Below are positions 1 through 64,000 of a stretch of DNA of 64,000 bases, one piece after another. Position 1 is the first letter of the stretch, and each line of letters opens with the position of its first letter. Under the pieces are notes generated by a model. That model was not told the origin of the DNA, ran no database searches, and saw only the letters and a program-made list of their open reading frames with translations. Location of the stretch: NCBI GenBank assembly GCA_015233895.1, contig JADFXG010000001.1, forward strand, positions 310,001-374,000, read 5' to 3'. Position numbers and translations under genes: made by a program. Origin of the DNA: Nitrospirota bacterium. GTDB lineage: Bacteria; Nitrospirota; Thermodesulfovibrionia; Thermodesulfovibrionales; Magnetobacteriaceae.

Positions 1-55
1 CAAAACCGTTTGCCGTAATGAGAACGAAAAATATGGATAAAATTAATCTTATCAC
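1..55 (-). CDS. Start of an exported protein (partial, runs off the window)
   Basis: One base after the DUF58 stop codon, a GTG at 55-53 opens a reading frame that stays open to the window edge. Its 18 residues are a short Met-Ile-Arg start followed by a hydrophobic run, as in a signal peptide or membrane anchor. In MoxR-DUF58 operons the next gene is often a membrane or von Willebrand protein, so the position fits a third operon member. No family can be named from 18 residues. Confidence 0.45.
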   Translation of the reverse strand, partial: MIRLILSIFFVLITANGF

Positions 56-56
56 A

Positions 57-941
57 TTAATAATGGCTTAATTTCCACTCTCTCATTTTGAAAAATCTAA
101 TCAATGTTTTTAAATAATGCACATCCGTGGTTATATCAACGTGGTCAATATTACACGAGCGAAACATTTTTTTGCGTTGGTTAAATATTTTTGAGGCGTT
201 TTCTTTGTATTCGCTTCTTACTCTTTTGTTTGATGTATCAACAAGAAAAATCTCTCCGGATTCTGCATCCTCAAGCGTAATCATTCCGGAATTGGGCAGT
301 TCCAGTTCAATCGGATCGGTAAGTGTTACGGCTATAACGTCGTGTCTTTTATTGGCAACGGCGAGGGCTTTTTCGTATTTTTGGGCGTGAAAATCAGAGA
401 CTATAAACACAACTGCCTTTCTGTGAATAATCTTATTGAGATATTCTAAAGCCGAGGCGATGTCAGTGCCTTTACCAGTCGGCTCAAGGTAGAGGGATTC
501 ACGTACTACTCTGAGGATATGCTTAATTCCTTTAGCTGGCGGAAGGAACTTTTCCACTTTATCGGTAAAGGCGATAAGTCCCACCTTGTCGTTATTTTTA
601 TTGGCAGAAAGTGCCAGCACAGCACAAAGTTCGGCGGCAAGGCTGCGCTTAAGTCTGTTAACTGTGGCAAAGGAGCACGAGCGAGAAAGATCAAGGAGAA
701 ACATAATTGTAAGCTGCCGCTCCTCAACAAACTTTTTAATAAATGGCTCTCCCATTCTTGCCGTCACATTCCAGTCAATGGAGCGGATGTCATCCCCGGC
801 AACATACTGTCGCACCTCGTCAAACTCCATCCCCATGCCTTTAAACACACTCCGGTAGTGGCCGGTAAAGAAGTCGGCAGCCATTTTGCGGGTCTTTAAC
901 TCCACCCTGCGGATGTTTTTAATTACCTCTGCTGTCAGCAT
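57..941 (-). CDS. DUF58 domain protein (vWA-like)
   Basis: This 294-residue cytosolic protein carries the DUF58 signature GDDIRSIDWNVTAR (about residues 49-62), followed by a von Willebrand A-like core whose DLSRS (84-88) resembles a MIDAS metal site. DUF58 proteins are thought to work with MoxR AAA ATPases, possibly in assembling or metallating envelope or enzyme complexes; the mechanism is not established. The gene starts 7 bases after the moxR stop, so the two are almost certainly co-transcribed. Family assignment is firm; the physiological role is unknown. Confidence 0.9.
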   Translation of the reverse strand: MLTAEVIKNIRRVELKTRKMAADFFTGHYRSVFKGMGMEFDEVRQYVAGDDIRSIDWNVTARMGEPFIKKFVEERQLTIMFLLDLSRSCSFATVNRLKRSLAAELCAVLALSANKNNDKVGLIAFTDKVEKFLPPAKGIKHILRVVRESLYLEPTGKGTDIASALEYLNKIIHRKAVVFIVSDFHAQKYEKALAVANKRHDVIAVTLTDPIELELPNSGMITLEDAESGEIFLVDTSNKRVRSEYKENASKIFNQRKKMFRSCNIDHVDITTDVHYLKTLIRFFKMREWKLSHY

Positions 942-948
942 ATCGGCT

Positions 949-1944
949 CTAAGGGACAGCCACCTCTTCGAAAATACGGCGTACTATATCGTCAGAGGTT
1001 ACATTTTCTGCCTCTGCCTCGTAGCTAACAATGACACGGTGGCGTAAGACATCGTGCCCAATGGACTTAACATCCTGCGGAGTTACGAACCCTCTGCCCT
1101 GCATAAATGCAGCGGCTTTTGAAGCAAGTGCCAGATAAATTGTAGCTCGCGGAGATGCCCCATATTGGATTAAGCCAGAAAGATCGGAAAGTTTATAGTC
1201 TTGCGGTTTGCGTGTTGCAAAAACTATATCAACGATGTATTTTTCTATTTTTTCATCCATATAAATTTCATCTATAACCTTCTGGGCATCTGTGATTTCC
1301 TTAGGGGTAACAACGGTTGAAGCGGTGACATCAGGAGAGGTAAAAGCCATGAGTTTGAGGATTTTATGTTCCTCAGCGTGGCTTGGATAAGTGATTTTAA
1401 CTTTCAGCATAAAGCGGTCAGTTTGAGCCTCAGGCAGAGGATATGTGCCCTCCTGTTCAATGGGATTTTGTGTGGCAAGCACCAGAAACGGCTCGTTGAG
1501 CTTATAGGTGTTATCACCGATAGTGACCTGCCGCTCCTGCATAGCCTCAAGGAGCGCGCTTTGCACTTTAGCCGGAGCGCGGTTTATCTCGTCAGCAAGT
1601 ATGATGTTAGAAAAAACCGGCCCCTGTTTAGTTGTAAATGTCCCCTCTTTAGGGTTATACACCTGAGTGCCGATGATATCGGCAGGGAGCAAATCCGGCG
1701 TAAACTGGATACGTTTGAATCCGGTATTTATGGCCTTTGCAAGGGCTTTAACGGCAGTGGTCTTAGCAAGCCCCGGCACTCCTTCTAAAAGCACATGGCC
1801 ATTAGCCAGAATTCCAATTAGTAACCGCTCAAGGAGCTCCCTCTGCCCTACGATTACTTTTTCCAGTTCCGACAAAAGCAGGGTTACAAAGGCACTTTCC
1901 TTTTTGACTTTCTCATTAATTGCCATGATGTCCTTATCGGCCAT
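949..1944 (-). CDS. MoxR-family AAA+ ATPase
   Basis: A 331-residue AAA_3/MoxR ATPase. Walker A GVPGLAKT is at about residues 55-62 and Walker B ILADEINR at about 115-122; the sensor segment LATQNPIEQEGTYPLPEAQ follows, with a C-terminal lid domain. MoxR proteins are chaperone-like ATPases acting on complexes encoded beside them, here the downstream DUF58 gene. A good promoter lies about 55-80 bases upstream. Length and motifs are normal for the family; the client is unknown. Confidence 0.93.
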   Translation of the reverse strand: MADKDIMAINEKVKKESAFVTLLLSELEKVIVGQRELLERLLIGILANGHVLLEGVPGLAKTTAVKALAKAINTGFKRIQFTPDLLPADIIGTQVYNPKEGTFTTKQGPVFSNIILADEINRAPAKVQSALLEAMQERQVTIGDNTYKLNEPFLVLATQNPIEQEGTYPLPEAQTDRFMLKVKITYPSHAEEHKILKLMAFTSPDVTASTVVTPKEITDAQKVIDEIYMDEKIEKYIVDIVFATRKPQDYKLSDLSGLIQYGASPRATIYLALASKAAAFMQGRGFVTPQDVKSIGHDVLRHRVIVSYEAEAENVTSDDIVRRIFEEVAVP

Positions 1945-1997
1945 CTTTTTGACCTCCCGTATATTAAAAGTGTTGTCTTGAAACCTATCGTTTTTTT

Positions 1998-2026
1998 ATT
2001 TTACAGCTTTGTAAAATTTTTTTCAA
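1998..2026 (-). promoter_or_regulatory. Sigma-70-type promoter for moxR operon
   Basis: Read on the minus strand, TTGAAA (2026-2021) and TAAAAT (2003-1998) are separated by exactly 17 bases. This is a near-consensus housekeeping promoter pointing at the moxR start at 1944. Confidence 0.6.
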
Positions 2027-2081
2027 AGCAAAAAATTATAATAATTACTGTGGGAGTAATTGTTAAGCCAACTGAGTCTAT

Positions 2082-3521
2082 TTAGATCCTATGTAGTTTA
2101 CTCTGAATCAGCAGTGAAAGGGAGGGCAAAATGGCTTTAAGGCGTTGAATTCCACCTCTGCCAAAAAGGCTTTTAAAGTACTCAAACAGTATGTGTGGTC
2201 TCATATAAAATCTGGTGTACATCTCCTTTTGTTTTTCAAGGAGAATCTCCTTTGTTAATCCTGCTGGAACAAACACAGGGCGCCAGTAGTTAAACTGCGA
2301 CCAGTCTGTTGTATCCAAAGAGCCGTACTTGTGTGCCTCTGCGTACTGTGGTGAGCCGGGAATAGGTGTGTTTATTGTTACCACTACCGCATCAAGCGGA
2401 ATGCTCAGGGAAAACTCTATGGTCTTATTCATCGTCTCAAGTGTCTCAAGAGGATGCCCTATTATAAAAAATCCTTTGGTTTTAATCTTGAGCGTACGGC
2501 ACCATCCGATTACCTGCCGGGTTTTTTCAAGCGATATATCTTTTTTTATCACCTTCAGTATTTCCTCATCACCGGACTCTATCCCAAATGCTATGTTCCA
2601 GCAACCATTGTCTCTCAAAAACTTTAGGAATTCAAAATCAACATTATTTATTCTTGCCATACACGTCCAATGGAAAAATAATCCCGACTTCTGTATCAAA
2701 GCAAACAAGTCGTATATGCGCTGCTTATTGACTAAAAACGTGTCGTCAACAAAGGCTATTTCCCGAATCCGGTATTTTTCCCATAAGTACATAATTTCGT
2801 CAAAGACGTTTTGTGCAGAACGCTTCCTGTACATTCTGCCAAATATGTTTTTATCACAAAATGTGCACCCGCTTGGACAACCGCGGGAGGTTATCATGTT
2901 CACCACCGGAAGGGTTTTATAGTTAGAAGGCGGAGGTTTATAGAGATTGATATCGGAAATCAGGTCAAAGGCAGGATATGGCAGGGTATCGAGGTCTTGT
3001 ATGTATTCCCTTCGGCCAGTGTTTAAGAGTTTTCCGTTTGTGTCACGATACACTATGCCTTTTATATCAGCCACAGGTCTGCCCTCATACAGTGCGTTTA
3101 AAAGCTCAAGAACCGTTGCCTCGCCCTCACCCACCACCCCGTAGTCAAACGCTTCAAAGGACATTGCATGTTCATAATTTGAGGTGACATGAGGACCGCC
3201 TAAGATAATCAAAACATCGGGAAATTTCTCCTTTATCAGTCTGGCTGTAGTTAGTGCCCTGTGAAAGGCAACCGTTGTTGAGCTTATTCCAACAAAGCCG
3301 GGAGCAAAGTCTCTGATTTCTTTGATTATATCATCCTCGGTAAGTTTGAGCGCCTCGGCATCCGTTACGGCTGCCACAAACCCTTGTGTGCGAAGGTACG
3401 CCGCTATGTAGTATATCCCCAGAGGGATTTGCTCTCCCCCTACACTTCCCACCTTTGAGGAGTACCTCTCCATTTTTGTTATGGGAGGGTACAGTAAATA
3501 GAATTTCTTTTCTTTTGACAT
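2082..3521 (-). CDS. B12-binding-domain radical SAM protein
   Basis: A 479-residue protein with an N-terminal cobalamin-binding Rossmann domain (residues about 5-150, containing ILGGPHVT) and a radical SAM barrel whose cluster motif is C215-x3-C219-x2-C222 (RGCPSGCTFCDK). Members methylate unreactive carbons or build cofactors, hopanoids and antibiotics; many are annotated only by architecture. It is monocistronic here, so the context gives no substrate. The ATG has no clear ribosome-binding site, and a TATAAT lies only about 6 bases upstream, suggesting a very short leader. Confidence 0.88.
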   Translation of the reverse strand: MSKEKKFYLLYPPITKMERYSSKVGSVGGEQIPLGIYYIAAYLRTQGFVAAVTDAEALKLTEDDIIKEIRDFAPGFVGISSTTVAFHRALTTARLIKEKFPDVLIILGGPHVTSNYEHAMSFEAFDYGVVGEGEATVLELLNALYEGRPVADIKGIVYRDTNGKLLNTGRREYIQDLDTLPYPAFDLISDINLYKPPPSNYKTLPVVNMITSRGCPSGCTFCDKNIFGRMYRKRSAQNVFDEIMYLWEKYRIREIAFVDDTFLVNKQRIYDLFALIQKSGLFFHWTCMARINNVDFEFLKFLRDNGCWNIAFGIESGDEEILKVIKKDISLEKTRQVIGWCRTLKIKTKGFFIIGHPLETLETMNKTIEFSLSIPLDAVVVTINTPIPGSPQYAEAHKYGSLDTTDWSQFNYWRPVFVPAGLTKEILLEKQKEMYTRFYMRPHILFEYFKSLFGRGGIQRLKAILPSLSLLIQSKLHRI

Positions 3522-3844
3522 CGCTTAATTATAAACGAAAAGGCAGAAAAAAAAGAAAGATTATATTGTATTTATAAAATGTTATTGTTTTGGAACGCAA
3601 CTTTGGTGCTAAATTGACTTAATAGCTTGACTTATTGATGTAGTAAAATAATAAACTATTAGTTATAATACCAAATTGTAGTCAGAAGCATAACGAGGCG
3701 GCAAGGAAAAAGTGACGCAGGCGTACTTTTAGTACGTTGAGGAGCTTTTGACGTATGCCAACGAAGTTAGGCGATTGAATGCGGCTTGGTATAAGTGCAA
3801 GAGTAAACCGATATGTATTATGAGAACAAAATGGAGGGAAATGA
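3522..3844. other. 323-bp intergenic region
   Basis: Between the divergent radical SAM gene and the 110-aa gene. It holds repeat B1 (3668-3792) and, at about 3587-3606, a sequence resembling a decayed end of an A-type repeat (GAACGCAACTTTGGTG against GAACGCAACTCGGTAT at 50730-50743). No RNA gene or convincing protein-coding frame was seen. Confidence 0.5.
3668..3792. repeat. Repeat B1, MITE-like element (125 bp)
   Basis: The element begins ATACCAAATTGTAG and ends GCGGCTTGGTAT, giving imperfect terminal inverted repeats ATACCAA/TTGGTAT. Long blocks match B2 at 39392-39547 in the opposite orientation, including GTCAGAAGC, CGGCAAGGA, ACGTTGAGGAG and the terminal TTAGGCGATTGAATGCGGCT. It is too short to encode a transposase and is probably a non-autonomous mobile repeat. 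Confidence 0.75.
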
Positions 3845-4177
3845 ATGGAACTTGATGTAACTATTGGCAGTAACTCACTTGGAATTGACATAGAAAATCC
3901 GTATAAATTCGATACTCGGGCAGCTACGGATAAGATAGTGCGTTTTGGGCAGGACAACGGAGAGGACATTTCAGCGCTCAGGATAGATACCTTGATAACC
4001 AAAATGATAAAAGGTGTAGCCGGGTGTGAGCATGGCTGCCCATCGGATGCTAAAGGATTTGTAAGCCGTGGGTATGGCCATTTTAAACTTGAGTACATAG
4101 ACGGAGGAATCATATCTGCTGTGCATGAGCTAAATAATGGTAAATCCATAACATTAAAACTTTTCCCGGGATTTTAA
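3845..4177 (+). CDS. Hypothetical protein with Cys pair, unrecognised
   Basis: A 110-residue soluble protein with no signal peptide or membrane segment. I do not recognise the family. Its distinctive feature is a GCEHGCPSDAKGF segment (two cysteines four apart with an adjacent histidine, about residues 60-72), followed by an alternating hydrophobic beta-like C-terminus. The start is supported by GGAGGGAA just upstream of ATG 3845. The rlmB gene starts 10 bases after its stop, so they are probably co-transcribed. The Cys/His segment could bind a metal, but that is inference. Confidence 0.75.
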   Translation: MELDVTIGSNSLGIDIENPYKFDTRAATDKIVRFGQDNGEDISALRIDTLITKMIKGVAGCEHGCPSDAKGFVSRGYGHFKLEYIDGGIISAVHELNNGKSITLKLFPGF

Positions 4178-4187
4178 CTCTAAAATT

Positions 4188-4931
4188 ATGGCCAAACGGT
4201 GGATTTATGGAATTAATCCGGTTTTTGAGGCATTAACTACTAAGCAGCACATACAGGCTGTGTATATAACAAAGGGGTGGAAACGTGACAGGGCAGAGTT
4301 GTTGTCGCTTGCAGGCCGGGCTAAGGTTAATGTGGAGGAGGCAGGGAAGGAGTTTTTCGATAAATTTCACGGGCAGACGCATCAGGGAATATGCGCACTA
4401 TTAAGCGAAAAACAGAGGTTATTCTCAGTTGAGGAGCTCTTTCAATCCGCTGTTAATCCGCTGTTTGTGATTCTTGACGGAATAGAGGACCCAAGAAATT
4501 TCGGTGCAATTCTAAGAACATCCGAGATAGCAGGTGCTAGTGGCGTTATTTTTCAAACTCACAGAAGTGCCGGACTCTCTCCCTTAGTGGATAAGACGTC
4601 AAGTGGGGCGTCTTTTTACATCCCTATGGCTACAGTTCCAAATATTAAAAACTCTATGCGATACCTTAAAGACAATGGCGTTACCGTATATGGCGCCGAC
4701 GCTGCCTCGGAACATTCACTATGGAGCGTTGATTTAACCGGACCGGCAGCATTTGTGTTTGGCTCTGAGGGCACAGGACTTAGAAAGACGGTCTCTGAGC
4801 AATGTGACATACTTGTTAAAATTCCTGTCTATGGCTCAGTTAACTCCCTTAATGTATCCGTCTCTGCCGGCATTTTTCTGTTTGAATGTAAAAGACAGAG
4901 AGAGTACATGAAGTCTGAGCATAAAAGTTAA
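4188..4931 (+). CDS. rlmB: 23S rRNA (guanosine-2'-O)-methyltransferase RlmB, TrmH/SpoU family
   Basis: A 247-residue SPOUT methyltransferase. It has an N-terminal substrate-binding domain (RWIYGINPVFEAL at the start) and the three knotted-fold motifs: DGIEDPRNFGAILRTSE (about 101-117), FVFGSEGTGLRK (about 187-198) and SVNSLNVSVSAGI (about 214-226). The family 2'-O-methylates G2251 of 23S rRNA. Length is normal. Paralogs of the same superfamily modify tRNA, so the exact site is family-level inference. A strong hairpin follows immediately. Confidence 0.92.
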   Translation: MAKRWIYGINPVFEALTTKQHIQAVYITKGWKRDRAELLSLAGRAKVNVEEAGKEFFDKFHGQTHQGICALLSEKQRLFSVEELFQSAVNPLFVILDGIEDPRNFGAILRTSEIAGASGVIFQTHRSAGLSPLVDKTSSGASFYIPMATVPNIKNSMRYLKDNGVTVYGADAASEHSLWSVDLTGPAAFVFGSEGTGLRKTVSEQCDILVKIPVYGSVNSLNVSVSAGIFLFECKRQREYMKSEHKS

Positions 4932-4934
4932 CAG

Positions 4935-4969
4935 CCTCATCTTACGATGCTATGCATCGTAAGATGAGG
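4935..4969. terminator. Perfect 16-bp hairpin after rlmB
   Basis: CCTCATCTTACGATGC, a TAT loop, then the exact reverse complement. It sits between convergent rlmB and the zinc-ribbon peptide gene. There is no strong U-tract, so it may act as a bidirectional terminator or mRNA end stabiliser. Confidence 0.6.
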
Positions 4970-4990
4970 AGTGTGCATTCGGCATAATGG

Positions 4991-5167
4991 TTAAGCACAA
5001 AGCGCAAGCCCAGTCCCATGGCACGATGGACATTCCTTCTCTGGTTCGGTCATGCAATCCTCGAGTTCGTCATCAGGTTTATTCGCTCTCCATTCCATGT
5101 TGCATACGGTTTCACCAGGAATTGTCTTTTTCCCCTTACATTCAGGGCAAATAGTTTTAGCGTCCAT
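4991..5167 (-). CDS. 58-residue zinc-ribbon-like peptide
   Basis: A short frame from ATG 5167 to TAA 4991 encodes 58 residues with two Cys knuckles, CPECKGKKTIPG near the N-terminus and CPSCHGTGLALC at the C-terminus. They resemble the CxxCxGxG repeats of DnaJ zinc domains. A strong ribosome-binding site (GGAGGG, about 7 bases upstream) and a near-consensus promoter at 5231-5260 support real expression. The middle is acidic and charged. Function is unknown; metal binding is likely from the motifs. Confidence 0.82.
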   Translation of the reverse strand: MDAKTICPECKGKKTIPGETVCNMEWRANKPDDELEDCMTEPEKECPSCHGTGLALCA

Positions 5168-5230
5168 AATGTTTCCCTCCTTACCTTTATAAGCGGGTTA
5201 ACAATAATAACAAACGCATCCTATACTCTA

Positions 5231-5260
5231 ATTATATAAGAAAACACATTCAACTGTAAA
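5231..5260 (-). promoter_or_regulatory. Promoter for the zinc-ribbon peptide
   Basis: On the minus strand, TTTACA (5260-5255), 18 bases, then a perfect TATAAT (5236-5231). It lies about 65 bases before the peptide start. Confidence 0.65.
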
Positions 5261-5352
5261 CACTTGACATTACCAGTCGGATAAGGCTACAGCACCAGAA
5301 ATTTATTAGTTACCACTCGATTTGACAAAGGGCATTAATTATAACCGGTTGG

Positions 5353-5652
5353 TTACTCAGGATTTCTCTCTCTGCGGCTTAGCTCGCAATAAACGTCCTC
5401 AGGTGTTATATCCTCATTGGCCATAAAGACCAGGATATGATAAAAGAGATCGGCTAATTCATAGATAACCCGGTTTTTATCGTTTTCATAAGCTGCTAAA
5501 ATAGTCTCAACCGCCTCCTCGCCAAGTTTTTTCAAAATCCCAACTCGCCCTGCCTCTAATAGTTTACAGGTGTATGAGCCGGACACAGGAACGGCTTTTC
5601 TGCTTAAAATCACTTCATACAGCGCATCAAGTACTCTTTTTTCCATAGACAT
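5353..5652 (-). CDS. hisE: Phosphoribosyl-ATP pyrophosphatase
   Basis: A 99-residue all-alpha MazG-like NTP pyrophosphatase that hydrolyses PR-ATP to PR-AMP in the second step of histidine synthesis. Visible family features are [13 protein letters not shown] (about 41-53) and [14 protein letters not shown] (about 63-76), which carry the Mg-binding acidic residues. It overlaps the 3' end of hisI, with which it is fused in many bacteria, so translation is probably coupled. The true start may be Met-3 (5646). Confidence 0.93.
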
Positions 5653-6004
5653 CCTCCTCAGAAAAGGTTTTTCCTGAGACCTCTATGCCGTCAATGTTTC
5701 TGTAAAAGCAGGTTCTGTGTCCGGTGTGGCAGGCCCCTGGGCCATGCTGCTTAGCCTTTATTACAAGCGTATCACCATCACAGTCTATCAAAATCTCCTT
5801 AACCTCCTGCACATGTCCGGAGCTTTCCCCTTTTTTCCAAAATTTTTGTCGCGAGCGAGACCAAAAATGTGTGTATCCGCTTCGGATTGTCTCCTTAAGC
5901 GATTGCTCGTTCATGTACGCCATCATTAAAACCTCGCCATTGTCTGCATCCTGAACTATCGCCGGAATCAGCCCGTTGCTGTCATATTTAATACTAATGT
6001 CCAT
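5627..6004 (-). CDS. hisI: Phosphoribosyl-AMP cyclohydrolase
   Basis: A 125-residue HisI that opens the purine ring of PR-AMP in the third step of histidine synthesis. Signature segments are [30 protein letters not shown] and the metal-binding DCDGDTL plus [11 protein letters not shown], the last with the conserved Zn cysteines. The start overlaps the end of the PAP2 gene by 11 bases and the end overlaps hisE, so PAP2-hisI-hisE form one transcription unit. No other his genes are in the window. Confidence 0.94.
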
Positions 6005-6659
6005 TTAATACCCCCTTTGAGTTTTTATTATCCTTTAAGTAATACAAAACTATATTTGCCACAACCACACCAACAAAAGCCCCCGCCACTACATCCGAGG
6101 GAAAGTGTGACCCTGTCTTTACCCTGTGAAACGCGCTAAAGACGGCATACATATATGCAGGGATTCGAAACTTTGGGAAATAGTGTGTCATTAGCACGGC
6201 TATCGTAAAAGCCAGCACGGTGTGGCCGGACGGAAAAGAGTCGTAATCGCCGTTAAGTGTGGGACCTAATGCTGTGAAAGTCTCTGCCACCCGTGGACGA
6301 CCCCGTCCCACCAGGTGTTTGATTGCCTGCACTGCTAAACCGCTTGCAGTCAAAGCAATCAGGGAGATTTTCCCGGGTACATAAAGCTCCTTGAACCGGT
6401 ACCTGCCAAGTATTAAAATTAAAACCGCTGCCGTAAATTGCGGCACTCCATGAAATATGAAGTTAAGGAAAGGAGTGATTTTGTTATATAAAGAACACAA
6501 AGGCATATGGTTTTGAAAAAAACCAGCAATAACGCTTCTTATCAGGACATCGTTATTAGCCATAATATAAACCGCAGGGATAGCTAAAATGACACATATG
6601 CAGGCTGTCCGCATTTCAGGCTGCTTAAAAAAACCATATTCTGCTTTAGAACTTTTCAA
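5994..6659 (-). CDS. PAP2-family membrane phosphatase
   Basis: A 221-residue integral membrane protein with the three PAP2 catalytic motifs: K-x6-RP in [14 protein letters not shown] in FPSGHT, and R-x5-H-x3-D in [11 protein letters not shown]. Such enzymes dephosphorylate lipids, for example undecaprenyl pyrophosphate recycling or phosphatidylglycerol phosphate. Hydrophobic segments surround the motifs, placing the active site at the outer membrane face. It leads the hisIE unit, probably by chance of operon packing. The substrate cannot be decided from sequence. Confidence 0.9.
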
Positions 6660-6717
6660 CTTTCCTATGCCGTTTATGTTAAAATACCCTCTCTACAGAA
6701 TTAAGAGGAAAACTCCT

Positions 6718-7278
6718 ATGAACAGACTGCTTTTAAGTATAACAGTTGCCGCTCTCTGTGTAACACTCGCTCCCTGCCGGGTGGCGGCACAGGAGATAAC
6801 CAGGCTGGAGGTAAATGTCTCCGGCGGTACGGTAAAGACAAGTTTAACACTTTCTCTGGATGAAAGCCAAATAAAACTTATCGGCGAGGGTCTTCAAAAA
6901 GAAATCGTCTTCTATATAGATATATTCAGAAAGTGGAATCTCTGGCCGGATGAGTTTATAAAGGGTAAGAAAATCTACAGGACGCTAATGGCTAATCCGG
7001 TAAAGGGTGAGTATAAGGTCATTTCCATTGAGGGCAACACTATTTTAGAGAAACGGTTTAATTCTTTTGATTCGATGATTAAGTGGGCTTTAAGTATTAA
7101 AGAGACAACACTTGTCACAGAAACTCTGTCAGCGGATAGCTCATATTTTGTGAGGGTTATGGTTGAGTCTGTTAAACAAAAACCTCAACAAATGCTTGGT
7201 TACGTTTTCTTTTTTGTTGATGACAGGGATTTTAAGATAAAAAAAGACTCTGAAATGTTCACACCAGTGGTTAAATGA
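6718..7278 (+). CDS. DUF4390 exported protein
   Basis: A 186-residue protein starting at ATG 6718, chosen because AAGAGGA lies just upstream and a clear signal peptide follows (MNRLLLSITVAALC, cleavage near VAAQ). The same frame is open further upstream, but that part would remove the signal. The mature part fits DUF4390, a beta-rich family usually encoded directly before an NtrY-type kinase. Here its stop overlaps the kinase ATG (ATGA), so the two are translationally coupled. It probably acts in the periplasm as an accessory or sensor partner; this is inferred from context. Confidence 0.85.
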   Translation: MNRLLLSITVAALCVTLAPCRVAAQEITRLEVNVSGGTVKTSLTLSLDESQIKLIGEGLQKEIVFYIDIFRKWNLWPDEFIKGKKIYRTLMANPVKGEYKVISIEGNTILEKRFNSFDSMIKWALSIKETTLVTETLSADSSYFVRVMVESVKQKPQQMLGYVFFFVDDRDFKIKKDSEMFTPVVK

Positions 7279-9305
7279 AATACCTAAAGCTGATTTTACT
7301 TATATTAGCTATTATATTAGTTATAGCTGTATGGGTTTACTTTGATTTGACTTTTGTAAAAACTGATTTCAAAACAGCCTCAAAGTTCATTGCTGCTTTT
7401 AATATTGCCATAATAGCCATCCTGACACTTGTCTTTTTTGCTACTAAAAATCTAATTAAGCTCTTAATGGAAAAGAGAAATAAAATTGTCGGCTACAAGT
7501 TTAAGACTAAGCTTGTCATAATCCTTGTAGGAATAACTCTTTTACCGTCAATTATGTTATTTATAATTTCAAGTGGTCTTGTTACAAGCTACGTTGACAA
7601 GTGGTTTGTTCCTCTTGTCAGTAAGCCGATAGAGGATTCCCTTGCGCTTTCTGCAAAAATTTACGTTCTTTTAAGGAAAGAAACTCTGGAAAGCGCCTTT
7701 AAGCTCAAAAATTCAATGCCGATAGACAATAAGTACACATATGTTGTGTTAACAAAAAATGAATCTCATGAGCTCTCCGAGGCACAAAAGGATGCCCTTA
7801 ACGGCAATAGTGCCGTAGAGGTTATAACTCAGGGAGATACTGACATTATACGAGCCTCCGTTCCAATTTATAGATACGGGCAGGTGGTAAAAGTGTTAAG
7901 CGTCTCTCAGGTGGTTCCCCAGGAGATAAGTATGCGTGTTGGAGAGATTCAAAAAGCTAACGAAAACTACATGGCCCTAAGAGAGTTCAGGGTGCCGCTT
8001 AAAGCAAACTATCTTATAATTTTAGGTTTTTTTACCCTTCTTATCATGTTTCTTGCCCTGTGGATAGCACTGCGTATATCTCGCAGCATTACCACACCAA
8101 TTCAGAACCTGCTTAAGGCCACTGCTAATGTCTCGCTTGGAGATTTTAACACAGTGGTTGAAACACAACAACCTGATGACGAAATTGGAATGCTCATAAG
8201 CTCCTTTAATACCATGATTGAAAAAATCAAAAATACCGAACTTTCCCTTCACAACGCCTATCTTGAATCGGAAAGAAGACGTTTGAGTTTTGAAAATATC
8301 GTAAATAATATAAACTCAGGGGTTATCTCTCTTGATGTGGACAGCTCTGTGATAACCATTAACGACGTTGCCTGCAACATTCTGGGTATAAACGCACGGG
8401 ATGTTATTAACCGCCACTATGCTGAGGTTACAAAAAACATAAAGTCTAATGAATTTGAGAAATTCATAAAAGATATCAATCTGTATAATTTTCACAGTAA
8501 AAAAGACCAGATACGAGTATCAATAAACGGCAGAGGCATTGTGCTGCGCGTCTTTATAGTGCAACTGAAAGACGACACTAAAAACCCCGTAGGCCTTCTT
8601 GTAGTGTTTGACGACCTGACAGAGCTGATAAGGGCAGAAAAGGCCCTTGCATGGCAAGATGTGGCAAAACGTCTTACACATGAAATAAAAAACCCCCTTA
8701 CTCCTATTAAACTTTCCGCCGAACGGATGCTAAAAAGATGGAACTCAGGAGATCCTAAATTTGGTGAAATCTTAAAAAAATCTACCTCCATAATTATCAG
8801 AGAGGTTGATGGCATTCAAAAACTTGTAAACGAATTTTCACGTCTTGGTAAAATGCCCGACATTGAGCTTTCTGTAACACACCTTAAGCCACTGATTAAC
8901 GAGGTTATCGAGTTGTACAGAGAGTATGAAAAACTTGAGATAATCTTACACTATAACACCCGCATAGATGAACTACTTATTGATGCCGATAATTTCAAAC
9001 GAGTACTAATAAATATTTTTGATAATGCCGTGCAGGCCATTGATGAAAATGGTACAATAACTGTGTCAGTAAGTGAGGATGCGACAACCAGTAACATAAT
9101 AATAGAGATTTCAGACACAGGTGAGGGCATAAGAGAAGAGGATAAGGATAAACTGTTTCAACCGTATTTTTCACGGCGAAAAAACGGTACCGGGCTTGGG
9201 CTTGCAATAGCCCACAGGATTATCACTGAACATAAGGGTATGATTTCAGTTTTGGACAACAACCCTAAGGGTTCTACATTCAAAATAGAATTACCATGCT
9301 TTTAA
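7275..9305 (+). CDS. NtrY-like membrane histidine kinase
   Basis: A 676-residue sensor kinase. Three N-terminal membrane segments (about 4-24, 37-57, 73-96) precede an extracytoplasmic loop (about 100-240), a fourth membrane segment (about 245-268), HAMP (about 270-325) and PAS (about 335-450). The phosphoacceptor His is near residue 468 in LTHEIKNPLTPIKLSAERM, and the ATPase has NIFDNAVQAI, DTGEGI and GTGLGLAIAH. Architecture and NtrX-like neighbour match NtrY, which responds to nitrogen or redox state in other bacteria. The signal here is unknown. Confidence 0.9.
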   Translation: MKYLKLILLILAIILVIAVWVYFDLTFVKTDFKTASKFIAAFNIAIIAILTLVFFATKNLIKLLMEKRNKIVGYKFKTKLVIILVGITLLPSIMLFIISSGLVTSYVDKWFVPLVSKPIEDSLALSAKIYVLLRKETLESAFKLKNSMPIDNKYTYVVLTKNESHELSEAQKDALNGNSAVEVITQGDTDIIRASVPIYRYGQVVKVLSVSQVVPQEISMRVGEIQKANENYMALREFRVPLKANYLIILGFFTLLIMFLALWIALRISRSITTPIQNLLKATANVSLGDFNTVVETQQPDDEIGMLISSFNTMIEKIKNTELSLHNAYLESERRRLSFENIVNNINSGVISLDVDSSVITINDVACNILGINARDVINRHYAEVTKNIKSNEFEKFIKDINLYNFHSKKDQIRVSINGRGIVLRVFIVQLKDDTKNPVGLLVVFDDLTELIRAEKALAWQDVAKRLTHEIKNPLTPIKLSAERMLKRWNSGDPKFGEILKKSTSIIIREVDGIQKLVNEFSRLGKMPDIELSVTHLKPLINEVIELYREYEKLEIILHYNTRIDELLIDADNFKRVLINIFDNAVQAIDENGTITVSVSEDATTSNIIIEISDTGEGIREEDKDKLFQPYFSRRKNGTGLGLAIAHRIITEHKGMISVLDNNPKGSTFKIELPCF

Positions 9306-9309
9306 ACAG

Positions 9310-10662
9310 GTGGAGGATATGGGCAATTTTACAGTAGTTTTAATTGATGACGAAAAGAGTATAAGAGAGACGCTTTCAGAGATTTTTGAGGATGAGGGAT
9401 TTACTGTAATAAAGTTTGAAACTGGTGAGGAGGGCTTAGAGTATATTGAAAAGTCACCGCCTGATGTAATATTTCTTGACCTGTGGCTTCCCGGCATAGA
9501 CGGCCTTGAGGTGCTTCAGAAAATAAAACAAATTAACTCAGTGCTGCCAGTTATAATAATATCGGGACACGGTAAAATTGACCAGGCAGTAAAAGCCACC
9601 AAACTCGGTGCTTATGATTTCCTTGAAAAACCCCTGTCACTGGAACGTGTGCTGCTGACTGCTAAAAACGCAATAGAAAAAAAGGAACTTCAGGTACAAA
9701 ACGAAACTCTCAAAAAGGATATGATTCAAAAACATACTATGGTGGGCGAATCAAGGGCAATAGTTGATCTAAAAAAGGAAATAGAAATAGCCGGTAAGAG
9801 CAATGCACGGGTGTTGATAATGGGAGAAAGTGGTGTAGGAAAAGAGCTTGTAGCAAGAAATCTCCACTACCAAAGTGACAGGGCAAACAGAGCATTTGTT
9901 GAGGTTAATTGTGTTGCCATTCCTCAGGAACTTATAGAAAGTGAGCTTTTTGGCCACGAGAAGGGTTCCTTTACGGGAGCCTTTGAAAAGAAAAAAGGTA
10001 AGTTTGAGCTTGCAAACGAGGGCACCCTGTTTCTTGATGAAATCGGTGATATGTCTATGACTACACAGGCAAAACTGCTGAGAATCATAGAGACTCAGGA
10101 GTTTCAGAGAGTGGGCGGCAGTAAAAACATTAAGGTGGACGTACGAATCATTGCTGCAACAAATAAGGACCTCCAAAAAGAAGTTAAACAGGGAAAATTC
10201 CGCGAAGATCTTTTTTTCCGCCTTAATGTTATCCCTGTTATAGTGCCTCCCCTCAGGGAACGGAAAGATGACCTGCCAATGCTTATAGAGCACTTTATGA
10301 GCTCCTTTGCTGCCGAGTATGCGCGCCCCCTGAGAGCTATAAGCCCTGAAGCCATGAACACTCTTCTTGCCCACGACTGGCCTGGTAACGTAAGAGAACT
10401 AAAAAACACTCTTGAACGGCTTTTCATAATGACTCAATCAAAAGTTATAACAGCAAACGATATATCCGTAGGCGACTCTCCTCAAAAAGACTACTTTGCT
10501 TATGAGACACTCAGAGAGGCCCGTGACTCCTTTGAAAAGGACTACATAATCAGACAATTGGTCAAACACAAGTGGAATGTATCTAAAACCGCTGAAACTC
10601 TTCAAATTGAGAGAAGCAACCTTCACAGAAAAATCAAAGGTTATGATATAGATATCCCATAA
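9310..10662 (+). CDS. NtrX/NtrC-like sigma-54 response regulator
   Basis: About 450 residues: receiver domain (phospho-Asp in [10 protein letters not shown], about residue 57), AAA+ domain with Walker A GESGVGKE, the sigma-54 contact loop in the GSFTGA form, Walker [10 protein letters not shown], and a Fis-type helix-turn-helix ending in [14 protein letters not shown]. It activates sigma-54 promoters when phosphorylated, presumably by the kinase ending 4 bases upstream. GTG 9310 is the longest start; ATG 9319 is equally plausible, with AGGTGG five bases before it. Targets are not visible here. Confidence 0.92.
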
Positions 10663-10690
10663 CAAATTATAACTAAAGGAGCAAAATGAA

Positions 10691-12010
10691 ATGTTTAGAA
10701 ATGAAAAAAGTTCAGGCTTAATAAGGTTCACTTACTACGGATTGGGCATAGTTATTGCCGCTCTTGTAATTTTTCTGCTTTATACGTTAATAAGCTCTAA
10801 ACCTCCGGTAATCTCAGGACTGGACGGATTAGCAAAACTCCCGCGCAAAAAAGATGTTCCAATTAAAATAGATTGTAAATCCACTATAAAATCTGTTTCA
10901 ATCACTATATCACAGGGTGACAACACTAAAGCACAAGAGATTCTTTCAGATAACCCCGGGAAAAAAACAGCTGATTACCTTCTTAAAATAGAGCCAGTAA
11001 AACTATCACTTAAGGACGGCACAGCTCAAATAAAAGTTATCATAAAAAGCGGATTATTTACAAAGACCGAAAAAATGTTTGAAACGGTTATTGACACAAT
11101 CCCACCGATTATCGCAGTGCTTGATTCCACATACATTTCCGATCAAGGTTCTGCTACAGCAGTGTTAATAGAGGCCTCCGGAGCAGATTCTGTTTATGTT
11201 AAAATCGGCGATAAAACATATCCTGCAGTAAATTCTATTTTTAAAAACAAAAACCACTACTTCTGTATTTATCCGCTTGATGTTGACTACAATGGCACTG
11301 TTCCTTTAACTGCTGTAGCAGAAGACAATGCCGGAAATATGGTTATGACACCAATTAAAACCATATTTAAGCCCACAGTTTATAGAAAAGACATTATCAA
11401 AATATCTGATGATTTTATAAAACGTCAGGTCTATCCACTCCTTGGAATTACAGAAGGAGAGATGCCTCCTGTGGATGCCTTTATAAAACTTAACGAGGGC
11501 TGGAGAAAAGATAATGAAGCTAAAATACAGGAAATATCAGCTAAGAGCGTAAGTGAGATTCTTTGGCAGGGCGCCTTTATTCAAATGAAAAACACAAAAG
11601 TGTTTGCCCATTTTGGAGATATCCGCTCATACGAATACGGGGGAAAGATAATAAGCGGCAGCCGTCACATGGGATATGATCTTGCCTCTTTAGCTAACTC
11701 ACCGGTTCCAGCCGCTAACTCAGGCATTGTGCAATTTGCGGGCAATCTCGGAATCTACGGCAATGCAATAATAATTGACCACGGTCTGGGGCTTATGAGT
11801 CTTTATGGACATCTTTCTGCAATTATGGTAAAGGAAGGGGACAAAGTAGTCAAAGGCGGTATAATTGCTAAAAGCGGAATGACCGGGTTTGCCGGAGGTG
11901 ACCACCTCCACTTTGCAATTATATGCCACGGCGTATATGTTAGTCCGGTTCAGTGGTGGGATAAACTGTGGATAGATAAACGGATTTCCCTCGTTCTCAA
12001 TAAGGGTTGA
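10691..12010 (+). CDS. Membrane-anchored M23 peptidase
   Basis: A 439-residue protein with one N-terminal membrane segment (about 13-35), a long beta-rich extracytoplasmic region and a C-terminal LytM/M23 domain. All zinc and catalytic residues are present: HMGYD (H-x3-D), YGHLS and HLHF. It should therefore be an active peptidoglycan endopeptidase, in contrast to the degenerate EnvC at 57 kb. It begins 28 bases after the regulator gene with AAAGGAG upstream, so it may belong to the same operon and be regulated with it. Confidence 0.9.
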   Translation: MFRNEKSSGLIRFTYYGLGIVIAALVIFLLYTLISSKPPVISGLDGLAKLPRKKDVPIKIDCKSTIKSVSITISQGDNTKAQEILSDNPGKKTADYLLKIEPVKLSLKDGTAQIKVIIKSGLFTKTEKMFETVIDTIPPIIAVLDSTYISDQGSATAVLIEASGADSVYVKIGDKTYPAVNSIFKNKNHYFCIYPLDVDYNGTVPLTAVAEDNAGNMVMTPIKTIFKPTVYRKDIIKISDDFIKRQVYPLLGITEGEMPPVDAFIKLNEGWRKDNEAKIQEISAKSVSEILWQGAFIQMKNTKVFAHFGDIRSYEYGGKIISGSRHMGYDLASLANSPVPAANSGIVQFAGNLGIYGNAIIIDHGLGLMSLYGHLSAIMVKEGDKVVKGGIIAKSGMTGFAGGDHLHFAIICHGVYVSPVQWWDKLWIDKRISLVLNKG

Positions 12011-12030
12011 GAATCACAATTTGACGATTT

Positions 12031-12055
12031 AGGGAAAGGGCGTTGCCCTTTCCCT
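12031..12055. terminator. Bidirectional terminator hairpin
   Basis: AGGGAAAGGGC-GTT-GCCCTTTCCCT lies between the convergent M23 peptidase and YkgJ genes. A related weaker copy lies at 24013-24039. Confidence 0.75.
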
Positions 12056-12062
12056 TATTACC

Positions 12063-12842
12063 TTAACCCTGCTTCAAATTCATGGTCGGCTCTTTAAACA
12101 GCGCAAATTTTAGCCATTTATTAGCAAACTTCAGAAGCTGCAGCTCATCGGTAGTTATTAGCTCTAGCTCATCCTCTTCAACATCAAAGCGTTTAAGGAA
12201 AGTGCTCTTTAGTAAAAACTCCCTGAACGCATCCATATCAAAACTCCCCAACATATAAATAGCCGTGGATTTATCATCGAGCTTGACGCTGCTTCCGTAG
12301 AGTTTTTTATTTAAAATCAGGTCAACCCAGTCCTTGTTGGCATCCTCGTATATATTAATCTCCTGATTAGTTCGCCATGTCTCTATATCCCAAAGCGCTG
12401 ACTCATTGTGGCCTTTGCAAAAACTCTCCTGTATCTTAAAATAAAAATCATCTCCCTCAAACGGCCGGGTTGACTTCATAACCGCATACCCTATCGGATA
12501 GTACCTGCATGCAAGCGGTCTGTTAGTGTATATTGCACATCCGTCCTCCCTGTTAAAATAACAATTTTTATTTTCATCCATTCTCAGTTTTAAAAAAGGT
12601 ATATTGCTCTTTTCAAGCGTGACCTGAATAGCGTACGTAGCCAGGAATTCCGACGATGTTATCCCGATTGCGTTTTTTATTCTAAGCACATCATAAGGCG
12701 TTAAAAATATCTCCAATCCGCCTTTGCAGCACTGATTAAAACACTCGATGTCTTTGTGGCACCTGAAACTAAACTTATCCTTATAGGTAAGCTCTATCTT
12801 TTCACCAGGAAAGCTCCGTAGTTTATTAAATACATCATCCAT
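12063..12842 (-). CDS. YkgJ-family cysteine cluster protein
   Basis: A 259-residue protein with the Zn/Fe-S-like cysteine cluster typical of YkgJ/CxxCxxCC proteins: FRCHKDIECFNQCCKGG near residues 26-42, then CYFNREDGCAIYTNRPLACRYYP (about 93-115; given here as its key Cys-x8-Cys-x10-Cys spacing). The C-terminal half is alpha-helical without clear motifs. The biochemical role of the family is not established; a redox or metal centre is likely. It is transcribed convergently to the peptidase and sits downstream of qmoC, separated by an inverted-repeat structure. Confidence 0.85.
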   Translation of the reverse strand: MDDVFNKLRSFPGEKIELTYKDKFSFRCHKDIECFNQCCKGGLEIFLTPYDVLRIKNAIGITSSEFLATYAIQVTLEKSNIPFLKLRMDENKNCYFNREDGCAIYTNRPLACRYYPIGYAVMKSTRPFEGDDFYFKIQESFCKGHNESALWDIETWRTNQEINIYEDANKDWVDLILNKKLYGSSVKLDDKSTAIYMLGSFDMDAFREFLLKSTFLKRFDVEEDELELITTDELQLLKFANKWLKFALFKEPTMNLKQG

Positions 12843-12930
12843 AGTTTTTCAAATCCTTTTAATCATGATAATACAATAACAACTCACCAACACGCTGCTC
12901 TCTGCAGAGTAGTTAACTCGCTGTTAAAAA

Positions 12931-13008
12931 ACTGGATTCCTGCTTTCGCAGGAATGACAGAAAAAGGCACCCTCCTCTGTCATTCCCGCCTCCGAGCGGG
13001 AATCCAGT
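12931..13008. repeat. Nested inverted repeat downstream of qmoC
   Basis: ACTGGATTCCTGC-TTTC-GCAGGAATGACAG is followed after 16 bases by CTGTCATTCCCGC-CTCCGA-GCGGGAATCCAGT. Each arm folds on itself and the two arms are reverse complements of each other, so one large or two small hairpins can form. It resembles the dispersed GGATTCCCGC...GCGGGAATGACA repeats seen in many bacterial genomes, and probably ends the sulfur operon transcript. Confidence 0.75.
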
Positions 13009-13046
13009 CCTTTCCTTTGTATCCTTAACTAATAACTTGTCTCTGC

Positions 13047-14216
13047 CTAATCCTTATTTGCCATCTTTGCATATACGATAGCCGTTGTCCTATAGACCAT
13101 GTGAGCGAGCTTTGTAAAAGGTAAAAACGCAATCGTATAAAAAACAAACACTAAGTGTGCGAAATACATCGGGTACGCTATGTTTGCCACGTTTCCCCAT
13201 CTGAGAAGCTCCGAAAGAATACCGGTAATAAAGAGCAACATTACAACTACGTTGAAACTACTGTCAAAGGCGGAGGTCTTTGTGACAAACCCTTTGTCTT
13301 TAGCCTTGTTGTTAAAAATCAACACAGCGCCTATAAACAAGGCCAGAGCACTAAGATTGCCAAACCCTTTAAAGGCCAGATAACAAAGAATTACCAGCTC
13401 CTTTGAGCCATTAAAAAGAGCTAAAATAGCAGGATCATCCACCCTGTATGGCGAATGCCAGCCAAGTACGTAAATGTAAAAGACAGCCCAGTTGGTAGTT
13501 ATAAAAAGCCCCAGAAAACCAAAAAACACAAACCTGTGAGCCCACGTCCTGTCCTTATTTACACTGCACTTTTCAAACTTCTTGTGCAACAAAAACTCTT
13601 TCAGCGTCTCCACAATGCTCTTTACTAAGTTACCCTCAGCCATCAGCTTGTGTGGATTTGTGTTCAGGTTTTTCCAAAACCGGCTTATACTGATTACAAA
13701 AGAAATAAACACAAAGGTTGCTGAAGTTATAAAAATCGGGTCAACGTAGTGGATTGGGAAAAAATGGTCATACACTACAGGCCCATCCGGAATGTTTAAG
13801 TGTCCGGTTGCATTTAAAATCAACAGAAAAAGCACTATCGGTATAAGAAACGTTAAGATAAGGAGTTTAGGCTCTCCGATTATCTTTGCTAAAAACCCGG
13901 GAAATGCGTTTTCCGTGATAGCTTGTTTTCTTAGCACTGCAAGTACATCACCGGGTCTTGCCCCCCTTGGACAGTACTTGGTGCACTCGTTACAGTTATG
14001 GCATAACCAGATATTGGGATCTGCTGCCAAATCCGCCTTAAGGCCCCACTGTGCCATTGACATTTCCCTGCGGGGAAACGGATCACCCGGCGGCGTTAAA
14101 CTACAAACCGCCGAACAAGTAGCACATTGGTAACACCTCTTTACCGTATCTGCACCTGAACTCTTTAAACTTTTAACAAAGTCCAGATCAGGCGTTACTA
14201 CCGTACCATCACCCAT
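13047..14216 (-). CDS. qmoC: Quinone-interacting membrane oxidoreductase subunit QmoC
   Basis: A 389-residue fusion of an HdrC-like ferredoxin domain and an HdrE-like cytochrome b membrane domain. Two clusters are visible, CYQCATCSAVC and CHNCNECTKYCPRG (residues about 28-90), followed by about six hydrophobic helices with candidate haem histidines. QmoC anchors QmoAB to the membrane and exchanges electrons with menaquinone for APS reductase. It is 26 bases downstream of qmoB and is the last gene of the operon before the inverted repeat. Length and architecture are typical. Confidence 0.95.
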   Translation of the reverse strand: MGDGTVVTPDLDFVKSLKSSGADTVKRCYQCATCSAVCSLTPPGDPFPRREMSMAQWGLKADLAADPNIWLCHNCNECTKYCPRGARPGDVLAVLRKQAITENAFPGFLAKIIGEPKLLILTFLIPIVLFLLILNATGHLNIPDGPVVYDHFFPIHYVDPIFITSATFVFISFVISISRFWKNLNTNPHKLMAEGNLVKSIVETLKEFLLHKKFEKCSVNKDRTWAHRFVFFGFLGLFITTNWAVFYIYVLGWHSPYRVDDPAILALFNGSKELVILCYLAFKGFGNLSALALFIGAVLIFNNKAKDKGFVTKTSAFDSSFNVVVMLLFITGILSELLRWGNVANIAYPMYFAHLVFVFYTIAFLPFTKLAHMVYRTTAIVYAKMANKD

Positions 14217-14242
14217 ATTTTACCTCCACACCACTTTTTTTA

Positions 14243-16474
14243 TTAGAAACCTTTATATGGATTGGGGCCGAAGCCTTTTAACTGCTCCGAAAAGTCGTTC
14301 ATTAATTTCGGTAACAGATCCCATTCATCTATCGAAAGCTGCACTTGCTGCACTCTCTCAGCCTCAAGCATCAATCTGCCCAGAGTTTCCTGCACCTTAC
14401 CCAGCCTCTCACTTGCCACCTGCGAGCCCTTTATAAAGTGGCACTGGTAGTTATCACCATACTTACACCCTATAAGCATAACACCGTCCACTCCCTTTGA
14501 AAGCGCATCAGCTATCCACACTAGGTTGGTTCCGCCAAGGCATCTAAGAGGTATAAACCTGAAATTAGGATTTAACGATATCCTGTTTAACCCTGCCATA
14601 TCCAATGCCGGATATGCATCGTTTTCACAGATAAAGGCTAATATAAACGGTTCGTCTCCCTCAGAGGGTACTTCAACCGCTTTTATCATTGAAGAGATTA
14701 TATCCACACTGTAGTTTTTAAAGGAAATAATTCTCTGAGGACATGCGCCCATACAAGTACCACAACGGCGGCAGCGATAAGGATGCTCTTTCGGAGTTCC
14801 CTTTTCGTCCTCATCCAGCACTCCGAACGGACACTCAACCGTACAACGGCGGCACTGAGTACAGCTTTCAAGCCTGAACTCAGGAAATGTCATATCCCCT
14901 GCCCGTGGGTGCACTGCCTTGCCCTGAGCAGTAAGCTCAATACACTGAATGGCCTTAAGAGCCGCCCCTGTGGCATCTGTGCTTGACTGTTGTGCGTCCA
15001 TGGGATGCCTTACCGCCCCTGCCGCATATATTCCGGTTCGCCGTGTTTCATAAGGAAAACATATAAAATGTGAATCAGGGAAACCGTACTTAAGATGAGG
15101 CAGTTCGGGGCCTTGTCTGTATTTTAAATTCAAAACTATAGGTATAGGCACAAGCTCTGAACTGGAGCCGTCCTGGGTTTGTTTCGTTACAAGATCTCCA
15201 ATGTACTCCTCTGTAACTGCGTTTACGGCCCTGCCCTCAGGAAGCATGCTGGATACCATGCCAGTAGCAAGCACAACAAGGTCAACCTTTATCTGCATAT
15301 CACGGCTTAGCAATTGATTATACACGTCCACCATTATGCTGCCGTCAGGAGCCTCTGTAAGCCCCTTCACCTCGCCCTTGGCAAGGAATATTCCCTCGTC
15401 ATCCTGTGCTGCCTTATAAAAACCCTCATACAGACCCATCGTGCGCATATCTTTGTAGATTATGTAAGCACTTGATTTAGGATTAGACTCCCGCACGTAC
15501 TTAGCCTGTTTAAGTGAAACGTTACAACACACGGTAGAACAGTATGGAATGTTGTTTTCGTCTCTTTGGCCGGCACACTGGACAAACAGAACGCTGTTTG
15601 CCGTTTTACCGTCCGATGGGCGTGTTATCTTGCCCTTTGAGGCTATGGTTTCCATCTCAACGTTTGTTACAACATTTTTATAGCGGCCATAACCATACAT
15701 GGTAAGTTGTGTGGCATCATAGGGTTTCCAGCCGATAGCAAGCACAACCGCACCAACGCTGAACTTCTCCTCCTGACCGCTTTTATCTACAAATATCTCA
15801 AACATTCCGGGCTCACCCTCTATAGAGGTAACTTTTGTGCCCAGCATTATTTTTATTTTGGGATCAGTTTCTGCCGCTTTAATTTTTGCTCCGATTGTCT
15901 GTTCCGGCAACTTATCAAATGGTTCTTTTACAGGAAAACCTTTGAAGGATTTTTTAGCAAAACCACCAAGTTCAGCAGTTTCCTCAACAATAACTGCCTC
16001 ATATCCGGCCTTTGCCGCCTCTATTGCAGCAGTCAAACCTGTAACGCCGCCGCCAATAATCAACAGAGACTTGTGAACCTCTGTGGTTTTTGGAACCGGC
16101 GGTTCTGCCTTTGAGGCCTTTACCATTCCCATGCTGAGATTATCGACAGCCAAAAGCTGCGTTCCCGGAGCTCCGGCAGGCTGTGTCCACGCCACATGCT
16201 CTCTTATGTTCACTCTTTCCGTATAGTAAAGAAGCGGATCAAAGTCAAAAGCATCAGTGTTGACCCTCGGTGAGCAGGCAGCTATTACGATTTTATTTAT
16301 CCCATCATTGTTAATATCATCTTTTATAACTTGCACGCCGTCATCACTGCAAAAAAAGGAATGAGTCTTACAAGATGCTGCAGACCTTGCAGTCTTCTGA
16401 AGTTCCTCAACATTTATTGACTCACCTATACCACATCCGGTGCATATATATACGCCCATTTTACTATCAGCCAT
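14243..16474 (-). CDS. qmoB: Qmo complex subunit QmoB (HdrA/MvhD-like flavoprotein)
   Basis: A 743-residue protein: N-terminal short segment, HdrA-like FAD domain (LLIIGGGVTGLTAAIEAAKAG, here shown by its GGGVTG core near residue 140), a ferredoxin module (CTQCRRCTVECPFG and CRRCGTCMGACPQR, about 540-590) and a C-terminal MvhD-type domain with CLGG and GCKYGDNYQC. This is the canonical QmoB order. QmoB is the cytoplasmic electron-transfer subunit, possibly bifurcating, between AprBA and QmoC. It begins 7 bases after qmoA. Confidence 0.95.
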   Translation of the reverse strand: MADSKMGVYICTGCGIGESINVEELQKTARSAASCKTHSFFCSDDGVQVIKDDINNDGINKIVIAACSPRVNTDAFDFDPLLYYTERVNIREHVAWTQPAGAPGTQLLAVDNLSMGMVKASKAEPPVPKTTEVHKSLLIIGGGVTGLTAAIEAAKAGYEAVIVEETAELGGFAKKSFKGFPVKEPFDKLPEQTIGAKIKAAETDPKIKIMLGTKVTSIEGEPGMFEIFVDKSGQEEKFSVGAVVLAIGWKPYDATQLTMYGYGRYKNVVTNVEMETIASKGKITRPSDGKTANSVLFVQCAGQRDENNIPYCSTVCCNVSLKQAKYVRESNPKSSAYIIYKDMRTMGLYEGFYKAAQDDEGIFLAKGEVKGLTEAPDGSIMVDVYNQLLSRDMQIKVDLVVLATGMVSSMLPEGRAVNAVTEEYIGDLVTKQTQDGSSSELVPIPIVLNLKYRQGPELPHLKYGFPDSHFICFPYETRRTGIYAAGAVRHPMDAQQSSTDATGAALKAIQCIELTAQGKAVHPRAGDMTFPEFRLESCTQCRRCTVECPFGVLDEDEKGTPKEHPYRCRRCGTCMGACPQRIISFKNYSVDIISSMIKAVEVPSEGDEPFILAFICENDAYPALDMAGLNRISLNPNFRFIPLRCLGGTNLVWIADALSKGVDGVMLIGCKYGDNYQCHFIKGSQVASERLGKVQETLGRLMLEAERVQQVQLSIDEWDLLPKLMNDFSEQLKGFGPNPYKGF

Positions 16475-16481
16475 GTCTGTG

Positions 16482-17741
16482 TTACCTCCTCACCGTGGAC
16501 TGTATGCCCCTCAGGGCCGATGCCGTTGAGTCCTGAACGGAATTAGTCACGTCGTTAGGCCTCTTTGCCACGCCGGATGAATATATGCCTGCTTTTTGTA
16601 GGTCAGCATCTATAAAACCGTTGTCATCGAGCTTTAAACCGTGATTACCGGCACTCTTTATGGCCGGCTCCATTCCGGTTGCAAGGACCACCATGTCAAC
16701 CTTTTTAGTTATCTTAGCAGAACCCTCTATATCCTCAAGGGTAAGTATCGGGTCTCCGCTTTCCGGGTCCTCTTCTATTTTCGCAACCTTTCCCTTTATC
16801 ATATGCACGTTTTCATCTGCCTGAATTTTCTTTAAAAAGTCCTCATACTTACCGGGTGTTCTCAAATCTATGTAATAAATAAACACATTGGAATCCGGAT
16901 ATTGCTCCCTTAAGTACGTTGCCTGTTTAAGTGAGGCCATACAGCATATAGCCGAACAGTGGGCAAGATGGTTGATGTCTCTTGAACCTGCACACTGTAC
17001 AAAGGCCACCGTTTTGGGCTCTTTCTTATCACTGGGTCTGACAATTTTCCCCTTTGTTGGGCCATTAGGTGAGGCCATACGCTCCATCATCATGTTTGTT
17101 ACCGCGTTTTTAACTTTCCCGAACCCCAGATTATCCATTTTCTTTGCGTCATACGGATTCCAACCCGTAGCATAGACCACCGACTGCGTCTTTATCTCTA
17201 CCGTCTCAGGTTTCATATCAAAATCTATAGCATCGTACTTACAAACAGCGGCGCACTTTGCACAGGAGGCTTTAGTGCAAAGAGTATCATCTATCACATA
17301 CCTCATAGGAAAAGCCATATCATGGGGAAGATAAACGGCCTTTGTTTTATCCAATCCGAAATTAAATAAATTTGTGCGCTCTACCGGGCACACCTCAACG
17401 CACTTATTGCATGCGGTACACTTTGAATTAACTAACCGGGGATTAATCTTAACTTTTACGGTAAAATTCCCTTCGGAGCCACTTACGCTCTCTACCTCCG
17501 ACATAGTGTAGTAACTAATTTTTGAATTCTGTTTGATACGTCTGAAATTTATCTCCATCCCGCAGTACGGCGGGCAGAGTTTTGGGAAGTACTTATTTAA
17601 TTGGGCAACACGACCGCCAAGATATGGACTTTTCTCTATAATCACCGAGGTTATACCTGCCTCAGCAGCCTCTATAGCTGTAGTCATACCGCTTATACCG
17701 CCGCCTATTACCACCATTTGTGCCGTTTTTTCCTCTGGCAT
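16482..17741 (-). CDS. qmoA: Qmo complex subunit QmoA (HdrA-like flavoprotein)
   Basis: A 419-residue HdrA-related FAD protein with the dinucleotide motif GGGISGMTTA near the N-terminus and cysteine motifs CTACNKCVEVCPVE and CTKASCAKCAAVCKYDAI for Fe-S clusters (about 110-175). QmoA contacts AprBA in the cytoplasm and passes electrons to QmoB/QmoC. It is separated from aprA by a 95-bp gap with a strong hairpin, so its level may be set separately from apr. Confidence 0.95.
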   Translation of the reverse strand: MPEEKTAQMVVIGGGISGMTTAIEAAEAGITSVIIEKSPYLGGRVAQLNKYFPKLCPPYCGMEINFRRIKQNSKISYYTMSEVESVSGSEGNFTVKVKINPRLVNSKCTACNKCVEVCPVERTNLFNFGLDKTKAVYLPHDMAFPMRYVIDDTLCTKASCAKCAAVCKYDAIDFDMKPETVEIKTQSVVYATGWNPYDAKKMDNLGFGKVKNAVTNMMMERMASPNGPTKGKIVRPSDKKEPKTVAFVQCAGSRDINHLAHCSAICCMASLKQATYLREQYPDSNVFIYYIDLRTPGKYEDFLKKIQADENVHMIKGKVAKIEEDPESGDPILTLEDIEGSAKITKKVDMVVLATGMEPAIKSAGNHGLKLDDNGFIDADLQKAGIYSSGVAKRPNDVTNSVQDSTASALRGIQSTVRR

Positions 17742-17787
17742 GATAAAAACTCCTCCACTTTTTATTCAACAAGCATAAATACGGTAA

Positions 17788-17813
17788 GGGTTCCCCGCAT
17801 TCGCGGGGAACCC
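17788..17813. terminator. Hairpin between aprA and qmoA
   Basis: GGGTTCCCCGC-ATTC-GCGGGGAACCC, 11 perfect base pairs with a 4-base loop. It lies 24 bases after the aprA stop on the minus strand. It may be a partial terminator or a processing/stability element setting the apr:qmo ratio; there is no strong U-tract. Confidence 0.6.
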
Positions 17814-17836
17814 TGATACCACAATGCGTTTATCTA

Positions 17837-19810
17837 TCAGTCTGGGAATAACTGTACGTAGTCTCTCTTTGACAACTCCCACTGGTTGGTCTGAAGGTTG
17901 TACTTGGATATTGTGAAGCACTTCCAATTCTGATCGTCCACGAGGTTGAAGTCTCCTCTGTAGTAGTAGCCAGGGTAACGGGAATCTTCTCTGAACAGAA
18001 TGTGTCTGGCATGTGACTCACCAGTCCATATTCTGTGATAGTTCTCCCAGCATCTCATAAGCTCGTGAAGGTCAGAGGCTGCCATTCTTGTAGCATCCTC
18101 CTTAAGCAAAACCAACTGCCTTAAACCCTCGGTAAGCATTGTTTTGCTGGTCATATACCATACGGAAACACCGGCTACATACTCGTCCATAATCTTCTGC
18201 AGTCTTGCCTGAAGCATCTTCGGTCTGATGTAGTGGGGGTTTACGTTAGGATCTGTGCTGTAGTTTTTGTATTTTTCATATATTTCAAACGGCAGATAGA
18301 GCTCGGCTGCCAGCTCCTCATTGCTCTTTGATACTGCTGGCTTGTAGCTGGCGTTATCGAGACAGAAGGCTACCATAGCCTTAGCTGCGGTTCTGCCCTC
18401 GGCGTGTGAGCCTGAGGAGAATTTGTGGCCTGATGCACCAACACCGTCGCCTGCTGTAAAGAGGCCCTTTACGGTGGTCATTCTGTCATAACCCCAACTC
18501 CACTCTTTAGGAGCGCCGAGGTCAGTCGGACCACTTACCCAAAGCCCTGCACAACCTGCGTGTGAGCCAAGGAGATACGGTTCGGTAGGCATAATCTCGG
18601 ATGGCGACTTATCCGGCTCAACATTGTTAGCCGCCCACATACCGGCCTGTCCGATACACATATCGAGAAAGTCCTCCCATGCCTCAGCCTCAAGATGCTT
18701 GATCTGTTTGGCATCCATGGTCTTTCCAAGCTCTGCCATAGCATTGTGGGTGTTCATCCAAATAGGACCTTTGCCGGCTTTCATATCAATCATCATCATG
18801 TGATTTCTGATAGCAGTGCCGAGTTTGTGAGGGTCTGAACAGTATTTACCATAGAGCTTGTTGGTTGACTCAAAGTTGGTTACACAGTAGTCCTCGCCAA
18901 GAGCGTTGGTGGCTTTTGCTTTAAAGAAAAGGAACCATGCGCCAACAGGGCCGTAACCATCTTTAAATCTTGCAGGAACGAATCTGTTTTCCATAAGAAC
19001 GAGCTCTGCTCCAACCTGTGCTGCTAATGCGTAGGTGGTGCCTGCGTTCCATACTGGATACCATGCTCTACCCTGGCCCTCTGCCACTGAACGCGGTCTG
19101 AATACGTTAACCGCTCCGCCGGCTGCCAAAAGCATGCTCTTTGCTTTAAATATATATGCTTTGTTCTCTCTGACGCTGAAACCAACTGCTGCCGCAACAC
19201 GGTTAGGCTCTTTAGCATCCAGAAGGAGCTTTACGATAAACACTCTCTCATAGTGGTTCTGGGCCTGGCCTGTGCCTGCTCTGTTAAACTCAAGGGCTTT
19301 CTTTGCAGCTTCTGCCACTATTACTTTGTATGACTCACCATTAATCATTATCTGCCACTTACCGCTTCTAACCGGCTTGCCGCCCTCGGTAAGTTTCTTA
19401 GCTGGCTGTGCTCCGTCCAGTGTGTGGCCGTCGTCGGCTCTTTTCCAAACAGGGAGACCCCATTCTTCAAAAAGATGCACTGAATCATCTACGTGCCTGC
19501 CTACATCATATACTAAGTCCTCCCTTATGATTCCCATAAGGTCGCCTTTCACGTATTTAACATAATCCTTAGGATCATTTTCACCCATGTAGGTGTTGAT
19601 AGCAGAGAGACCCATGGCAACTGCGCCGCTTCTGTCTGTGGCAGCCTTATCAACCATGGTTAATTTAAGACCCTTTGGGGTAGCCCAGCGAGCAGCCTCA
19701 AAAGCCGCACCGCAGCAAGCCATACCACCACCGATTAAAAGCAAGTCGGTCTCGACTTCAATCATCTCAGGCTTCTGGCAATAAGAAAAATTACATGTTT
19801 CTAATTCCAT
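17837..19810 (-). CDS. aprA: Adenylylsulfate reductase alpha subunit
   Basis: A 657-residue FAD protein of the fumarate reductase fold with LLIGGGMACCGAAFEAA at the N-terminus, the typical SGAVAMGLSAINTY segment and GVGASGHKFSSGSHAEGR near residue 455. AprA interconverts APS and sulfite plus AMP. It sits 63 bases after aprB and ahead of qmoA. The reductive and oxidative enzymes are not told apart by eye; alignment with reductive versus Lineage I/II oxidative AprA would be needed. Length is normal. Confidence 0.97.
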   Translation of the reverse strand: MELETCNFSYCQKPEMIEVETDLLLIGGGMACCGAAFEAARWATPKGLKLTMVDKAATDRSGAVAMGLSAINTYMGENDPKDYVKYVKGDLMGIIREDLVYDVGRHVDDSVHLFEEWGLPVWKRADDGHTLDGAQPAKKLTEGGKPVRSGKWQIMINGESYKVIVAEAAKKALEFNRAGTGQAQNHYERVFIVKLLLDAKEPNRVAAAVGFSVRENKAYIFKAKSMLLAAGGAVNVFRPRSVAEGQGRAWYPVWNAGTTYALAAQVGAELVLMENRFVPARFKDGYGPVGAWFLFFKAKATNALGEDYCVTNFESTNKLYGKYCSDPHKLGTAIRNHMMMIDMKAGKGPIWMNTHNAMAELGKTMDAKQIKHLEAEAWEDFLDMCIGQAGMWAANNVEPDKSPSEIMPTEPYLLGSHAGCAGLWVSGPTDLGAPKEWSWGYDRMTTVKGLFTAGDGVGASGHKFSSGSHAEGRTAAKAMVAFCLDNASYKPAVSKSNEELAAELYLPFEIYEKYKNYSTDPNVNPHYIRPKMLQARLQKIMDEYVAGVSVWYMTSKTMLTEGLRQLVLLKEDATRMAASDLHELMRCWENYHRIWTGESHARHILFREDSRYPGYYYRGDFNLVDDQNWKCFTISKYNLQTNQWELSKRDYVQLFPD

Positions 19811-19873
19811 TATTTTCCTCCAGTTATTAGACTATTTTCTTTAATTTTATCAATCACTGTTTCTTAATAAAAG

Positions 19874-20296
19874 TTACGGTTTTCTTACTTCCGTAAGATT
19901 AAAGAATCCGGGCTTTTTAAGGTTGTCGTAATTAGGCTCCGGTTTGCCCTTGTATGGATCCACTGAACCCTCAGCGGTTGTACGAATCGGGAATTTGAAG
20001 CGTTTAAGTGCGCCGCTTCTGAACTTGACAGTCCACATAATGGAATCAGATCCTCTCATTGGAATTACGTTTCCACCAAGGGGATTGAAGTCAGCGTAGC
20101 CTCTGACCTCGATAGCCTGCTGCGGGCAAATCTTCACGCAGCTATAGCACTCCCAGCACTGCTCCGGCTCCTGATTGAAAGCTTTCATTCTGTCGCGGTC
20201 CAGCTTCATAAGGTCATTGGGGCAGATGTACATACATGCGGTTCTCTCCAGCCCTTTGCAGCCGTCACACTTCTCAGTCATAACAAAACTCGGCAT
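19874..20296 (-). CDS. aprB: Adenylylsulfate reductase beta subunit
   Basis: A 140-residue two-cluster ferredoxin subunit: CDGCKGLERTACMYICP binds one [4Fe-4S] centre with the family's insertion, and CWECYSCVKICPQQAI the other (residues about 10-75). The C-terminal tail that wraps around AprA is present. It feeds electrons between Qmo and the AprA flavin. AAGGAGG precedes the ATG. A small hairpin (20319-20333) lies in the leader between sat and aprB. Confidence 0.96.
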   Translation of the reverse strand: MPSFVMTEKCDGCKGLERTACMYICPNDLMKLDRDRMKAFNQEPEQCWECYSCVKICPQQAIEVRGYADFNPLGGNVIPMRGSDSIMWTVKFRSGALKRFKFPIRTTAEGSVDPYKGKPEPNYDNLKKPGFFNLTEVRKP

Positions 20297-20396
20297 ATGT
20301 TACCTCCTTTTTACTTTTTGGCTTAAAAAGCCATCGCTAATTGTTTTTTAAAAGGGTGCTCATCTTTTTTAACCGGGCAACCCTGTTCTATATATA

Positions 20397-20433
20397 AACA
20401 ATAAGGGGGTATTTTAATACCCCCTTATTGTTT
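20397..20433 (-). terminator. Rho-independent terminator after sat
   Basis: AACAATAAGGGGGTATT and its reverse complement form a long perfect stem immediately after the sat stop codon (minus strand), with a T-rich 3' side. It implies that part of the sat transcript stops before aprB, or that apr has its own promoter in 20300-20396. Confidence 0.75.
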
Positions 20434-20435
20434 AC

Positions 20436-21647
20436 TTAGCCTGTTGAGTGTTTGTGCATTTTTATTTCGACTTTTTCAGTCAAACCGGCATAGTATTTCC
20501 TAAGAACCTCAAGTACCTCCGGGCGGCTAAAGTGGTCTGGCACCTCGGAATTCTCTGAAAGCATCTTCCTTAAGGCTGTACCGCTAAGCATCAGTCTGTC
20601 CTCTTTACCGTGCGGACAGGTCTTCATAGAGGCCATACCGTCACATCTCTTGCAGTAGAACGTCCAGTCTATGTTCATTGGCTTTGTTTCAAGAGCGTCT
20701 GTAGGTATCTCTTTGAAAATGGTCTGAGCATCAAACGGGCCGTAGTAGTCGCCAACACCAGCGTGGTCTCTGCCTACGATAAGGTCGCTGCAGCCATAGT
20801 TCTGTCTGAAGAGGGCATGGAGCAGTGCCTCTCTGGGGCCTGCGTATCTCATATCAAGCGGATACCCAGCCTGTACACAGGTGTTTTTCACAAGGTAGTG
20901 CTCTATGAGCAGGTTGATGCAGTCTTTTCTTACGGTTGCGGGTATGTCACCGGGTTTGAGTTTACCCAATAGCTGGTGAATCAAAAGACCGTCGCAGATT
21001 TCAATAGCGATTTTTGCAAGGAATTCATGGGAACGGTGCATAGGGTTTCTGGTCTGAAATGCTGCTACACGGCTCCAGCCCTTGTCTTCAAATATCTTTC
21101 TGGTCTCAGCCGGCGTCAGGTATATGCCTGCGTACTCGGTTGGGAATGTGCCCTGGCTAAGGACTTTCACAGGGCCTGCCAGATTAACATCACCCTGCTG
21201 CATAACCATCGCAACACCGGGATGAGCCTGGTCATTGGTTCTATAGACTTTCTTGCACTCATGATCTTTATCTATTGTATATTTTTCCTTTATAACCATG
21301 GTGCCCATAATCTCGCCGGTTTCATCATCAACGAGGGCAACCTCCTGGCCATTTTTCAAACTGTCAGCTTGATCTTTAGAAGTGGAAAGCGTGACAGGGA
21401 TTGGCCAAAACACGCCGTCTTTCATTAAATAGTTGTCGCATACGCCTTTCCAGTCGTCATGGCCCATGAAGCCGTCAAGTGGTGTGAAGCCGCCTATTCC
21501 TAACATTATGAGGTCTCCTACCTCTCTTGAAGCCATCTTAACCTTTGTCAGGCTCTGAGCCTTTTTCAATTCCTCACTGAGCGCTGCCCCTTCTAAAAGC
21601 AACGGCTTCAGTTTCTTTTCCTTACCATGTGGCCTTACTAGTGCCAT
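20436..21647 (-). CDS. sat: Sulfate adenylyltransferase
   Basis: A 403-residue homo-oligomeric type ATP sulfurylase with the two signature motifs [12 protein letters not shown] (about residue 197) and [18 protein letters not shown] (about 293-310). It interconverts ATP plus sulfate with APS plus pyrophosphate, or runs in reverse to make ATP in sulfur oxidisers. No APS-kinase domain is present, consistent with a dissimilatory role. It follows adk by 22 bases and precedes aprBA. Confidence 0.97.
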
Positions 21648-21669
21648 TTCTTTAATACCTCCTGTTTTA

Positions 21670-22311
21670 TTATGATAACATCGTTGTTATTTTATTAAAT
21701 ATTTCTTTCATATCCCCTACTCCGTCCACTCTCTTAAGTATGCCTTTGCTGCCGTAGTAATCTATGAGGGGCTCTGTCTGAGCCTTATACACGTCGAGCC
21801 TCTTTTTAATGGTGTCTTCTTTATCGTCATCTCTTTGGTAGAGGTCAGCGCCACACTTGTCGCATTTTCCTTCTGTCTTTGGAGCGCTAAAATATATATT
21901 GTACATCTGGTTGCAGCCCTTACAAGTGCGTCTGCCAGTTAATCTTTTCATAAGGACTTCAAAGTCCACATCTACGCTTAATGCTCTTGTTAGGGGCATT
22001 CCCATTGACTCTAAGACGCCGTCAAGGGTGGCGGCCTGTGCGGTGTTGCGAGGAAAACCATCCAGTATAAACCCTGCCTTGCAATCGCTCTGTAAAAGTC
22101 TGTCCTTTACCATGCCAATTACTACACTGTCGGCTACCAACTCGCCTCTGTCCATGAAGCCTTTCGCTTCTTTACCTAATGCCGTACCGTCTGCTACGTG
22201 TTTTCTCAAAATATCCCCTGTTGATATCTGAGGAATCCCGAATTTTTCTATCAACATCTTAGCCTGAGTTCCTTTTCCGGCGCCCGGTGCTCCCAATAAT
22301 ACTAATCTCAT
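21670..22311 (-). CDS. adk: Adenylate kinase
   Basis: A 213-residue kinase with the P-loop [11 protein letters not shown] at the N-terminus and a zinc-type LID domain with four cysteines (CKGCNQMY ... KCDKCGADL, about 125-155). It equilibrates AMP, ADP and ATP. Being first in the sat-apr-qmo operon makes sense: APS metabolism releases or consumes AMP, and adenylate kinase links it to ADP. A promoter lies about 95 bases upstream. Confidence 0.96.
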
Positions 22312-22407
22312 ATTTCCTCCATTTTCCTTAAATACATTCCATCGTTTTCTGAACTAACAGTACTACACCTCATTTAAAGTTATACCACTTAACACATCCG
22401 GCAGTAT

Positions 22408-22435
22408 CCTATACAAACAAAACCCCCGTTGTCAA
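22408..22435 (-). promoter_or_regulatory. Promoter for the adk-sat-apr-qmo operon
   Basis: On the minus strand a perfect TTGACA (22435-22430) is followed after 16 bases by TATAGG (22413-22408). The rest of the 283-bp gap to the permease gene is AT-rich and shows nothing else I can name. Confidence 0.6.
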
Positions 22436-22594
22436 GACAGCGTATCACTCCTTATCTCAAACTCTAAAAATATAACCAAATGGATTTTACAAATATATTC
22501 ATTCTGTGTCAAGTGAAATTTATTAGTAAACATATTTTTTTTGAAAAATTTTTTTTAAAGTAACTGAATAAGGAAAATGGCTTTAGCATCTTCA

Positions 22595-23404
22595 TTAATC
22601 AATGAGTCTTCTTTTTAAACGATTTATTCCAAGAAAGCCAAAAAGCGATGTAAAAACAATTATATACAGCAAGTCATAGGCAATAACCGGTTCGATTTTT
22701 AAAAGGCAGAATGCTCTGGACAGCCTTACGGAATGGGTCAGGGGCAAAATTTCAACCACAGGCTGCATCCACCCCGGCAACTGAGAGACTGGAAAGACAG
22801 CGCCGCAAAAGAAAAACATTGGCGACAAAAGTCCTGTCATATAAAAATTAAAATATGCAATAGTCTTTACAAAGGAGGTAATAAATAAAGAAAGAGCGGC
22901 AAACATAAGACCCGTCAAAAAGCCAATGACAGGAGCCATCAACCCTGCCGGAAACTTTATTATTCCAAATAGAATAACAACCACGAGCACGGCAAACGAA
23001 AAGAAAAATCCCTTGGTTGCCGCCCACAACATCTCTCCTATGAGAAGGTTTTCCACACTAAGTGGTGCTGCCAGCATCCCCTCATAGACCTTATTGAATT
23101 CCATCCGGATAAATGTCCCGAAAGAGCATTCAAATGCAGCAGTCATCATAGAGGTTGTCACAACGAGGGCAGATGCCAGAAATTCCAAATATCTTACACC
23201 TCCTATGTCAGGCATATACCGGCCAAGGCCAAGCCCCACGCCAGACAAAAATATCAAAGGCTCCACAAATGGCGGAAAACCGTTACTAAAGAGGTTTTTC
23301 GTATAAACCCTGACGTGGCGGCACCACACGGCAAAGACCCGTGTGCAGGCTCCCGGCATAATGTTGTTGTGAAGCATTGGCATTTTATTGAAAACTTTTG
23401 TCAA
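22595..23404 (-). CDS. ABC-2 type transporter permease (NodJ-like)
   Basis: A six-helix ABC-2 permease of about 269 residues, resembling NodJ/DrrB exporters (conserved MFFFCGAVFPVSQLPGW near the C-terminal third). Such permeases need an ATPase subunit, but none is encoded nearby. The longest start is a TTG overlapping the DUF2283 stop; ATG at 23383 or 23359 is also possible, and no good ribosome-binding site decides it. The substrate is unknown; drug, polysaccharide or lipid export are all seen in the family. Confidence 0.82.
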   Translation of the reverse strand: MTKVFNKMPMLHNNIMPGACTRVFAVWCRHVRVYTKNLFSNGFPPFVEPLIFLSGVGLGLGRYMPDIGGVRYLEFLASALVVTTSMMTAAFECSFGTFIRMEFNKVYEGMLAAPLSVENLLIGEMLWAATKGFFFSFAVLVVVILFGIIKFPAGLMAPVIGFLTGLMFAALSLFITSFVKTIAYFNFYMTGLLSPMFFFCGAVFPVSQLPGWMQPVVEILPLTHSVRLSRAFCLLKIEPVIAYDLLYIIVFTSLFGFLGINRLKRRLID

Positions 23405-23649
23405 TTTCTTCTTGTGCTTGCATTTAAAACAGTTATGCCAACCACATTATCGCCGTCTTTTCTAATTAAAATGTCCTCGCTTGTCTCAATAGTTTCTGTA
23501 GCACGTTGAGGCTTACGAAAGCTGACATATAGCACGTCAGCCTCATCATCGTAGTCAAATTGAATGTGATTACATTGAAACTTCAATAAGCCTGAAACCA
23601 GAGCCAAACAATTTCGGACTAAGCTGTCTTGTGTTATTTTTGTGTCCAT
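23401..23649 (-). CDS. DUF2283 family protein
   Basis: An 82-residue protein with the DUF2283 core: DYDDEADVLYVSF, then ETSEDILIRKDGDNVVGI and a C-terminal strand. The family is often paired with small nuclease-like or toxin-like genes. Here it overlaps the 3' end of such a gene by 16 bases, suggesting translational coupling. By analogy it would be the antitoxin or immunity half; this is inference. Confidence 0.85.
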   Translation of the reverse strand: MDTKITQDSLVRNCLALVSGLLKFQCNHIQFDYDDEADVLYVSFRKPQRATETIETSEDILIRKDGDNVVGITVLNASTRRN

Positions 23650-23999
23650 AACAATTCACCTTTAGGCGTATTATTTAAAAAATATGCCGTTATAATAAAA
23701 CCATCACTGGTTTGCATTTCCCTGTAAATGACTACCAACCACTTCCTGTTACCAACATTCCTCACTGCTTTTAACGTTCCTTTGTTTCCTCTCAACACGT
23801 ATTCAGGTTTTTCTATTGTTTCTAACACATCATAGAAAGAACCTGCCAAATCATCATGGTTTTCTGTTATATGACACCATCTTTCAAACGTCAACCGTAT
23901 AGGAACATCGTTTACAGAGTATGCTATATGCATCTTTAATATTAAAAAAATTCCTCTGAAGTATTGTAACATTTTTTGTAAGGTATGAAAAGTGGACAT
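23634..23999 (-). CDS. PBECR-like small nuclease-fold protein (putative toxin)
   Basis: Up to 121 residues. The core (RLTFERWCHITENHDDL, IEKPEYVLRGN, RKWLVVIYRE, DGFIITAYF) matches my recollection of the phage Barnase-EndoU-ColicinE5/D-RelE-like (PBECR) nuclease fold, with the conserved His in the ITENH segment and a terminal ITAYF strand. The start is uncertain: ATG 23999, 23972 or 23933 are all possible, and the conserved part begins near the last. It overlaps a DUF2283 gene, the usual partner. Toxin activity is inferred, not visible. Confidence 0.7.
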   Translation of the reverse strand: MSTFHTLQKMLQYFRGIFLILKMHIAYSVNDVPIRLTFERWCHITENHDDLAGSFYDVLETIEKPEYVLRGNKGTLKAVRNVGNRKWLVVIYREMQTSDGFIITAYFLNNTPKGELLWTQK

Positions 24000-24012
24000 T
24001 TTTTAAGGTTTT

Positions 24013-24039
24013 AAGGGAAAGGGCAACGCACTTTCTCTT
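24013..24039 (-). terminator. Terminator after ribF
   Basis: On the minus strand AAGAGAAAG...CTTTCCCTT forms a 9-bp stem with one G-T pair, 26 bases after the ribF stop. It is related to the hairpin at 12031-12055. Confidence 0.5.
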
Positions 24040-24064
24040 ACTACTTTTCATTACTTAAATTCCC

Positions 24065-25012
24065 TTACACTGACTGGTTAAGTGTAACCTTTTTTAATAT
24101 TTCAGAAGCTCTTTTGAAATCCGTCATTATTTGCTCTCTTAGGGCATCAGGGCTTGGGAACACCCTTTCATCTCTCAGCCGTTCGATAAAATGCACCCGC
24201 ACGGTTTTACCAACGGCGTTGCCCTCATAACCAAATGCGTGCACCTCATAGCTTGTCGGATTCTCTCCAAAGGTGGGGTTACTCCCGATGTTTGCAGCCC
24301 CGTCATATAGATGGCCATCAATTTGAACCTTTACGGCATAGACTCCGCACCGCGGCACTAATTCATCCGGCAACGAGAGGTTTGCCGTTGGTATATGAAG
24401 AATGCTCTTGCCACGTCCTGTGCCGGTTATTATTTCCGATTGTATGAAATAGGGCCGTCCAAGGTAGCAATTGGCATGTGCCATGTCACCCTTTATCAAA
24501 TGATGCCGGATTACACTGCTGCTTATTACTACGCTGTCTCTTTTAACATTTCTAACCACCTGAAATGTAAATCCATACTTCTTGCCCCGTCTGCGGAGTG
24601 ATTCCGTTGTACCCTTTTTCCCTTTGCCAAATCTGTAGTTGTGCCCGACTATCACGTGGCTTGCATTAAGTTTACCGACAAGAACGTTTTCTACAAAAAA
24701 ATCCGGCTCTGTCGAGGAAAACCTCTTATTGAACTCTATACACAAAAGCACGTCCATCCCTGCCTTTTCTATAAGCTCTGCTTTTATATCAAAAGGCGTC
24801 AGTATCTTTATCCCCTTCTGTGGATTTACAATCTTAAGCGGATGAGGCTCAAAGGTGATCACGATAGATGTGCCGTTTGACTTCTGTGCAGACTCTCGTA
24901 CCCGCTCAAGTATTCGCCTGTGCCCGGTGTGTACTCCGTCAAAGTTACCAAGAGTTACTACAGGAACCGGATATTTTTCTATCAGATTATCCAGCCCTCT
25001 TATTACCTCCAA
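24065..25012 (-). CDS. ribF: Bifunctional riboflavin kinase / FAD synthetase
   Basis: A 315-residue two-domain enzyme. The N-terminal nucleotidyltransferase has TLGNFDGVHTGHRRIL (about 20-35) and a C-terminal flavokinase domain has GTGRGKSILHIPTANLSLP (about 195-213) and GAANIGSNPTFG. It makes FMN and then FAD, which are needed by AprA, QmoA and QmoB encoded nearby. It is divergent from def. Length is normal. Confidence 0.95.
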   Translation of the reverse strand: MEVIRGLDNLIEKYPVPVVTLGNFDGVHTGHRRILERVRESAQKSNGTSIVITFEPHPLKIVNPQKGIKILTPFDIKAELIEKAGMDVLLCIEFNKRFSSTEPDFFVENVLVGKLNASHVIVGHNYRFGKGKKGTTESLRRRGKKYGFTFQVVRNVKRDSVVISSSVIRHHLIKGDMAHANCYLGRPYFIQSEIITGTGRGKSILHIPTANLSLPDELVPRCGVYAVKVQIDGHLYDGAANIGSNPTFGENPTSYEVHAFGYEGNAVGKTVRVHFIERLRDERVFPSPDALREQIMTDFKRASEILKKVTLNQSV

Positions 25013-25036
25013 CGTTGTCTCCTTATAAAATTATTA

Positions 25037-25065
25037 TTGACCACATAAACTATTCATTATACAAT
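25037..25065 (+). promoter_or_regulatory. Promoter for def-fmt operon
   Basis: TTGACC (25037-25042), 17 bases, TACAAT (25060-25065), leading toward the def start at 25095 with a leader of only about 20 bases. Confidence 0.6.
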
Positions 25066-25094
25066 TTCCTAAAAAAATAGTGTTATAATTATGT

Positions 25095-25619
25095 ATGTCA
25101 TCTTTAAAAATAAAAACATATCCTGCAGCCGTGCTTATGGGAAAAGCCACAGCCGTGGAAAACATAGACGGCAAGGTTGTGAAACTTATTGAGGATATGA
25201 AAGAAACCATGTTTGAGTGCGAGGGGCAAGGACTAGCGGCGCCTCAGGTTGGACATTCCACTAAAATCATCATCGCTGACCCATCACTTAAGGAGCCTGA
25301 CAAGTATAAGCTGACTGTGATAATTAATCCGGAGATTGTCTATTCAGAAGGGATAATGGAATCAACAGAGGGTTGCCTCAGTCTTCCAAAGTCAACTTTC
25401 ACAGTAAACAGAGCTATGCGGGTTTTTGTAAAAGGGGCTGACATTGACGGTAACACTCTTGAGATAGAGGCCACAGGGAATTTTGCACGCATCCTTCAGC
25501 ACGAAATTGATCATTTGCACGGCATACTGCTGCTTAACAGGATCAGTGAGAGCGAAAAAGCTGCTTATGATAAGAAAAATTTGAAAAATGCAAAAAAGCG
25601 AATTTTTCTGAAATCTTAG
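25095..25619 (+). CDS. def: Peptide deformylase
   Basis: A 174-residue metalloenzyme with all three motifs: GQGLAAPQVG (about 46-55), EGCLSLP (about 97-103) and the metal-binding QHEIDHLHG (about 142-150). It removes the formyl group from new polypeptides. It is followed after 11 bases by fmt, the classic def-fmt pair for the formylation cycle. No clear ribosome-binding site precedes the ATG. Confidence 0.95.
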   Translation: MSSLKIKTYPAAVLMGKATAVENIDGKVVKLIEDMKETMFECEGQGLAAPQVGHSTKIIIADPSLKEPDKYKLTVIINPEIVYSEGIMESTEGCLSLPKSTFTVNRAMRVFVKGADIDGNTLEIEATGNFARILQHEIDHLHGILLLNRISESEKAAYDKKNLKNAKKRIFLKS

Positions 25620-25630
25620 GAAACCTGCAA

Positions 25631-26563
25631 ATGAATATAGCTTTTTGGGGGACACCGTGGTTTTCTGTTCCGGCTCTTGAAGCATTAACCGGCAGCGGAC
25701 ACAACGTCTCACTTGTTGTAACCCAGCCTGATAAGGGCAGACGGACTAAATTGATAATACCTCCGGTTAAACAGGCGGCTCTGGCCTCCGGCATTGAAGT
25801 GATACAGCCTGAGACCATTAAATCTGAGGCTCTCATTGACACATTGGCAGCGCTTAACCATGACCTCAACGTTGTGATAGCTTACGGCAAGATTTTACCG
25901 GCTGAGATTTTAAATATGCCAAAGTTTAAATCCTTAAATGTTCACGCCTCAGTGCTTCCCAACTACCGCGGGGCAGCGCCAATCCAATGGGCAATCATAA
26001 ACGGTGACACTGAAACCGGCGTAAGCACCATGCTTATGGATGAGGGGATTGATACCGGGCCAGTTTATTACACAGAAAGGGAAATTATCAAAGAGGATGA
26101 CACGTATGAATCTTTGAGTCTGAGACTTGCTAAACGAGGGGCAGAGTTATTAATTAAAACTCTTACAGATATAGAGGCCGGAACTGCCACAGCAACCCCC
26201 CAGAATGGTACATCCACCTATGCGCGAATTCTGAGAAAAGAGGATGGTCTTATTAACTGGAATAAATCAGCCGCTCACATTGTCAACACAATAAGGGGGC
26301 TTTACCCGTGGCCGGGAGCCTATACGTTTTTTAACAGACAGAGGGTAAAGATTCTCAGGGCAAAGGCAGTGATAACTGAAGGGAGTTGGGCAACAGCCTC
26401 CGAGGTGATACATCAAAATACCAGAGACGGACTTGTTGTAGCCTGTGGAGAGGGTACCTTGTCAATATTGGAGCTACAGCCTGAGGGTAAAAAAGCCATG
26501 TCCTGCGCAGACTTTATAGCCGGCAGAGTAAAAACACCTGAAAACGTTCTTTATGTGGGTTAA
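25631..26563 (+). CDS. fmt: Methionyl-tRNA formyltransferase
   Basis: A 310-residue enzyme that formylates initiator Met-tRNA from 10-formyl-THF. The catalytic segment NVHASVLPNYRGAAPIQWAI (about 109-128) carries the conserved His, and the hydrolase-fold N-terminus begins IAFWGTPWFSVPAL. The C-terminal OB-like domain is present. Its stop overlaps the start of the DUF116 gene, so the downstream gene is probably coupled. Confidence 0.96.
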   Translation: MNIAFWGTPWFSVPALEALTGSGHNVSLVVTQPDKGRRTKLIIPPVKQAALASGIEVIQPETIKSEALIDTLAALNHDLNVVIAYGKILPAEILNMPKFKSLNVHASVLPNYRGAAPIQWAIINGDTETGVSTMLMDEGIDTGPVYYTEREIIKEDDTYESLSLRLAKRGAELLIKTLTDIEAGTATATPQNGTSTYARILRKEDGLINWNKSAAHIVNTIRGLYPWPGAYTFFNRQRVKILRAKAVITEGSWATASEVIHQNTRDGLVVACGEGTLSILELQPEGKKAMSCADFIAGRVKTPENVLYVG

Positions 26564-27095
26564 ATTTAAAATATTTTGGGTTAAATTTTTGCGTGCCTTT
26601 ACACTAAAGGTGCTCTATCCGTTTCTTATGCTAATAGGGGCGTTCCTAAAAAGCAAAAAAGAATCGTTTCAGGATTTCATTATAAACATTAATAATAACC
26701 TTGTGATGAAACTTGGCATTAAGACCTCAAAACTCCTGATTATGTTACCTCACTGTATTCAGATTGATAAGTGTGACATTCGGATTACCAATGACATAAA
26801 TAACTGCAAGAGGTGCGGCAGGTGTAACGTCAAAGACTTAATAGCCGTGGCAGAGAACTGTAACCTCAAACTCTATGTGGCAACAGGCGGCTCTCTAGCA
26901 AGAAAACTGGTTAAAGACATCCGTCCGGATGCCATAGTGGCTGTTGCCTGTCAACGGGACTTAAGCAGCGGGATAGCTGATTCACACCCGCTGCCTGTCA
27001 TTGGAGTACAAAACGAAAGGCCGTTTGGCCCATGCTATAACACAAAAGTCAGCGTTGAAAAAGTGCAGGAAGCGATAAAGACATTTCTACAATGA
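26553..27095 (+). CDS. DUF116 domain protein
   Basis: A 180-residue protein with a short hydrophobic N-terminal region and the DUF116 core: LPHCIQIDKC, NCKRCGRCNV (a CxxCxxC-like cluster), VATGGSLARKLV and the conserved VAVACQRDL and PFGPCYNTKVS segments. DUF116 is conserved beside fmt in several anaerobes. A metal or Fe-S site is likely from the cysteines; the activity is unknown. It overlaps fmt by 11 bases. Confidence 0.9.
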   Translation: MWVKFKIFWVKFLRAFTLKVLYPFLMLIGAFLKSKKESFQDFIININNNLVMKLGIKTSKLLIMLPHCIQIDKCDIRITNDINNCKRCGRCNVKDLIAVAENCNLKLYVATGGSLARKLVKDIRPDAIVAVACQRDLSSGIADSHPLPVIGVQNERPFGPCYNTKVSVEKVQEAIKTFLQ

Positions 27096-27125
27096 AAAAA
27101 TTTTTAATAATCTCTGCCCTCCATG

Positions 27126-27155
27126 TTGACATCACAACAAATAAAATGCTATAAA
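27126..27155 (+). promoter_or_regulatory. Strong promoter for the DsrE-like gene
   Basis: Perfect TTGACA (27126-27131), 18 bases, TATAAA (27150-27155). The gene start is 60 bases downstream, with AGGAGG before it. Confidence 0.7.
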
Positions 27156-27214
27156 TTGAGGAACGGGTGTGTAACAGACCAATAAAAAATAAATTTTAGG
27201 AGGTAACTTTAAGT

Positions 27215-27694
27215 ATGGCGGCACAAAAAAAGAGAATGGCAATAATAGCAAGCAAAGGGACTTTGGATATGGCCTATCCTCCGTTAATTCTTGCTTCTAC
27301 CGCAGCGGCAATGGACGTTGATGTGCAAATATTTTTTACTCTTTACGGTGTGGATATAATAAATAAGAAGAAGTACCGTAATCTTCAGGTGGCGCCGATA
27401 GGCAACCCTGCTATGCCCTCCCCTATTCCTATGCCAAACATAATTGGAATGCTGCCCGGTATGACGCCCATGGCAACCATGATGATGAAAAGCATGATTA
27501 AGAAGATCAACTGGCCTAGTATTCCTGAGCTTGTTGACGCTTGCCGTGAGGTTGATGTCAGAATGATAGCCTGTACGCCTACAATTGAGATGACCGGCAT
27601 ATCTAAGGATGACCTTGTAGATGGTGTTGTACTTGCCGGTGCTGCAGAGTTCCTTAACTTTGCTCTTGACGCTAACATCAGCTTGTTTATCTAA
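27215..27694 (+). CDS. DsrE/DsrF-like family protein (DsrE2 type)
   Basis: A 159-residue protein of the DsrE superfamily: IIASKGTLDMAYPPLILAS at the N-terminus, a Met/Pro-rich central loop (GNPAMPSPIPMPNII through MMMKSM, about 69-97), and a C-terminal half with MIACTPTIEMTGI containing the likely functional cysteine. DsrE-like proteins bind or relay sulfane sulfur, often with TusA and rhodanese in sulfur oxidisers. It stands alone with its own strong promoter and terminator. The sulfur-transfer role is family inference. Confidence 0.87.
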   Translation: MAAQKKRMAIIASKGTLDMAYPPLILASTAAAMDVDVQIFFTLYGVDIINKKKYRNLQVAPIGNPAMPSPIPMPNIIGMLPGMTPMATMMMKSMIKKINWPSIPELVDACREVDVRMIACTPTIEMTGISKDDLVDGVVLAGAAEFLNFALDANISLFI

Positions 27695-27760
27695 GTTGAA
27701 CGATATTGGTTTAGATATTAGTTAAGTTAGTCTAAAACATATAGTATAAGGCAGCTAATT

Positions 27761-27781
27761 AAAGCGGAGCAATTCCGCTTT
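27761..27781 (+). terminator. Terminator after the DsrE-like gene
   Basis: AAAGCGGA-GCAAT-TCCGCTTT stem-loop followed by TATTAGTTTATAT, which is T-rich. Confidence 0.7.
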
Positions 27782-27916
27782 ATTAGTTTATATGCCTTGG
27801 CTACAGTGGATGGTGCAGAGGTATATTTTTATTGTAACACCTATTTGCAAGACTTTCACGCTGCCGTACCAGCATTGCCAGAGCCTGTCGTTTCCTTTCA
27901 AATTAAACTGCCAAAG

Positions 27917-27936
27917 TCAGGATAATCGTATCCTGA
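27917..27936. promoter_or_regulatory. Candidate operator palindrome upstream of the nxr-like operon
   Basis: TCAGGATA-ATCG-TATCCTGA is a perfect inverted repeat, bracketed by CTGCCAAAG and GTGCCAAAA. It lies 132 bases before the cytochrome start. It is too short for a typical terminator and points to a dimeric regulator site; the regulator is unknown. Confidence 0.4.
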
Positions 27937-28067
27937 AAAAAAGTGCCAAAAAAAAATACTACTGTAACTAAAGTCGCATAAATCTCAGTATTATGTTGTG
28001 TTACCATCGTAAATTAGCACAGGATAACGTTTGTAAGACGTACAAGTTTTTTTTGAAAGGAGGAGAC

Positions 28068-28832
28068 ATGCAGAGTTCTGTAATCAAAACAGCGTGGTAT
28101 CTTATCATCCTAAGTGTGTTGTTTTGGCCACAATTATCTAAGACATCATACGGGGCTGAGGTGGATACCGGCAAAAAAGTTTTTGAAAGCCGCTGTGCCA
28201 TTTGTCATGGTTTTAAGGGGGATGGTAATGGTGTCATTGGAATTGTGGAAAAAGGAGTTGTTGGGGATAAGTTGTGGTCGGTCTATCCACGTGACTTAAC
28301 TGTTGGCGTGTTTAAGTTTAGATCAACACCCTCTGGCTGCCTTCCCACTCAGGCCGATCTTGAGCACATAGTCTCACAAGGAATTACAAGAGCGGCAATG
28401 CCATCCCATAAGGATGTTTCTAAGGCAGACGTTGACGCGGTCATCGAGTATGTGAAGACATTATCAACTCGATGGAAAGAGGAGGCACCTTGTAAACCTT
28501 TTACAGCAGCAAAACCCGCATGGGTTGGTTCTGCCGAATCTGCTAAAAAAGGGCAGGAAGTGTTTGAGAAGATGAAGTGCTGGGAGTGTCATGGTAAAGA
28601 GGGTAAAGGAGACGGCCCCAAGTCACAAGACATCAAAGACGACTCAGGGAAACCAATCTTGCCGTTTAATTTTACCACAGGGGAGCTTAAGCGCGGCTCA
28701 ACGCCGGAGAATGTCTATATGACTTTCACAACCGGACTGGATGGCACCGGAATGCCCTCTTATGAGGATTCCTTAAACGAGGAACAGCGTTGGAATCTGG
28801 TATCTTATACGCTAAAACTTATGAAAAAATAA
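28068..28832 (+). CDS. Exported dihaem cytochrome c
   Basis: A 254-residue c-type cytochrome. ATG 28068 is chosen because AAGGAGGAG precedes it and a signal peptide follows (cleavage near TSYGA). Two haem motifs are present, CAICH (first domain, about residues 43-47) and CWECH (second domain, about 174-178), with Met-containing segments AAMPSH and GTGMPSY as likely axial ligands. It leads the molybdoenzyme operon, so it is the probable periplasmic electron partner of the Nxr/Nar-like complex. Direction of electron flow is not decided. Confidence 0.92.
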   Translation: MQSSVIKTAWYLIILSVLFWPQLSKTSYGAEVDTGKKVFESRCAICHGFKGDGNGVIGIVEKGVVGDKLWSVYPRDLTVGVFKFRSTPSGCLPTQADLEHIVSQGITRAAMPSHKDVSKADVDAVIEYVKTLSTRWKEEAPCKPFTAAKPAWVGSAESAKKGQEVFEKMKCWECHGKEGKGDGPKSQDIKDDSGKPILPFNFTTGELKRGSTPENVYMTFTTGLDGTGMPSYEDSLNEEQRWNLVSYTLKLMKK

Positions 28833-28838
28833 CAGACA

Positions 28839-28887
28839 AACGCTTGTATATAACCGGGGTATTGAATCTCTGAATAAAGCAAGCGTT
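28839..28887 (+). repeat. Spaced inverted repeat between cytochrome and nxrA-like genes
   Basis: AACGCTTG (28839-28846) and CAAGCGTT (28880-28887) can pair across 33 bases, just before the AGGAGG of the nxrA-like gene. It may stabilise the downstream mRNA. Confidence 0.4.
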
Positions 28888-28911
28888 GTTTTGCAGGAGG
28901 ATTAGAAATAT

Positions 28912-31900
28912 ATGGCCAATTTATCACGAAGAAATTTTTTAAAAACAACCGGCGGCGGATTACTGCTGACACTGGCAGGGGGCACTGAGGCCTTAGCCAT
29001 GCATGCCCTTGAGCCTGCCGTTAATGTGGCTAATCCGCTTAGCCATTACCCTGCGCGCGATTGGGAAAAACTCTACAGGGATATTTATAAGGCAGATTCA
29101 AGTTACATTTTCATGTGCACACCCAACTGCACGCATAACTGCTACCTCAGGGCTTACGTGAAAAACGGCGTTGTAGTCCGTGTCGGGCCGTCTCAGAACT
29201 ACCACAAGGCAACCGATGTGTATGGAACGAAAGCCTCCCAGCGATGGGATCCAAGACACTGTAACAAGGGGATTTCGTTAGTGAGGCGTTTTTACGGAGA
29301 CCGACGGGTAAAAACCCCTATGATACGTAAGGGATTTCTTGAGTGGGTGGAAAAAGGTTTCCCGCGTGATCAAAACGGAATACCGCCAAAGGAAATGTTT
29401 CGCCGCGGCGAGGATACCTATGTTGCGGTACCATGGGACAAAGCGTTTGAGGTAGCGGCAAAAACTTTCCATGAACTGGCAAAAACTTATTCAGGTGATA
29501 AGGGAGCAGAGCTTCTTAAGCAGCAAGACTACGACGAGGCTATGATTAAGCGTACAGAAGGGGCTGGCACCAGAACCATGAAGTTCAGGGGCGGTATGCC
29601 GGTTCTTGGCTCTATGAAACTCTTTGGCCAGTACAGGTTTGCCAATTCAATGGCTCTACTGGACAAGCAGGTCAGAAACGTAAGTGAAGACAAGGCCGTT
29701 GGCGGCGTTGGACTGGATAACTACACGTGGCACACCGACTTGCCCCCAGGACACCCCATGGTGTGCGGCCAGCAGACTATTGACTTTGATTTGGTAAATG
29801 TTGAGTACTGTGACGTCGTAGCCTGCTGGGGTATAAACTGGATTTCCACAAAGATGCCTGATGGCCACTGGCTTACAGAGGCTCGCATGAAGGGCAAAAA
29901 GGTCATTGTTATAACTACTGAGTACAGCTCCACCTGCAGCAAAGCCGACGAGATTGTAATTATAAGACCAGGCACCGACCCTGCTCTGTCCCTTGGCATA
30001 GCTCATGTGTTAATTAAAGAAAACCTCTATGACAAGAAATTTGTCAAAACACATACAGACCTTCCTATGCTTGTACGGATGGACACCGGCAACATGTGTA
30101 AGGCAGCCGATGTAATTAAAGATTACAAGCAGAAGGAACTTACACTGAAAAAGATAGTTAAAGATAAGGGAGACTTGCCAAAACCTGCACAAACAAACGT
30201 GGGGATGCCTGGTGTCACAGAGGAAATGCGCAACTCATGGGGCGATTTCGTCATGTGGGACACAAAAAGCGGAAAACCTGTTGCCGTAAGCAGTGACGAC
30301 GTAGGCGAGCATTTCCATAAATTGGGCATTGACCCTGCCTTAGAGGGCGAATTTACCGTCACAATAGACGGCAAGGATGTAAAAGTACGCCCCGTGTTTG
30401 ATGTTATTAAACAACACCTGTTTGATACATGGACGCCTGAAAACACCTCAAAAGTAACGTGGGCGCCTGTTTCTGCCATACACAGCCTTGCCAGACAATT
30501 TGCCAAAAACCCTGAGAAAGTCCTTTTTACAGTTGGCATGGGACCAAACCAGATGTTTAATGCAGATCAGAAGGACAGGGGAATATTTTTAGTAGCGGCT
30601 CTGACAAGAAACGTTGGGTTTGTCGGCGGAAATGTAGGCAGTTATGCCGGTAACTACCGTGCAGCATACTTTAACGGAATGCCACAGTACATGGCGGAAA
30701 ATCCCTTTGATATAACGTTGGATCCTTCAAAGCCGGCAAAGATGAAACCATTGTTTGCATTGCAGTCGGCTCATTACTATTCGCACGGCGATCAACCGTT
30801 GAAAGTGCATGGCCACTACTTCAATGGAAAAACCCACATGCCGTTTCCAACTAAATCATTATGGTTTACAGCCTCAAACTCATTACTGGGTAACGCCAAG
30901 GGCCATTACGAATTGGTGATGAACCTGCTACGCCATCCGGCATATCGCGCTAAGGGAATGCACAAGCGTATGCTCGATGCGGTGTTTGTAAACGAGTGGT
31001 GGTGGAACGGCTCCTGCGAGTATTCAGATATCGTGTTTGCAGCAGACAGCTGGGCCGAGTACAATGTCCACGACATGACTCAGTCCTGCACCAATCCCTT
31101 TATGCAGGTCATGCCGCTTACAGAAATCAAACGCATTCACAATACAAAGAGTGATACGGAAATCTATCAGGGTGTCGCCCATGCGATGGGAAAAATCACT
31201 AATGATAAGCGCTTCGATGATTACTGGGCACTTATCAGCGCTCCGCACAAGGCTAAACCATATATACAGCGCGTGCTGAGCCACTCTAACATGTTTAAGG
31301 GCTACGATATAGAGGATCTGCTGGTGAAAGCTAAAGACGGAATCCCTGCCATGATGATGGGCAGAACCTATCCAAAATTTATTGGCTACGAGCAAAGTAA
31401 TGAATCGAAACCCTGGTACACCAAAAGCGGACGCCTTGAGTTTTATCGCGATGAGCAGGAGTTTAAAGACTATGGCGAGAGCATACCTCTTCACCGTGAA
31501 CCCATTGATGCCACATTTTATGAGCCTAATGTTATTGTAGCCTCACCGCATCCTCTGATAAAACCAAAAACACCGGAGGCTTACGGCTGGCCAAGCAGTG
31601 ACCTTAGCCGTGAAACGCGGCAGGCACGAAACGTGGTTTACACAGTGGATCAACTGTTAAAGACAGAGCATCCGCTTATAAAGGATAAGTACAATTTCAT
31701 ATGGCTAACGCCAAAATATCGCCACAGTGTCCACACCATGTTTGCCGACCTGGATTATCTGTCTGTGTGGTGGGGGCCATTTGGCGACATATACCGCAAG
31801 GATAAGCGTAAACCGTGGGTAGGCGAGGGATACATTGACATGCACCCGGAGGACGCTAAAGCCTACGGAATTGAGGACGGCGATTATGTGTGGGTTGATG

Positions 31901-32406
31901 CCGACCCTGAGGACATGCCGTTTAAGGGCTGGCAGGAGCGTCCAAATGAGTACAAAGTGTCTCGCTGTATGCTTAGGGCAAGGTATTATCCCGGCACTCC
32001 GCGCGGAGTCACAAGAACGTGGTTTAATATGTATATGGCCTCATTTGGCTCTGTAAAGGGACATGAGAGCAGAAAGGATGGACTTGCTAAGAGTCCTGCC
32101 ACAGGTTACCAGTCCATGTATCGTTACGGCGGACACCAAAGCGGCACACGCTCGTGGCTTAGACCTACGCTTCTTACCGATACCCTGGTTCGTAAAGAAC
32201 TAATGGGGCAGGCAACCGGACAGGGTTTTTGCCCGGATGTACATTGCGCAAACGGCGCTCCTCGTGAGTCTTTTGTCAAGTTTTCCAAAGCTGAGGACGG
32301 TGGCGAAAGTGGCAAGGGTAAGTGGAGACCTGTGACTTTAGGCGGACGCCCTACGCATGAAAGCGACACCTTTAAAAAATATCTGAGTGGACAGTATGTC
32401 AGCTAA
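28912..32406 (+). CDS. nxrA: Periplasmic nitrite oxidoreductase/nitrate reductase-like alpha subunit
   Basis: A 1164-residue type II DMSO-reductase-family molybdoenzyme. A Tat signal (SRRNFLKTT, residues 5-13) directs export. Cys69-x3-Cys73-x3-Cys77 and Cys117 should hold the FS0 cluster. The segment YTWHTDLPPGHP places the Mo-ligand Asp at residue 276, corresponding to the YSDLPP of NarG. Size, Tat signal and the beta, gamma, chaperone and cytochrome neighbours fit the Nitrospira/anammox NXR clade. Periplasmic Nar, or a (per)chlorate- or selenate-reductase-like enzyme, are alternatives; the nxrA name is therefore provisional. Confidence 0.85.
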   Translation: MANLSRRNFLKTTGGGLLLTLAGGTEALAMHALEPAVNVANPLSHYPARDWEKLYRDIYKADSSYIFMCTPNCTHNCYLRAYVKNGVVVRVGPSQNYHKATDVYGTKASQRWDPRHCNKGISLVRRFYGDRRVKTPMIRKGFLEWVEKGFPRDQNGIPPKEMFRRGEDTYVAVPWDKAFEVAAKTFHELAKTYSGDKGAELLKQQDYDEAMIKRTEGAGTRTMKFRGGMPVLGSMKLFGQYRFANSMALLDKQVRNVSEDKAVGGVGLDNYTWHTDLPPGHPMVCGQQTIDFDLVNVEYCDVVACWGINWISTKMPDGHWLTEARMKGKKVIVITTEYSSTCSKADEIVIIRPGTDPALSLGIAHVLIKENLYDKKFVKTHTDLPMLVRMDTGNMCKAADVIKDYKQKELTLKKIVKDKGDLPKPAQTNVGMPGVTEEMRNSWGDFVMWDTKSGKPVAVSSDDVGEHFHKLGIDPALEGEFTVTIDGKDVKVRPVFDVIKQHLFDTWTPENTSKVTWAPVSAIHSLARQFAKNPEKVLFTVGMGPNQMFNADQKDRGIFLVAALTRNVGFVGGNVGSYAGNYRAAYFNGMPQYMAENPFDITLDPSKPAKMKPLFALQSAHYYSHGDQPLKVHGHYFNGKTHMPFPTKSLWFTASNSLLGNAKGHYELVMNLLRHPAYRAKGMHKRMLDAVFVNEWWWNGSCEYSDIVFAADSWAEYNVHDMTQSCTNPFMQVMPLTEIKRIHNTKSDTEIYQGVAHAMGKITNDKRFDDYWALISAPHKAKPYIQRVLSHSNMFKGYDIEDLLVKAKDGIPAMMMGRTYPKFIGYEQSNESKPWYTKSGRLEFYRDEQEFKDYGESIPLHREPIDATFYEPNVIVASPHPLIKPKTPEAYGWPSSDLSRETRQARNVVYTVDQLLKTEHPLIKDKYNFIWLTPKYRHSVHTMFADLDYLSVWWGPFGDIYRKDKRKPWVGEGYIDMHPEDAKAYGIEDGDYVWVDADPEDMPFKGWQERPNEYKVSRCMLRARYYPGTPRGVTRTWFNMYMASFGSVKGHESRKDGLAKSPATGYQSMYRYGGHQSGTRSWLRPTLLTDTLVRKELMGQATGQGFCPDVHCANGAPRESFVKFSKAEDGGESGKGKWRPVTLGGRPTHESDTFKKYLSGQYVS

Positions 32407-32430
32407 CACCAGCAAAGGAGGAAATATATA

Positions 32431-33567
32431 ATGGAAGACGTCTTTAACTGGCAAATAAACCGGAACATGAAGTATCCATATTCAGCAGCAATGCCGGAAA
32501 AACAATTTGCCGCAGTTTTTGACATAAATAAGTGCATAGGATGCCAGACATGCTCCATCACCTGTAAGACAACCTGGACGGCAGGACGCGGACAAGAGTA
32601 TATGTTTTGGAATAATGTTGAATCTAAACCTTACGGCGGATACCCACTGTACTGGGATTCTAAACTGTTAGAGAAAATTGGCGGCGGTAAGTGGAACAAC
32701 AACACTTATGCCGGTAAGACAATTTTTGAAAAGGCTGCCGAGGAAAACAAAAGCGTTGAGGGGTTTTTACCTGCCCTTGAAGACTGGTCCTACCCTAACA
32801 TGGGTGAGGATGAAATCTATGGCGGCAGTGTAACACAGGGGATGCACATAGAGTCGCTTCCGCATCCGATCTGGTTTTTCTATCTGCCCAGAATCTGTAA
32901 CCACTGCAGTTATCCAGCCTGTGTTGCCGCCTGTCCGCGCAAATCGGTCTATAAACGGCCAGAAGACGGCATAGTGCTGATAGACCAGTCCCGCTGTCAG
33001 GGCTACAGACAGTGTGTAGCGGGCTGCCCATACAAAAAACCGATGTACAATGCCACTACCAACAGGAGTGAGAAGTGTGTGGCCTGTTATCCAAAGACAG
33101 AGGCTGGCCTTCACACCCAGTGTATGGAACACTGCATAGGGAAAGTCAGAATTCAGGGCTGGATAAGCCCACCTGATAAGGCTGACCCAAATAACCCGAT
33201 AGACTACCTTGTGCATGTTAAAAAAATTGCGCACCCTCTGTATCCACAGTTTGGCACTCAGCCTAACATCTACTACATACCTCCTATTCATGTTCCTTCA
33301 CCGTATCTGACACAGATGTTTGGAACGGGCGTGGATGCCGCAATTAAAGCCTATAAGGCAGCGCCCTCAGATACCACTCTGAAGGGGCTATTGGTTTTAT
33401 TTGGCAGTTGTGCCGAGCTTATGACTAAATTTGAAGTTAAAAACGACATCGCTATCGGTTACAACAGCAAAGGGGACATTGTTGCACAAGCACCGATACA
33501 AGAGCCCCATGTTATTAGGGATCATTACGACAAGGCCCGTGACGTATATCGTCTGGATGTAACTTAA
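32431..33567 (+). CDS. nxrB: Nxr/Nar-like beta subunit, four-cluster ferredoxin
   Basis: A 378-residue NarH/NxrB-type electron-transfer subunit. Cys groups appear in order: CIGCQTCSITCK (about 29-40), CNHCSYPACVAACP, CQGYRQCVAGCPYKKP and CVACYPKTEAGLHTQCMEHC, the pattern for three [4Fe-4S] and one [3Fe-4S]. It has no signal peptide of its own and is probably exported with the alpha subunit through Tat. It starts 24 bases after the alpha gene with AAAGGAGG upstream. Confidence 0.92.
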   Translation: MEDVFNWQINRNMKYPYSAAMPEKQFAAVFDINKCIGCQTCSITCKTTWTAGRGQEYMFWNNVESKPYGGYPLYWDSKLLEKIGGGKWNNNTYAGKTIFEKAAEENKSVEGFLPALEDWSYPNMGEDEIYGGSVTQGMHIESLPHPIWFFYLPRICNHCSYPACVAACPRKSVYKRPEDGIVLIDQSRCQGYRQCVAGCPYKKPMYNATTNRSEKCVACYPKTEAGLHTQCMEHCIGKVRIQGWISPPDKADPNNPIDYLVHVKKIAHPLYPQFGTQPNIYYIPPIHVPSPYLTQMFGTGVDAAIKAYKAAPSDTTLKGLLVLFGSCAELMTKFEVKNDIAIGYNSKGDIVAQAPIQEPHVIRDHYDKARDVYRLDVT

Positions 33568-33612
33568 AATGTCCCCGGCAATCAGGGAATATCTCATGAG
33601 GAGGATATAGCA

Positions 33613-34521
33613 ATGAAGAAAGCTGTTTTGCTTTTGTTTACACTCACGCTTATGCTTACAGCAATGTGCAACACATCTTTTGCTGGAATCATAATGCCAG
33701 ATGATGGCATCAGGGTGAGTTACACAAAGGGTAACATTTCACTGGATAATGCTGAGCTTTGGAAATCAGCCAAAGCTTCACACATTAAACTTATAGCGCT
33801 TGAGACTACAACAGCGCTAAGGCAAGGCACAATTGCTGTTGATGACATGAAAGCGCTAAACAGTAACGTAAGATATGTGTTTAATCTGTCGAAACCAGCG
33901 CCAGTGGTGACAGTTAAGGCGGTGCATAACGGTAAAAAAGTCGCCTTCCAGTTGACCTGGGACGATGCGACTCAGGACACAGAAAATGCAATTGATTCTT
34001 TCAGAGACTCGGTAGCGATGTTGTTTCCAGTTAAGCAGGCAGAAGAGTTTTACCCGTCTCCACTAATGGGAGCGAAGGGGGAGCCTGTTAACGTATGGCA
34101 GTGGAGAGCCGACTGGCAGGCGGAAAAAGACGGCAAGCGCAATCTGGACGCTCGTCAGCCACACACTGACGGCATTTACGTTTCATACTCTGACGCGATT
34201 TTAAAGTCAGAGTTTCCCCAAAGGCCATCTAAGGATGCCGCTATGGTTCAGTACATAGCCGAGGGCTACGGCACTCTGACAAAAATGAAAAATCAAACTC
34301 CGGTTGCACATGGCTCATACAAAAACGGGAAATGGACGGTAGTGTTTGTCAGGGACCTAAAAAGTGACGACGAAGGGGATGCTGAATTTGTTACGGGCAA
34401 GAGAACCTATGTCAACTTTGCAGCATGGAATGGCAGCGGAGGTGATGTAAACGGCATGAAATCCCTGTCAATCGTCTGGACACCTCTTGTGTTTGATGCT
34501 GCGTCACAGGCAAAGAAATGA
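33613..34521 (+). CDS. nxrC: Nxr-like gamma subunit, haem b-binding (ethylbenzene dehydrogenase-related)
   Basis: A 302-residue exported protein (signal peptide to about SFAG, residue 25). The mature part is beta-rich and fits the EBDH/SerC/DdhC haem-b family; the segment SPLMGAKGEPVNVWQWRADW contains the candidate Met ligand. This subunit passes electrons between the beta-subunit clusters and a soluble cytochrome c, here probably the dihaem protein encoded first in the operon. It overlaps the chaperone gene by 4 bases. Confidence 0.87.
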   Translation: MKKAVLLLFTLTLMLTAMCNTSFAGIIMPDDGIRVSYTKGNISLDNAELWKSAKASHIKLIALETTTALRQGTIAVDDMKALNSNVRYVFNLSKPAPVVTVKAVHNGKKVAFQLTWDDATQDTENAIDSFRDSVAMLFPVKQAEEFYPSPLMGAKGEPVNVWQWRADWQAEKDGKRNLDARQPHTDGIYVSYSDAILKSEFPQRPSKDAAMVQYIAEGYGTLTKMKNQTPVAHGSYKNGKWTVVFVRDLKSDDEGDAEFVTGKRTYVNFAAWNGSGGDVNGMKSLSIVWTPLVFDAASQAKK

Positions 34522-35210
34522 TGACTAATTTAGCTATAGAAGCTGTAGAATATGAACAGGCGACCGCTGTCGTAAGAAGCCGTATTTATGGTTTACTGGC
34601 AGCAGGGTTTCGCCAGATGACAGAGGAGCATTTTCAGGAGCTGTCTCATCATTACGTACACTCGTGGAAAGATGTTGTGGGGTTTTTAGCAGCGGGCGAG
34701 GGGCATTTCCTGCCCCTCGTTGATTCCATCTCAGAGGCTTTAAAAACCAGCACTTTCGACACCCTGTATGAGGAGTATAATAGTCTGTTTTTGTCGTTTG
34801 GGCGGACTTTTGTAACGCCGTATGAGATGGAATGTATGAGGGACACACCTCAGCACTCCCTCACTTCACAAGCGGAGCTTGCCGATGTGGCAGGCTTTTA
34901 CAATGCCTTTGGCCTTAACACGGCAACTGACGTGCCCGAGCGGGTTGATCACATATCAACCGAGCTTGAGTTTATGCACGTGATGGCGCTAAAGGAGGCC
35001 ACTGCACTTGAGAATGCCAACACTGAACACATAGAAATAGTACAGCATGGGCAACAGAAATTTATGTCCGACCACCTCGGCCGCTGGGCTAAAAGATTTA
35101 CCGAAGCGGTTATAGCCATCGGTGATACAGGCAGTTTTTACCATGTGCTAGCAAAAATGCTCAGTATTTGGGTTGATATTGACAACTCATTACTCTTCGA
35201 TGAAAAATAG
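34518..35210 (+). CDS. TorD/NarJ-like molybdoenzyme chaperone
   Basis: A 230-residue all-helical protein with the TorD family segment LYEEYNSLFLSFGRTFVTPYE (shown by its EYNSLF and TPYE landmarks, about residues 92-112) and the DHISTELEFMHVM motif (about 143-155). These chaperones hold the Tat-signal-bearing alpha subunit until Mo cofactor is inserted. Start ATG 34518 overlaps the gamma-subunit stop. It is the last gene of the operon. Confidence 0.9.
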   Translation: MMTNLAIEAVEYEQATAVVRSRIYGLLAAGFRQMTEEHFQELSHHYVHSWKDVVGFLAAGEGHFLPLVDSISEALKTSTFDTLYEEYNSLFLSFGRTFVTPYEMECMRDTPQHSLTSQAELADVAGFYNAFGLNTATDVPERVDHISTELEFMHVMALKEATALENANTEHIEIVQHGQQKFMSDHLGRWAKRFTEAVIAIGDTGSFYHVLAKMLSIWVDIDNSLLFDEK

Positions 35211-35240
35211 TAATTTGTTTGCTACGTTTAGTGGATTTTG

Positions 35241-35266
35241 TAGGGGCGGCCGGCCAGTCGCCCTTA
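35241..35266. terminator. GC-rich hairpin between convergent nxr operon and alr
   Basis: TAGGGGCG, a loop containing the palindrome GCCGGC, then CGCCCTTA. It resembles GGGGCG-GGCCGGCC dispersed repeats of other genomes and is placed where both operons end. Confidence 0.55.
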
Positions 35267-35279
35267 CTCAGTCAGAGTG

Positions 35280-36401
35280 TTATTGGTAAAGATATTTCTT
35301 ATTCTTGTTTTTGCCCAGGGATATAACAATCTCATACGGAATAGTGCCGGAAAGTGCAGCAAGTTCACAGGCTGTGATTTTACACTGCCCGTCAGAGCCA
35401 ATTAGTGTGACCTCGGCAGTTTCGTTAAAATCTGAAATATCTGTTAAATCCACCATGGTTAAATCCATACAAACCCTGCCAACTATCGGAGCATACTTGC
35501 CGTTTACGATAACCCTGCCAATGTTTGACAACATCCGCGGGTAACCGTCAGCGTATCCAACAGAAAGCACCCCGATAAGACTATCCCGTTTTGTAATAAA
35601 TGTGCGGCCATAGCTTATGGATTTCCCGTTAGATACCTTTCTGATATCTACAAAGCGGCTTTTAACTGTCATCACAGGCTTTAAAAATTCGTCACAATTT
35701 ATATCGGACTGGCAGGCCATGGGGTTACTGCCATAGAGCATAAGCCCTGGGCGCACCGCATCAAGATGAGAAGCAGCAAAAGTAAGCACTGCTGCACTGT
35801 TTGCAAAATGCCATATAGCGCTTGTGTAGTACTGGGAAACTACTTTGCGTATTTCAAGAAATCTGTCCAGTTGATGTTGTGCAAAATCTCTGTTGTTCAG
35901 ATCAGCCTCTGAAAAATGGCTCATAAACCCGGTAACCTCTATACCCTTAAAAGCGGTAAGGTTTATCAGTTTGTCAACACACTCATCGTAAGCAAAGCCA
36001 AGCCTGCCCATACCGGTATCAATATCAACATGAATTTTGATTCTTATATTTTTACTTAAAGCATAATCACTGAGAATACGGCAGTCAGTTTCGTTTCTGG
36101 CTATAGGGGTAAGGGCATATCGGACAATTTCTTCAGGTTCAGGGTTGTCAAAAAGAACAAGCACGGGCTTTTTTACACCAGCCTCCCTTAACTCAACAGC
36201 CTCAGACAAAAAGGCAACTCCAAAGGAATGAACGCCTGCGGCCTCAAGCGCTAAGGACACCGCCACCGCACCATGGCCATAAGCATCAGCCTTAACGACA
36301 GCTATTACAGGGCGTCCCCCACATCGTTTATCTAAAACTGCATAATTATGCCGCAGTGCAGATAAGTCTATTTCAACAACCGGTCCTCTCACAGCAAACA
36401 C
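35280..36401 (-). CDS. alr: Alanine racemase
   Basis: A 373-residue fold-III PLP enzyme that makes D-alanine for peptidoglycan. The PLP lysine is in AVVKADAYGHGA (about 34-45), and the catalytic tyrosine lies in YGSNPM or the C-terminal GRVCMDLTMVDLT region. Length is normal. It begins on the base where the tatA coding sequence ends, suggesting translational coupling. Confidence 0.95.
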   Translation of the reverse strand: MFAVRGPVVEIDLSALRHNYAVLDKRCGGRPVIAVVKADAYGHGAVAVSLALEAAGVHSFGVAFLSEAVELREAGVKKPVLVLFDNPEPEEIVRYALTPIARNETDCRILSDYALSKNIRIKIHVDIDTGMGRLGFAYDECVDKLINLTAFKGIEVTGFMSHFSEADLNNRDFAQHQLDRFLEIRKVVSQYYTSAIWHFANSAAVLTFAASHLDAVRPGLMLYGSNPMACQSDINCDEFLKPVMTVKSRFVDIRKVSNGKSISYGRTFITKRDSLIGVLSVGYADGYPRMLSNIGRVIVNGKYAPIVGRVCMDLTMVDLTDISDFNETAEVTLIGSDGQCKITACELAALSGTIPYEIVISLGKNKNKKYLYQ

Positions 36402-36607
36402 TAAGCAGGCTTCTCAGTTTTCTCCTTCGGCGCCTCTGCTTCTTTCTTAGGTGTGACATCAATCTCGTCGTGATCGGACATACTCTTTTTCAGGTTTTTA
36501 ATAAATGATCCCATCCCTTTGCCAAGCTCAGGGAGCTTTGAGGAACCAAACAGCACCACTACTATTATTAAGATCAACATTAATTCAGGTGTTCCCAGTC
36601 CAAACAT
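36401..36607 (-). CDS. tatA: Twin-arginine translocase subunit TatA/E
   Basis: A 68-residue protein with one N-terminal membrane helix (LMLILIIVVVLFG, about 9-21), the FGSSKLPELGKGMG hinge and amphipathic helix, and a charged lysine/glutamate tail. It forms the Tat pore for folded proteins. Position close to the Tat-exported molybdoenzyme is suggestive, although alr lies between. TatB/TatC are not in the window. Confidence 0.93.
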   Translation of the reverse strand: MFGLGTPELMLILIIVVVLFGSSKLPELGKGMGSFIKNLKKSMSDHDEIDVTPKKEAEAPKEKTEKPA

Positions 36608-36669
36608 ATTGTAACCTCCTTTTCTTAATACGGCCGGGGTGGCTCACCCCTTGTTTATTATACTCTATT

Positions 36670-37287
36670 TCAAAGACAATCCTCAATTTCTTTCAGGTTT
36701 TCTAATGTGTTTATATTTATAAAACAATTATTTTTACAATTACCCACTGTAAAATCCGACCCATCAATGTACTTAGTATTTATCTCTTTTAATAAAATTT
36801 TCAAGGACTTTTGTCCGCCCTTAAGAGATTTTTCCATGACAGGCAAGACAGCCTTATTATAAATGGCAAAAAGCGGCTCAGGCACTCCCTCACATAACGG
36901 TACAACAGCATCAAAATCAGGATTGTCATGTGCGTAGCGAATCATCAGTTCCACAGCCTCTTTTTCAATAAAAGGCATATCACAGGCAGCCACAAACATA
37001 TTATCATAGTTGCAGTTTAACAGACACGAAAAAATACCGGTCATAGGTCCCCTTATATCATAAACGTCTCCAATTAGCGCAACAGGTTTGTGTTCATAAA
37101 GCGGTGCAATAGAAAAATATATTTCAGGATTGTTTGTACTTAACAAGACCTCTGTAAAACACTCATTGAATAGTCTTAGTGTTTTCTCCATGATGGTTGT
37201 GCCGCCGATTTTTATGAGCCCTTTAGGATATGGAAAGCGGCTGTTTTCACCGCCAGACAGTAGTGCACCGGCCATCTTATGAGTCAC
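36670..37287 (-). CDS. mobA: Molybdenum cofactor guanylyltransferase-like protein
   Basis: A 205-residue nucleotidyltransferase with the start AGALLSGGENSRF...PKG (the LAGGxSxRxG...K signature, slightly divergent), the metal-binding VAACDMPF (about 96-103) and VPEPLFAIYNK. MobA attaches GMP to molybdopterin to give bis-MGD, the cofactor of the Nxr/Nar-like enzyme 4 kb away. The Gly-to-Phe change after Arg in the nucleotide loop is unusual but tolerated in the family. Other NTP-transferases are a less likely alternative. Confidence 0.85.
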   Translation of the reverse strand: MTHKMAGALLSGGENSRFPYPKGLIKIGGTTIMEKTLRLFNECFTEVLLSTNNPEIYFSIAPLYEHKPVALIGDVYDIRGPMTGIFSCLLNCNYDNMFVAACDMPFIEKEAVELMIRYAHDNPDFDAVVPLCEGVPEPLFAIYNKAVLPVMEKSLKGGQKSLKILLKEINTKYIDGSDFTVGNCKNNCFININTLENLKEIEDCL

Positions 37288-37317
37288 TTGTAAAAAACCT
37301 CCCTCAGATATTAATAA

Positions 37318-39405
37318 TCACTTAAGAAGCCCAAGGTTATAAGCAGCCTCCTCGTAATTGGGTTTTAGTCTAAGAGCCTCTTCATATTGTATCTTTGCCT
37401 CAGCAACTCTGCCCACACGAGCAAAGGCTGTGCCCAAATTATTATGTGCTTCTGCAAAATCTGGTTTCAGTTTAACTGCAAGTGTGTATTGCGCCACAGC
37501 ATCGTTGAGGTTTCCTGTTTCATCGTAGCAATTTCCGAGGTTATTGTGAGCCTCGGCAAAATCAGGTTTCAGTGCTATCGCCCTCTGATAGTGGCTTATG
37601 GCTTCAGGGAAACGTCTGAGTTTAAAGTACAGATTCCCCAGATTATTATAAGTTGCCTCATACAAGGGGTCAATGCGTACAGCTTTTTCAAAGTCGTTTA
37701 AAGCTATATCAAACCGGCCCTCTGCCGCATATAACAGAGCATCATTATTGATGGCTTCAACAAAGTCAGGCTTCAGGGCCAGCGCTAAAGCATAGTATTT
37801 ATGCGCTTTTGTGTTTTCTCCCTGTTTCTTAAAGAGAGTGCCTACATTATTGAGAGCCTCAGGGAAATTAGGTTTCAATTTTATAGCCTCAAGGTAGTAC
37901 TTTTCAGCTAAAGCGTTATTTCCGAGTTTTTCGTAAGCTCTGCCCATATTATAATATGCACCAAAATATGACGGCATCAACCTCAGGGCTATTTCATATT
38001 CCTTGATGGCTTTCTCAAAATCTCCCCTTAGAAGATAAGCATTTCCAAGGCTGTTGTGCGGGCGAACTTTAAGGGGACTCTTTTTTGCTGCATCCTCCCA
38101 AATCAATACTCCATCTTGCCACAATGAATTCCTCTTATAAGTTAAAACACCTAATAAGACCAACAGAATCAACGCCAAAACACCAGATACGTTATAAGTA
38201 TTTTTTTTCATTTTTTCCGACAGAAAAATTAAACCGGCTGAAAAAGACATTAAAAAACCTATTGACGGTAAATACAGTCTATGTTCAAAAATAACGTCTG
38301 CAATAGGAATTACAGATGATTCTGGCAGAAGGGTTATAAAAAACCAAAATATTCCAAAACTAATGAGTCTTATTACAGGATTTCTCCCTGATTTTTTAAA
38401 TAGATAAAATGAAAATAAAACAATACCTGAAAGAAATAAAAAAGAGAAAAATACCTGTGGATTGAAGAGAGTCTTATAGACTGGGAAATCGTAATCAAAA
38501 TTTTGTCCAACAGGCACAAAAAGAAGCCTTATATAACTCACAATAACCCTGAACTGGGTTAACAGATAGTGTTTAGAGGTGATCACTCCGTGGCTTCCGA
38601 TAAAGAGGTTTTCACTGAGAAGTGACTCATCGGAATGTCTGGCATTACTACTCAGAATAGTCAACGGAACGATGAGAGTCAACAAGAGAAACGGCAAGAC
38701 ATTGAATATTTTCCTTTTAATACTGCCGCCAAAAAAAACAGTGTCAATTAAAAAAATTAAAAGAGGAATAATAACAGCTAATTCCTTTGTTTTTATTGAA
38801 AGCAGCATAAAAAAAAGAGGCAGCACATAACCCATAAACACTTTAGGCCGGTTATAGTTATTTAATCTTGCCCTGATGTAAAAAAACAGAGAAAGCAAAC
38901 AAAAAAAAGCAGCCAGAGATGAGAACCGTTGAACTATATAAGTAATTGACTGAGTTTCAATCGGATGTAAACCAAAAAATAGGGCGGAAAGGAAGGGTAA
39001 AAAACTAAAATCAGTTCTGCACTCATGTATTTCTTCTTTAGAAAAGTAAGGTGTCTTTAATATAATCTTTAGCAAAAAAAATACTAAAACAGTGTTTAAA
39101 ATATGAATTGCTACATTTGTTATGTGGTATGCTTTGACATCAGTACCTGAGAAGTGATAGTTTATACCAAAAGACAGATAACCTATAAAACGTGACCTGA
39201 ATTCCGTCTCCATGTTGCCTTGACCAACACGGAGCGGATTTAAAAAATTTCTGTAATCCTTAATTATGTTATTGTCAGTAATATTTACAAAATCATCAAG
39301 CATAAACGGTACATTGAAGGTGTTAGAATAGGCAAGAAATACAAGAGACACCAGTGCTAGTACCTGAATATAGACGTTTTGCGTAAACCTTACACCAAGC
39401 CGCAT
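37318..39405 (-). CDS. TMTC-like membrane glycosyltransferase with TPR repeats, copy 1
   Basis: A 695-residue protein. About ten membrane helices (residues 10-420) carry a GT-C-type acidic loop (FMLDDFVNI), followed by about seven 34-residue TPRs (430-695). The architecture matches TMTC/O-mannosyltransferase-like proteins. The acceptor is unknown. The first codons ATG CGG CTT GGT lie inside repeat element B2, so this N-terminus was supplied by the element. The paralog follows upstream at 39629-41734, and the last four TPRs of the two are nearly identical. Confidence 0.88.
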   Translation of the reverse strand: MRLGVRFTQNVYIQVLALVSLVFLAYSNTFNVPFMLDDFVNITDNNIIKDYRNFLNPLRVGQGNMETEFRSRFIGYLSFGINYHFSGTDVKAYHITNVAIHILNTVLVFFLLKIILKTPYFSKEEIHECRTDFSFLPFLSALFFGLHPIETQSITYIVQRFSSLAAFFCLLSLFFYIRARLNNYNRPKVFMGYVLPLFFMLLSIKTKELAVIIPLLIFLIDTVFFGGSIKRKIFNVLPFLLLTLIVPLTILSSNARHSDESLLSENLFIGSHGVITSKHYLLTQFRVIVSYIRLLFVPVGQNFDYDFPVYKTLFNPQVFFSFLFLSGIVLFSFYLFKKSGRNPVIRLISFGIFWFFITLLPESSVIPIADVIFEHRLYLPSIGFLMSFSAGLIFLSEKMKKNTYNVSGVLALILLVLLGVLTYKRNSLWQDGVLIWEDAAKKSPLKVRPHNSLGNAYLLRGDFEKAIKEYEIALRLMPSYFGAYYNMGRAYEKLGNNALAEKYYLEAIKLKPNFPEALNNVGTLFKKQGENTKAHKYYALALALKPDFVEAINNDALLYAAEGRFDIALNDFEKAVRIDPLYEATYNNLGNLYFKLRRFPEAISHYQRAIALKPDFAEAHNNLGNCYDETGNLNDAVAQYTLAVKLKPDFAEAHNNLGTAFARVGRVAEAKIQYEEALRLKPNYEEAAYNLGLLK

Positions 39406-39547
39406 TCAATCGCCTAATTTTGTTGGCATCGTCTAAAACTCCTCAACGTCTCCCCTAAAAGGGGAATCCCCTGTAAGGGGAGGCGTCGTTTTCTCCTTGC
39501 CGCCAAGGGGAATCCCCTTGGGGACGCTTCTGACTGCTACTTGGTAT
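39392..39547. repeat. Repeat B2, MITE-like element (156 bp) overlapping a start codon
   Basis: Minus-strand orientation starts ATACCAAGTAGCAGTCAGAAGCG and ends TTAGGCGATTGAATGCGGCT, then TGGTGT. It matches B1 at 3668-3792 but carries two extra palindromic blocks built on GGGGATTCCCC. Its final bases include the ATG of the downstream TMTC-like gene. Confidence 0.78.
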
Positions 39548-39628
39548 TACAATTTCAGAGAAAACATTCATTGTAACGATATTGTACTTTTTATTGGAAA
39601 CTTTTTTCCATATGGCATCCTGTGATAG

Positions 39629-41734
39629 TTATCGCTTAAGAAGTCCAAGGTTATAAGCGGCCTCCCCGTAATTTGGTTTTAATTTGAGCGCCTCATCATA
39701 TTGCTGCCTTGCCTCAGAGACTCTTCCCACACGGGCATAGGCCGTTCCAAGATTATTATGAGCCTCGGCAAAGTCGGGTTTTAGTCTAACAGCAAGAGTG
39801 TATTGAGTTATAGCTTCTGTAAGGTCTCCTGTTTCATCATAACAATTTCCGAGGTTATTATGAGCCTCGGCAAAATCAGGGTTCAGTACTATCGCCCTCT
39901 GATAGTGGCTTATGGCTTCAGGAAAACGTCTGAGTTTAAAGTATAAATTCCCAAGGTTATTATAAGTTGCCTCATACGAGGGGTCAACTCGTAAAGCCTT
40001 CTGGTATCGTTGCATAGCTGCATCAAATTTTCCGGCAGATTCGTACATCTGGCCGATATTGTTAATTGCCTCAGGAAAATCAGGTTTCAATGCAACAGCC
40101 TTTGAGTAATATGAAAAAGCAAGTGGTTTGTCTCCTCTTTTTTCATAGATACCAGCAAGATTGTTAAATGCCTCGGCAAAGTCAGGTTTTAACCTTATAG
40201 ACTCTACATATTGTTTTTCTGCCAAATCAGTTCTTTTTAACTTCTCATACGCCTTACCAAGGTTGTATCTTGCCTCGTAGTACACAGGCTTTAACCTTAC
40301 AGCTTCAATGTATTCTTTAAGGGCGGCATCAATTTGTCCGTTAGCAAACAGTGCGTTGCCAAAATTATTGTGAGGACGGGCTTTCCCCGGGCTTTTTAGC
40401 GCCGTATCCTGCCAAAGAGTTACACTGTTGCCCCATACTGAATTTCTCTTGTAAGTTAACACCAAAAGTATTAAGGTTATTACGGCTGTCAATATGATTA
40501 AATATTTTTTAAGGCCAGAGTTTTTCCTTTCCAACTTTGCCGTCAAATATGAGACCCCCATAAGCACCGTCAGAAACAACCCAACAGAGGGTAAATACAA
40601 TCTGTGTTCAAAGATTACGTCCGCTATAGGTATGACTGAGGATTCAACTGAGAGAGCCAGAAAAAACCATAAAATACCAAATCCTGCCAATTTTGCTATC
40701 GGATGGGATTTTGATATTTTATACAAGTAGAGAGCAAATAAGAAAATCCCCAAAAGCAGCAAAAACGAAAGCAGAACTCTCAGGTTAAAAAAACTCTTAA
40801 AAACAGGAAAATCATAATCAAGGTTTTGCCCAATTGGTAAACACAAGAGCTTCAGATACCTGACAATAACAGGAAATTGCGTACGGAGATAGTCGCCGCG
40901 TGAGATTTCATCGTAACTTACAACTGATAAGCTCTCAGCTAAAGCCCCTCCGGTTTTAGCTGAACCACCGTACAAAGTTAATGGAATTATTATAAGAGTT
41001 AAATAAAATGGGAAAAGGTTTTTAAGTTTTCTTTTGAAATTATCAGTAAAAAACGAAAACTCTATGAGAGTAAGCATAAAGGGCAGGGTAAATGCAGTTT
41101 CTTTGGTCTTCATAGCGAGCACTGCGGAAATGGCAGAAAGCGCATAATAAAAGAAACGTTTCTTAGATGTGCTGACTCTCGCAGTAATGTATAAAACCAC
41201 TGCTGCGAGATAAAAAAGTGAGCAGAGGGAGGTTAGCCTCTGAACTATGTATGTAACTGCCTGTGTTTGAACCGGATGCAGAGCAAAAACCATTGCCGTC
41301 AGAAACGGTAAATATTTGTAAGCAGCGATGTCTTTGCAGTTATCAGAAAAGAGTGGCGTATTGAGTAATAACTTTACCAAAATAAGTACAAGCAATGAAT
41401 TAACCATATGCACGGCAATATTAAACACGTGGTAGCTAAAAACATCAGCGCCAGAAATCCAATAGTTGAGGGCAAACGTGAAGTATCCGGCAAAGCGTGA
41501 TTTAAACCCATACTCCATAGTCCCTGAACCTATAGCAAAAGGGTTAATGAAATTCCTGTAGTCTTTAATCAGAGCATTGTTTATGATGTTACCGGCATCA
41601 TCCATCTGAAAAGGAACGTTGAGGGTGTTTGAATAGGCAGCAAACGCCAGTGTTAATATTAAAACAGCCTGAAGTGTTTTATTTCTTTTTAGTTTTTCTG
41701 ATATGTTTTTCATGCCGTTCATATTTAATCTCAA
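39629..41734 (-). CDS. TMTC-like membrane glycosyltransferase with TPR repeats, copy 2
   Basis: A 701-residue paralog of the neighbouring gene with the same order: membrane part with FQMDDAGNI acidic loop near residue 45, many helices to about 425, then about seven to eight TPRs. The N-terminal half has clearly diverged from copy 1 while the last TPRs (for example LGNLYFKLRRFPEAISHYQR) are identical, which suggests gene conversion or domain selection. A role in surface glycan or protein O-glycosylation is inferred from the fold and adjacent GT2 genes. Confidence 0.88.
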   Translation of the reverse strand: MRLNMNGMKNISEKLKRNKTLQAVLILTLAFAAYSNTLNVPFQMDDAGNIINNALIKDYRNFINPFAIGSGTMEYGFKSRFAGYFTFALNYWISGADVFSYHVFNIAVHMVNSLLVLILVKLLLNTPLFSDNCKDIAAYKYLPFLTAMVFALHPVQTQAVTYIVQRLTSLCSLFYLAAVVLYITARVSTSKKRFFYYALSAISAVLAMKTKETAFTLPFMLTLIEFSFFTDNFKRKLKNLFPFYLTLIIIPLTLYGGSAKTGGALAESLSVVSYDEISRGDYLRTQFPVIVRYLKLLCLPIGQNLDYDFPVFKSFFNLRVLLSFLLLLGIFLFALYLYKISKSHPIAKLAGFGILWFFLALSVESSVIPIADVIFEHRLYLPSVGLFLTVLMGVSYLTAKLERKNSGLKKYLIILTAVITLILLVLTYKRNSVWGNSVTLWQDTALKSPGKARPHNNFGNALFANGQIDAALKEYIEAVRLKPVYYEARYNLGKAYEKLKRTDLAEKQYVESIRLKPDFAEAFNNLAGIYEKRGDKPLAFSYYSKAVALKPDFPEAINNIGQMYESAGKFDAAMQRYQKALRVDPSYEATYNNLGNLYFKLRRFPEAISHYQRAIVLNPDFAEAHNNLGNCYDETGDLTEAITQYTLAVRLKPDFAEAHNNLGTAYARVGRVSEARQQYDEALKLKPNYGEAAYNLGLLKR

Positions 41735-41793
41735 ATTTGACTTAAAAAGGTTAATGTAAGAAGCAAGGTATTTTCACGTTTCATCTTACTATA

Positions 41794-41988
41794 TCAAAAC
41801 AAACCGATTACGACATAATACACAGCAGATGATACAAGCCCGCCCACAGTGGATGATAAAAACATCGCAAGCCCTCTGCCCATCCCATTTCTTACAAAAA
41901 CCACGTTAAGCCATATAAATGATATAGAGCCGGTTATAAAAGCCAATATAAAAGCCGTTGTTGACATAACCTTTGGTCTCAGACGCAT
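41794..41988 (-). CDS. Small two-helix membrane protein
   Basis: A 64-residue hydrophobic protein with two predicted membrane helices (about 9-31 and 42-63) joined by a short basic loop RNGMGRG. It lies in the glycosyltransferase gene row, 49 bases after a GT2 gene. Start is uncertain: Met-1 (41988) or Met-8 (41967). I do not recognise the family. Codon structure and consistent hydrophobicity favour a real gene. Confidence 0.6.
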   Translation of the reverse strand: MRLRPKVMSTTAFILAFITGSISFIWLNVVFVRNGMGRGLAMFLSSTVGGLVSSAVYYVVIGLF

Positions 41989-42037
41989 CCTTTGTAGAAA
42001 TAACTGTCTGCTATTATATAGAGTTAAATTTTAAATT

Positions 42038-43045
42038 TCAATCCTTTAAAATCAGCTCTGACGCTGACACCTCGTGTTTTTTCAAAAGACGTGAAAACTC
42101 TGAAGCTGAAATCCTTTTCTTTATAAAAAACCTCTTGGTCAACATTAAAGGAATTTTCAGTATTGCTACACCATATGCCTTTAAAAACATTAGAACCATG
42201 GCTGAGGCACTCGCTCCCTCGGCAAACCTTGCAGTGCTTCCTCTTTTGGTTATAATGGAATATGCCTGATATAAATATCGCTTAAAAGTGTAAAAAGGCG
42301 AGCCGATTATAAATTCCAGAGGGAAATTTTTAACTGCTACCCAAATCCGGTTTCTTTCAACAAGAAACGCCTTAAACAGGGAATATTTACCTCCGGTTTC
42401 GGAATACTTGTGGTACACCACGGCATCCGGACTGTACACAGCGCCCCAGCCGGCAATCCTGCATCTTAGTCCCAAATCCACATCCTCGCAGTAGGCAAAG
42501 AAATCCTCATCAAGAAGGCCAATATCATCAAGCATTTTCCGCCTTATGAGGCAGGCACAGCCGCTTGGATAAAGGATTTCGGTTCTGTCGTCATACTGCC
42601 CCGCATCGGTCTCTCCTCTGCCCCTTTGACGTCCTATGCCATCAGGATAAATTAACATTCCTGTAGAGTCTATTGTTGTTTTATCAAGTAGAATTTTAGA
42701 GGCCACCATCCCAGTTTCTTCCTCACTGTTCATTACTTCAAAAAGGGCGGAAAGCCATTGAGGGGAGACCTCTGTGTCGTTATTTAAGAGTGCGATAAAG
42801 GGGCTTTCTGAGGCTTTAATCGCAGCATTACAGGCATGTGAAAAACCGGTGTTTTCATTAAAGGAAATCAGTCTTATTTCTGGAAAGTTTTCCTTAATAA
42901 AATCGACTGAGCCGTCAGTTGAGCCGTTATCCACAACAATTGTCTCAAAACTTTTGTAAGTCTGGTTTCTCAGAGAGTTAAGGCAATCACCAAGATACAC
43001 AAGCCCATTGTAGTTAGGAATTATCACTGTGATGTTTTTCAACAT
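42038..43045 (-). CDS. GT2 family glycosyltransferase (rhamnosyltransferase-like)
   Basis: A 335-residue GT-A-fold enzyme: VIIPNYNGLVYL at the N-terminus, VDNGSTDGS, then the DxD-like LLNNDTEV (about 90-97) and GCACLIRRKML. The YCEDVDLGLRCRIAGW segment (about 188-203) holds the catalytic ED. It resembles O-antigen rhamnosyltransferases. A C-terminal amphipathic or hydrophobic stretch may contact the membrane. It overlaps the next GT2 gene by 7 bases. Confidence 0.9.
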   Translation of the reverse strand: MLKNITVIIPNYNGLVYLGDCLNSLRNQTYKSFETIVVDNGSTDGSVDFIKENFPEIRLISFNENTGFSHACNAAIKASESPFIALLNNDTEVSPQWLSALFEVMNSEEETGMVASKILLDKTTIDSTGMLIYPDGIGRQRGRGETDAGQYDDRTEILYPSGCACLIRRKMLDDIGLLDEDFFAYCEDVDLGLRCRIAGWGAVYSPDAVVYHKYSETGGKYSLFKAFLVERNRIWVAVKNFPLEFIIGSPFYTFKRYLYQAYSIITKRGSTARFAEGASASAMVLMFLKAYGVAILKIPLMLTKRFFIKKRISASEFSRLLKKHEVSASELILKD

Positions 43046-43989
43046 CGTCTCTTTGGCACTGATGAGATGTCAATGTTTATGGCCTGAAGGAGCATTTGAA
43101 ATGATACGATAATTGGCAACGCTGTAAGCATTATAGTGCCGGGAGAGCGGATAAGTCCGGTAAGGGATGACTGTACCCATTCATAAAGCCCCAAAGATAC
43201 GCCAAACAGAAACATTGGAATCCCTAAAAGCATATACACAGAGGCCATATTGAAATCATAGATGAAATATTTAAATAAAATCCTCTTTAAAAAACCAGAC
43301 ATTAGTTTAGACGGGAAACTCAGAAGCACTTTTGCAATACTGAGTGAGCTTCTCTCATCCCCATACTTTGCAGGAATGTTGACATCAGCTACGACAGCGT
43401 TTATGATGTTTAAATTTATCAACATACTGGATTCAAAAAAGTATCCTACGGATATTTTTTCAAGATCAAGTTTTTTCAGAGTTTCGGAGGATATTGCGGT
43501 GTAGCCGTTTGTGGGGTCGGCAAGGTTCCAATACCCGGATGTTAACTTAACAGCAAAAGACAGAGCGCTGTTACCAAAAAGACGAATAAAGGGCATAGCT
43601 TTAAGCGCTTTGAAATTGAAAAATCTGTTACCTTTTGAGTAATCTGCAGAGTCCTCTATTATGGGAGCAATCAAATCTTTCAGATAAGCGGGATTCATTT
43701 GGCCATCGCCGTCCATTTTAACGATAACCGTGCAATTAAGCTGCAACGCCTTTTTATAACCCTCAATAACGGCGCCGCCTACACCCATGTTTTTAGCATT
43801 ATAAAGTACGCTGACCCGTGTATCAGCTGCCGACTCGGCAGCTTTACCGGAGTTTTCCGGGCAACAGTCATCCACAACAATAATCTCAGAAACCTCGGCA
43901 GGAATGGTTGTTAACACCTCACAGATATAATGGCTGACCTTGTAGGCCGGAATTACAACGGCAACTTTATGTGCGTGCACATTTCTCAT
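43039..43989 (-). CDS. GT2 family glycosyltransferase (dolichol-P-mannose synthase-like)
   Basis: A 316-residue enzyme starting from ATG 43989, preferred because KVAVVIPAYKV follows at once; the frame is open up to 44106 but the extra residues lack family similarity. GT-A motifs: VVDDCCPENSG and the DxD KMDGDGQM. Two C-terminal membrane helices (about 235-300) anchor it, as in polyisoprenyl-phosphate sugar synthases (ArnC/GtrB/DPM1). Such enzymes make the lipid-linked sugar used by GT-C transferases, which fits the two TMTC-like genes nearby. Confidence 0.87.
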   Translation of the reverse strand: MRNVHAHKVAVVIPAYKVSHYICEVLTTIPAEVSEIIVVDDCCPENSGKAAESAADTRVSVLYNAKNMGVGGAVIEGYKKALQLNCTVIVKMDGDGQMNPAYLKDLIAPIIEDSADYSKGNRFFNFKALKAMPFIRLFGNSALSFAVKLTSGYWNLADPTNGYTAISSETLKKLDLEKISVGYFFESSMLINLNIINAVVADVNIPAKYGDERSSLSIAKVLLSFPSKLMSGFLKRILFKYFIYDFNMASVYMLLGIPMFLFGVSLGLYEWVQSSLTGLIRSPGTIMLTALPIIVSFQMLLQAINIDISSVPKRRC

Positions 43990-44145
43990 ACTGTGTTGAT
44001 ATTTTACATTTAAGCCACATATTTTGCCATTACTCTGTTTATAAAAAATGATTAATCTGTTATTATATGTCAGATGTAATGAGATGTTCACATATTGAGA
44101 AAACATTTAATTGACGTGGCAAAACAATGTACAGAGGGATCAGGC

Positions 44146-44259
44146 ATGACAACAGAGTCAATACCGATACCTAAAATTCCCGACTGCCCATACTGTGGAG
44201 ACAGATTTGAGAGCCCAGGTGAGCTGTTTGACCATGTGCTGACTTATCACAGTTGTTGA
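44146..44259 (+). CDS. 37-residue C2H2 zinc-finger ORF
   Basis: ATG 44146 to TGA 44257-44259 encodes 37 residues containing CPYCGDRF and HVLTYH. The spacing is C-x2-C-x3-F-x5-L-x2-H-x4-H, the textbook C2H2 finger including both core hydrophobics. AGAGGGATCAGG lies upstream as a possible ribosome-binding site. Such single-finger peptides are uncommon in bacteria. It may be real or a chance frame; the precise motif argues for real. Confidence 0.55.
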   Translation: MTTESIPIPKIPDCPYCGDRFESPGELFDHVLTYHSC

Positions 44260-44269
44260 GGGCAGGACT

Positions 44270-44286
44270 AACCGCAGTTTGCGGTT
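44270..44286. terminator. Hairpin at the tsaD stop codon
   Basis: AACCGCA-GTT-TGCGGTT, between the C2H2 ORF (plus) and tsaD (minus). It can serve the plus-strand ORF, being followed by ATTGGTTTATTGG. Confidence 0.45.
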
Positions 44287-45283
44287 ATTGGTTTATTGGT
44301 AAATAAGCTTTAGGGTTAAGGGTCAAATCTGAGGATGCTCCCTGTCTGAAATAGTAGTCACCAACAAGGCCAATCATTGCGGCATTATCGGTACAGTGTT
44401 CTTTAGGCGGCATAAGTATCCGCATGTTTTTAAGTGACAGCAGCCGCTCCCTCAGTCTCTCGTTTGCAGCTACCCCGCCAGATATAGTAAGCGTGTTAAT
44501 TCCATGAATTTCAGCAGCCCACAGTAACTTTGTAATAATCGTATCTGTCACAGCAGCCTGAAACGATGCGCATATATCCTCTGTTGATATGTTACTGTTG
44601 TGTAGCAGGTGGTTTCTAACAGAGGTCTTAAGGCCGCTAAAGCTGAAATCAAGTGTGCCTTTTATCAGGGACCTTGGGAAATTAACTGCTTTTGGATTTC
44701 CAATCCTCGCTAACTTATCAATAAGCGGGCCTCCGGGATAATCAAGCCCAAGCATTTTTGCCACTTTGTCATAAGCCTCACCCGCAGCATCATCCCGAGT
44801 GCGGCCTATCTCCTCGTAAGCACCCATAGCGCGTACTAAGTAGAGGCTGGTGTGTCCGCCCGATACGACAAGTGATATGTGCGGGAAAACCGGTTCATGG
44901 GTTAAAAAAACAGAACATATATGTCCCTCAAGGTGATTTACCCCAATAAGGGGCAGGTTTAATGCATAGGCCATAGCTTTTGCAAATGATGTTCCAACTA
45001 TAAGACAGCCAATGAGTCCCGGACCACAACAAACGGCTATTGCCGATAACTGGCTAAACTCTGTGTTGGATTGCTCCATGGCAAGCTTTACGGTAGGCCA
45101 AATCATCTCCGTGTGCCTTCTTGAGGCCGCCTCCGGTACCACTCCACCGTAGAGGCTGTGTATCTCTCCCTGTCCATAAACTATGCTTGATAAAATACTT
45201 CGCCCGTTGCGTATGACTGCTGCCGAGGTATCGTCACAGGATGTGTCTATGGCAAGAATCAGAGAGTCAGTGTCTGATTGCAT
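44285..45283 (-). CDS. tsaD: tRNA threonylcarbamoyladenosine synthase subunit TsaD
   Basis: A 332-residue ASKHA-fold protein with LAIDTSCDDTSAAVI at the N-terminus, the metal-binding GVNHLEGHICSVF (two His, about 109-121) and GGVAANERLRERL near the C-terminus. With TsaB/TsaC/TsaE, not encoded here, it makes t6A37 on ANN-reading tRNAs. Length and motifs are typical. Confidence 0.96.
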   Translation of the reverse strand: MQSDTDSLILAIDTSCDDTSAAVIRNGRSILSSIVYGQGEIHSLYGGVVPEAASRRHTEMIWPTVKLAMEQSNTEFSQLSAIAVCCGPGLIGCLIVGTSFAKAMAYALNLPLIGVNHLEGHICSVFLTHEPVFPHISLVVSGGHTSLYLVRAMGAYEEIGRTRDDAAGEAYDKVAKMLGLDYPGGPLIDKLARIGNPKAVNFPRSLIKGTLDFSFSGLKTSVRNHLLHNSNISTEDICASFQAAVTDTIITKLLWAAEIHGINTLTISGGVAANERLRERLLSLKNMRILMPPKEHCTDNAAMIGLVGDYYFRQGASSDLTLNPKAYLPINQ

Positions 45284-45308
45284 AAATTAGCTATTGTTTC
45301 CTTGCGTT

Positions 45309-46136
45309 TTACACGCTTTTTCCCAAAAACTCCTTCAATTCATCTATTGAACCGGCTTTTTTGATCAGGTTTTTAAACTCCTCTAATTTATCTACAGAGT
45401 TTATAGCTCTAACAATATTCATCAGCTCAAGTCCAGCTAAACCATATTTGAGCTCCAGTCCTAACTCAATCCCCTCAAGCAACCCCTCCTGTTTTCCTTC
45501 AAGCAACCCCTCTTGATAAATATCACTCTCTCTCACATCAATCGTTATAGGCATTTTAGTTACCTCCATTTTAACTTTAGGATATAATTTCCGTAAATCA
45601 GAAAGAATAAGCAACTTTCTGATATAACTTTCTCTTTCTTTGGGCGATAGTAACGAAGTAAGTTTATCAAGAATACTTCTTATTGTGACGTCCACATCAT
45701 TGGTGTTACAAAGTATCGCTAATACAATATCTTCAGGACTATCGCTGGCTATAAGCTGGCTGCAATCAATCTCCCGGATATCAACCACTTTGTAGGAGTA
45801 TTTTATATACTCGTTTTCCATATGATTTTGCATGTTCAGAGGCGCACTACCGACATAAAGCAATATTTGTATCGGTAATATCTTATGTTGGTTAAAGATG
45901 AACCCTGAATATAGATAGAACCGTTGTAGCATATTGTTTTCATTTCTGCCTTGCACCTCAGTATGTATCAGTTTTCCATCAGGAACCTCCATCACCAAAT
46001 CAGGCTCCCTTAATTGGATATCCGGGAACTGGACATCTATAAATTTACACGTATCATACCCAGTGAGAATTTTTAGAAATACTTTTGGCATATCCTTCAA
46101 AATGTCTTTCAACGTAACATCATACTTTTGGTGCAC
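45309..46136 (-). CDS. Rpn-family nuclease (PD-(D/E)XK, transposase_31-like)
   Basis: A 275-residue protein starting from GTG 46136, with AGGCAAAA upstream. The N-terminal nuclease core shows REPDLVMEV and KLIHTEVQGRN (about 43-64), fitting the PD-(D/E)XK D...ExQ pattern. The C-terminus has short EGLLEGKQ repeats and a conserved helical tail. Rpn proteins cut DNA and are implicated in recombination or defence. A broken second copy of the gene lies at 47885-48423, with a 112-bp identical stretch. Confidence 0.85.
   Translation of the reverse strand: MHQKYDVTLKDILKDMPKVFLKILTGYDTCKFIDVQFPDIQLREPDLVMEVPDGKLIHTEVQGRNENNMLQRFYLYSGFIFNQHKILPIQILLYVGSAPLNMQNHMENEYIKYSYKVVDIREIDCSQLIASDSPEDIVLAILCNTNDVDVTIRSILDKLTSLLSPKERESYIRKLLILSDLRKLYPKVKMEVTKMPITIDVRESDIYQEGLLEGKQEGLLEGIELGLELKYGLAGLELMNIVRAINSVDKLEEFKNLIKKAGSIDELKEFLGKSV
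45370..45481. repeat. 112-bp direct repeat, copy 1
   Basis: Identical to 47946-48057 in the same orientation. It encodes the conserved C-terminal tail of the Rpn-family protein. Confidence 0.85.
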
Positions 46137-46220
46137 TTTTGCCTCTCCCTATTATTTATAATCATACTATTATAACACAGCGATTAAATGAAAATTTTCC
46201 CCCCGCACATACTTTTTTGC

Positions 46221-46250
46221 TTGACTTTTTTTTAATATGTGCTTTACTAT
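46221..46250 (+). promoter_or_regulatory. Promoter for the beta-propeller gene
   Basis: TTGACT (46221-46226), 18 bases, TACTAT (46245-46250), about 26 bases before the translation start. Confidence 0.5.
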
Positions 46251-46275
46251 GTCACAAAAGGCAGGGAGGTGTTGA

Positions 46276-47802
46276 GTGACGATGTTTTATGGTTCAATCA
46301 AAAAGTGTGCATTTATGAGAAAGTTCATAATATTATTAATATGCAGCGTTTTTTTATTTGTTTTTAGTAGTAATTCATTTGCAGATATCGGTGGTATCGG
46401 TATCGATACAACCACAACAGCTTCAACCACAACAGCACCAACCACCTCAACGACAACAGCGTCAACAACTACCACAACGAGAGCCACAACTACCACGACA
46501 GCAGGCACAACCACAGCATCAACAACGACTACTGCATCAACTACTACGACAACGGCATCAGGGACTACTTCATCCGGTTACACTTGGACTGCGAGAACAG
46601 GTGCAGGCAGTAGAAATTGGCAAGGAGTAGCATCCTCTTCTGATGGATCAAAACTTGCTGCTGCAGTTAATAGTGGTTATATTTATACCTCAACAGATTC
46701 AGGTGCAACATGGGTAGCACAAACAAGTGCTGGAAGCAGAAGTTGGTATCCTATAGCGTCATCGTCAGATGGATCAAAACTCGCTGCAGGGGAGTTCGGA
46801 GGTTATATTTATACATCAACAGATTCTGGTGCAACATGGACGGCGCAAACTAATGCTGGTATCGGGTATTGGTGGAGTATAGCGATGTCATTGGATGGGA
46901 CAAAACTCGCTGCTGGAGTCAAAGGTCCGGGATATATTTATACCTCAACAGATTCAGGTGCTACCTGGACTGAGAGAACAGGTGCTGGTTATAGATATTG
47001 GACCGGTATAACATCGTCATCAGATGGGTCAAAACTTGCTGCTCACGCTGGTATTGGTGGGTCATACATATATACCTCAACAGATTCAGGTGCTACATGG
47101 ACAGAACGAACAAATGCTGGTTATAGATATTGGCAATCAATAGCAGGATCATCGGATGGGAAAAAGCTCGTTGCCGGAGTAGGCGGTGGTGGTGATGGTT
47201 TCACTGGTTATATTTATACCTCAACAGATTCAGGCGCTACATGGACAGAACGAACAAATGCTGGTAGCAGAAATTGGTGGTCAATAACATCATCATCAGA
47301 TGGATCAAATCTCGCTGCAGGGAATTTCTCGGAATATATTTATACCTCAACAGATTCTGGTGCTACATGGACTGCACAAACTGGTGCTGGTAGCAGAAAT
47401 TGGTACGGAATAGCTTCATCATCAGATGGTACTAAAATAGTCACTGAAGTTGCTTATGGCTATATCTACACTGGTGTATCCTCATCACTCACACATACAC
47501 TTACAGCGCCGACAACAACAGCAGTCTATCGTGGTGGTAATTTAGGGCCATATTCCTCAACCGTTATTAATAGCTCAAGTTCTACCTATTACATGTACGC
47601 TTATGTTTATACACCAAGCGGGACATGGCTTGCTCTAAATAGCGGTATAACTATATCATCGGGACAAACATTGTCTGCAAGCAATCTATATTCGTATGTT
47701 CCATACGGTGCTGAAACTGGTACCTATTATTATTTTGAAATAATTTATGATACAAGCTGGAATACTTACGAGTATAAGTATTTCACTTATACTGTCTATT
47801 GA
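46276..47802 (+). CDS. Exported Thr-rich, seven-unit Asp-box beta-propeller protein
   Basis: A 508-residue protein with a hydrophobic signal segment (after MRKF, ending near SFAD). GTG 46276 has GGGAGG six bases upstream; ATG 46282 or 46315 are alternatives. A Thr/Ala/Ser linker (about 38-95) is followed by seven units of about 42-48 residues built on TW-x-(A/E)-(R/Q)T-x-AG, W, SSDGSKL and GYIYTSTDSGA. Six STDSGATW Asp-boxes are intact. A beta-sandwich-like C-terminus ends in tyrosine-rich strands. It is probably a surface or secreted propeller; ligand unknown. Confidence 0.85.
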   Translation: MTMFYGSIKKCAFMRKFIILLICSVFLFVFSSNSFADIGGIGIDTTTTASTTTAPTTSTTTASTTTTTRATTTTTAGTTTASTTTTASTTTTTASGTTSSGYTWTARTGAGSRNWQGVASSSDGSKLAAAVNSGYIYTSTDSGATWVAQTSAGSRSWYPIASSSDGSKLAAGEFGGYIYTSTDSGATWTAQTNAGIGYWWSIAMSLDGTKLAAGVKGPGYIYTSTDSGATWTERTGAGYRYWTGITSSSDGSKLAAHAGIGGSYIYTSTDSGATWTERTNAGYRYWQSIAGSSDGKKLVAGVGGGGDGFTGYIYTSTDSGATWTERTNAGSRNWWSITSSSDGSNLAAGNFSEYIYTSTDSGATWTAQTGAGSRNWYGIASSSDGTKIVTEVAYGYIYTGVSSSLTHTLTAPTTTAVYRGGNLGPYSSTVINSSSSTYYMYAYVYTPSGTWLALNSGITISSGQTLSASNLYSYVPYGAETGTYYYFEIIYDTSWNTYEYKYFTYTVY

Positions 47803-47833
47803 TACAAGGGAATTTTTAAAAGAAAACGTATTA

Positions 47834-47873
47834 ATCCGCAGATGGACGCAGATGAAAAAAACAATCTGCGGAT
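47834..47873. terminator. Hairpin after the beta-propeller gene
   Basis: ATCCGCAGAT and ATCTGCGGAT (10 bp) separated by 20 bases containing another GCAGAT. It resembles a widespread dispersed repeat and separates the propeller gene from the broken Rpn gene. Confidence 0.6.
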
Positions 47874-47945
47874 AAAATCTTTTCCTACACGCTCTTTCCC
47901 AAAAACTCCTTCAATTCATCCACGGAACCAGCTTTCTTGATGAGA

Positions 47946-48057
47946 TTTTTAAACTCCTCTAATTTATCTACAGAGTTTATAGCTCTAACAATATTCATCA
48001 GCTCAAGTCCAGCTAAACCATATTTGAGCTCCAGTCCTAACTCAATCCCCTCAAGCA
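47946..48057. repeat. 112-bp direct repeat, copy 2
   Basis: Identical to 45370-45481, offset 2576 bp, same orientation; the pair brackets the beta-propeller gene. Confidence 0.85.
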
Positions 48058-48190
48058 GCCCATCACGTTTACCCTCAAACAGCCCCTCCTGTTTACCCTT
48101 AAGCAATCCCTTCTCCTCAGCTTCCTTATAAATATCGCTATCGGCAAAATCAATCGTTATAGGCATTTTCTCCACCTCCAGTTTTACTTT

Positions 48191-48370
48191 ATACCGAGTT
48201 GCAATCTAAACTATAATATAAAGAGGAGATTACTACGTCGCTACGCTCCTCGTAATGACGGATAATTCCGCCCATACACAACCCACGCCGTCATTGCGAA
48301 CCCCCGAATGGGGTCCCAGGGGTATCCCCTATGGGGAGGGCAATCTCCTCTTTTGAGCGCAACTTGGTAT
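48191..48370. repeat. Repeat A1, MITE-like element (180 bp) inserted in an Rpn gene
   Basis: Terminal inverted repeats ATACCGAGTTGC (48191-48202) and GCAACTTGGTAT (48359-48370) match at 11 of 12 positions. Inner arms AAAGAGGAGATT and AATCTCCTCTTT are perfect reverse complements. The core has the TACGTCGCTACGCTCCTCGT and GCCGTCATTGCGA blocks known from dispersed repeats in many bacteria. The second copy is at 50568-50743. Confidence 0.8.
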
Positions 48371-48440
48371 TAGTATATATCCTTCAATAAATCCTTTAAT
48401 GTAATGTCATATTTCTGGTGCATATCCTCTGCCCTTGTTA

Positions 48441-49052
48441 TTAGTTATCTATTATGGAAAGCCCGGAGGGCGGAGTAAACTTAAACAAAGAATCCTCTAA
48501 TCCGGTGTTTATTCTTACGCCTGACAAAGTAAGCTCAACCACGTTTTCATTTTTATCATAAACCACTATTTTTTTGATTGGAAACCCCTCCTTTGACGGA
48601 TAAATATCAAAATACCGGAGATTGAAATTCGACTGTTTTGGTGTAAATCTTATGACACCGTCTTTTTCCTCAACATTATAATTTGTCTGGACATCCTTAA
48701 AACCCCTTAAAAGCGCAAGCGGTGTCTGGCCGATTGTCCTTTCATCATATTTTGACCGGAATGCCTGAGCATTTTTTTTCTGATAAATTATCAATTCCCC
48801 CTCATTTATATAAACCTCCTGACTCTCATTGCCCTCATACCGCCAGGACATCCGCTTCGGTGGTTTTATATAAAAGCTCCCACTATATGTCAGTTCCTTT
48901 TCCAAATCCTTTAACTTGCTTAGTTGAACAAAACTCCCCCTTATGTCTTTTACCGATTCATAGTAGTCCTTAATCACAGAGACAAACGGTTTAGCAGCAA
49001 ACGCAGTTGATGACGTGATTAACAGAATAAAAACTATCAATATTTTTTTCAT
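48441..49052 (-). CDS. lolA: Outer-membrane lipoprotein carrier LolA-like
   Basis: A 203-residue periplasmic protein with a signal peptide (cleavage near AFAAK, residue 20) and the LolA fold features: the SFVQLSKLKDLEKEL opening, FYIKPPKRMSWRYEG (about 61-75) and a later TPLALLRGF. It carries lipoproteins from the LolCDE exporter to the outer membrane. It starts 1 base after the wbaP-like stop. LolA homologs with other cargos exist, so the symbol is family-level. Confidence 0.88.
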   Translation of the reverse strand: MKKILIVFILLITSSTAFAAKPFVSVIKDYYESVKDIRGSFVQLSKLKDLEKELTYSGSFYIKPPKRMSWRYEGNESQEVYINEGELIIYQKKNAQAFRSKYDERTIGQTPLALLRGFKDVQTNYNVEEKDGVIRFTPKQSNFNLRYFDIYPSKEGFPIKKIVVYDKNENVVELTLSGVRINTGLEDSLFKFTPPSGLSIIDN

Positions 49053-50474
49053 TTAGCTGACCCCTTTCATAGAAAGAACCACCTTTATGGTTCTCAATAG
49101 TATAAAAACATCAAGCCACAGTGACCAGTTCATTATGTACCAGATGTCAAGCCTTATCCTGTTTTCGTAAGTGGTGTTGTTTCGGCCTGAGACTTGCCAA
49201 AGGCCGGTTATTCCGGGAGCAACTGTGGTTATGGCATCAAGATGGTCTTTTATGGCATCCATCTCTCTTAATAAGTACGGACGTGGGCCAACTAAACTCA
49301 TACTCCCCCCTAATACATTAAAAATCTGCGGCAGTTCGTCCAGGGAGGTTTTTCTTAAAAACGCTCCTATACGAGTAATCCGCGGGTCATTTGGAAGTTT
49401 CCAGTACTTTTCCCACTTCTCCCTAAGCTCCTGATTGCTGTTTAGAAGCTCGGTAAGAAGATCCTCAGAGTCCTTAACCATCGTTCTGAACTTATAACAT
49501 CTGAACACTTTACCGTTTTTACCTATTCTTTCGTGCGAATAGATGACTGGCCCCGCTGACTGTAACTTTATAGCTATACCAAATGCCGTCATAAGCACAA
49601 GCACAAAAGGCATAAGCGCAAGGCTTACGATGAGGTCAAACACTCTCTTAAGTACCCTGTTAACGATATACTTCAGGTTGTTTCTCACCTTAAGCAAAAA
49701 TATCTCCTCATAGAACAAATGCATAAGCTCGGTGTTTAACAACGCTACGCCATAGAGATTTGGTACTATCAGGGTGTTTTTTACTTTTTGTTGTATTTCA
49801 AACGCCATTGCGGATGTTAACTCAGGGCCCAAAGACGGCATTGCTATTATGATTGTGTTAATCTTAAGTTCCCTTACAAATTTAGTGTAATGCCTGACTG
49901 AGCCAAAGACTTTTTTCCCGTCAATAAAAGTGCCTATTTTTTCCGTGTCATCATCAAGATATCCTATCACGTCATAGCCAATATGGGTTTCTCTGGCAAG
50001 CCATTTTGAGATTAGTTTTCCGGTCTTCCCGGCTCCAAGCACAAGGACTTTTTCCTTGCATATGCCGATTTGAAACAACAGCTTTTTACCGTATAGATGA
50101 AACACAGGGTAAACAAAAAAAGAAAATAACCACAAACATACCAGCACAGGCCGTGAGACGAGACCCGGGATCCGCCCCAGAGTAACCACTGCCATAAGCA
50201 CTACAAAGGCCAGGGTTATGGCATGAAAGAGTTTCTTGTTTTCATCCCAAAACGTTGTCCTTGCAGTGTATATCTGCTGATTAGCTATAAAAAACACAAA
50301 AATGGCAGGTATCCACCACAATCGGAGATAGTAGTGAAAGCTATAGTTTGGTGTTTTAAATGTAAAAAAAAAGGGTAACAGATTTTCCCTAACATGCCAC
50401 GACAGATATACAGAGCTGTAGTAGGCAGCAAGGTCAATCAAAATCAGTGAACAGACCTGTATGAACTTTTTCAT
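49053..50474 (-). CDS. wbaP: Undecaprenyl-phosphate sugar-1-phosphate transferase (WbaP-like)
   Basis: A 473-residue polyprenol-phosphate phosphoglycosyltransferase. Several N-terminal membrane helices (about 5-145) are followed by a Rossmann-like domain (VLVLGAGKTGKLIS, VIGYLDDD), a membrane segment near 285, and a C-terminal catalytic domain with SAGPVIYSHERIGKNGK, CYKFRTM, LRKTSLDELPQ and SMSLVGPRPY. It primes O-antigen or exopolysaccharide synthesis on undecaprenyl phosphate. Sugar (Gal or Glc) cannot be decided. It fits with the glycosyltransferases between 37 and 44 kb. Confidence 0.92.
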   Translation of the reverse strand: MKKFIQVCSLILIDLAAYYSSVYLSWHVRENLLPFFFTFKTPNYSFHYYLRLWWIPAIFVFFIANQQIYTARTTFWDENKKLFHAITLAFVVLMAVVTLGRIPGLVSRPVLVCLWLFSFFVYPVFHLYGKKLLFQIGICKEKVLVLGAGKTGKLISKWLARETHIGYDVIGYLDDDTEKIGTFIDGKKVFGSVRHYTKFVRELKINTIIIAMPSLGPELTSAMAFEIQQKVKNTLIVPNLYGVALLNTELMHLFYEEIFLLKVRNNLKYIVNRVLKRVFDLIVSLALMPFVLVLMTAFGIAIKLQSAGPVIYSHERIGKNGKVFRCYKFRTMVKDSEDLLTELLNSNQELREKWEKYWKLPNDPRITRIGAFLRKTSLDELPQIFNVLGGSMSLVGPRPYLLREMDAIKDHLDAITTVAPGITGLWQVSGRNNTTYENRIRLDIWYIMNWSLWLDVFILLRTIKVVLSMKGVS

Positions 50475-50567
50475 TTTACCTTTCCATTAAAAACATTTTC
50501 CTATTTTACCTTTCGAGTGCTGGAAAAAGAAAGAAGCGGTTTTACCACATGCTTAAATGGGTTGCTG

Positions 50568-50743
50568 ATACCAAGTAGTAGTCTAAAATATAATATTAAA
50601 GAGGAGATTACCACGTCGCTAACGCTCCTCGTAATGACGGACAGGGACGTCCATGTACAGTCCCCCACGCCGTCATTGCGAACCCCCGCAGGGGGTGTGG
50701 CAATCTCATCTTTGTCGTTTTATCTTTGAACGCAACTCGGTAT
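50568..50743. repeat. Repeat A2, MITE-like element (176 bp)
   Basis: Ends ATACCAAG and CTCGGTAT form the terminal inverted repeats, with AAAGAGGAGATTACCACGTC near the left end and GGCAATCTCATCTTT near the right. It shares nearly its whole core with A1 (48191-48370), in the same orientation. Confidence 0.78.
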
Positions 50744-50771
50744 GAGTGAGAAATTTTTATAAGTATTTTGC

Positions 50772-50777
50772 TATAAT
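50772..50777 (+). promoter_or_regulatory. TATAAT -10 box next to the acylphosphatase start
   Basis: A perfect TATAAT ends 9 bases before the ATG, so transcription would begin about 2-3 bases before it, giving a nearly leaderless mRNA. No good -35 was seen. Confidence 0.4.
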
Positions 50778-50786
50778 CGCCATATA

Positions 50787-51080
50787 ATGGGTCAAAAGGG
50801 GCAGGGGCATAAACGGGCACACCTGACAATTGAGGGCAGGGTGCAGGGGGTGTGTTTCAGGGCATTTACGGCTGAGACTGCCCGCAGGGAGGGTGTGCGC
50901 GGATGGGTCAGAAATCTGGCCGGTGGCGATGTCGAGGCACTCTTTGAGGGACCGGAAACTGCCGTGGCAAAGGTGGTAGCCGCCTGTTATAAGGGGCCTC
51001 CCGGCGCTCTTGTAACCAATGTCAAGTTAACGTGGCAGGAGTATAAGGGAGATTTTGAAACTTTTTCCATCAGATACTGA
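50787..51080 (+). CDS. Acylphosphatase
   Basis: A 97-residue protein with the signature GRVQGVCFRAFT (catalytic Arg, about 18-29) and GWVRNLAGGDVEALFEG (catalytic Asn, about 40-56). It hydrolyses acyl phosphates in the cytosol. The Tyr or Phe after VQGV is replaced by Cys (GVCFR), a small departure. It is followed by the methyltransferase gene after 19 bases. Confidence 0.93.
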   Translation: MGQKGQGHKRAHLTIEGRVQGVCFRAFTAETARREGVRGWVRNLAGGDVEALFEGPETAVAKVVAACYKGPPGALVTNVKLTWQEYKGDFETFSIRY

Positions 51081-51099
51081 CACGGTGTTTAGCCGATAG

Positions 51100-52113
51100 A
51101 TGGCCGGGGTCATCTGTAAGTTTTGCGCCTCTGAGATACTTGCGCCGTCTTTGTCTGATATTACATTCAGCAATAAACGCTATAGCGTTTTTTTCTGCAA
51201 CAAATGCAAAATTGGCATGACTGACCCTGAACCTAATAACTCGCAACTGTCTAAACTCTATGAAGTTGGCAAGTACCGTGAAAAGAAAGGGAGGCGGTTT
51301 GTCCCTTTTATAGAGTATTTTATAATTGCCTTCAGACACTCCCGCAGAAGGCGGATAGAGTTTTTTAAGAAAAACGGCAGAATTCTTGACATAGGCTGCG
51401 GGCGTGGTCTGTTTCTACACATAATGAAGCAGCACGGCTGGGACGTGTCTGCTGTGGAGTTTGACAAACCAACCGCTACAAACGTGTCGGAGACTTTTGG
51501 TATCAACTGTATATCCGGACATCCGGATTTATGGACTTTCACCGCTGCCTCATTTGATGTAATAACTTTAAACCACGTTCTTGAACACGTCCCGTGGCCG
51601 CTTGAAATGCTCAATAAATGCAACAGCCTGCTTAAATCAGGCGGACTTATTGTCATCTCAGTTCCTAATTTTTCAAGCATTCAGGCCTCCTATGCCAAAG
51701 AAAACTGGTTTCACCTCGATATTCCCTATCACCTCAGCCACTTTACCGGGGACGGGCTGATACGTGTTATAGAGCAGCATGGATTTAAAATTGTAAAGGT
51801 ACGGCGTTTTGACCTTGAGTACTCGCCATTTGGCTGGCTTCAAAGCCTTTTAAACTCAGCAGGGGTTAGAAAGAACCTCCTCTACTCATATATACTTGAT
51901 ATGGAGTGGTCAAAGAGGCTGATTAAAGATGTTTCTAAATTTTATGTATTAATAATTATTTTTTTATTTATATTTTTTGCGCCCATCTCCTTAATTCTCT
52001 CACTCTATGAATCATACGTGAAAAAAAGAGGCGGAGTTACTGAAGTTTTTGCACTTAAAAAAGACACACTGTCTGATATAGTTGGAACTGATGATAATAC
52101 GAAAATTATTTAA
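51100..52113 (+). CDS. Class I SAM methyltransferase with zinc-ribbon-like N-terminus
   Basis: A 337-residue protein. An N-terminal CKFC...CNKC pair (about residues 7-40) suggests a zinc ribbon. A Methyltransf_23-like domain has RILDIGCGRGLFL (motif I, about 90-102), VITLNHVLEHVPWPLEML and GGLIVISVPN. A C-terminal hydrophobic helix (about 287-310) may anchor it to the membrane. This layout is common in polysaccharide-cluster methyltransferases; the substrate is unknown. It overlaps the next gene. Confidence 0.87.
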   Translation: MAGVICKFCASEILAPSLSDITFSNKRYSVFFCNKCKIGMTDPEPNNSQLSKLYEVGKYREKKGRRFVPFIEYFIIAFRHSRRRRIEFFKKNGRILDIGCGRGLFLHIMKQHGWDVSAVEFDKPTATNVSETFGINCISGHPDLWTFTAASFDVITLNHVLEHVPWPLEMLNKCNSLLKSGGLIVISVPNFSSIQASYAKENWFHLDIPYHLSHFTGDGLIRVIEQHGFKIVKVRRFDLEYSPFGWLQSLLNSAGVRKNLLYSYILDMEWSKRLIKDVSKFYVLIIIFLFIFFAPISLILSLYESYVKKRGGVTEVFALKKDTLSDIVGTDDNTKII

Positions 52114-54208
52114 TAAATTTTCTTTAAATGCGCTTTGCATAATATATCTTACTGCGCTTGTGCTTTATACAATGATTTCAATAAGCACTCTGCCTGTTCT
52201 TAAAGGAGACACTGATATATTTTATCACTTAAGTGGCGGCAGATACATATTGAGCCATATGGAAATCCCTGCGACATCTTACTTTTCCTTTATATCTCCT
52301 CAAATACACTGGGTTGACTACTATTGGCTGTTTCAGGTGTTTAACTATAAGATTTACAGCTTATTTGGCATCTCCGGGCTGGTTTTTGTGCGATCGGTTA
52401 TTTTTATGGTTACAGAACTGATTGTGTTTATGTTTCTGTTAAAAGACAAAAATAAGCCATTGCCTTATATCTCATTTATATTTTCCATGTACTTTCTCCT
52501 GCTGTTGCCGCGGGGGTTACAGAGCCGTCCTCATGCCGTCAGCTATTTATGTATGGCGGCATTTTTGTATATATTGGAATTTAAAAGGGAAAAAGCCTGG
52601 ATTTTGCCCTTAATAGCAACCCTGTGGGTTAACTTTCACGGCATAGAGTATCCGGTTATGATTCTCATTGCCGGAGCGTATCTTTTTGAAACTTATGTTT
52701 TAAGGGTAAGACAAAAAAGAAATTTTACAAAAGATGAATATGCCTTTTTGATGTCTCTGACGTTAGTCTTGTGTTGCGTTTATTTCACCCCTCATGGGGT
52801 TGCGCTGCTTAAGGCACCCTTTATCAGTACCCGGTACGCTTCTGAGTACATAACAGAACTGGTAAAGCTGCCGCTGTCTGATTACTTTTCGTTTCTTGTA
52901 AACACAACAGATGTGCCTTATCAAACCGTTTTTAATTTGTTTTTAATTGTAACAATCTCAGCGATTGCGGCAAACATCAGAAAGCTGCAGCTTAGCCACT
53001 TTATTATGTTTGTTGCTGCTGCGGTTCTTATTTTTAAGGCAAACAGGTTTTCACTTGAATTTTCGCTCCTTGCGCTCCCTTTAATAAGTGCCAACCCACC
53101 AGTTAAAAAATCCGAAAAAACCCTTTTTCACACCCCTTCAATTGTTGTCATATCCCTGATTCTTATGTCCATTCCATTTATAAACGTGCGGATGCTGCTT
53201 AAAGCAGTCCCCGTATCAAAATCCGTGCTTCCACACGGTATCGTGTCATTTTTGAAAAAAGCAGACACAGGCGGCACAATTATGAACCACCCCAACAGCG
53301 GCGGCTATCTGGAGTGGGAACTGTACCCGCGCTATAAAATATTTATGGATATGGAAATCCCTTTTTTGTTTAAAGATGAGGATATGTTTAATGTCTTAAG
53401 TTCATTTACAAATCCTTCAGCATTAGAAGCCTTTCTCAATACCTACAAACCTGACTATATAATTGTCTCATTGCTTAACGGAGCATTTAAGCACCTCATA
53501 TCTTCAAAACACCCGGAATACAGGGTCGTGTTTTTTGACGACATTGAGGTTTTGTATGCAAAAAACTCTGAAATTACAGAGAAGTACGCCCTTAAAACAA
53601 TTGATCCTTTCACACTGACTGGGCTGGATCTAAGACAATTAACACCTGATGTCCGTGAGTCCTTCTTAAAGGAGATGAGGAGTATCAACTCAATTGACCC
53701 GGACATTGAGCTTGTTAATCAGGTTCTTGCCATTATACTTACGGAGGAAAAAAAATACGGCGAGGCTTTAGTCTGTGCCAATACTATAATAAGGGTCTCC
53801 CCTTCTAACCCGCGCGGGTATATGCTTAAAGGGGATTTGCTGAACAGACAAGGTAAGTATGAGGAGGCAATCAGAGCGTTTAAGGCCGCACTATCTAATG
53901 CAACCGAGGATGCGGTAAAAAAGGATGTTTACAAAAAACTCTGGTACAGTTATTCATCCCTTAAACAAGATGAAAAAGCATACGAAATGCTCTCAAAAGG
54001 AGTTGATATTTTTACCTATAGCAGCACATACGATGACCTGTACGCTCTGGGACTCCTTGCTTTTACAACAGGAAAAACTGATGAGGCTTTCACATTATTT
54101 ACCTTTGCTCTTAAGAAAGCCCCTGATAATGACACACTATGGAAAGACAAGATTGAAAAGATGCTGCTGCAATATAAAAACTACAAAAAAAGTTCTGCAG
54201 CAAATTAA
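52091..54208 (+). CDS. GT-C-like membrane protein with C-terminal TPRs
   Basis: A 705-residue protein from ATG 52091 (TTG 52082 is possible). The N-terminus is followed by the segment KGDTDIFYHLSGGRYI and SFISPQIHWVDYYWL, which resembles GT-C glycosyltransferase first loops (D-W-x-H-L). About ten membrane helices run to near residue 380. A soluble part follows, then TPR repeats from about 545 onward (GEALVCANTIIRV, YMLKGDLLNRQGKYEEAIRAF). It overlaps the methyltransferase gene by 23 bases. A glycan-assembly role is inferred. Confidence 0.82.
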   Translation: MIIRKLFNKFSLNALCIIYLTALVLYTMISISTLPVLKGDTDIFYHLSGGRYILSHMEIPATSYFSFISPQIHWVDYYWLFQVFNYKIYSLFGISGLVFVRSVIFMVTELIVFMFLLKDKNKPLPYISFIFSMYFLLLLPRGLQSRPHAVSYLCMAAFLYILEFKREKAWILPLIATLWVNFHGIEYPVMILIAGAYLFETYVLRVRQKRNFTKDEYAFLMSLTLVLCCVYFTPHGVALLKAPFISTRYASEYITELVKLPLSDYFSFLVNTTDVPYQTVFNLFLIVTISAIAANIRKLQLSHFIMFVAAAVLIFKANRFSLEFSLLALPLISANPPVKKSEKTLFHTPSIVVISLILMSIPFINVRMLLKAVPVSKSVLPHGIVSFLKKADTGGTIMNHPNSGGYLEWELYPRYKIFMDMEIPFLFKDEDMFNVLSSFTNPSALEAFLNTYKPDYIIVSLLNGAFKHLISSKHPEYRVVFFDDIEVLYAKNSEITEKYALKTIDPFTLTGLDLRQLTPDVRESFLKEMRSINSIDPDIELVNQVLAIILTEEKKYGEALVCANTIIRVSPSNPRGYMLKGDLLNRQGKYEEAIRAFKAALSNATEDAVKKDVYKKLWYSYSSLKQDEKAYEMLSKGVDIFTYSSTYDDLYALGLLAFTTGKTDEAFTLFTFALKKAPDNDTLWKDKIEKMLLQYKNYKKSSAAN

Positions 54209-54240
54209 CAAACAGAGACTTCAATGTGTATTGTAAAGGC

Positions 54241-55440
54241 ATGATGGCTTACTACAGGTTTATAATACTTGAGACCATACGGCATTTCAGAAAAAACAAC
54301 GGTACACTTCTTGCTGCAGCGCTGACCTATCAGGGGCTTTTATCTTTTATCCCGTTTTTGCTTCTGATTTTTCTGCTGCTGGGAAAATACATAATGTCCT
54401 CAGATGTTGTATTTCTTAACTTTAAAAAAACTATTTCACTCTTTTTGCCCTACTCTCAGGACATAATAATTAAGGAGGCGAGAAAACTCTACATCGCTGA
54501 GGACAACTGGAGCATAGCCAGTATTGCTGTCTGTGTATGGTTTACATTTCCTCTTGTGGATGGTTTAAAAACGCTCTTTTCCAGTGTTTTTAAGGAAAAA
54601 ATTAACCGGTCGTTTCTGAGAGAATTAGCCTCAGATGTGCTCTCAACGTTTATCCTGATGTTTCTCCTTGTGTTTCTCGTTCTTGGAGAGGTTGTCTATA
54701 TTGAGATAATTAAACCTATTATAAAAGACATCAAAGCTCCCTTTGATTTGATAGATGTTACGGGTAACTTTGTTCTCACACTTTCAGGATTAATACTGTT
54801 TTATTACTTGTTTATACCGGTTAAGGTAAAACTTAATCATATTGTTGCCGGCGCCTCACTGACTGCCATAGCGTGGATAGCGTTAAGGCCATCGTTTGCC
54901 CTTTTAATGCACATCAATCCACAGATGGGATTTGTTTTTGGCTCTCTTAAGGCTATCTTTGTTGTGTTTTTCTGGGTTTATATGTACTTTTATGTTTTGA
55001 TTTTAGGGGTGGAGTTAACAGCGTCTTGTTCACAAATCCGGCTGATAGCAGTTGAATCTCTGCTCTCTCTGCGTACTGCCAAACCAGGAGCTAAAGCACT
55101 TGCAAGGTTTACGCTTAATTTTAGAGATGGTGTTGTCATCTTTGACAAAGGCACACAGGCTGACAGTTTTTACTACTTAGTGAGCGGGCTCGTTTCGCTT
55201 GTTGAGGATGGGCACCCTCAGGTTCAAAAAATGTCCGGCGATACTTTTGGTGTAGAAGAGATGCTCCTTAACTCAACAAGAGCGAAAACGGCTGTCGCTA
55301 AATCTGATGACGTCATTGTACTTCCTGTACATTCAAATGAGTTTAAGGCTCTTGAAAAAATTAATCCACAAATTCCGCTTATGATTATAAAAAATCACTT
55401 AATTCCCGTAGAAAAAAATAAAAAATCCATTCTCTTATAA
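54241..55440 (+). CDS. YihY/BrkB-type membrane protein fused to a cyclic-nucleotide-binding-like domain
   Basis: A 399-residue protein from ATG 54241 (AAAGG five bases upstream; GTG 54226 is also in frame). The BrkB domain covers about 1-280: LAAALTYQGLLSFIPFLLLI at the N-terminus, several helices, and MGFVFGSLKAIFVVFFWVY. A C-terminal domain (about 295-395) has the cNMP-fold pattern FRDGVVIFDKG, YYLVSGLVSLV and GDTFGVEEMLL. In BrkB proteins such a domain is unusual. No catalytic residue pattern is known for BrkB; the ligand is unproven. Confidence 0.85.
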   Translation: MMAYYRFIILETIRHFRKNNGTLLAAALTYQGLLSFIPFLLLIFLLLGKYIMSSDVVFLNFKKTISLFLPYSQDIIIKEARKLYIAEDNWSIASIAVCVWFTFPLVDGLKTLFSSVFKEKINRSFLRELASDVLSTFILMFLLVFLVLGEVVYIEIIKPIIKDIKAPFDLIDVTGNFVLTLSGLILFYYLFIPVKVKLNHIVAGASLTAIAWIALRPSFALLMHINPQMGFVFGSLKAIFVVFFWVYMYFYVLILGVELTASCSQIRLIAVESLLSLRTAKPGAKALARFTLNFRDGVVIFDKGTQADSFYYLVSGLVSLVEDGHPQVQKMSGDTFGVEEMLLNSTRAKTAVAKSDDVIVLPVHSNEFKALEKINPQIPLMIIKNHLIPVEKNKKSILL

Positions 55441-55520
55441 TTACTGATTATTTTTTGTTATAATGAGTGGTATATACTAAATAAATGCAATACACGCGAA
55501 AGGAACTGAGACGAGCATAG

Positions 55521-56183
55521 ATGATAGTGCTTGATAAGGCTTCAAAGTACTACGATGCGCAGGCGGCTTTAAAAAACGTTAGTTTCTCTATAAAAAAAGG
55601 GGAACTTGCCTTTGTTACAGGTCCTAGCGGCGCAGGGAAGACTACTTTGTTTAAACTCCTCTACCTTGCCGAAACACCCGATGATGGAACAATAACCATT
55701 GCCGGTTTTAATACATCCAACCTTAAAGAGGCCACAATCCCGTTCCTAAGGAGAAATATAGGTGTTGTGTTTCAGGATTTTAAACTATTAAATAATAAGA
55801 CAGTATTTGACAACATCGCACTGACGCTTCGAATCAGGGGGATTATGGAGAGGGAAACCAAAGAACGTGTCCACAGTGTGCTAAAACTGGTAAATCTAAG
55901 ACACAAGTCCGATAAATACCCGGCAACACTCTCCGGAGGCGAACAGCAGCGAATCACACTGGCGCGAGCCATCGTGGGCGAACCCACCGTTATGCTTGCC
56001 GATGAGCCTACCGGTAACCTTGACGCTGAAAACGAAGACAACATCATGAAAATATTTAAATACATAAACAACAAAGGCACAACTATACTCATTGCCACTC
56101 ACAACAGATCGCTGTTTACCAATACTGGTAAGCGGGTTTTTTATCTGGATGAGGGCACACTTGCCAAAGAAGAGATAGCGTAA
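55521..56183 (+). CDS. ftsE: Cell division ATP-binding protein FtsE
   Basis: A 220-residue ABC ATPase: Walker [10 protein letters not shown] (about 36-44), Q-loop VFQDFKLL, signature LSGGEQQR (about 138-145), Walker [13 protein letters not shown], and the His switch ATHN. With FtsX it forms the divisome complex that turns on EnvC-controlled amidases. A TATAAT at 55459-55464 may be its -10 box. It is followed 1 base later by ftsX. Confidence 0.95.
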
Positions 56184-56184
56184 G

Positions 56185-57054
56185 ATGTTTTCAGTTAAAA
56201 TGGCGCTACAGAGCATTTTAAGGGAAAAGTGGATTAATTTTCTGACAATGGCAACTCTTGGCGTTTTATTATTTATCTTCTTTGCCATCCTGCTTGTCCT
56301 CTATAATGTGGAGATGCTTACCTCCAAAATACCCTCGAAACTTTCCTCTCTTGTTGTGCTTAAAGATGATGCTTCAAAGGAGGAGATAGCAGCCGTAGAA
56401 AGTGAAGCCAAACGGAGCAAACTTGTAAAGACCGTTGACTTCATCTCAAAGGAGGCTGCTATGGAGGACCTTAAAAAAGTTTTTAAGTCTGATGATTTTA
56501 TATTAAAGGGGTTTGGCGAAAATCCTCTTTTTAATTCTTATGAAATCAAATTTAAGAGTGATGAAGATGTTAAAACATCCGATATAAAAGCATTAATATC
56601 AAAACTAAAAACTCACAGGGCGGTTGACGACGTTGAGTTTGGACAGGCACAGATGGAATCCCTTTCTGCCTTAAAACGCGGAGTCAGAACTATCGGGCTT
56701 ACGCTTTCCACCACCTTTGCCTGTGCCGTGGTTTTCATAAGCTATACGACTGTTAAAATACTTTTTTACAGGAGAAAGGAGGAAATAGAGATATATAAAC
56801 TACTGGGCGCTACCAGAGGGTTTATCAGGCTGCCTTTTTTTCTGGAGGGCTCAATAGTTGGTTTTTGCGGCGGACTTAGCGGGGCTGTCATGCTTCAGGT
56901 GCTTAATAAAATTACGCTTTCTAAACTTACAGCAGAAATTCCCCTGTTTGCAGTAGTTAACATTCCTTTTACTGTATTTTTACTGTTTCCGGTGATCGGT
57001 TTGATGTTGGGACTTGGGGGGGCCGTGTTTGCTGTGGGACGAGTCAGGTATTGA
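56185..57054 (+). CDS. ftsX: Cell division protein FtsX
   Basis: A 289-residue membrane protein: an N-terminal helix (about 14-40), an extracytoplasmic domain (about 45-165), and three C-terminal helices, with KEEIEIYKLLGATRGFIRLP between the second and third. FtsX transmits FtsE ATPase activity to EnvC in the periplasm. The stop overlaps the envC start region, showing translational coupling. Confidence 0.94.
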   Translation: MFSVKMALQSILREKWINFLTMATLGVLLFIFFAILLVLYNVEMLTSKIPSKLSSLVVLKDDASKEEIAAVESEAKRSKLVKTVDFISKEAAMEDLKKVFKSDDFILKGFGENPLFNSYEIKFKSDEDVKTSDIKALISKLKTHRAVDDVEFGQAQMESLSALKRGVRTIGLTLSTTFACAVVFISYTTVKILFYRRKEEIEIYKLLGATRGFIRLPFFLEGSIVGFCGGLSGAVMLQVLNKITLSKLTAEIPLFAVVNIPFTVFLLFPVIGLMLGLGGAVFAVGRVRY

Positions 57055-58184
57055 AGATAAAAATGTTTTATTTATTTATTTTCGTGTTTCTGCTTTACGG
57101 CATAGACTGCCACGCTGAGGCACTGAAGGAAAAATACAAAAAAATACAGGATGATATAAAGGCAAATAAGGAGAAGCTGGATAAGGCAAAGAAAAAAGAA
57201 AGCTCTATAATGACTGATATAGAAAGAGCCGGTCGTGAACTTAATAAAATAAATTCCGAAATCATAAGAGACAGGAAAAAAATAAAAGACTTAGAGGATA
57301 ATATAAAAGTGGTTAAGGCAGATATTGCTAAAACAACAAAAGCCGTGCAGGCAGTCAAAAAAAACCTGAAGAGACGGTTTCAGTTGATACAACGCTACGG
57401 CTACGGACTGGACAGATTAATAGTGGTGCTCAATGCCGAGGATTTTAATGAGCTTTTAAAAGTAAACAGATACATGGCCAGACTGACAACCACAGAGTAT
57501 AAACAAATGAAAGAGTACAGGGACTTATCAGCAAAGCTCTCTGATAAAGAAAAGTCCCTTAAGGGGATGTACGGGGATATAAATCAACGAAATGAACAGC
57601 TGGTAGCCGCAGAAAACTCCCTGGTAAAGAAAAAACAGGAGCATGAGCACATTTTATCGTCAGTGAAAAAAGAGCAATTCAAATATGCCTCTTTACTAAA
57701 TGAGCTTGAATCCACATCAAAACAGATAAAAGAGATAATACAACGGAGCGATTCCGATTTGTCCGAACAGGGAAATGAATTCCGGTCTCTGAAGGGCTCT
57801 TTGCCATGGCCGGTAAGAGGGCAGGTTTCAATACCTTATGGATCGCATCAGGATCCGCAGTTTAAAACACCGGTTTTCAGATACGGCATCTACATAAGCA
57901 CCAACGACAACGAAAAGGTGCGTGCCGTGTATGAGGGAAAAGTGGTGTATGCAGATACCTTTAAGGGATTAGGCCAGGTGGTTATACTAAGTCATGGCCT
58001 GGGGTATCACACGGTATATGCAAATCTGAGCAGCATAGCACAAAAACAGGGTGAGTACGTAAAGAAAGGCGACATGTTGGGCATAGCAGGCGCCTCTGGT
58101 GTTTTAAATGCAACAGGAATATACTTTGAGGTAAGATATAAGGGAAAGCCAGTTGACCCTATGCAATGGCTTAAACAACGATAA
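57051..58184 (+). CDS. envC: Murein hydrolase activator EnvC-like
   Basis: About 377 residues: signal peptide, a long coiled coil (about 25-240) and a C-terminal LytM fold (about 255-377). The M23 zinc residues are lost: the H-x3-D site reads RYGIYI, YGHL is now YANL, and HLHF is now IYFEV. It therefore cannot be a peptidase and should activate amidases, as EnvC does. Start is TTG 57051 (overlapping the ftsX stop) or ATG 57063. It is encoded after ftsEX as expected. Confidence 0.93.
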   Translation: MKIKMFYLFIFVFLLYGIDCHAEALKEKYKKIQDDIKANKEKLDKAKKKESSIMTDIERAGRELNKINSEIIRDRKKIKDLEDNIKVVKADIAKTTKAVQAVKKNLKRRFQLIQRYGYGLDRLIVVLNAEDFNELLKVNRYMARLTTTEYKQMKEYRDLSAKLSDKEKSLKGMYGDINQRNEQLVAAENSLVKKKQEHEHILSSVKKEQFKYASLLNELESTSKQIKEIIQRSDSDLSEQGNEFRSLKGSLPWPVRGQVSIPYGSHQDPQFKTPVFRYGIYISTNDNEKVRAVYEGKVVYADTFKGLGQVVILSHGLGYHTVYANLSSIAQKQGEYVKKGDMLGIAGASGVLNATGIYFEVRYKGKPVDPMQWLKQR

Positions 58185-58210
58185 TTATAAAGGATGTTCA
58201 GGAGGGATAA

Positions 58211-59509
58211 ATGAATAAAAGACTAAAGCACTTGCTCATTTGGACGGCTTTTGTCGCAATAATAGCAAGCGGAGTGGCAGTTGGCAGGTGGACGGTAAAG
58301 TCCGTAAGCGCTGAGTCGGAAACGTATCAGGAATTAAAGCTGTTTACTGAGGTTATATCTTTGGTAAAGAGCAGTTATGTGGAGGAGGTTAAAACCAAGG
58401 ATTTAATTTATGGCGCTATAAAGGGTATGATCAGCTCTCTTGACCCCCACTCGGCCTTCATGACACCGGACATGTATAAGGAGATGAAGGTTGACACCAA
58501 GGGCGAGTTTGGCGGCGTAGGCATACAGATAGGCAAAAAGGGCGGTCTTCTGACTGTAATTGCACCGATTGAAGATACACCTGCATATTTGGCCGGAATA
58601 AAGGCTGGAGATGTTATAACAAAGGTTAACGGCGAAATTACCGACAAGATGACTCTCATGGATGCGGTCAATAAGATGCGGGGCCCAAGGGGAACAAAGG
58701 TTATTCTCTCAATCCTCAGAAAGGGATGGACTGAACCAAAAGACTTTACAATCTCAAGAGAGATTATTAAAGTTAAGAGCGTAAAAAATAAGGTTCTTGA
58801 AGGGAACATCGGCTATATAAAAATCAGCCAGTTCCAGGAAAAAACCGTGCAGGATCTGGTTAAAGCAATTAACACGTTGAAAGAAAAAAAGATAACCTCG
58901 GTGATAGTAGATTTAAGAAATGATCCGGGCGGGTTGTTACAGAGCGCTGTGGGTGTGGCTGAGCAGTTTTTACCGTCACACAAACTGGTCGTTTACATAA
59001 AGGATCGTTCAGGGGATAAGAAGGACTTCTATACGGAGTCAGAGGGCAAGCTTGATATGCTGCCCATGGTGGTGCTGGTAAATGAGGGATCTGCAAGCGC
59101 CTCAGAGATAGTGGCAGGGGCTCTCAAGGACTGGAACAGGGCAGTTATTCTGGGTGTGACCACCTTTGGGAAAGGCTCGGTTCAGAGTGTGCTTGGGCTT
59201 AGTGACGGCTCAGGGTTAAGGCTTACTACCGCAAGGTACTATACCCCTAACGGTATTTCCATCCAAAACACCGGAATAACACCAGATATAATAGTGAAGA
59301 TTAAATCTGAAAATGGAAAAGAGCACAAAGTGCTAAGGGAAAAGGACTTAACCGGACATCTGCAAAACGAACAGATTGAAACCAAAGAGGGTGAAGAGTC
59401 AGACTCAACACCGCTTGAGCTTGAAGAGAAAGACGACACACAGCTTCAAAGAGCTATAGATATATTAAAAACCGGGGATACACTGAAGAAAAGTAATAAA
59501 ACCAGCTGA
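58211..59509 (+). CDS. ctpA: Carboxy-terminal processing protease (S41)
   Basis: A 432-residue exported protease: N-terminal signal/anchor (about 8-30), PDZ domain (GGVGIQIGKKGGLLTVIAPI, about 98-117), and S41 catalytic core with the Ser in GSASASEIVAGAL (about 296-308) and the Lys in TFGKGSVQS (about 320-328). It trims or degrades periplasmic proteins, including peptidoglycan hydrolases. Colocation with ftsEX-envC supports a division or cell-wall role. GGAGGG precedes its ATG. Confidence 0.95.
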   Translation: MNKRLKHLLIWTAFVAIIASGVAVGRWTVKSVSAESETYQELKLFTEVISLVKSSYVEEVKTKDLIYGAIKGMISSLDPHSAFMTPDMYKEMKVDTKGEFGGVGIQIGKKGGLLTVIAPIEDTPAYLAGIKAGDVITKVNGEITDKMTLMDAVNKMRGPRGTKVILSILRKGWTEPKDFTISREIIKVKSVKNKVLEGNIGYIKISQFQEKTVQDLVKAINTLKEKKITSVIVDLRNDPGGLLQSAVGVAEQFLPSHKLVVYIKDRSGDKKDFYTESEGKLDMLPMVVLVNEGSASASEIVAGALKDWNRAVILGVTTFGKGSVQSVLGLSDGSGLRLTTARYYTPNGISIQNTGITPDIIVKIKSENGKEHKVLREKDLTGHLQNEQIETKEGEESDSTPLELEEKDDTQLQRAIDILKTGDTLKKSNKTS

Positions 59510-59510
59510 T

Positions 59511-60191
59511 ATGTCCCGTGTAATCTTTGACATAGAGACGGCAGGGTTTGACTTTGAAAGCCTTGACCGCTGGTTACAGGAGTATTTTCTAAAGTGGACA
59601 AACACGGAGGATGAGGTGAAGGCTGCAAAAGACAGCCTCTCCTTTTATCCAAACACGGCTGAGGTGGTGGCAATTGGAATGCTCAACCCTGATACTGAAA
59701 AAGGAGCAGTATATTTTCAGTCTCCGGGGGGCACAGTTAAGCCTTTTGATGAGGACAATATATCATACTACCCAGGCACTGAAAGCGATGTATTGTCTCA
59801 GTTTTGGGAAACTATAAAAAAGTACGACACCTTTGTAACGTTTAACGGGCGGGTGTTTGACTGCCCATTTGTTTTGGTAAGAAGCGCCGTATGCAGAGTT
59901 ATGCCAACACGAGAACTCTTGCCTAACCGTTACGGCACTGAGCACATTGATTTAATGGACAGGCTTAACTTCTTTGGCGCCTCAAAAAGACGGTTCAGCC
60001 TCGATGTGTGGTGCCGCACGTTTGGCATAAAAAGCCCAAAATCCGACGGGGTCACAGGATATGAGGTAAAGGACCTGTTTAGGTCGGGAGAGTTTGAAAA
60101 AATCGCAAGATACTGTGCCGGAGACCTGTGGGCAACTCAAAAACTTCTCTTCATCTGGGAAAAATATATTAAGTTTCCCTCTTTAAAGTAA
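59511..60191 (+). CDS. YprB-like 3'-5' exonuclease domain protein
   Basis: A 226-residue DnaQ/RNase H-fold protein: VIFDIETAGFD at the N-terminus (the D-x-E motif), FVTFNGRVFDCPFV in the middle and YCAGDLWATQ at the C-terminus (Y-x3-D). The pattern matches predicted 3'-5' exonucleases of the YprB family. It starts 1 base after the ctpA stop and is probably co-transcribed. The substrate (DNA or RNA) is unknown. Confidence 0.88.
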   Translation: MSRVIFDIETAGFDFESLDRWLQEYFLKWTNTEDEVKAAKDSLSFYPNTAEVVAIGMLNPDTEKGAVYFQSPGGTVKPFDEDNISYYPGTESDVLSQFWETIKKYDTFVTFNGRVFDCPFVLVRSAVCRVMPTRELLPNRYGTEHIDLMDRLNFFGASKRRFSLDVWCRTFGIKSPKSDGVTGYEVKDLFRSGEFEKIARYCAGDLWATQKLLFIWEKYIKFPSLK

Positions 60192-60277
60192 ATTTTAAGT
60201 TTAAACTAGTTTGCTTTACTAAAAACAAGTATAAAAGGTAAAATTGACTACGTTGTTAAGTGAAAGGGGGACAACAA

Positions 60278-61195
60278 ATGTTATATCTTTTTTTGCTTAA
60301 AATATCAGCCATACTCAGTTCTTTTAACTTAAGAAGTGTGTTTTCACCATTGCCATTATGGTTTATAGTCTGTGTATTTTTCGGGAGTTTATTTATGTGT
60401 TCCGGAGTAAGCCACGCATTGGATGTAAATGGCAACGATAAACTTAAGATAGAAGGGAACCTAACGATCACAGGTTCCAGCACTATGTGTCCACTGATAA
60501 AGGCTATAGGTGACAGATTTCATTCGTTGTATCCTAAGGTTATCCTTGACGTACAATGTGGCGGTTCAGCCCGGGGCATTAAAGACGTCAGGGAGGGAAA
60601 ATCCAAAATCGGGATGGTATCCCGTGCTCTTACCGATAAGGAGCAGGACCTTTTCGGTTTTACAATCGCCCGCGACGGTGTCAGCATCATTATAAATAAA
60701 AATAACCCCGTTGTTACTCTCAGCAATAAGCAGATATTTGACATTTTTACCGGTAAGATTACCAACTGGAAACAAGCCGGAGGCAATGATGCCAACATAT
60801 CTGTGGTGTTGAAAACAAGGAGAGGGGCCTCAACCGAGCTCTTCTACGATTATTTCAAATTTAGTAACGACATGTTAACCGGCAAGTTTATCGACGGTGA
60901 TAATTCAGTAGTAATAAATGCGGTGACAACTAATCCAAATGCAATTTCATATGTTTCATCTGGTGAAGCACAGCGTAAAGGACAAGCAGGAGACGCTGTT
61001 AAGATTATCCCTGTTGACAACATTATGCCCACAAACAGGAATATCATTACCATGAATTATCCAATTTCCCGTGCGCTCTCTCTTGTTACGAAAGCACTTC
61101 CATCCGGCCTGGAGAAAGAATTCATCAACTACTGCCTCTCCTCTGCGGTCAATAATATAATCGTACAATATGACTTCGTTCCCTACGAGGAGTGA
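60278..61195 (+). CDS. PstS-like phosphate/anion-binding protein
   Basis: A 305-residue exported solute-binding protein. ATG 60278 is chosen since GAAAGGGGG lies before it; GTG 60260 would overlap that site. An unusually long N-terminal region with a hydrophobic stretch precedes the binding fold: TITGSSTMCPL, CGGSARGIKDV, SRALTDKE and TRRGASTELFYDY are PstS landmarks. No PstCAB genes follow; a histidine kinase gene follows after 45 bases. A receptor role for the kinase is inferred. Confidence 0.85.
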   Translation: MLYLFLLKISAILSSFNLRSVFSPLPLWFIVCVFFGSLFMCSGVSHALDVNGNDKLKIEGNLTITGSSTMCPLIKAIGDRFHSLYPKVILDVQCGGSARGIKDVREGKSKIGMVSRALTDKEQDLFGFTIARDGVSIIINKNNPVVTLSNKQIFDIFTGKITNWKQAGGNDANISVVLKTRRGASTELFYDYFKFSNDMLTGKFIDGDNSVVINAVTTNPNAISYVSSGEAQRKGQAGDAVKIIPVDNIMPTNRNIITMNYPISRALSLVTKALPSGLEKEFINYCLSSAVNNIIVQYDFVPYEE

Positions 61196-61240
61196 TATAA
61201 TCATCAGAGCACCTAAAAATGCCAATATGGAGATTCTGAG

Positions 61241-63478
61241 ATGAAAATATTGGACAGCGCAAACAGTTACATTGGCCGTTTAAACATAAGAACTGTTCTG
61301 TATATAAGCTTCACGTTGGCTTCTATACTTTTTATAGTTCTGGGAACTTTTGTCGAATGGAGAGAGGATGTCACACTCGATGGGATGTTTGCAAAAGAAG
61401 ATAATTTGGACAAGATCTCTTTCCTGTGTTTGGATGCCAACTCTACAATGCTGAAAGCCCGAATTAATATGGGAAACTTTATTCTTACGTACAAGGATTT
61501 CGGCTATAACGAGGCTAAATCAAGATATATAACGCCAATACTTACCTATGTTTCCGAGATTAAGAATATAATGGGCAATATCCGGTCTTTGACAAGCAAT
61601 CAGAGTATTAAAGGAATAACCTATAAAATAGACATGGAATTGGATAAGTATCAGAGTACTATCTTTAATTTGACAGATAAATACATGGCACTTGGTTTCT
61701 CTAATTCGGGGACTTATGGTGCACTGCAGAGTAGCGCACGGGAGATTGAGTCACTTTTAGATATGCAAAAAAACTTTCAGCTTAAATCAGATTTACTGAT
61801 GCTTCGCAGAAATGAAAAAAATTACATCATACAAAACAGGGACCTCTACGTTACAAAACATCGTGAGGACAGCGATACATTTAAGAAAAATATTGCATCA
61901 GCACAATTACCATCTGACATTAAATCCAGGCTCATTACTCTGGCTGATTCATACGCCGGTTTTTTCCAGCTATATTGTCAAACATCCGACGAGATCAGGA
62001 CTATTAATAACAACTACGTTCAATCAATACGCACTATAGAACCTCTGCTGGCTTCTCTTAATGAGGAGGCTTTCAACAGCGTTATTGCCTCAAGACAAGA
62101 AAGAGAGGAAAGCGGGGATACAATATCCTTAATAAGGTGGGGTTGCGGTTTTCTTATTCTTTTAGGCACGTTAATCATTGCGTACATTATATCCACCGTA
62201 ATATCGAGAGATGTGAAGGAGTGCAAGTCTTTTGCTGAAGAGATATCTACCGGCAACCTTACTAACAGATTACGGCTAAAAGGAAAAAATGAATTTACCT
62301 CGCTTGCCATTGCCTTAAATAAAATGGCGGAATCCCTTTCGTCATATGCCACTAAAATGACGTCAAGCACGGAACAATATCGCGCACTGGTTGAAAACAG
62401 CCAGGACTTAATCATTCGATACGACAACAATTACATTTGTCTTTATATGAACCCCGTTTGCAGCAGGCTTGACAGCTCTGTTGACCTCGATTATTTTATA
62501 GGTGAACCGATAGATTCTAAAATATTTCTGTCTAAAGACATTGCTTTATCGTGGAAAGAGATGCTGCAAAAGGTCTTTAATACCTGTCAAACACAAGAGG
62601 CTTATTACGACTTTGAAACACCCGGCGGAACAATCTATTTTCACGCAAGGTTCTTTCCGGAGTATGCCGAGGGCGGAGAGATGAAAGGTGTTGTAATAAC
62701 AGCCCGCGATATAACCATGCAAAAACTTGAGGAGCAAAAAAACAAACATAAGGAGCAATTGCTCATTCAACAGTCTAAGATGGCAAGTATGGGGGAAATG
62801 ATTGGACTGATTGCGCATCAGTGGAGGCAGCCTCTGAATGCTCTGGCTCTAAATGTTAATGATGTGAAGGATGCTTATACTTTTGGTGAACTGGATGCAA
62901 GATACATCGAGGAATCAGTTAGTGCCTCGTTACAACAAATTGAATTTATGTCTAAGACAATAGATGATTTTAGAAATTTTTTCATACCGGCAAAAAAGAA
63001 AGTCCATTTTTATGTAAACACTGCCATAGAAGAATTACTCTCGATGTTTTTGCAGATATTTAACAAAAGCCATATAGATATTTTTATAAAAGCTGAACAG
63101 GGCACAGCACTGCTCACAGATGGATATCCCAACGAGTTCAAGCAGGTGCTGCTAAACATTTTGAATAACTCAAAAGATGCAATTATTTCTAAAAAGAGGA
63201 CCGATACTCAACTTCAGGGGAAAATAGAAATCTCTATCGGCAACAACGAGGACAACTCTGAAATTATTGTCTCAATAAAAGACAATGGCGGTGGAATTCC
63301 TGATGATGTAATAGGAAAAATATTTGACTCTTACTTTTCAACAAAAGGCTCTGAGGGCACAGGGGTTGGCCTTTATATGTCAAAAACGATCATAGAAGAA
63401 AAGATGCACGGGAAAATATCTGTTTCAAACATAGAGGATGGAGCACAGTTTATCATACAACTACCAGTTGCAACATAA
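61241..63478 (+). CDS. Membrane sensor histidine kinase (HBM-like, HAMP, PAS, HWRQP type)
   Basis: A 745-residue kinase: membrane helix (about 19-40), a long helical periplasmic sensor resembling HBM domains (about 45-295, with MLRRNEKNYI), a second helix (about 300-322), HAMP (about 323-375), PAS (about 385-500), then the phosphoacceptor in AHQWRQPLNALAL and ATPase motifs NILNNSKDAI, DNGGGIPDD and GTGVGLYMS. No response regulator is adjacent. The PstS-like gene directly upstream may provide the bound signal. Confidence 0.9.
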   Translation: MKILDSANSYIGRLNIRTVLYISFTLASILFIVLGTFVEWREDVTLDGMFAKEDNLDKISFLCLDANSTMLKARINMGNFILTYKDFGYNEAKSRYITPILTYVSEIKNIMGNIRSLTSNQSIKGITYKIDMELDKYQSTIFNLTDKYMALGFSNSGTYGALQSSAREIESLLDMQKNFQLKSDLLMLRRNEKNYIIQNRDLYVTKHREDSDTFKKNIASAQLPSDIKSRLITLADSYAGFFQLYCQTSDEIRTINNNYVQSIRTIEPLLASLNEEAFNSVIASRQEREESGDTISLIRWGCGFLILLGTLIIAYIISTVISRDVKECKSFAEEISTGNLTNRLRLKGKNEFTSLAIALNKMAESLSSYATKMTSSTEQYRALVENSQDLIIRYDNNYICLYMNPVCSRLDSSVDLDYFIGEPIDSKIFLSKDIALSWKEMLQKVFNTCQTQEAYYDFETPGGTIYFHARFFPEYAEGGEMKGVVITARDITMQKLEEQKNKHKEQLLIQQSKMASMGEMIGLIAHQWRQPLNALALNVNDVKDAYTFGELDARYIEESVSASLQQIEFMSKTIDDFRNFFIPAKKKVHFYVNTAIEELLSMFLQIFNKSHIDIFIKAEQGTALLTDGYPNEFKQVLLNILNNSKDAIISKKRTDTQLQGKIEISIGNNEDNSEIIVSIKDNGGGIPDDVIGKIFDSYFSTKGSEGTGVGLYMSKTIIEEKMHGKISVSNIEDGAQFIIQLPVAT

Positions 63479-63509
63479 AATAAAGTTTAATATTCATAAT
63501 TAAGATTAC

Positions 63510-64000
63510 TCACTTCTTTTTAGACGAACACATTTTGTTATTAGCAATTTTATTCATTATGGGAGCATACTTTAACCCTTTCCAGAACTTTTTCATAAGC
63601 CAAACATATATGAAATAGGTCTTTTCGCAAAGCTCATGGTAAGTATCCGGCGGTATCACAGCACTTGCAACAACTGAGATTCGCTTTAATAACCTGTAAG
63701 ACAGCGGAGGGCTTATCTGGGCAAAATCTTTATACAAAATTGCCTCCTTAAGAGCCTTAAGTTTTTCACCGTTGCCGTTATAAAAAAATATTTTTTTTCT
63801 GTTTATTGCCATCTGCATTTTGTTTAATATCAGTCTGTTATTTATAGCCATGTCGTCCATCCACTTCTGCAGGTCATGTAAGTTGAGTGATTCTTTTTCA
63901 ATTATCCTCTCTATAGTAAAGGTATCGTGATTTGACCAGCAGTTTTTACCATGGATTCTATAGCCGCCCAGAGGCTTAGGGATGTAAAGAATATTTCTTG
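63510..64000 (-). CDS. GT2-like glycosyltransferase, C-terminal part (partial)
   Basis: An open frame enters from the right edge. It runs through LYIPKPLGGYRIHGKNCWS (the segment of GT2 enzymes after the catalytic Asp region, with the conserved Tyr-Arg-x-His-Gly) and continues to TAA at 63510-63512, giving 163 visible residues. The ATG at 63860 is internal rather than the start. The C-terminal third is lysine-rich and helical. It converges with the histidine kinase gene. The N-terminal catalytic part lies outside the window. Confidence 0.75.
   Translation of the reverse strand, partial: RNILYIPKPLGGYRIHGKNCWSNHDTFTIERIIEKESLNLHDLQKWMDDMAINNRLILNKMQMAINRKKIFFYNGNGEKLKALKEAILYKDFAQISPPLSYRLLKRISVVASAVIPPDTYHELCEKTYFIYVWLMKKFWKGLKYAPIMNKIANNKMCSSKKK

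Follow-up and report, generated by a model that had tools for sequence, protein, structure and literature searches.

A transposable repeat arm as a probable translation-start module for downstream genes in a Nitrospirota genus

Whether a mobile repeat can take over the start of translation of a gene beside which it lands is the question raised by element B2, which lies in the 64,000-nt stretch of DNA analysed here (the window; G000:C1:310001-374000, where G000 is the 3.7-Mb source genome). The first-pass annotation had placed this repeat at 39392-39547, had located the ATG CGG CTT GGT of a 695-residue protein inside it, and had suggested that the element may act as a portable start of translation for frames captured downstream of it. 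The span proved accurate to within one base per side: B2 is a 154-nt non-autonomous MITE on the minus strand at 39393-39546, with arms TACCAAG...CTTGGTG and TAA target-site duplications at 39547-39549 (gene-distal, 5') and 39390-39392 (gene-proximal, 3'; both minus strand). The main ATG borne by the element (39403-39405, minus) indeed opens the frame of a TMTC-like membrane protein with C-terminal TPRs (37318-39405, minus; 695 aa).

This ATG is directly preceded by an in-frame TGA (39408-39406), the stop codon of a mini-ORF, ATGCCAACAAAATTAGGCGATTGA (39406-39429, minus), whose seven-codon frame (ATGCCAACAAAATTAGGCGAT-TGA) ends exactly at the main ATG in a TGAATG arrangement. The mini-ORF is served by a Shine-Dalgarno (SD) sequence, GAGGAG (39439-39444, minus), 9 nt ahead of its ATG and forming a duplex of -8.1 kcal/mol with the 16S tail. 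The ribosome-binding site named in the first-pass annotation, AGGCG, is present but weak, and the stronger start is an ATG that follows GAGGAG and lies 24 nt upstream of the ATG singled out there. Because of the TGA before the second ATG, the TMTC-like gene would have to rely on stop-start coupling or on the weak AGGCG.

The next in-frame ATG, GTG or TTG of the TMTC-like frame is a GTG at codon 19, within the first transmembrane helix, leaving the 3' end of B2 with the only start codon ahead of that helix. Most TMTC homologs align only from about residue 5-16 on, their N-termini before this point being unrelated; together with the lack of an alternative start before codon 19, this makes the B2 ATG the likely start of the gene. 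A tandem paralog upstream (39629-41734, minus) has its own, non-element start and stops 85 nt before B2. No empty allele of this site could be read in the other genomes of the genus, as G003, the nearest relative among them, has a 100-N assembly gap there and G001 and G002 contain only more distant homologs of the gene.

Two further related elements lie in the window. B1 (3669-3791, plus; 123 nt; TAA duplications at 3666-3668 and 3792-3794) shares the end of B2, as had been noticed, both carrying the 20-mer GGCGATTGAATGCGGCTTGG, which occurs twice in the window against 0.00 expected. Yet B1 has captured no gene: its element frame closes after about 15 codons, and the gene downstream has its own SD. 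An element of 178 nt from a longer subfamily (48192-48369, minus; TAA duplication; 3' arm TTGCAACTCGGTA) has TTG where B2 has ATG and is likewise not fused to a gene, its 5' arm being conserved at about nine places in the genome. Elsewhere in the window, within 45310-48191, seven tandem repeats of 126-144 nt (46547-47459) lie inside one 508-aa ORF, and on either side of them stands one copy of a block of about 206 nt (45310-45515 and 47886-48091). A search against Rfam gave no credible known RNA in the element, the sole sub-threshold hit being SAM-II at 39062, outside it.

The element family and its start module

Copies of the element were collected by their 3' end at no more than three mismatches from four genomes of the genus, yielding 36 matches to GGCGATTGAATGCGGCTTGG in the source genome and 21, 73 (G002) and 35 in the three congeners (G001, G002 and G003), with none for the reversed control. 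The analysed set comprises 163 distinct copies, or 150 non-redundant ones after orthologous sites had been merged by flank similarity, a procedure that may miss some duplicates. Elements are mostly 86-154 nt long, clustering at 122-123 and 139-143 nt with 122, 123 and 139 the commonest lengths, and they contain no ORF beyond the mini-ORF and no transposase coding sequence. Imperfect terminal inverted repeats (TACCAAGYNGCANTCA) with few mismatches are found at either end, and the family consensus folds end to end as a single long hairpin (z = -6.7). Flanking trinucleotides are identical in 52 of the 115 two-ended copies and are then always TNA (TAA 23, TTA 18, TCA 8, TGA 3), in agreement with the empty sites. 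With dispersed, multiple copies and empty orthologous alleles at 13 loci, the B2 family is thus a non-autonomous, MITE-type element of this Nitrospirota genus that inserts at TNA. A strict-pattern scan of the genome collection recovered only the genome G003 (Nitrospirae bacterium nDJH6bin1, same genus), and a search of plasmids and viruses gave no copy of the element.

The 3' module has the form GAGGAG-(9-10 nt)-ATGCCAACGAAGTTAGGCGAT(TGA or AGA)ATGCNGCTTGGTA, read as the codons ATG CCA ACG AAG TTA GGC GAT, then TGA or AGA, then ATG CNG CTT GGT A and the target copy. A change of TTGA to TAGA has, in many copies, joined the upstream frame to the main ATG. With the 16S rRNA tail (taken from G001, GGATCACCTCCTTT), the SD duplex at the first start amounts to -7.7 to -8.6 kcal/mol in captured copies that retain this start, and to -0.6 to -6.0 kcal/mol at the main, second ATG. 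An unbroken module, in which the first ATG is present and no stop codon intervenes ahead of the second, is associated with capture of a gene (9 of 22 such copies, against 8 of the 128 others; p = 7e-5). This association may have arisen before or after insertion, and in both cases it speaks for the module being used. With G002 left out, the figures are 9/21 and 8/57 (p = 0.012); the weaker dependence seen in the three genomes rich in captures (p = 0.01) may be due to selection acting once the element had inserted.

Frames downstream of the element ATG

Before the copies were collected, it had been proposed that the element end should be in frame with genes more often than one time in three. Among the 150 non-redundant copies, the frame of the ATG stays open for at least 100 codons into the flank in 21, against 6 and 5 in the other two phases, a share of 21/32. 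Since the TNA target by itself often closes phase 1, the count was redone on the flanking DNA alone, giving 21, 12 and 6 (21/39; p = 0.007 against one third), a moderate excess once junction effects are removed. The opposite arm, which carries CTG at the equivalent codon, serves as a control: it is followed by a long matching frame in 2 of 108 copies, compared with 15 of 108 at the ATG arm (Fisher p = 0.0016), where the Fisher tests count copies as independent though they share descent. This frame excess and the opposite-arm control, together with the empty sites described below for 13 genes, support the earlier suggestion of a portable start that captures downstream frames.

Read by eye, the long frames in phases 1 and 2 look like genes with their own downstream start, such as the aconitase c107 with its own AGGAGG and TTG, or contain no recognisable gene, and were not counted as captures. 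Long frames in phase with the ATG were also rejected for c054, c129 and c158, which have a native ATG just downstream, and for c128, where no gene-like protein is evident; at c082 a native GTG at the junction is possible. On two occasions the opposite arm joins a gene in phase without an SD module, a hydrolase-like gene in G003 (L181, LQLGMTELHFIKAG) and a BioF-like gene in G002 (L233, LQLGINHPDLIKSQQ).

The captured genes form a curated set of 17 clusters, in which each protein was read and judged, while the mechanical frame counts are free of such judgement. Besides the TMTC-like gene of the window, the set comprises holB, nadD, argC, livH, ubiA, a GtrA family member, two prepilins, a sensor kinase, a protein kinase, an ATP-grasp enzyme, a methyltransferase/glycosyltransferase, a DUF58-like gene (recognised by reading, with no Pfam match), a MaoC/SDR gene, one gene without a Pfam match, and an insert in an NRPS gene. 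Both holB (DNA replication) and nadD (cofactor synthesis) are usually essential in bacteria.

For 13 of the captured genes, an insertion-free ortholog, and hence one without the element start, is present among the four genomes, and these empty sites place the insertion at or barely inside the native start. The exchange of N-termini can be followed in several proteins: in ubiA, MHFIKRTG becomes MLLGIKRTG (the gene begins ATGCACTTTATAAAGCGT in G000 and ATGCTGCTTGGTATAAAACGT in G003); in the GtrA family member, MTEINSYRKQTIKQF becomes MRLGIRQF, with MTEINSYRKQT lost and MRLG gained; and in the methyltransferase, MSASLTTKK becomes MQLGMTNKK. At holB the element is present in three species and the site is empty in the fourth. 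Comparison of holB in G000 and G001 gives 52 of 53 matching positions for the module, 763 of 897 for the gene and 50 of 61 for the remainder of the element, which also has 17 gap positions; the near-identity of the module may owe something to copying from one element to another. At livH both species have lost all of the element except its final 20-30 nt, and it is the start end that stays. In one prepilin (L173, in G003:C55, minus), the predicted leader MPTKLGDRMQLG stands directly before VTLLELVVV and the protein still matches the Pfam N_methyl motif; the original leader has apparently given way to the element, in which case the glycine of the peptidase site would be element-derived.

Two loci show an uneven distribution of filled and empty alleles. 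The DUF58-like gene is filled in G001 (L167) and G003 (L291) and empty in G000 (L292) and G002 (L288), while the sensor kinase is filled in G000 (L035) and G002 (L217) and empty in G003 (L290) and G001 (L306), patterns at odds with how closely G000 and G003 are related. Even so, the filled alleles have private changes (MQHG) or an identical nested double element in common; the element may have been excised precisely, or alleles may have passed from one species to another. The empty DUF58-like alleles have no ATG, GTG or TTG near the expected start, their frame beginning with ATAATAAAAGT and overlapping the upstream stop; to judge from this reading, these alleles may natively use ATA or another rare start.

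Weighing the readings

Element copies have inserted with target duplications at sites that are empty elsewhere, their ATG is in frame with the genes that follow, and the module is retained. From these sequences, we infer that ribosomes initiate at the element start, such that the arm acts as a translation-start module that has been taken over by downstream genes, a reading to which we assign a probability of about 0.84. On landing at a gene's 5' end or slightly within it, most often where two genes of an operon meet, the element would cut the gene off from the ribosome-binding site it originally had and, in many cases, from its native start codon; a gene whose frame matches that of the element ATG would survive by starting in the element instead. 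Where a copy has AGA, translation would begin at the ATG served by GAGGAG and add the N-terminal tag MPTKLGDRM(R/Q)LG. For holB in G000 and G003, the predicted element-derived N-terminus is MPTKLVDRMPLG. In copies with TGA, such as B2, it would begin at the second ATG through TGAATG stop-start coupling, the weak AGGCG or both, giving MRLG. At ATGA targets, the terminal A and the TGA duplication also rebuild the native ATG in phase.

That last feature raises the alternative that the rebuilt ATG is the real start, with the element ATG upstream of it irrelevant. In argC, livH and both kinases, the insertion lies in the TGA of a native ATGA start, and the last A of the element and the duplicated TGA restore an ATG 12 nt downstream of the element ATG and in phase with it; 7 of the 13 clusters with an ATGA junction are real genes with their native start restored in this way. 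However, roughly half of the captured clusters carry a codon other than ATG at this position (GTA, ATA, CTT, ACC or GTG), the TMTC-like gene included, whose junction contains no rebuilt native ATG. The rebuilt codon is also not kept, having become TTG in livH of G003 and ATA in the histidine (sensor) kinase of G002 while the element ATG was retained, and SD pairing is near zero at the native-start position (+0.3 to -1.7 kcal/mol). We thus regard this alternative as unlikely. That the captured genes are decaying or mis-called, their frames open by chance or their true starts further downstream, is very unlikely: c054 and c158 do have their own downstream SD and ATG (and were excluded from the curated set), and TMTC-like genes are multi-copy, but Pfam domains are intact and begin at residues 8-13 in several captured proteins, including the core genes holB, nadD and argC, and the holB arrangement is kept in three species at about 85% gene identity. 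Read-through, in which the element inserts a peptide in frame in the mode of Rickettsia palindromic elements rather than supplying a start, would fit the copy in an NRPS adenylation domain (L013, G000:C15:35896-39029, element at about 37403-37525). This copy lies just before NVYGPTETT, and its frame is open across the 123-nt element and the 3-nt duplication (42 codons) and for at least 539 codons upstream; it is either such an insert or a very recent insertion. At most of the captured loci checked, by contrast, the distance from the stop of the upstream gene to the element is 3-32 nt, as at an operon junction (85 nt for TMTC), and the element itself contains in-frame stops ahead of the module, making read-through very improbable as the general explanation.

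A more substantial competitor is survivorship, in which an ordinary repeat with an ATG in its arm by chance hits gene starts at random and only translatable insertions survive, the start being used with no special capacity behind it. Related elements elsewhere in the phylum share the TTGAATGCGGCT end but have AAG where the upstream ATG would stand, such that the arm ATG is old and not obviously selected for capture, and 13 of the 22 unbroken modules do not lie beside genes. Against this, the CTG-bearing opposite arm rarely captures, and the 73 copies of G002, which mostly have AAG and TGA and thus lack the module, account for a single capture, compared with about 17 at the 78 non-redundant sites of the other three genomes. 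We consider survivorship a possibility worth keeping in mind, if a somewhat doubtful one. Under the reading of the arm as a start module, the module may have spread through enabling such insertions, or the captures may simply be survivors.

Precedents and origin

Short mobile repeats lying in frame within ORFs were described as Rickettsia palindromic elements (Ogata et al. 2000; reviewed in PMC10969869). Like those, the B2 family consists of mobile repeats of about 150 bp that occur in frame in unrelated genes and add peptide to host proteins. Those elements, however, are described as fused inside ORFs, whereas this one mainly replaces the 5' end and brings an SD and a start codon; most of its copies carry in-frame stops, and reading through the whole element is clear in only 1 of about 17 (L013). 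ERIC and RU elements of enterobacteria, small mobile sequences whose open frames likewise form predicted N-termini, make up the N-terminal part of a few predicted proteins (Delihas 2007, PMC2759123). Their loci are mostly predicted small or hypothetical proteins, unlike the core genes and empty orthologous sites that show replacement here, and the text of that paper contains neither "start codon" nor "Shine-Dalgarno". In-frame fusion of small repeats to genes is thus already known, while for the supply of SD and start codon to many core genes by the terminal module of a MITE, we found no report, and so no direct precedent, in the open-access literature.

Small bacterial mobile elements are usually viewed as intergenic bystanders, promoters, terminators or in-frame inserts. 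Correia elements and insertion sequences, for example, can supply promoters to adjoining genes; the B2 family is similar in being a mobile sequence that carries an expression signal, and differs in that this signal, which lies in phase with the terminal repeat, is one for starting translation and not transcription. Here, the translation start of about 17 unrelated genes has apparently been replaced by one family of elements, with the state before insertion seen in the empty alleles of sister species. This offers a testable case of how a selfish repeat may live cheaply in dense operons and of the turnover of start sites and N-termini in bacteria, and the module may represent a natural, portable cassette of ribosome-binding site and start. 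It also advises caution in annotation, since starts called upstream of the conserved region of a protein may be genuine and repeat-derived.

Duplications of TNA targets are known in part of the IS5 family, such as the IS1031 group, and the B2 family resembles MITEs with such duplications in being short and non-coding, with terminal inverted repeats and a 3-bp TNA duplication. It differs from them in that no parent transposase was found: PF13340 has no match in the source genome, and none of seven PF01609 matches has matching arms. The autonomous parent may be extinct or may belong to a family other than IS5.

Diverged relatives with different arms and the same core are present in 32 of 396 genomes of the phylum (E <= 1e-4), and those that retain the 3' end have AAG (in one case TAG) at the codon of the first ATG of the module, with the TTGAATGC end largely kept. 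We tentatively picture, at somewhat less than even odds, a subfamily of this phylum-wide palindromic repeat that became a translation-start cassette by two point changes. The first would have turned AAG into ATG at the correct spacing from the existing GAGGAG, and the second TTGA into TAGA, joining the upstream frame to the ATG of the arm. The resulting transposable initiation module would have made landings within the first codons of essential genes in operons survivable and would have rewritten host N-termini recurrently, including a prepilin leader. In G203, G230, G030, G257, G314 and other genomes (L328-L335), the core AAGGCGGCAAGGAG...GTACGTTGAGGAGC is common to elements whose arms differ (for example CATACGGAG...CTCCGTATC), and the relatives look as if a single core had been combined with several terminal repeats.
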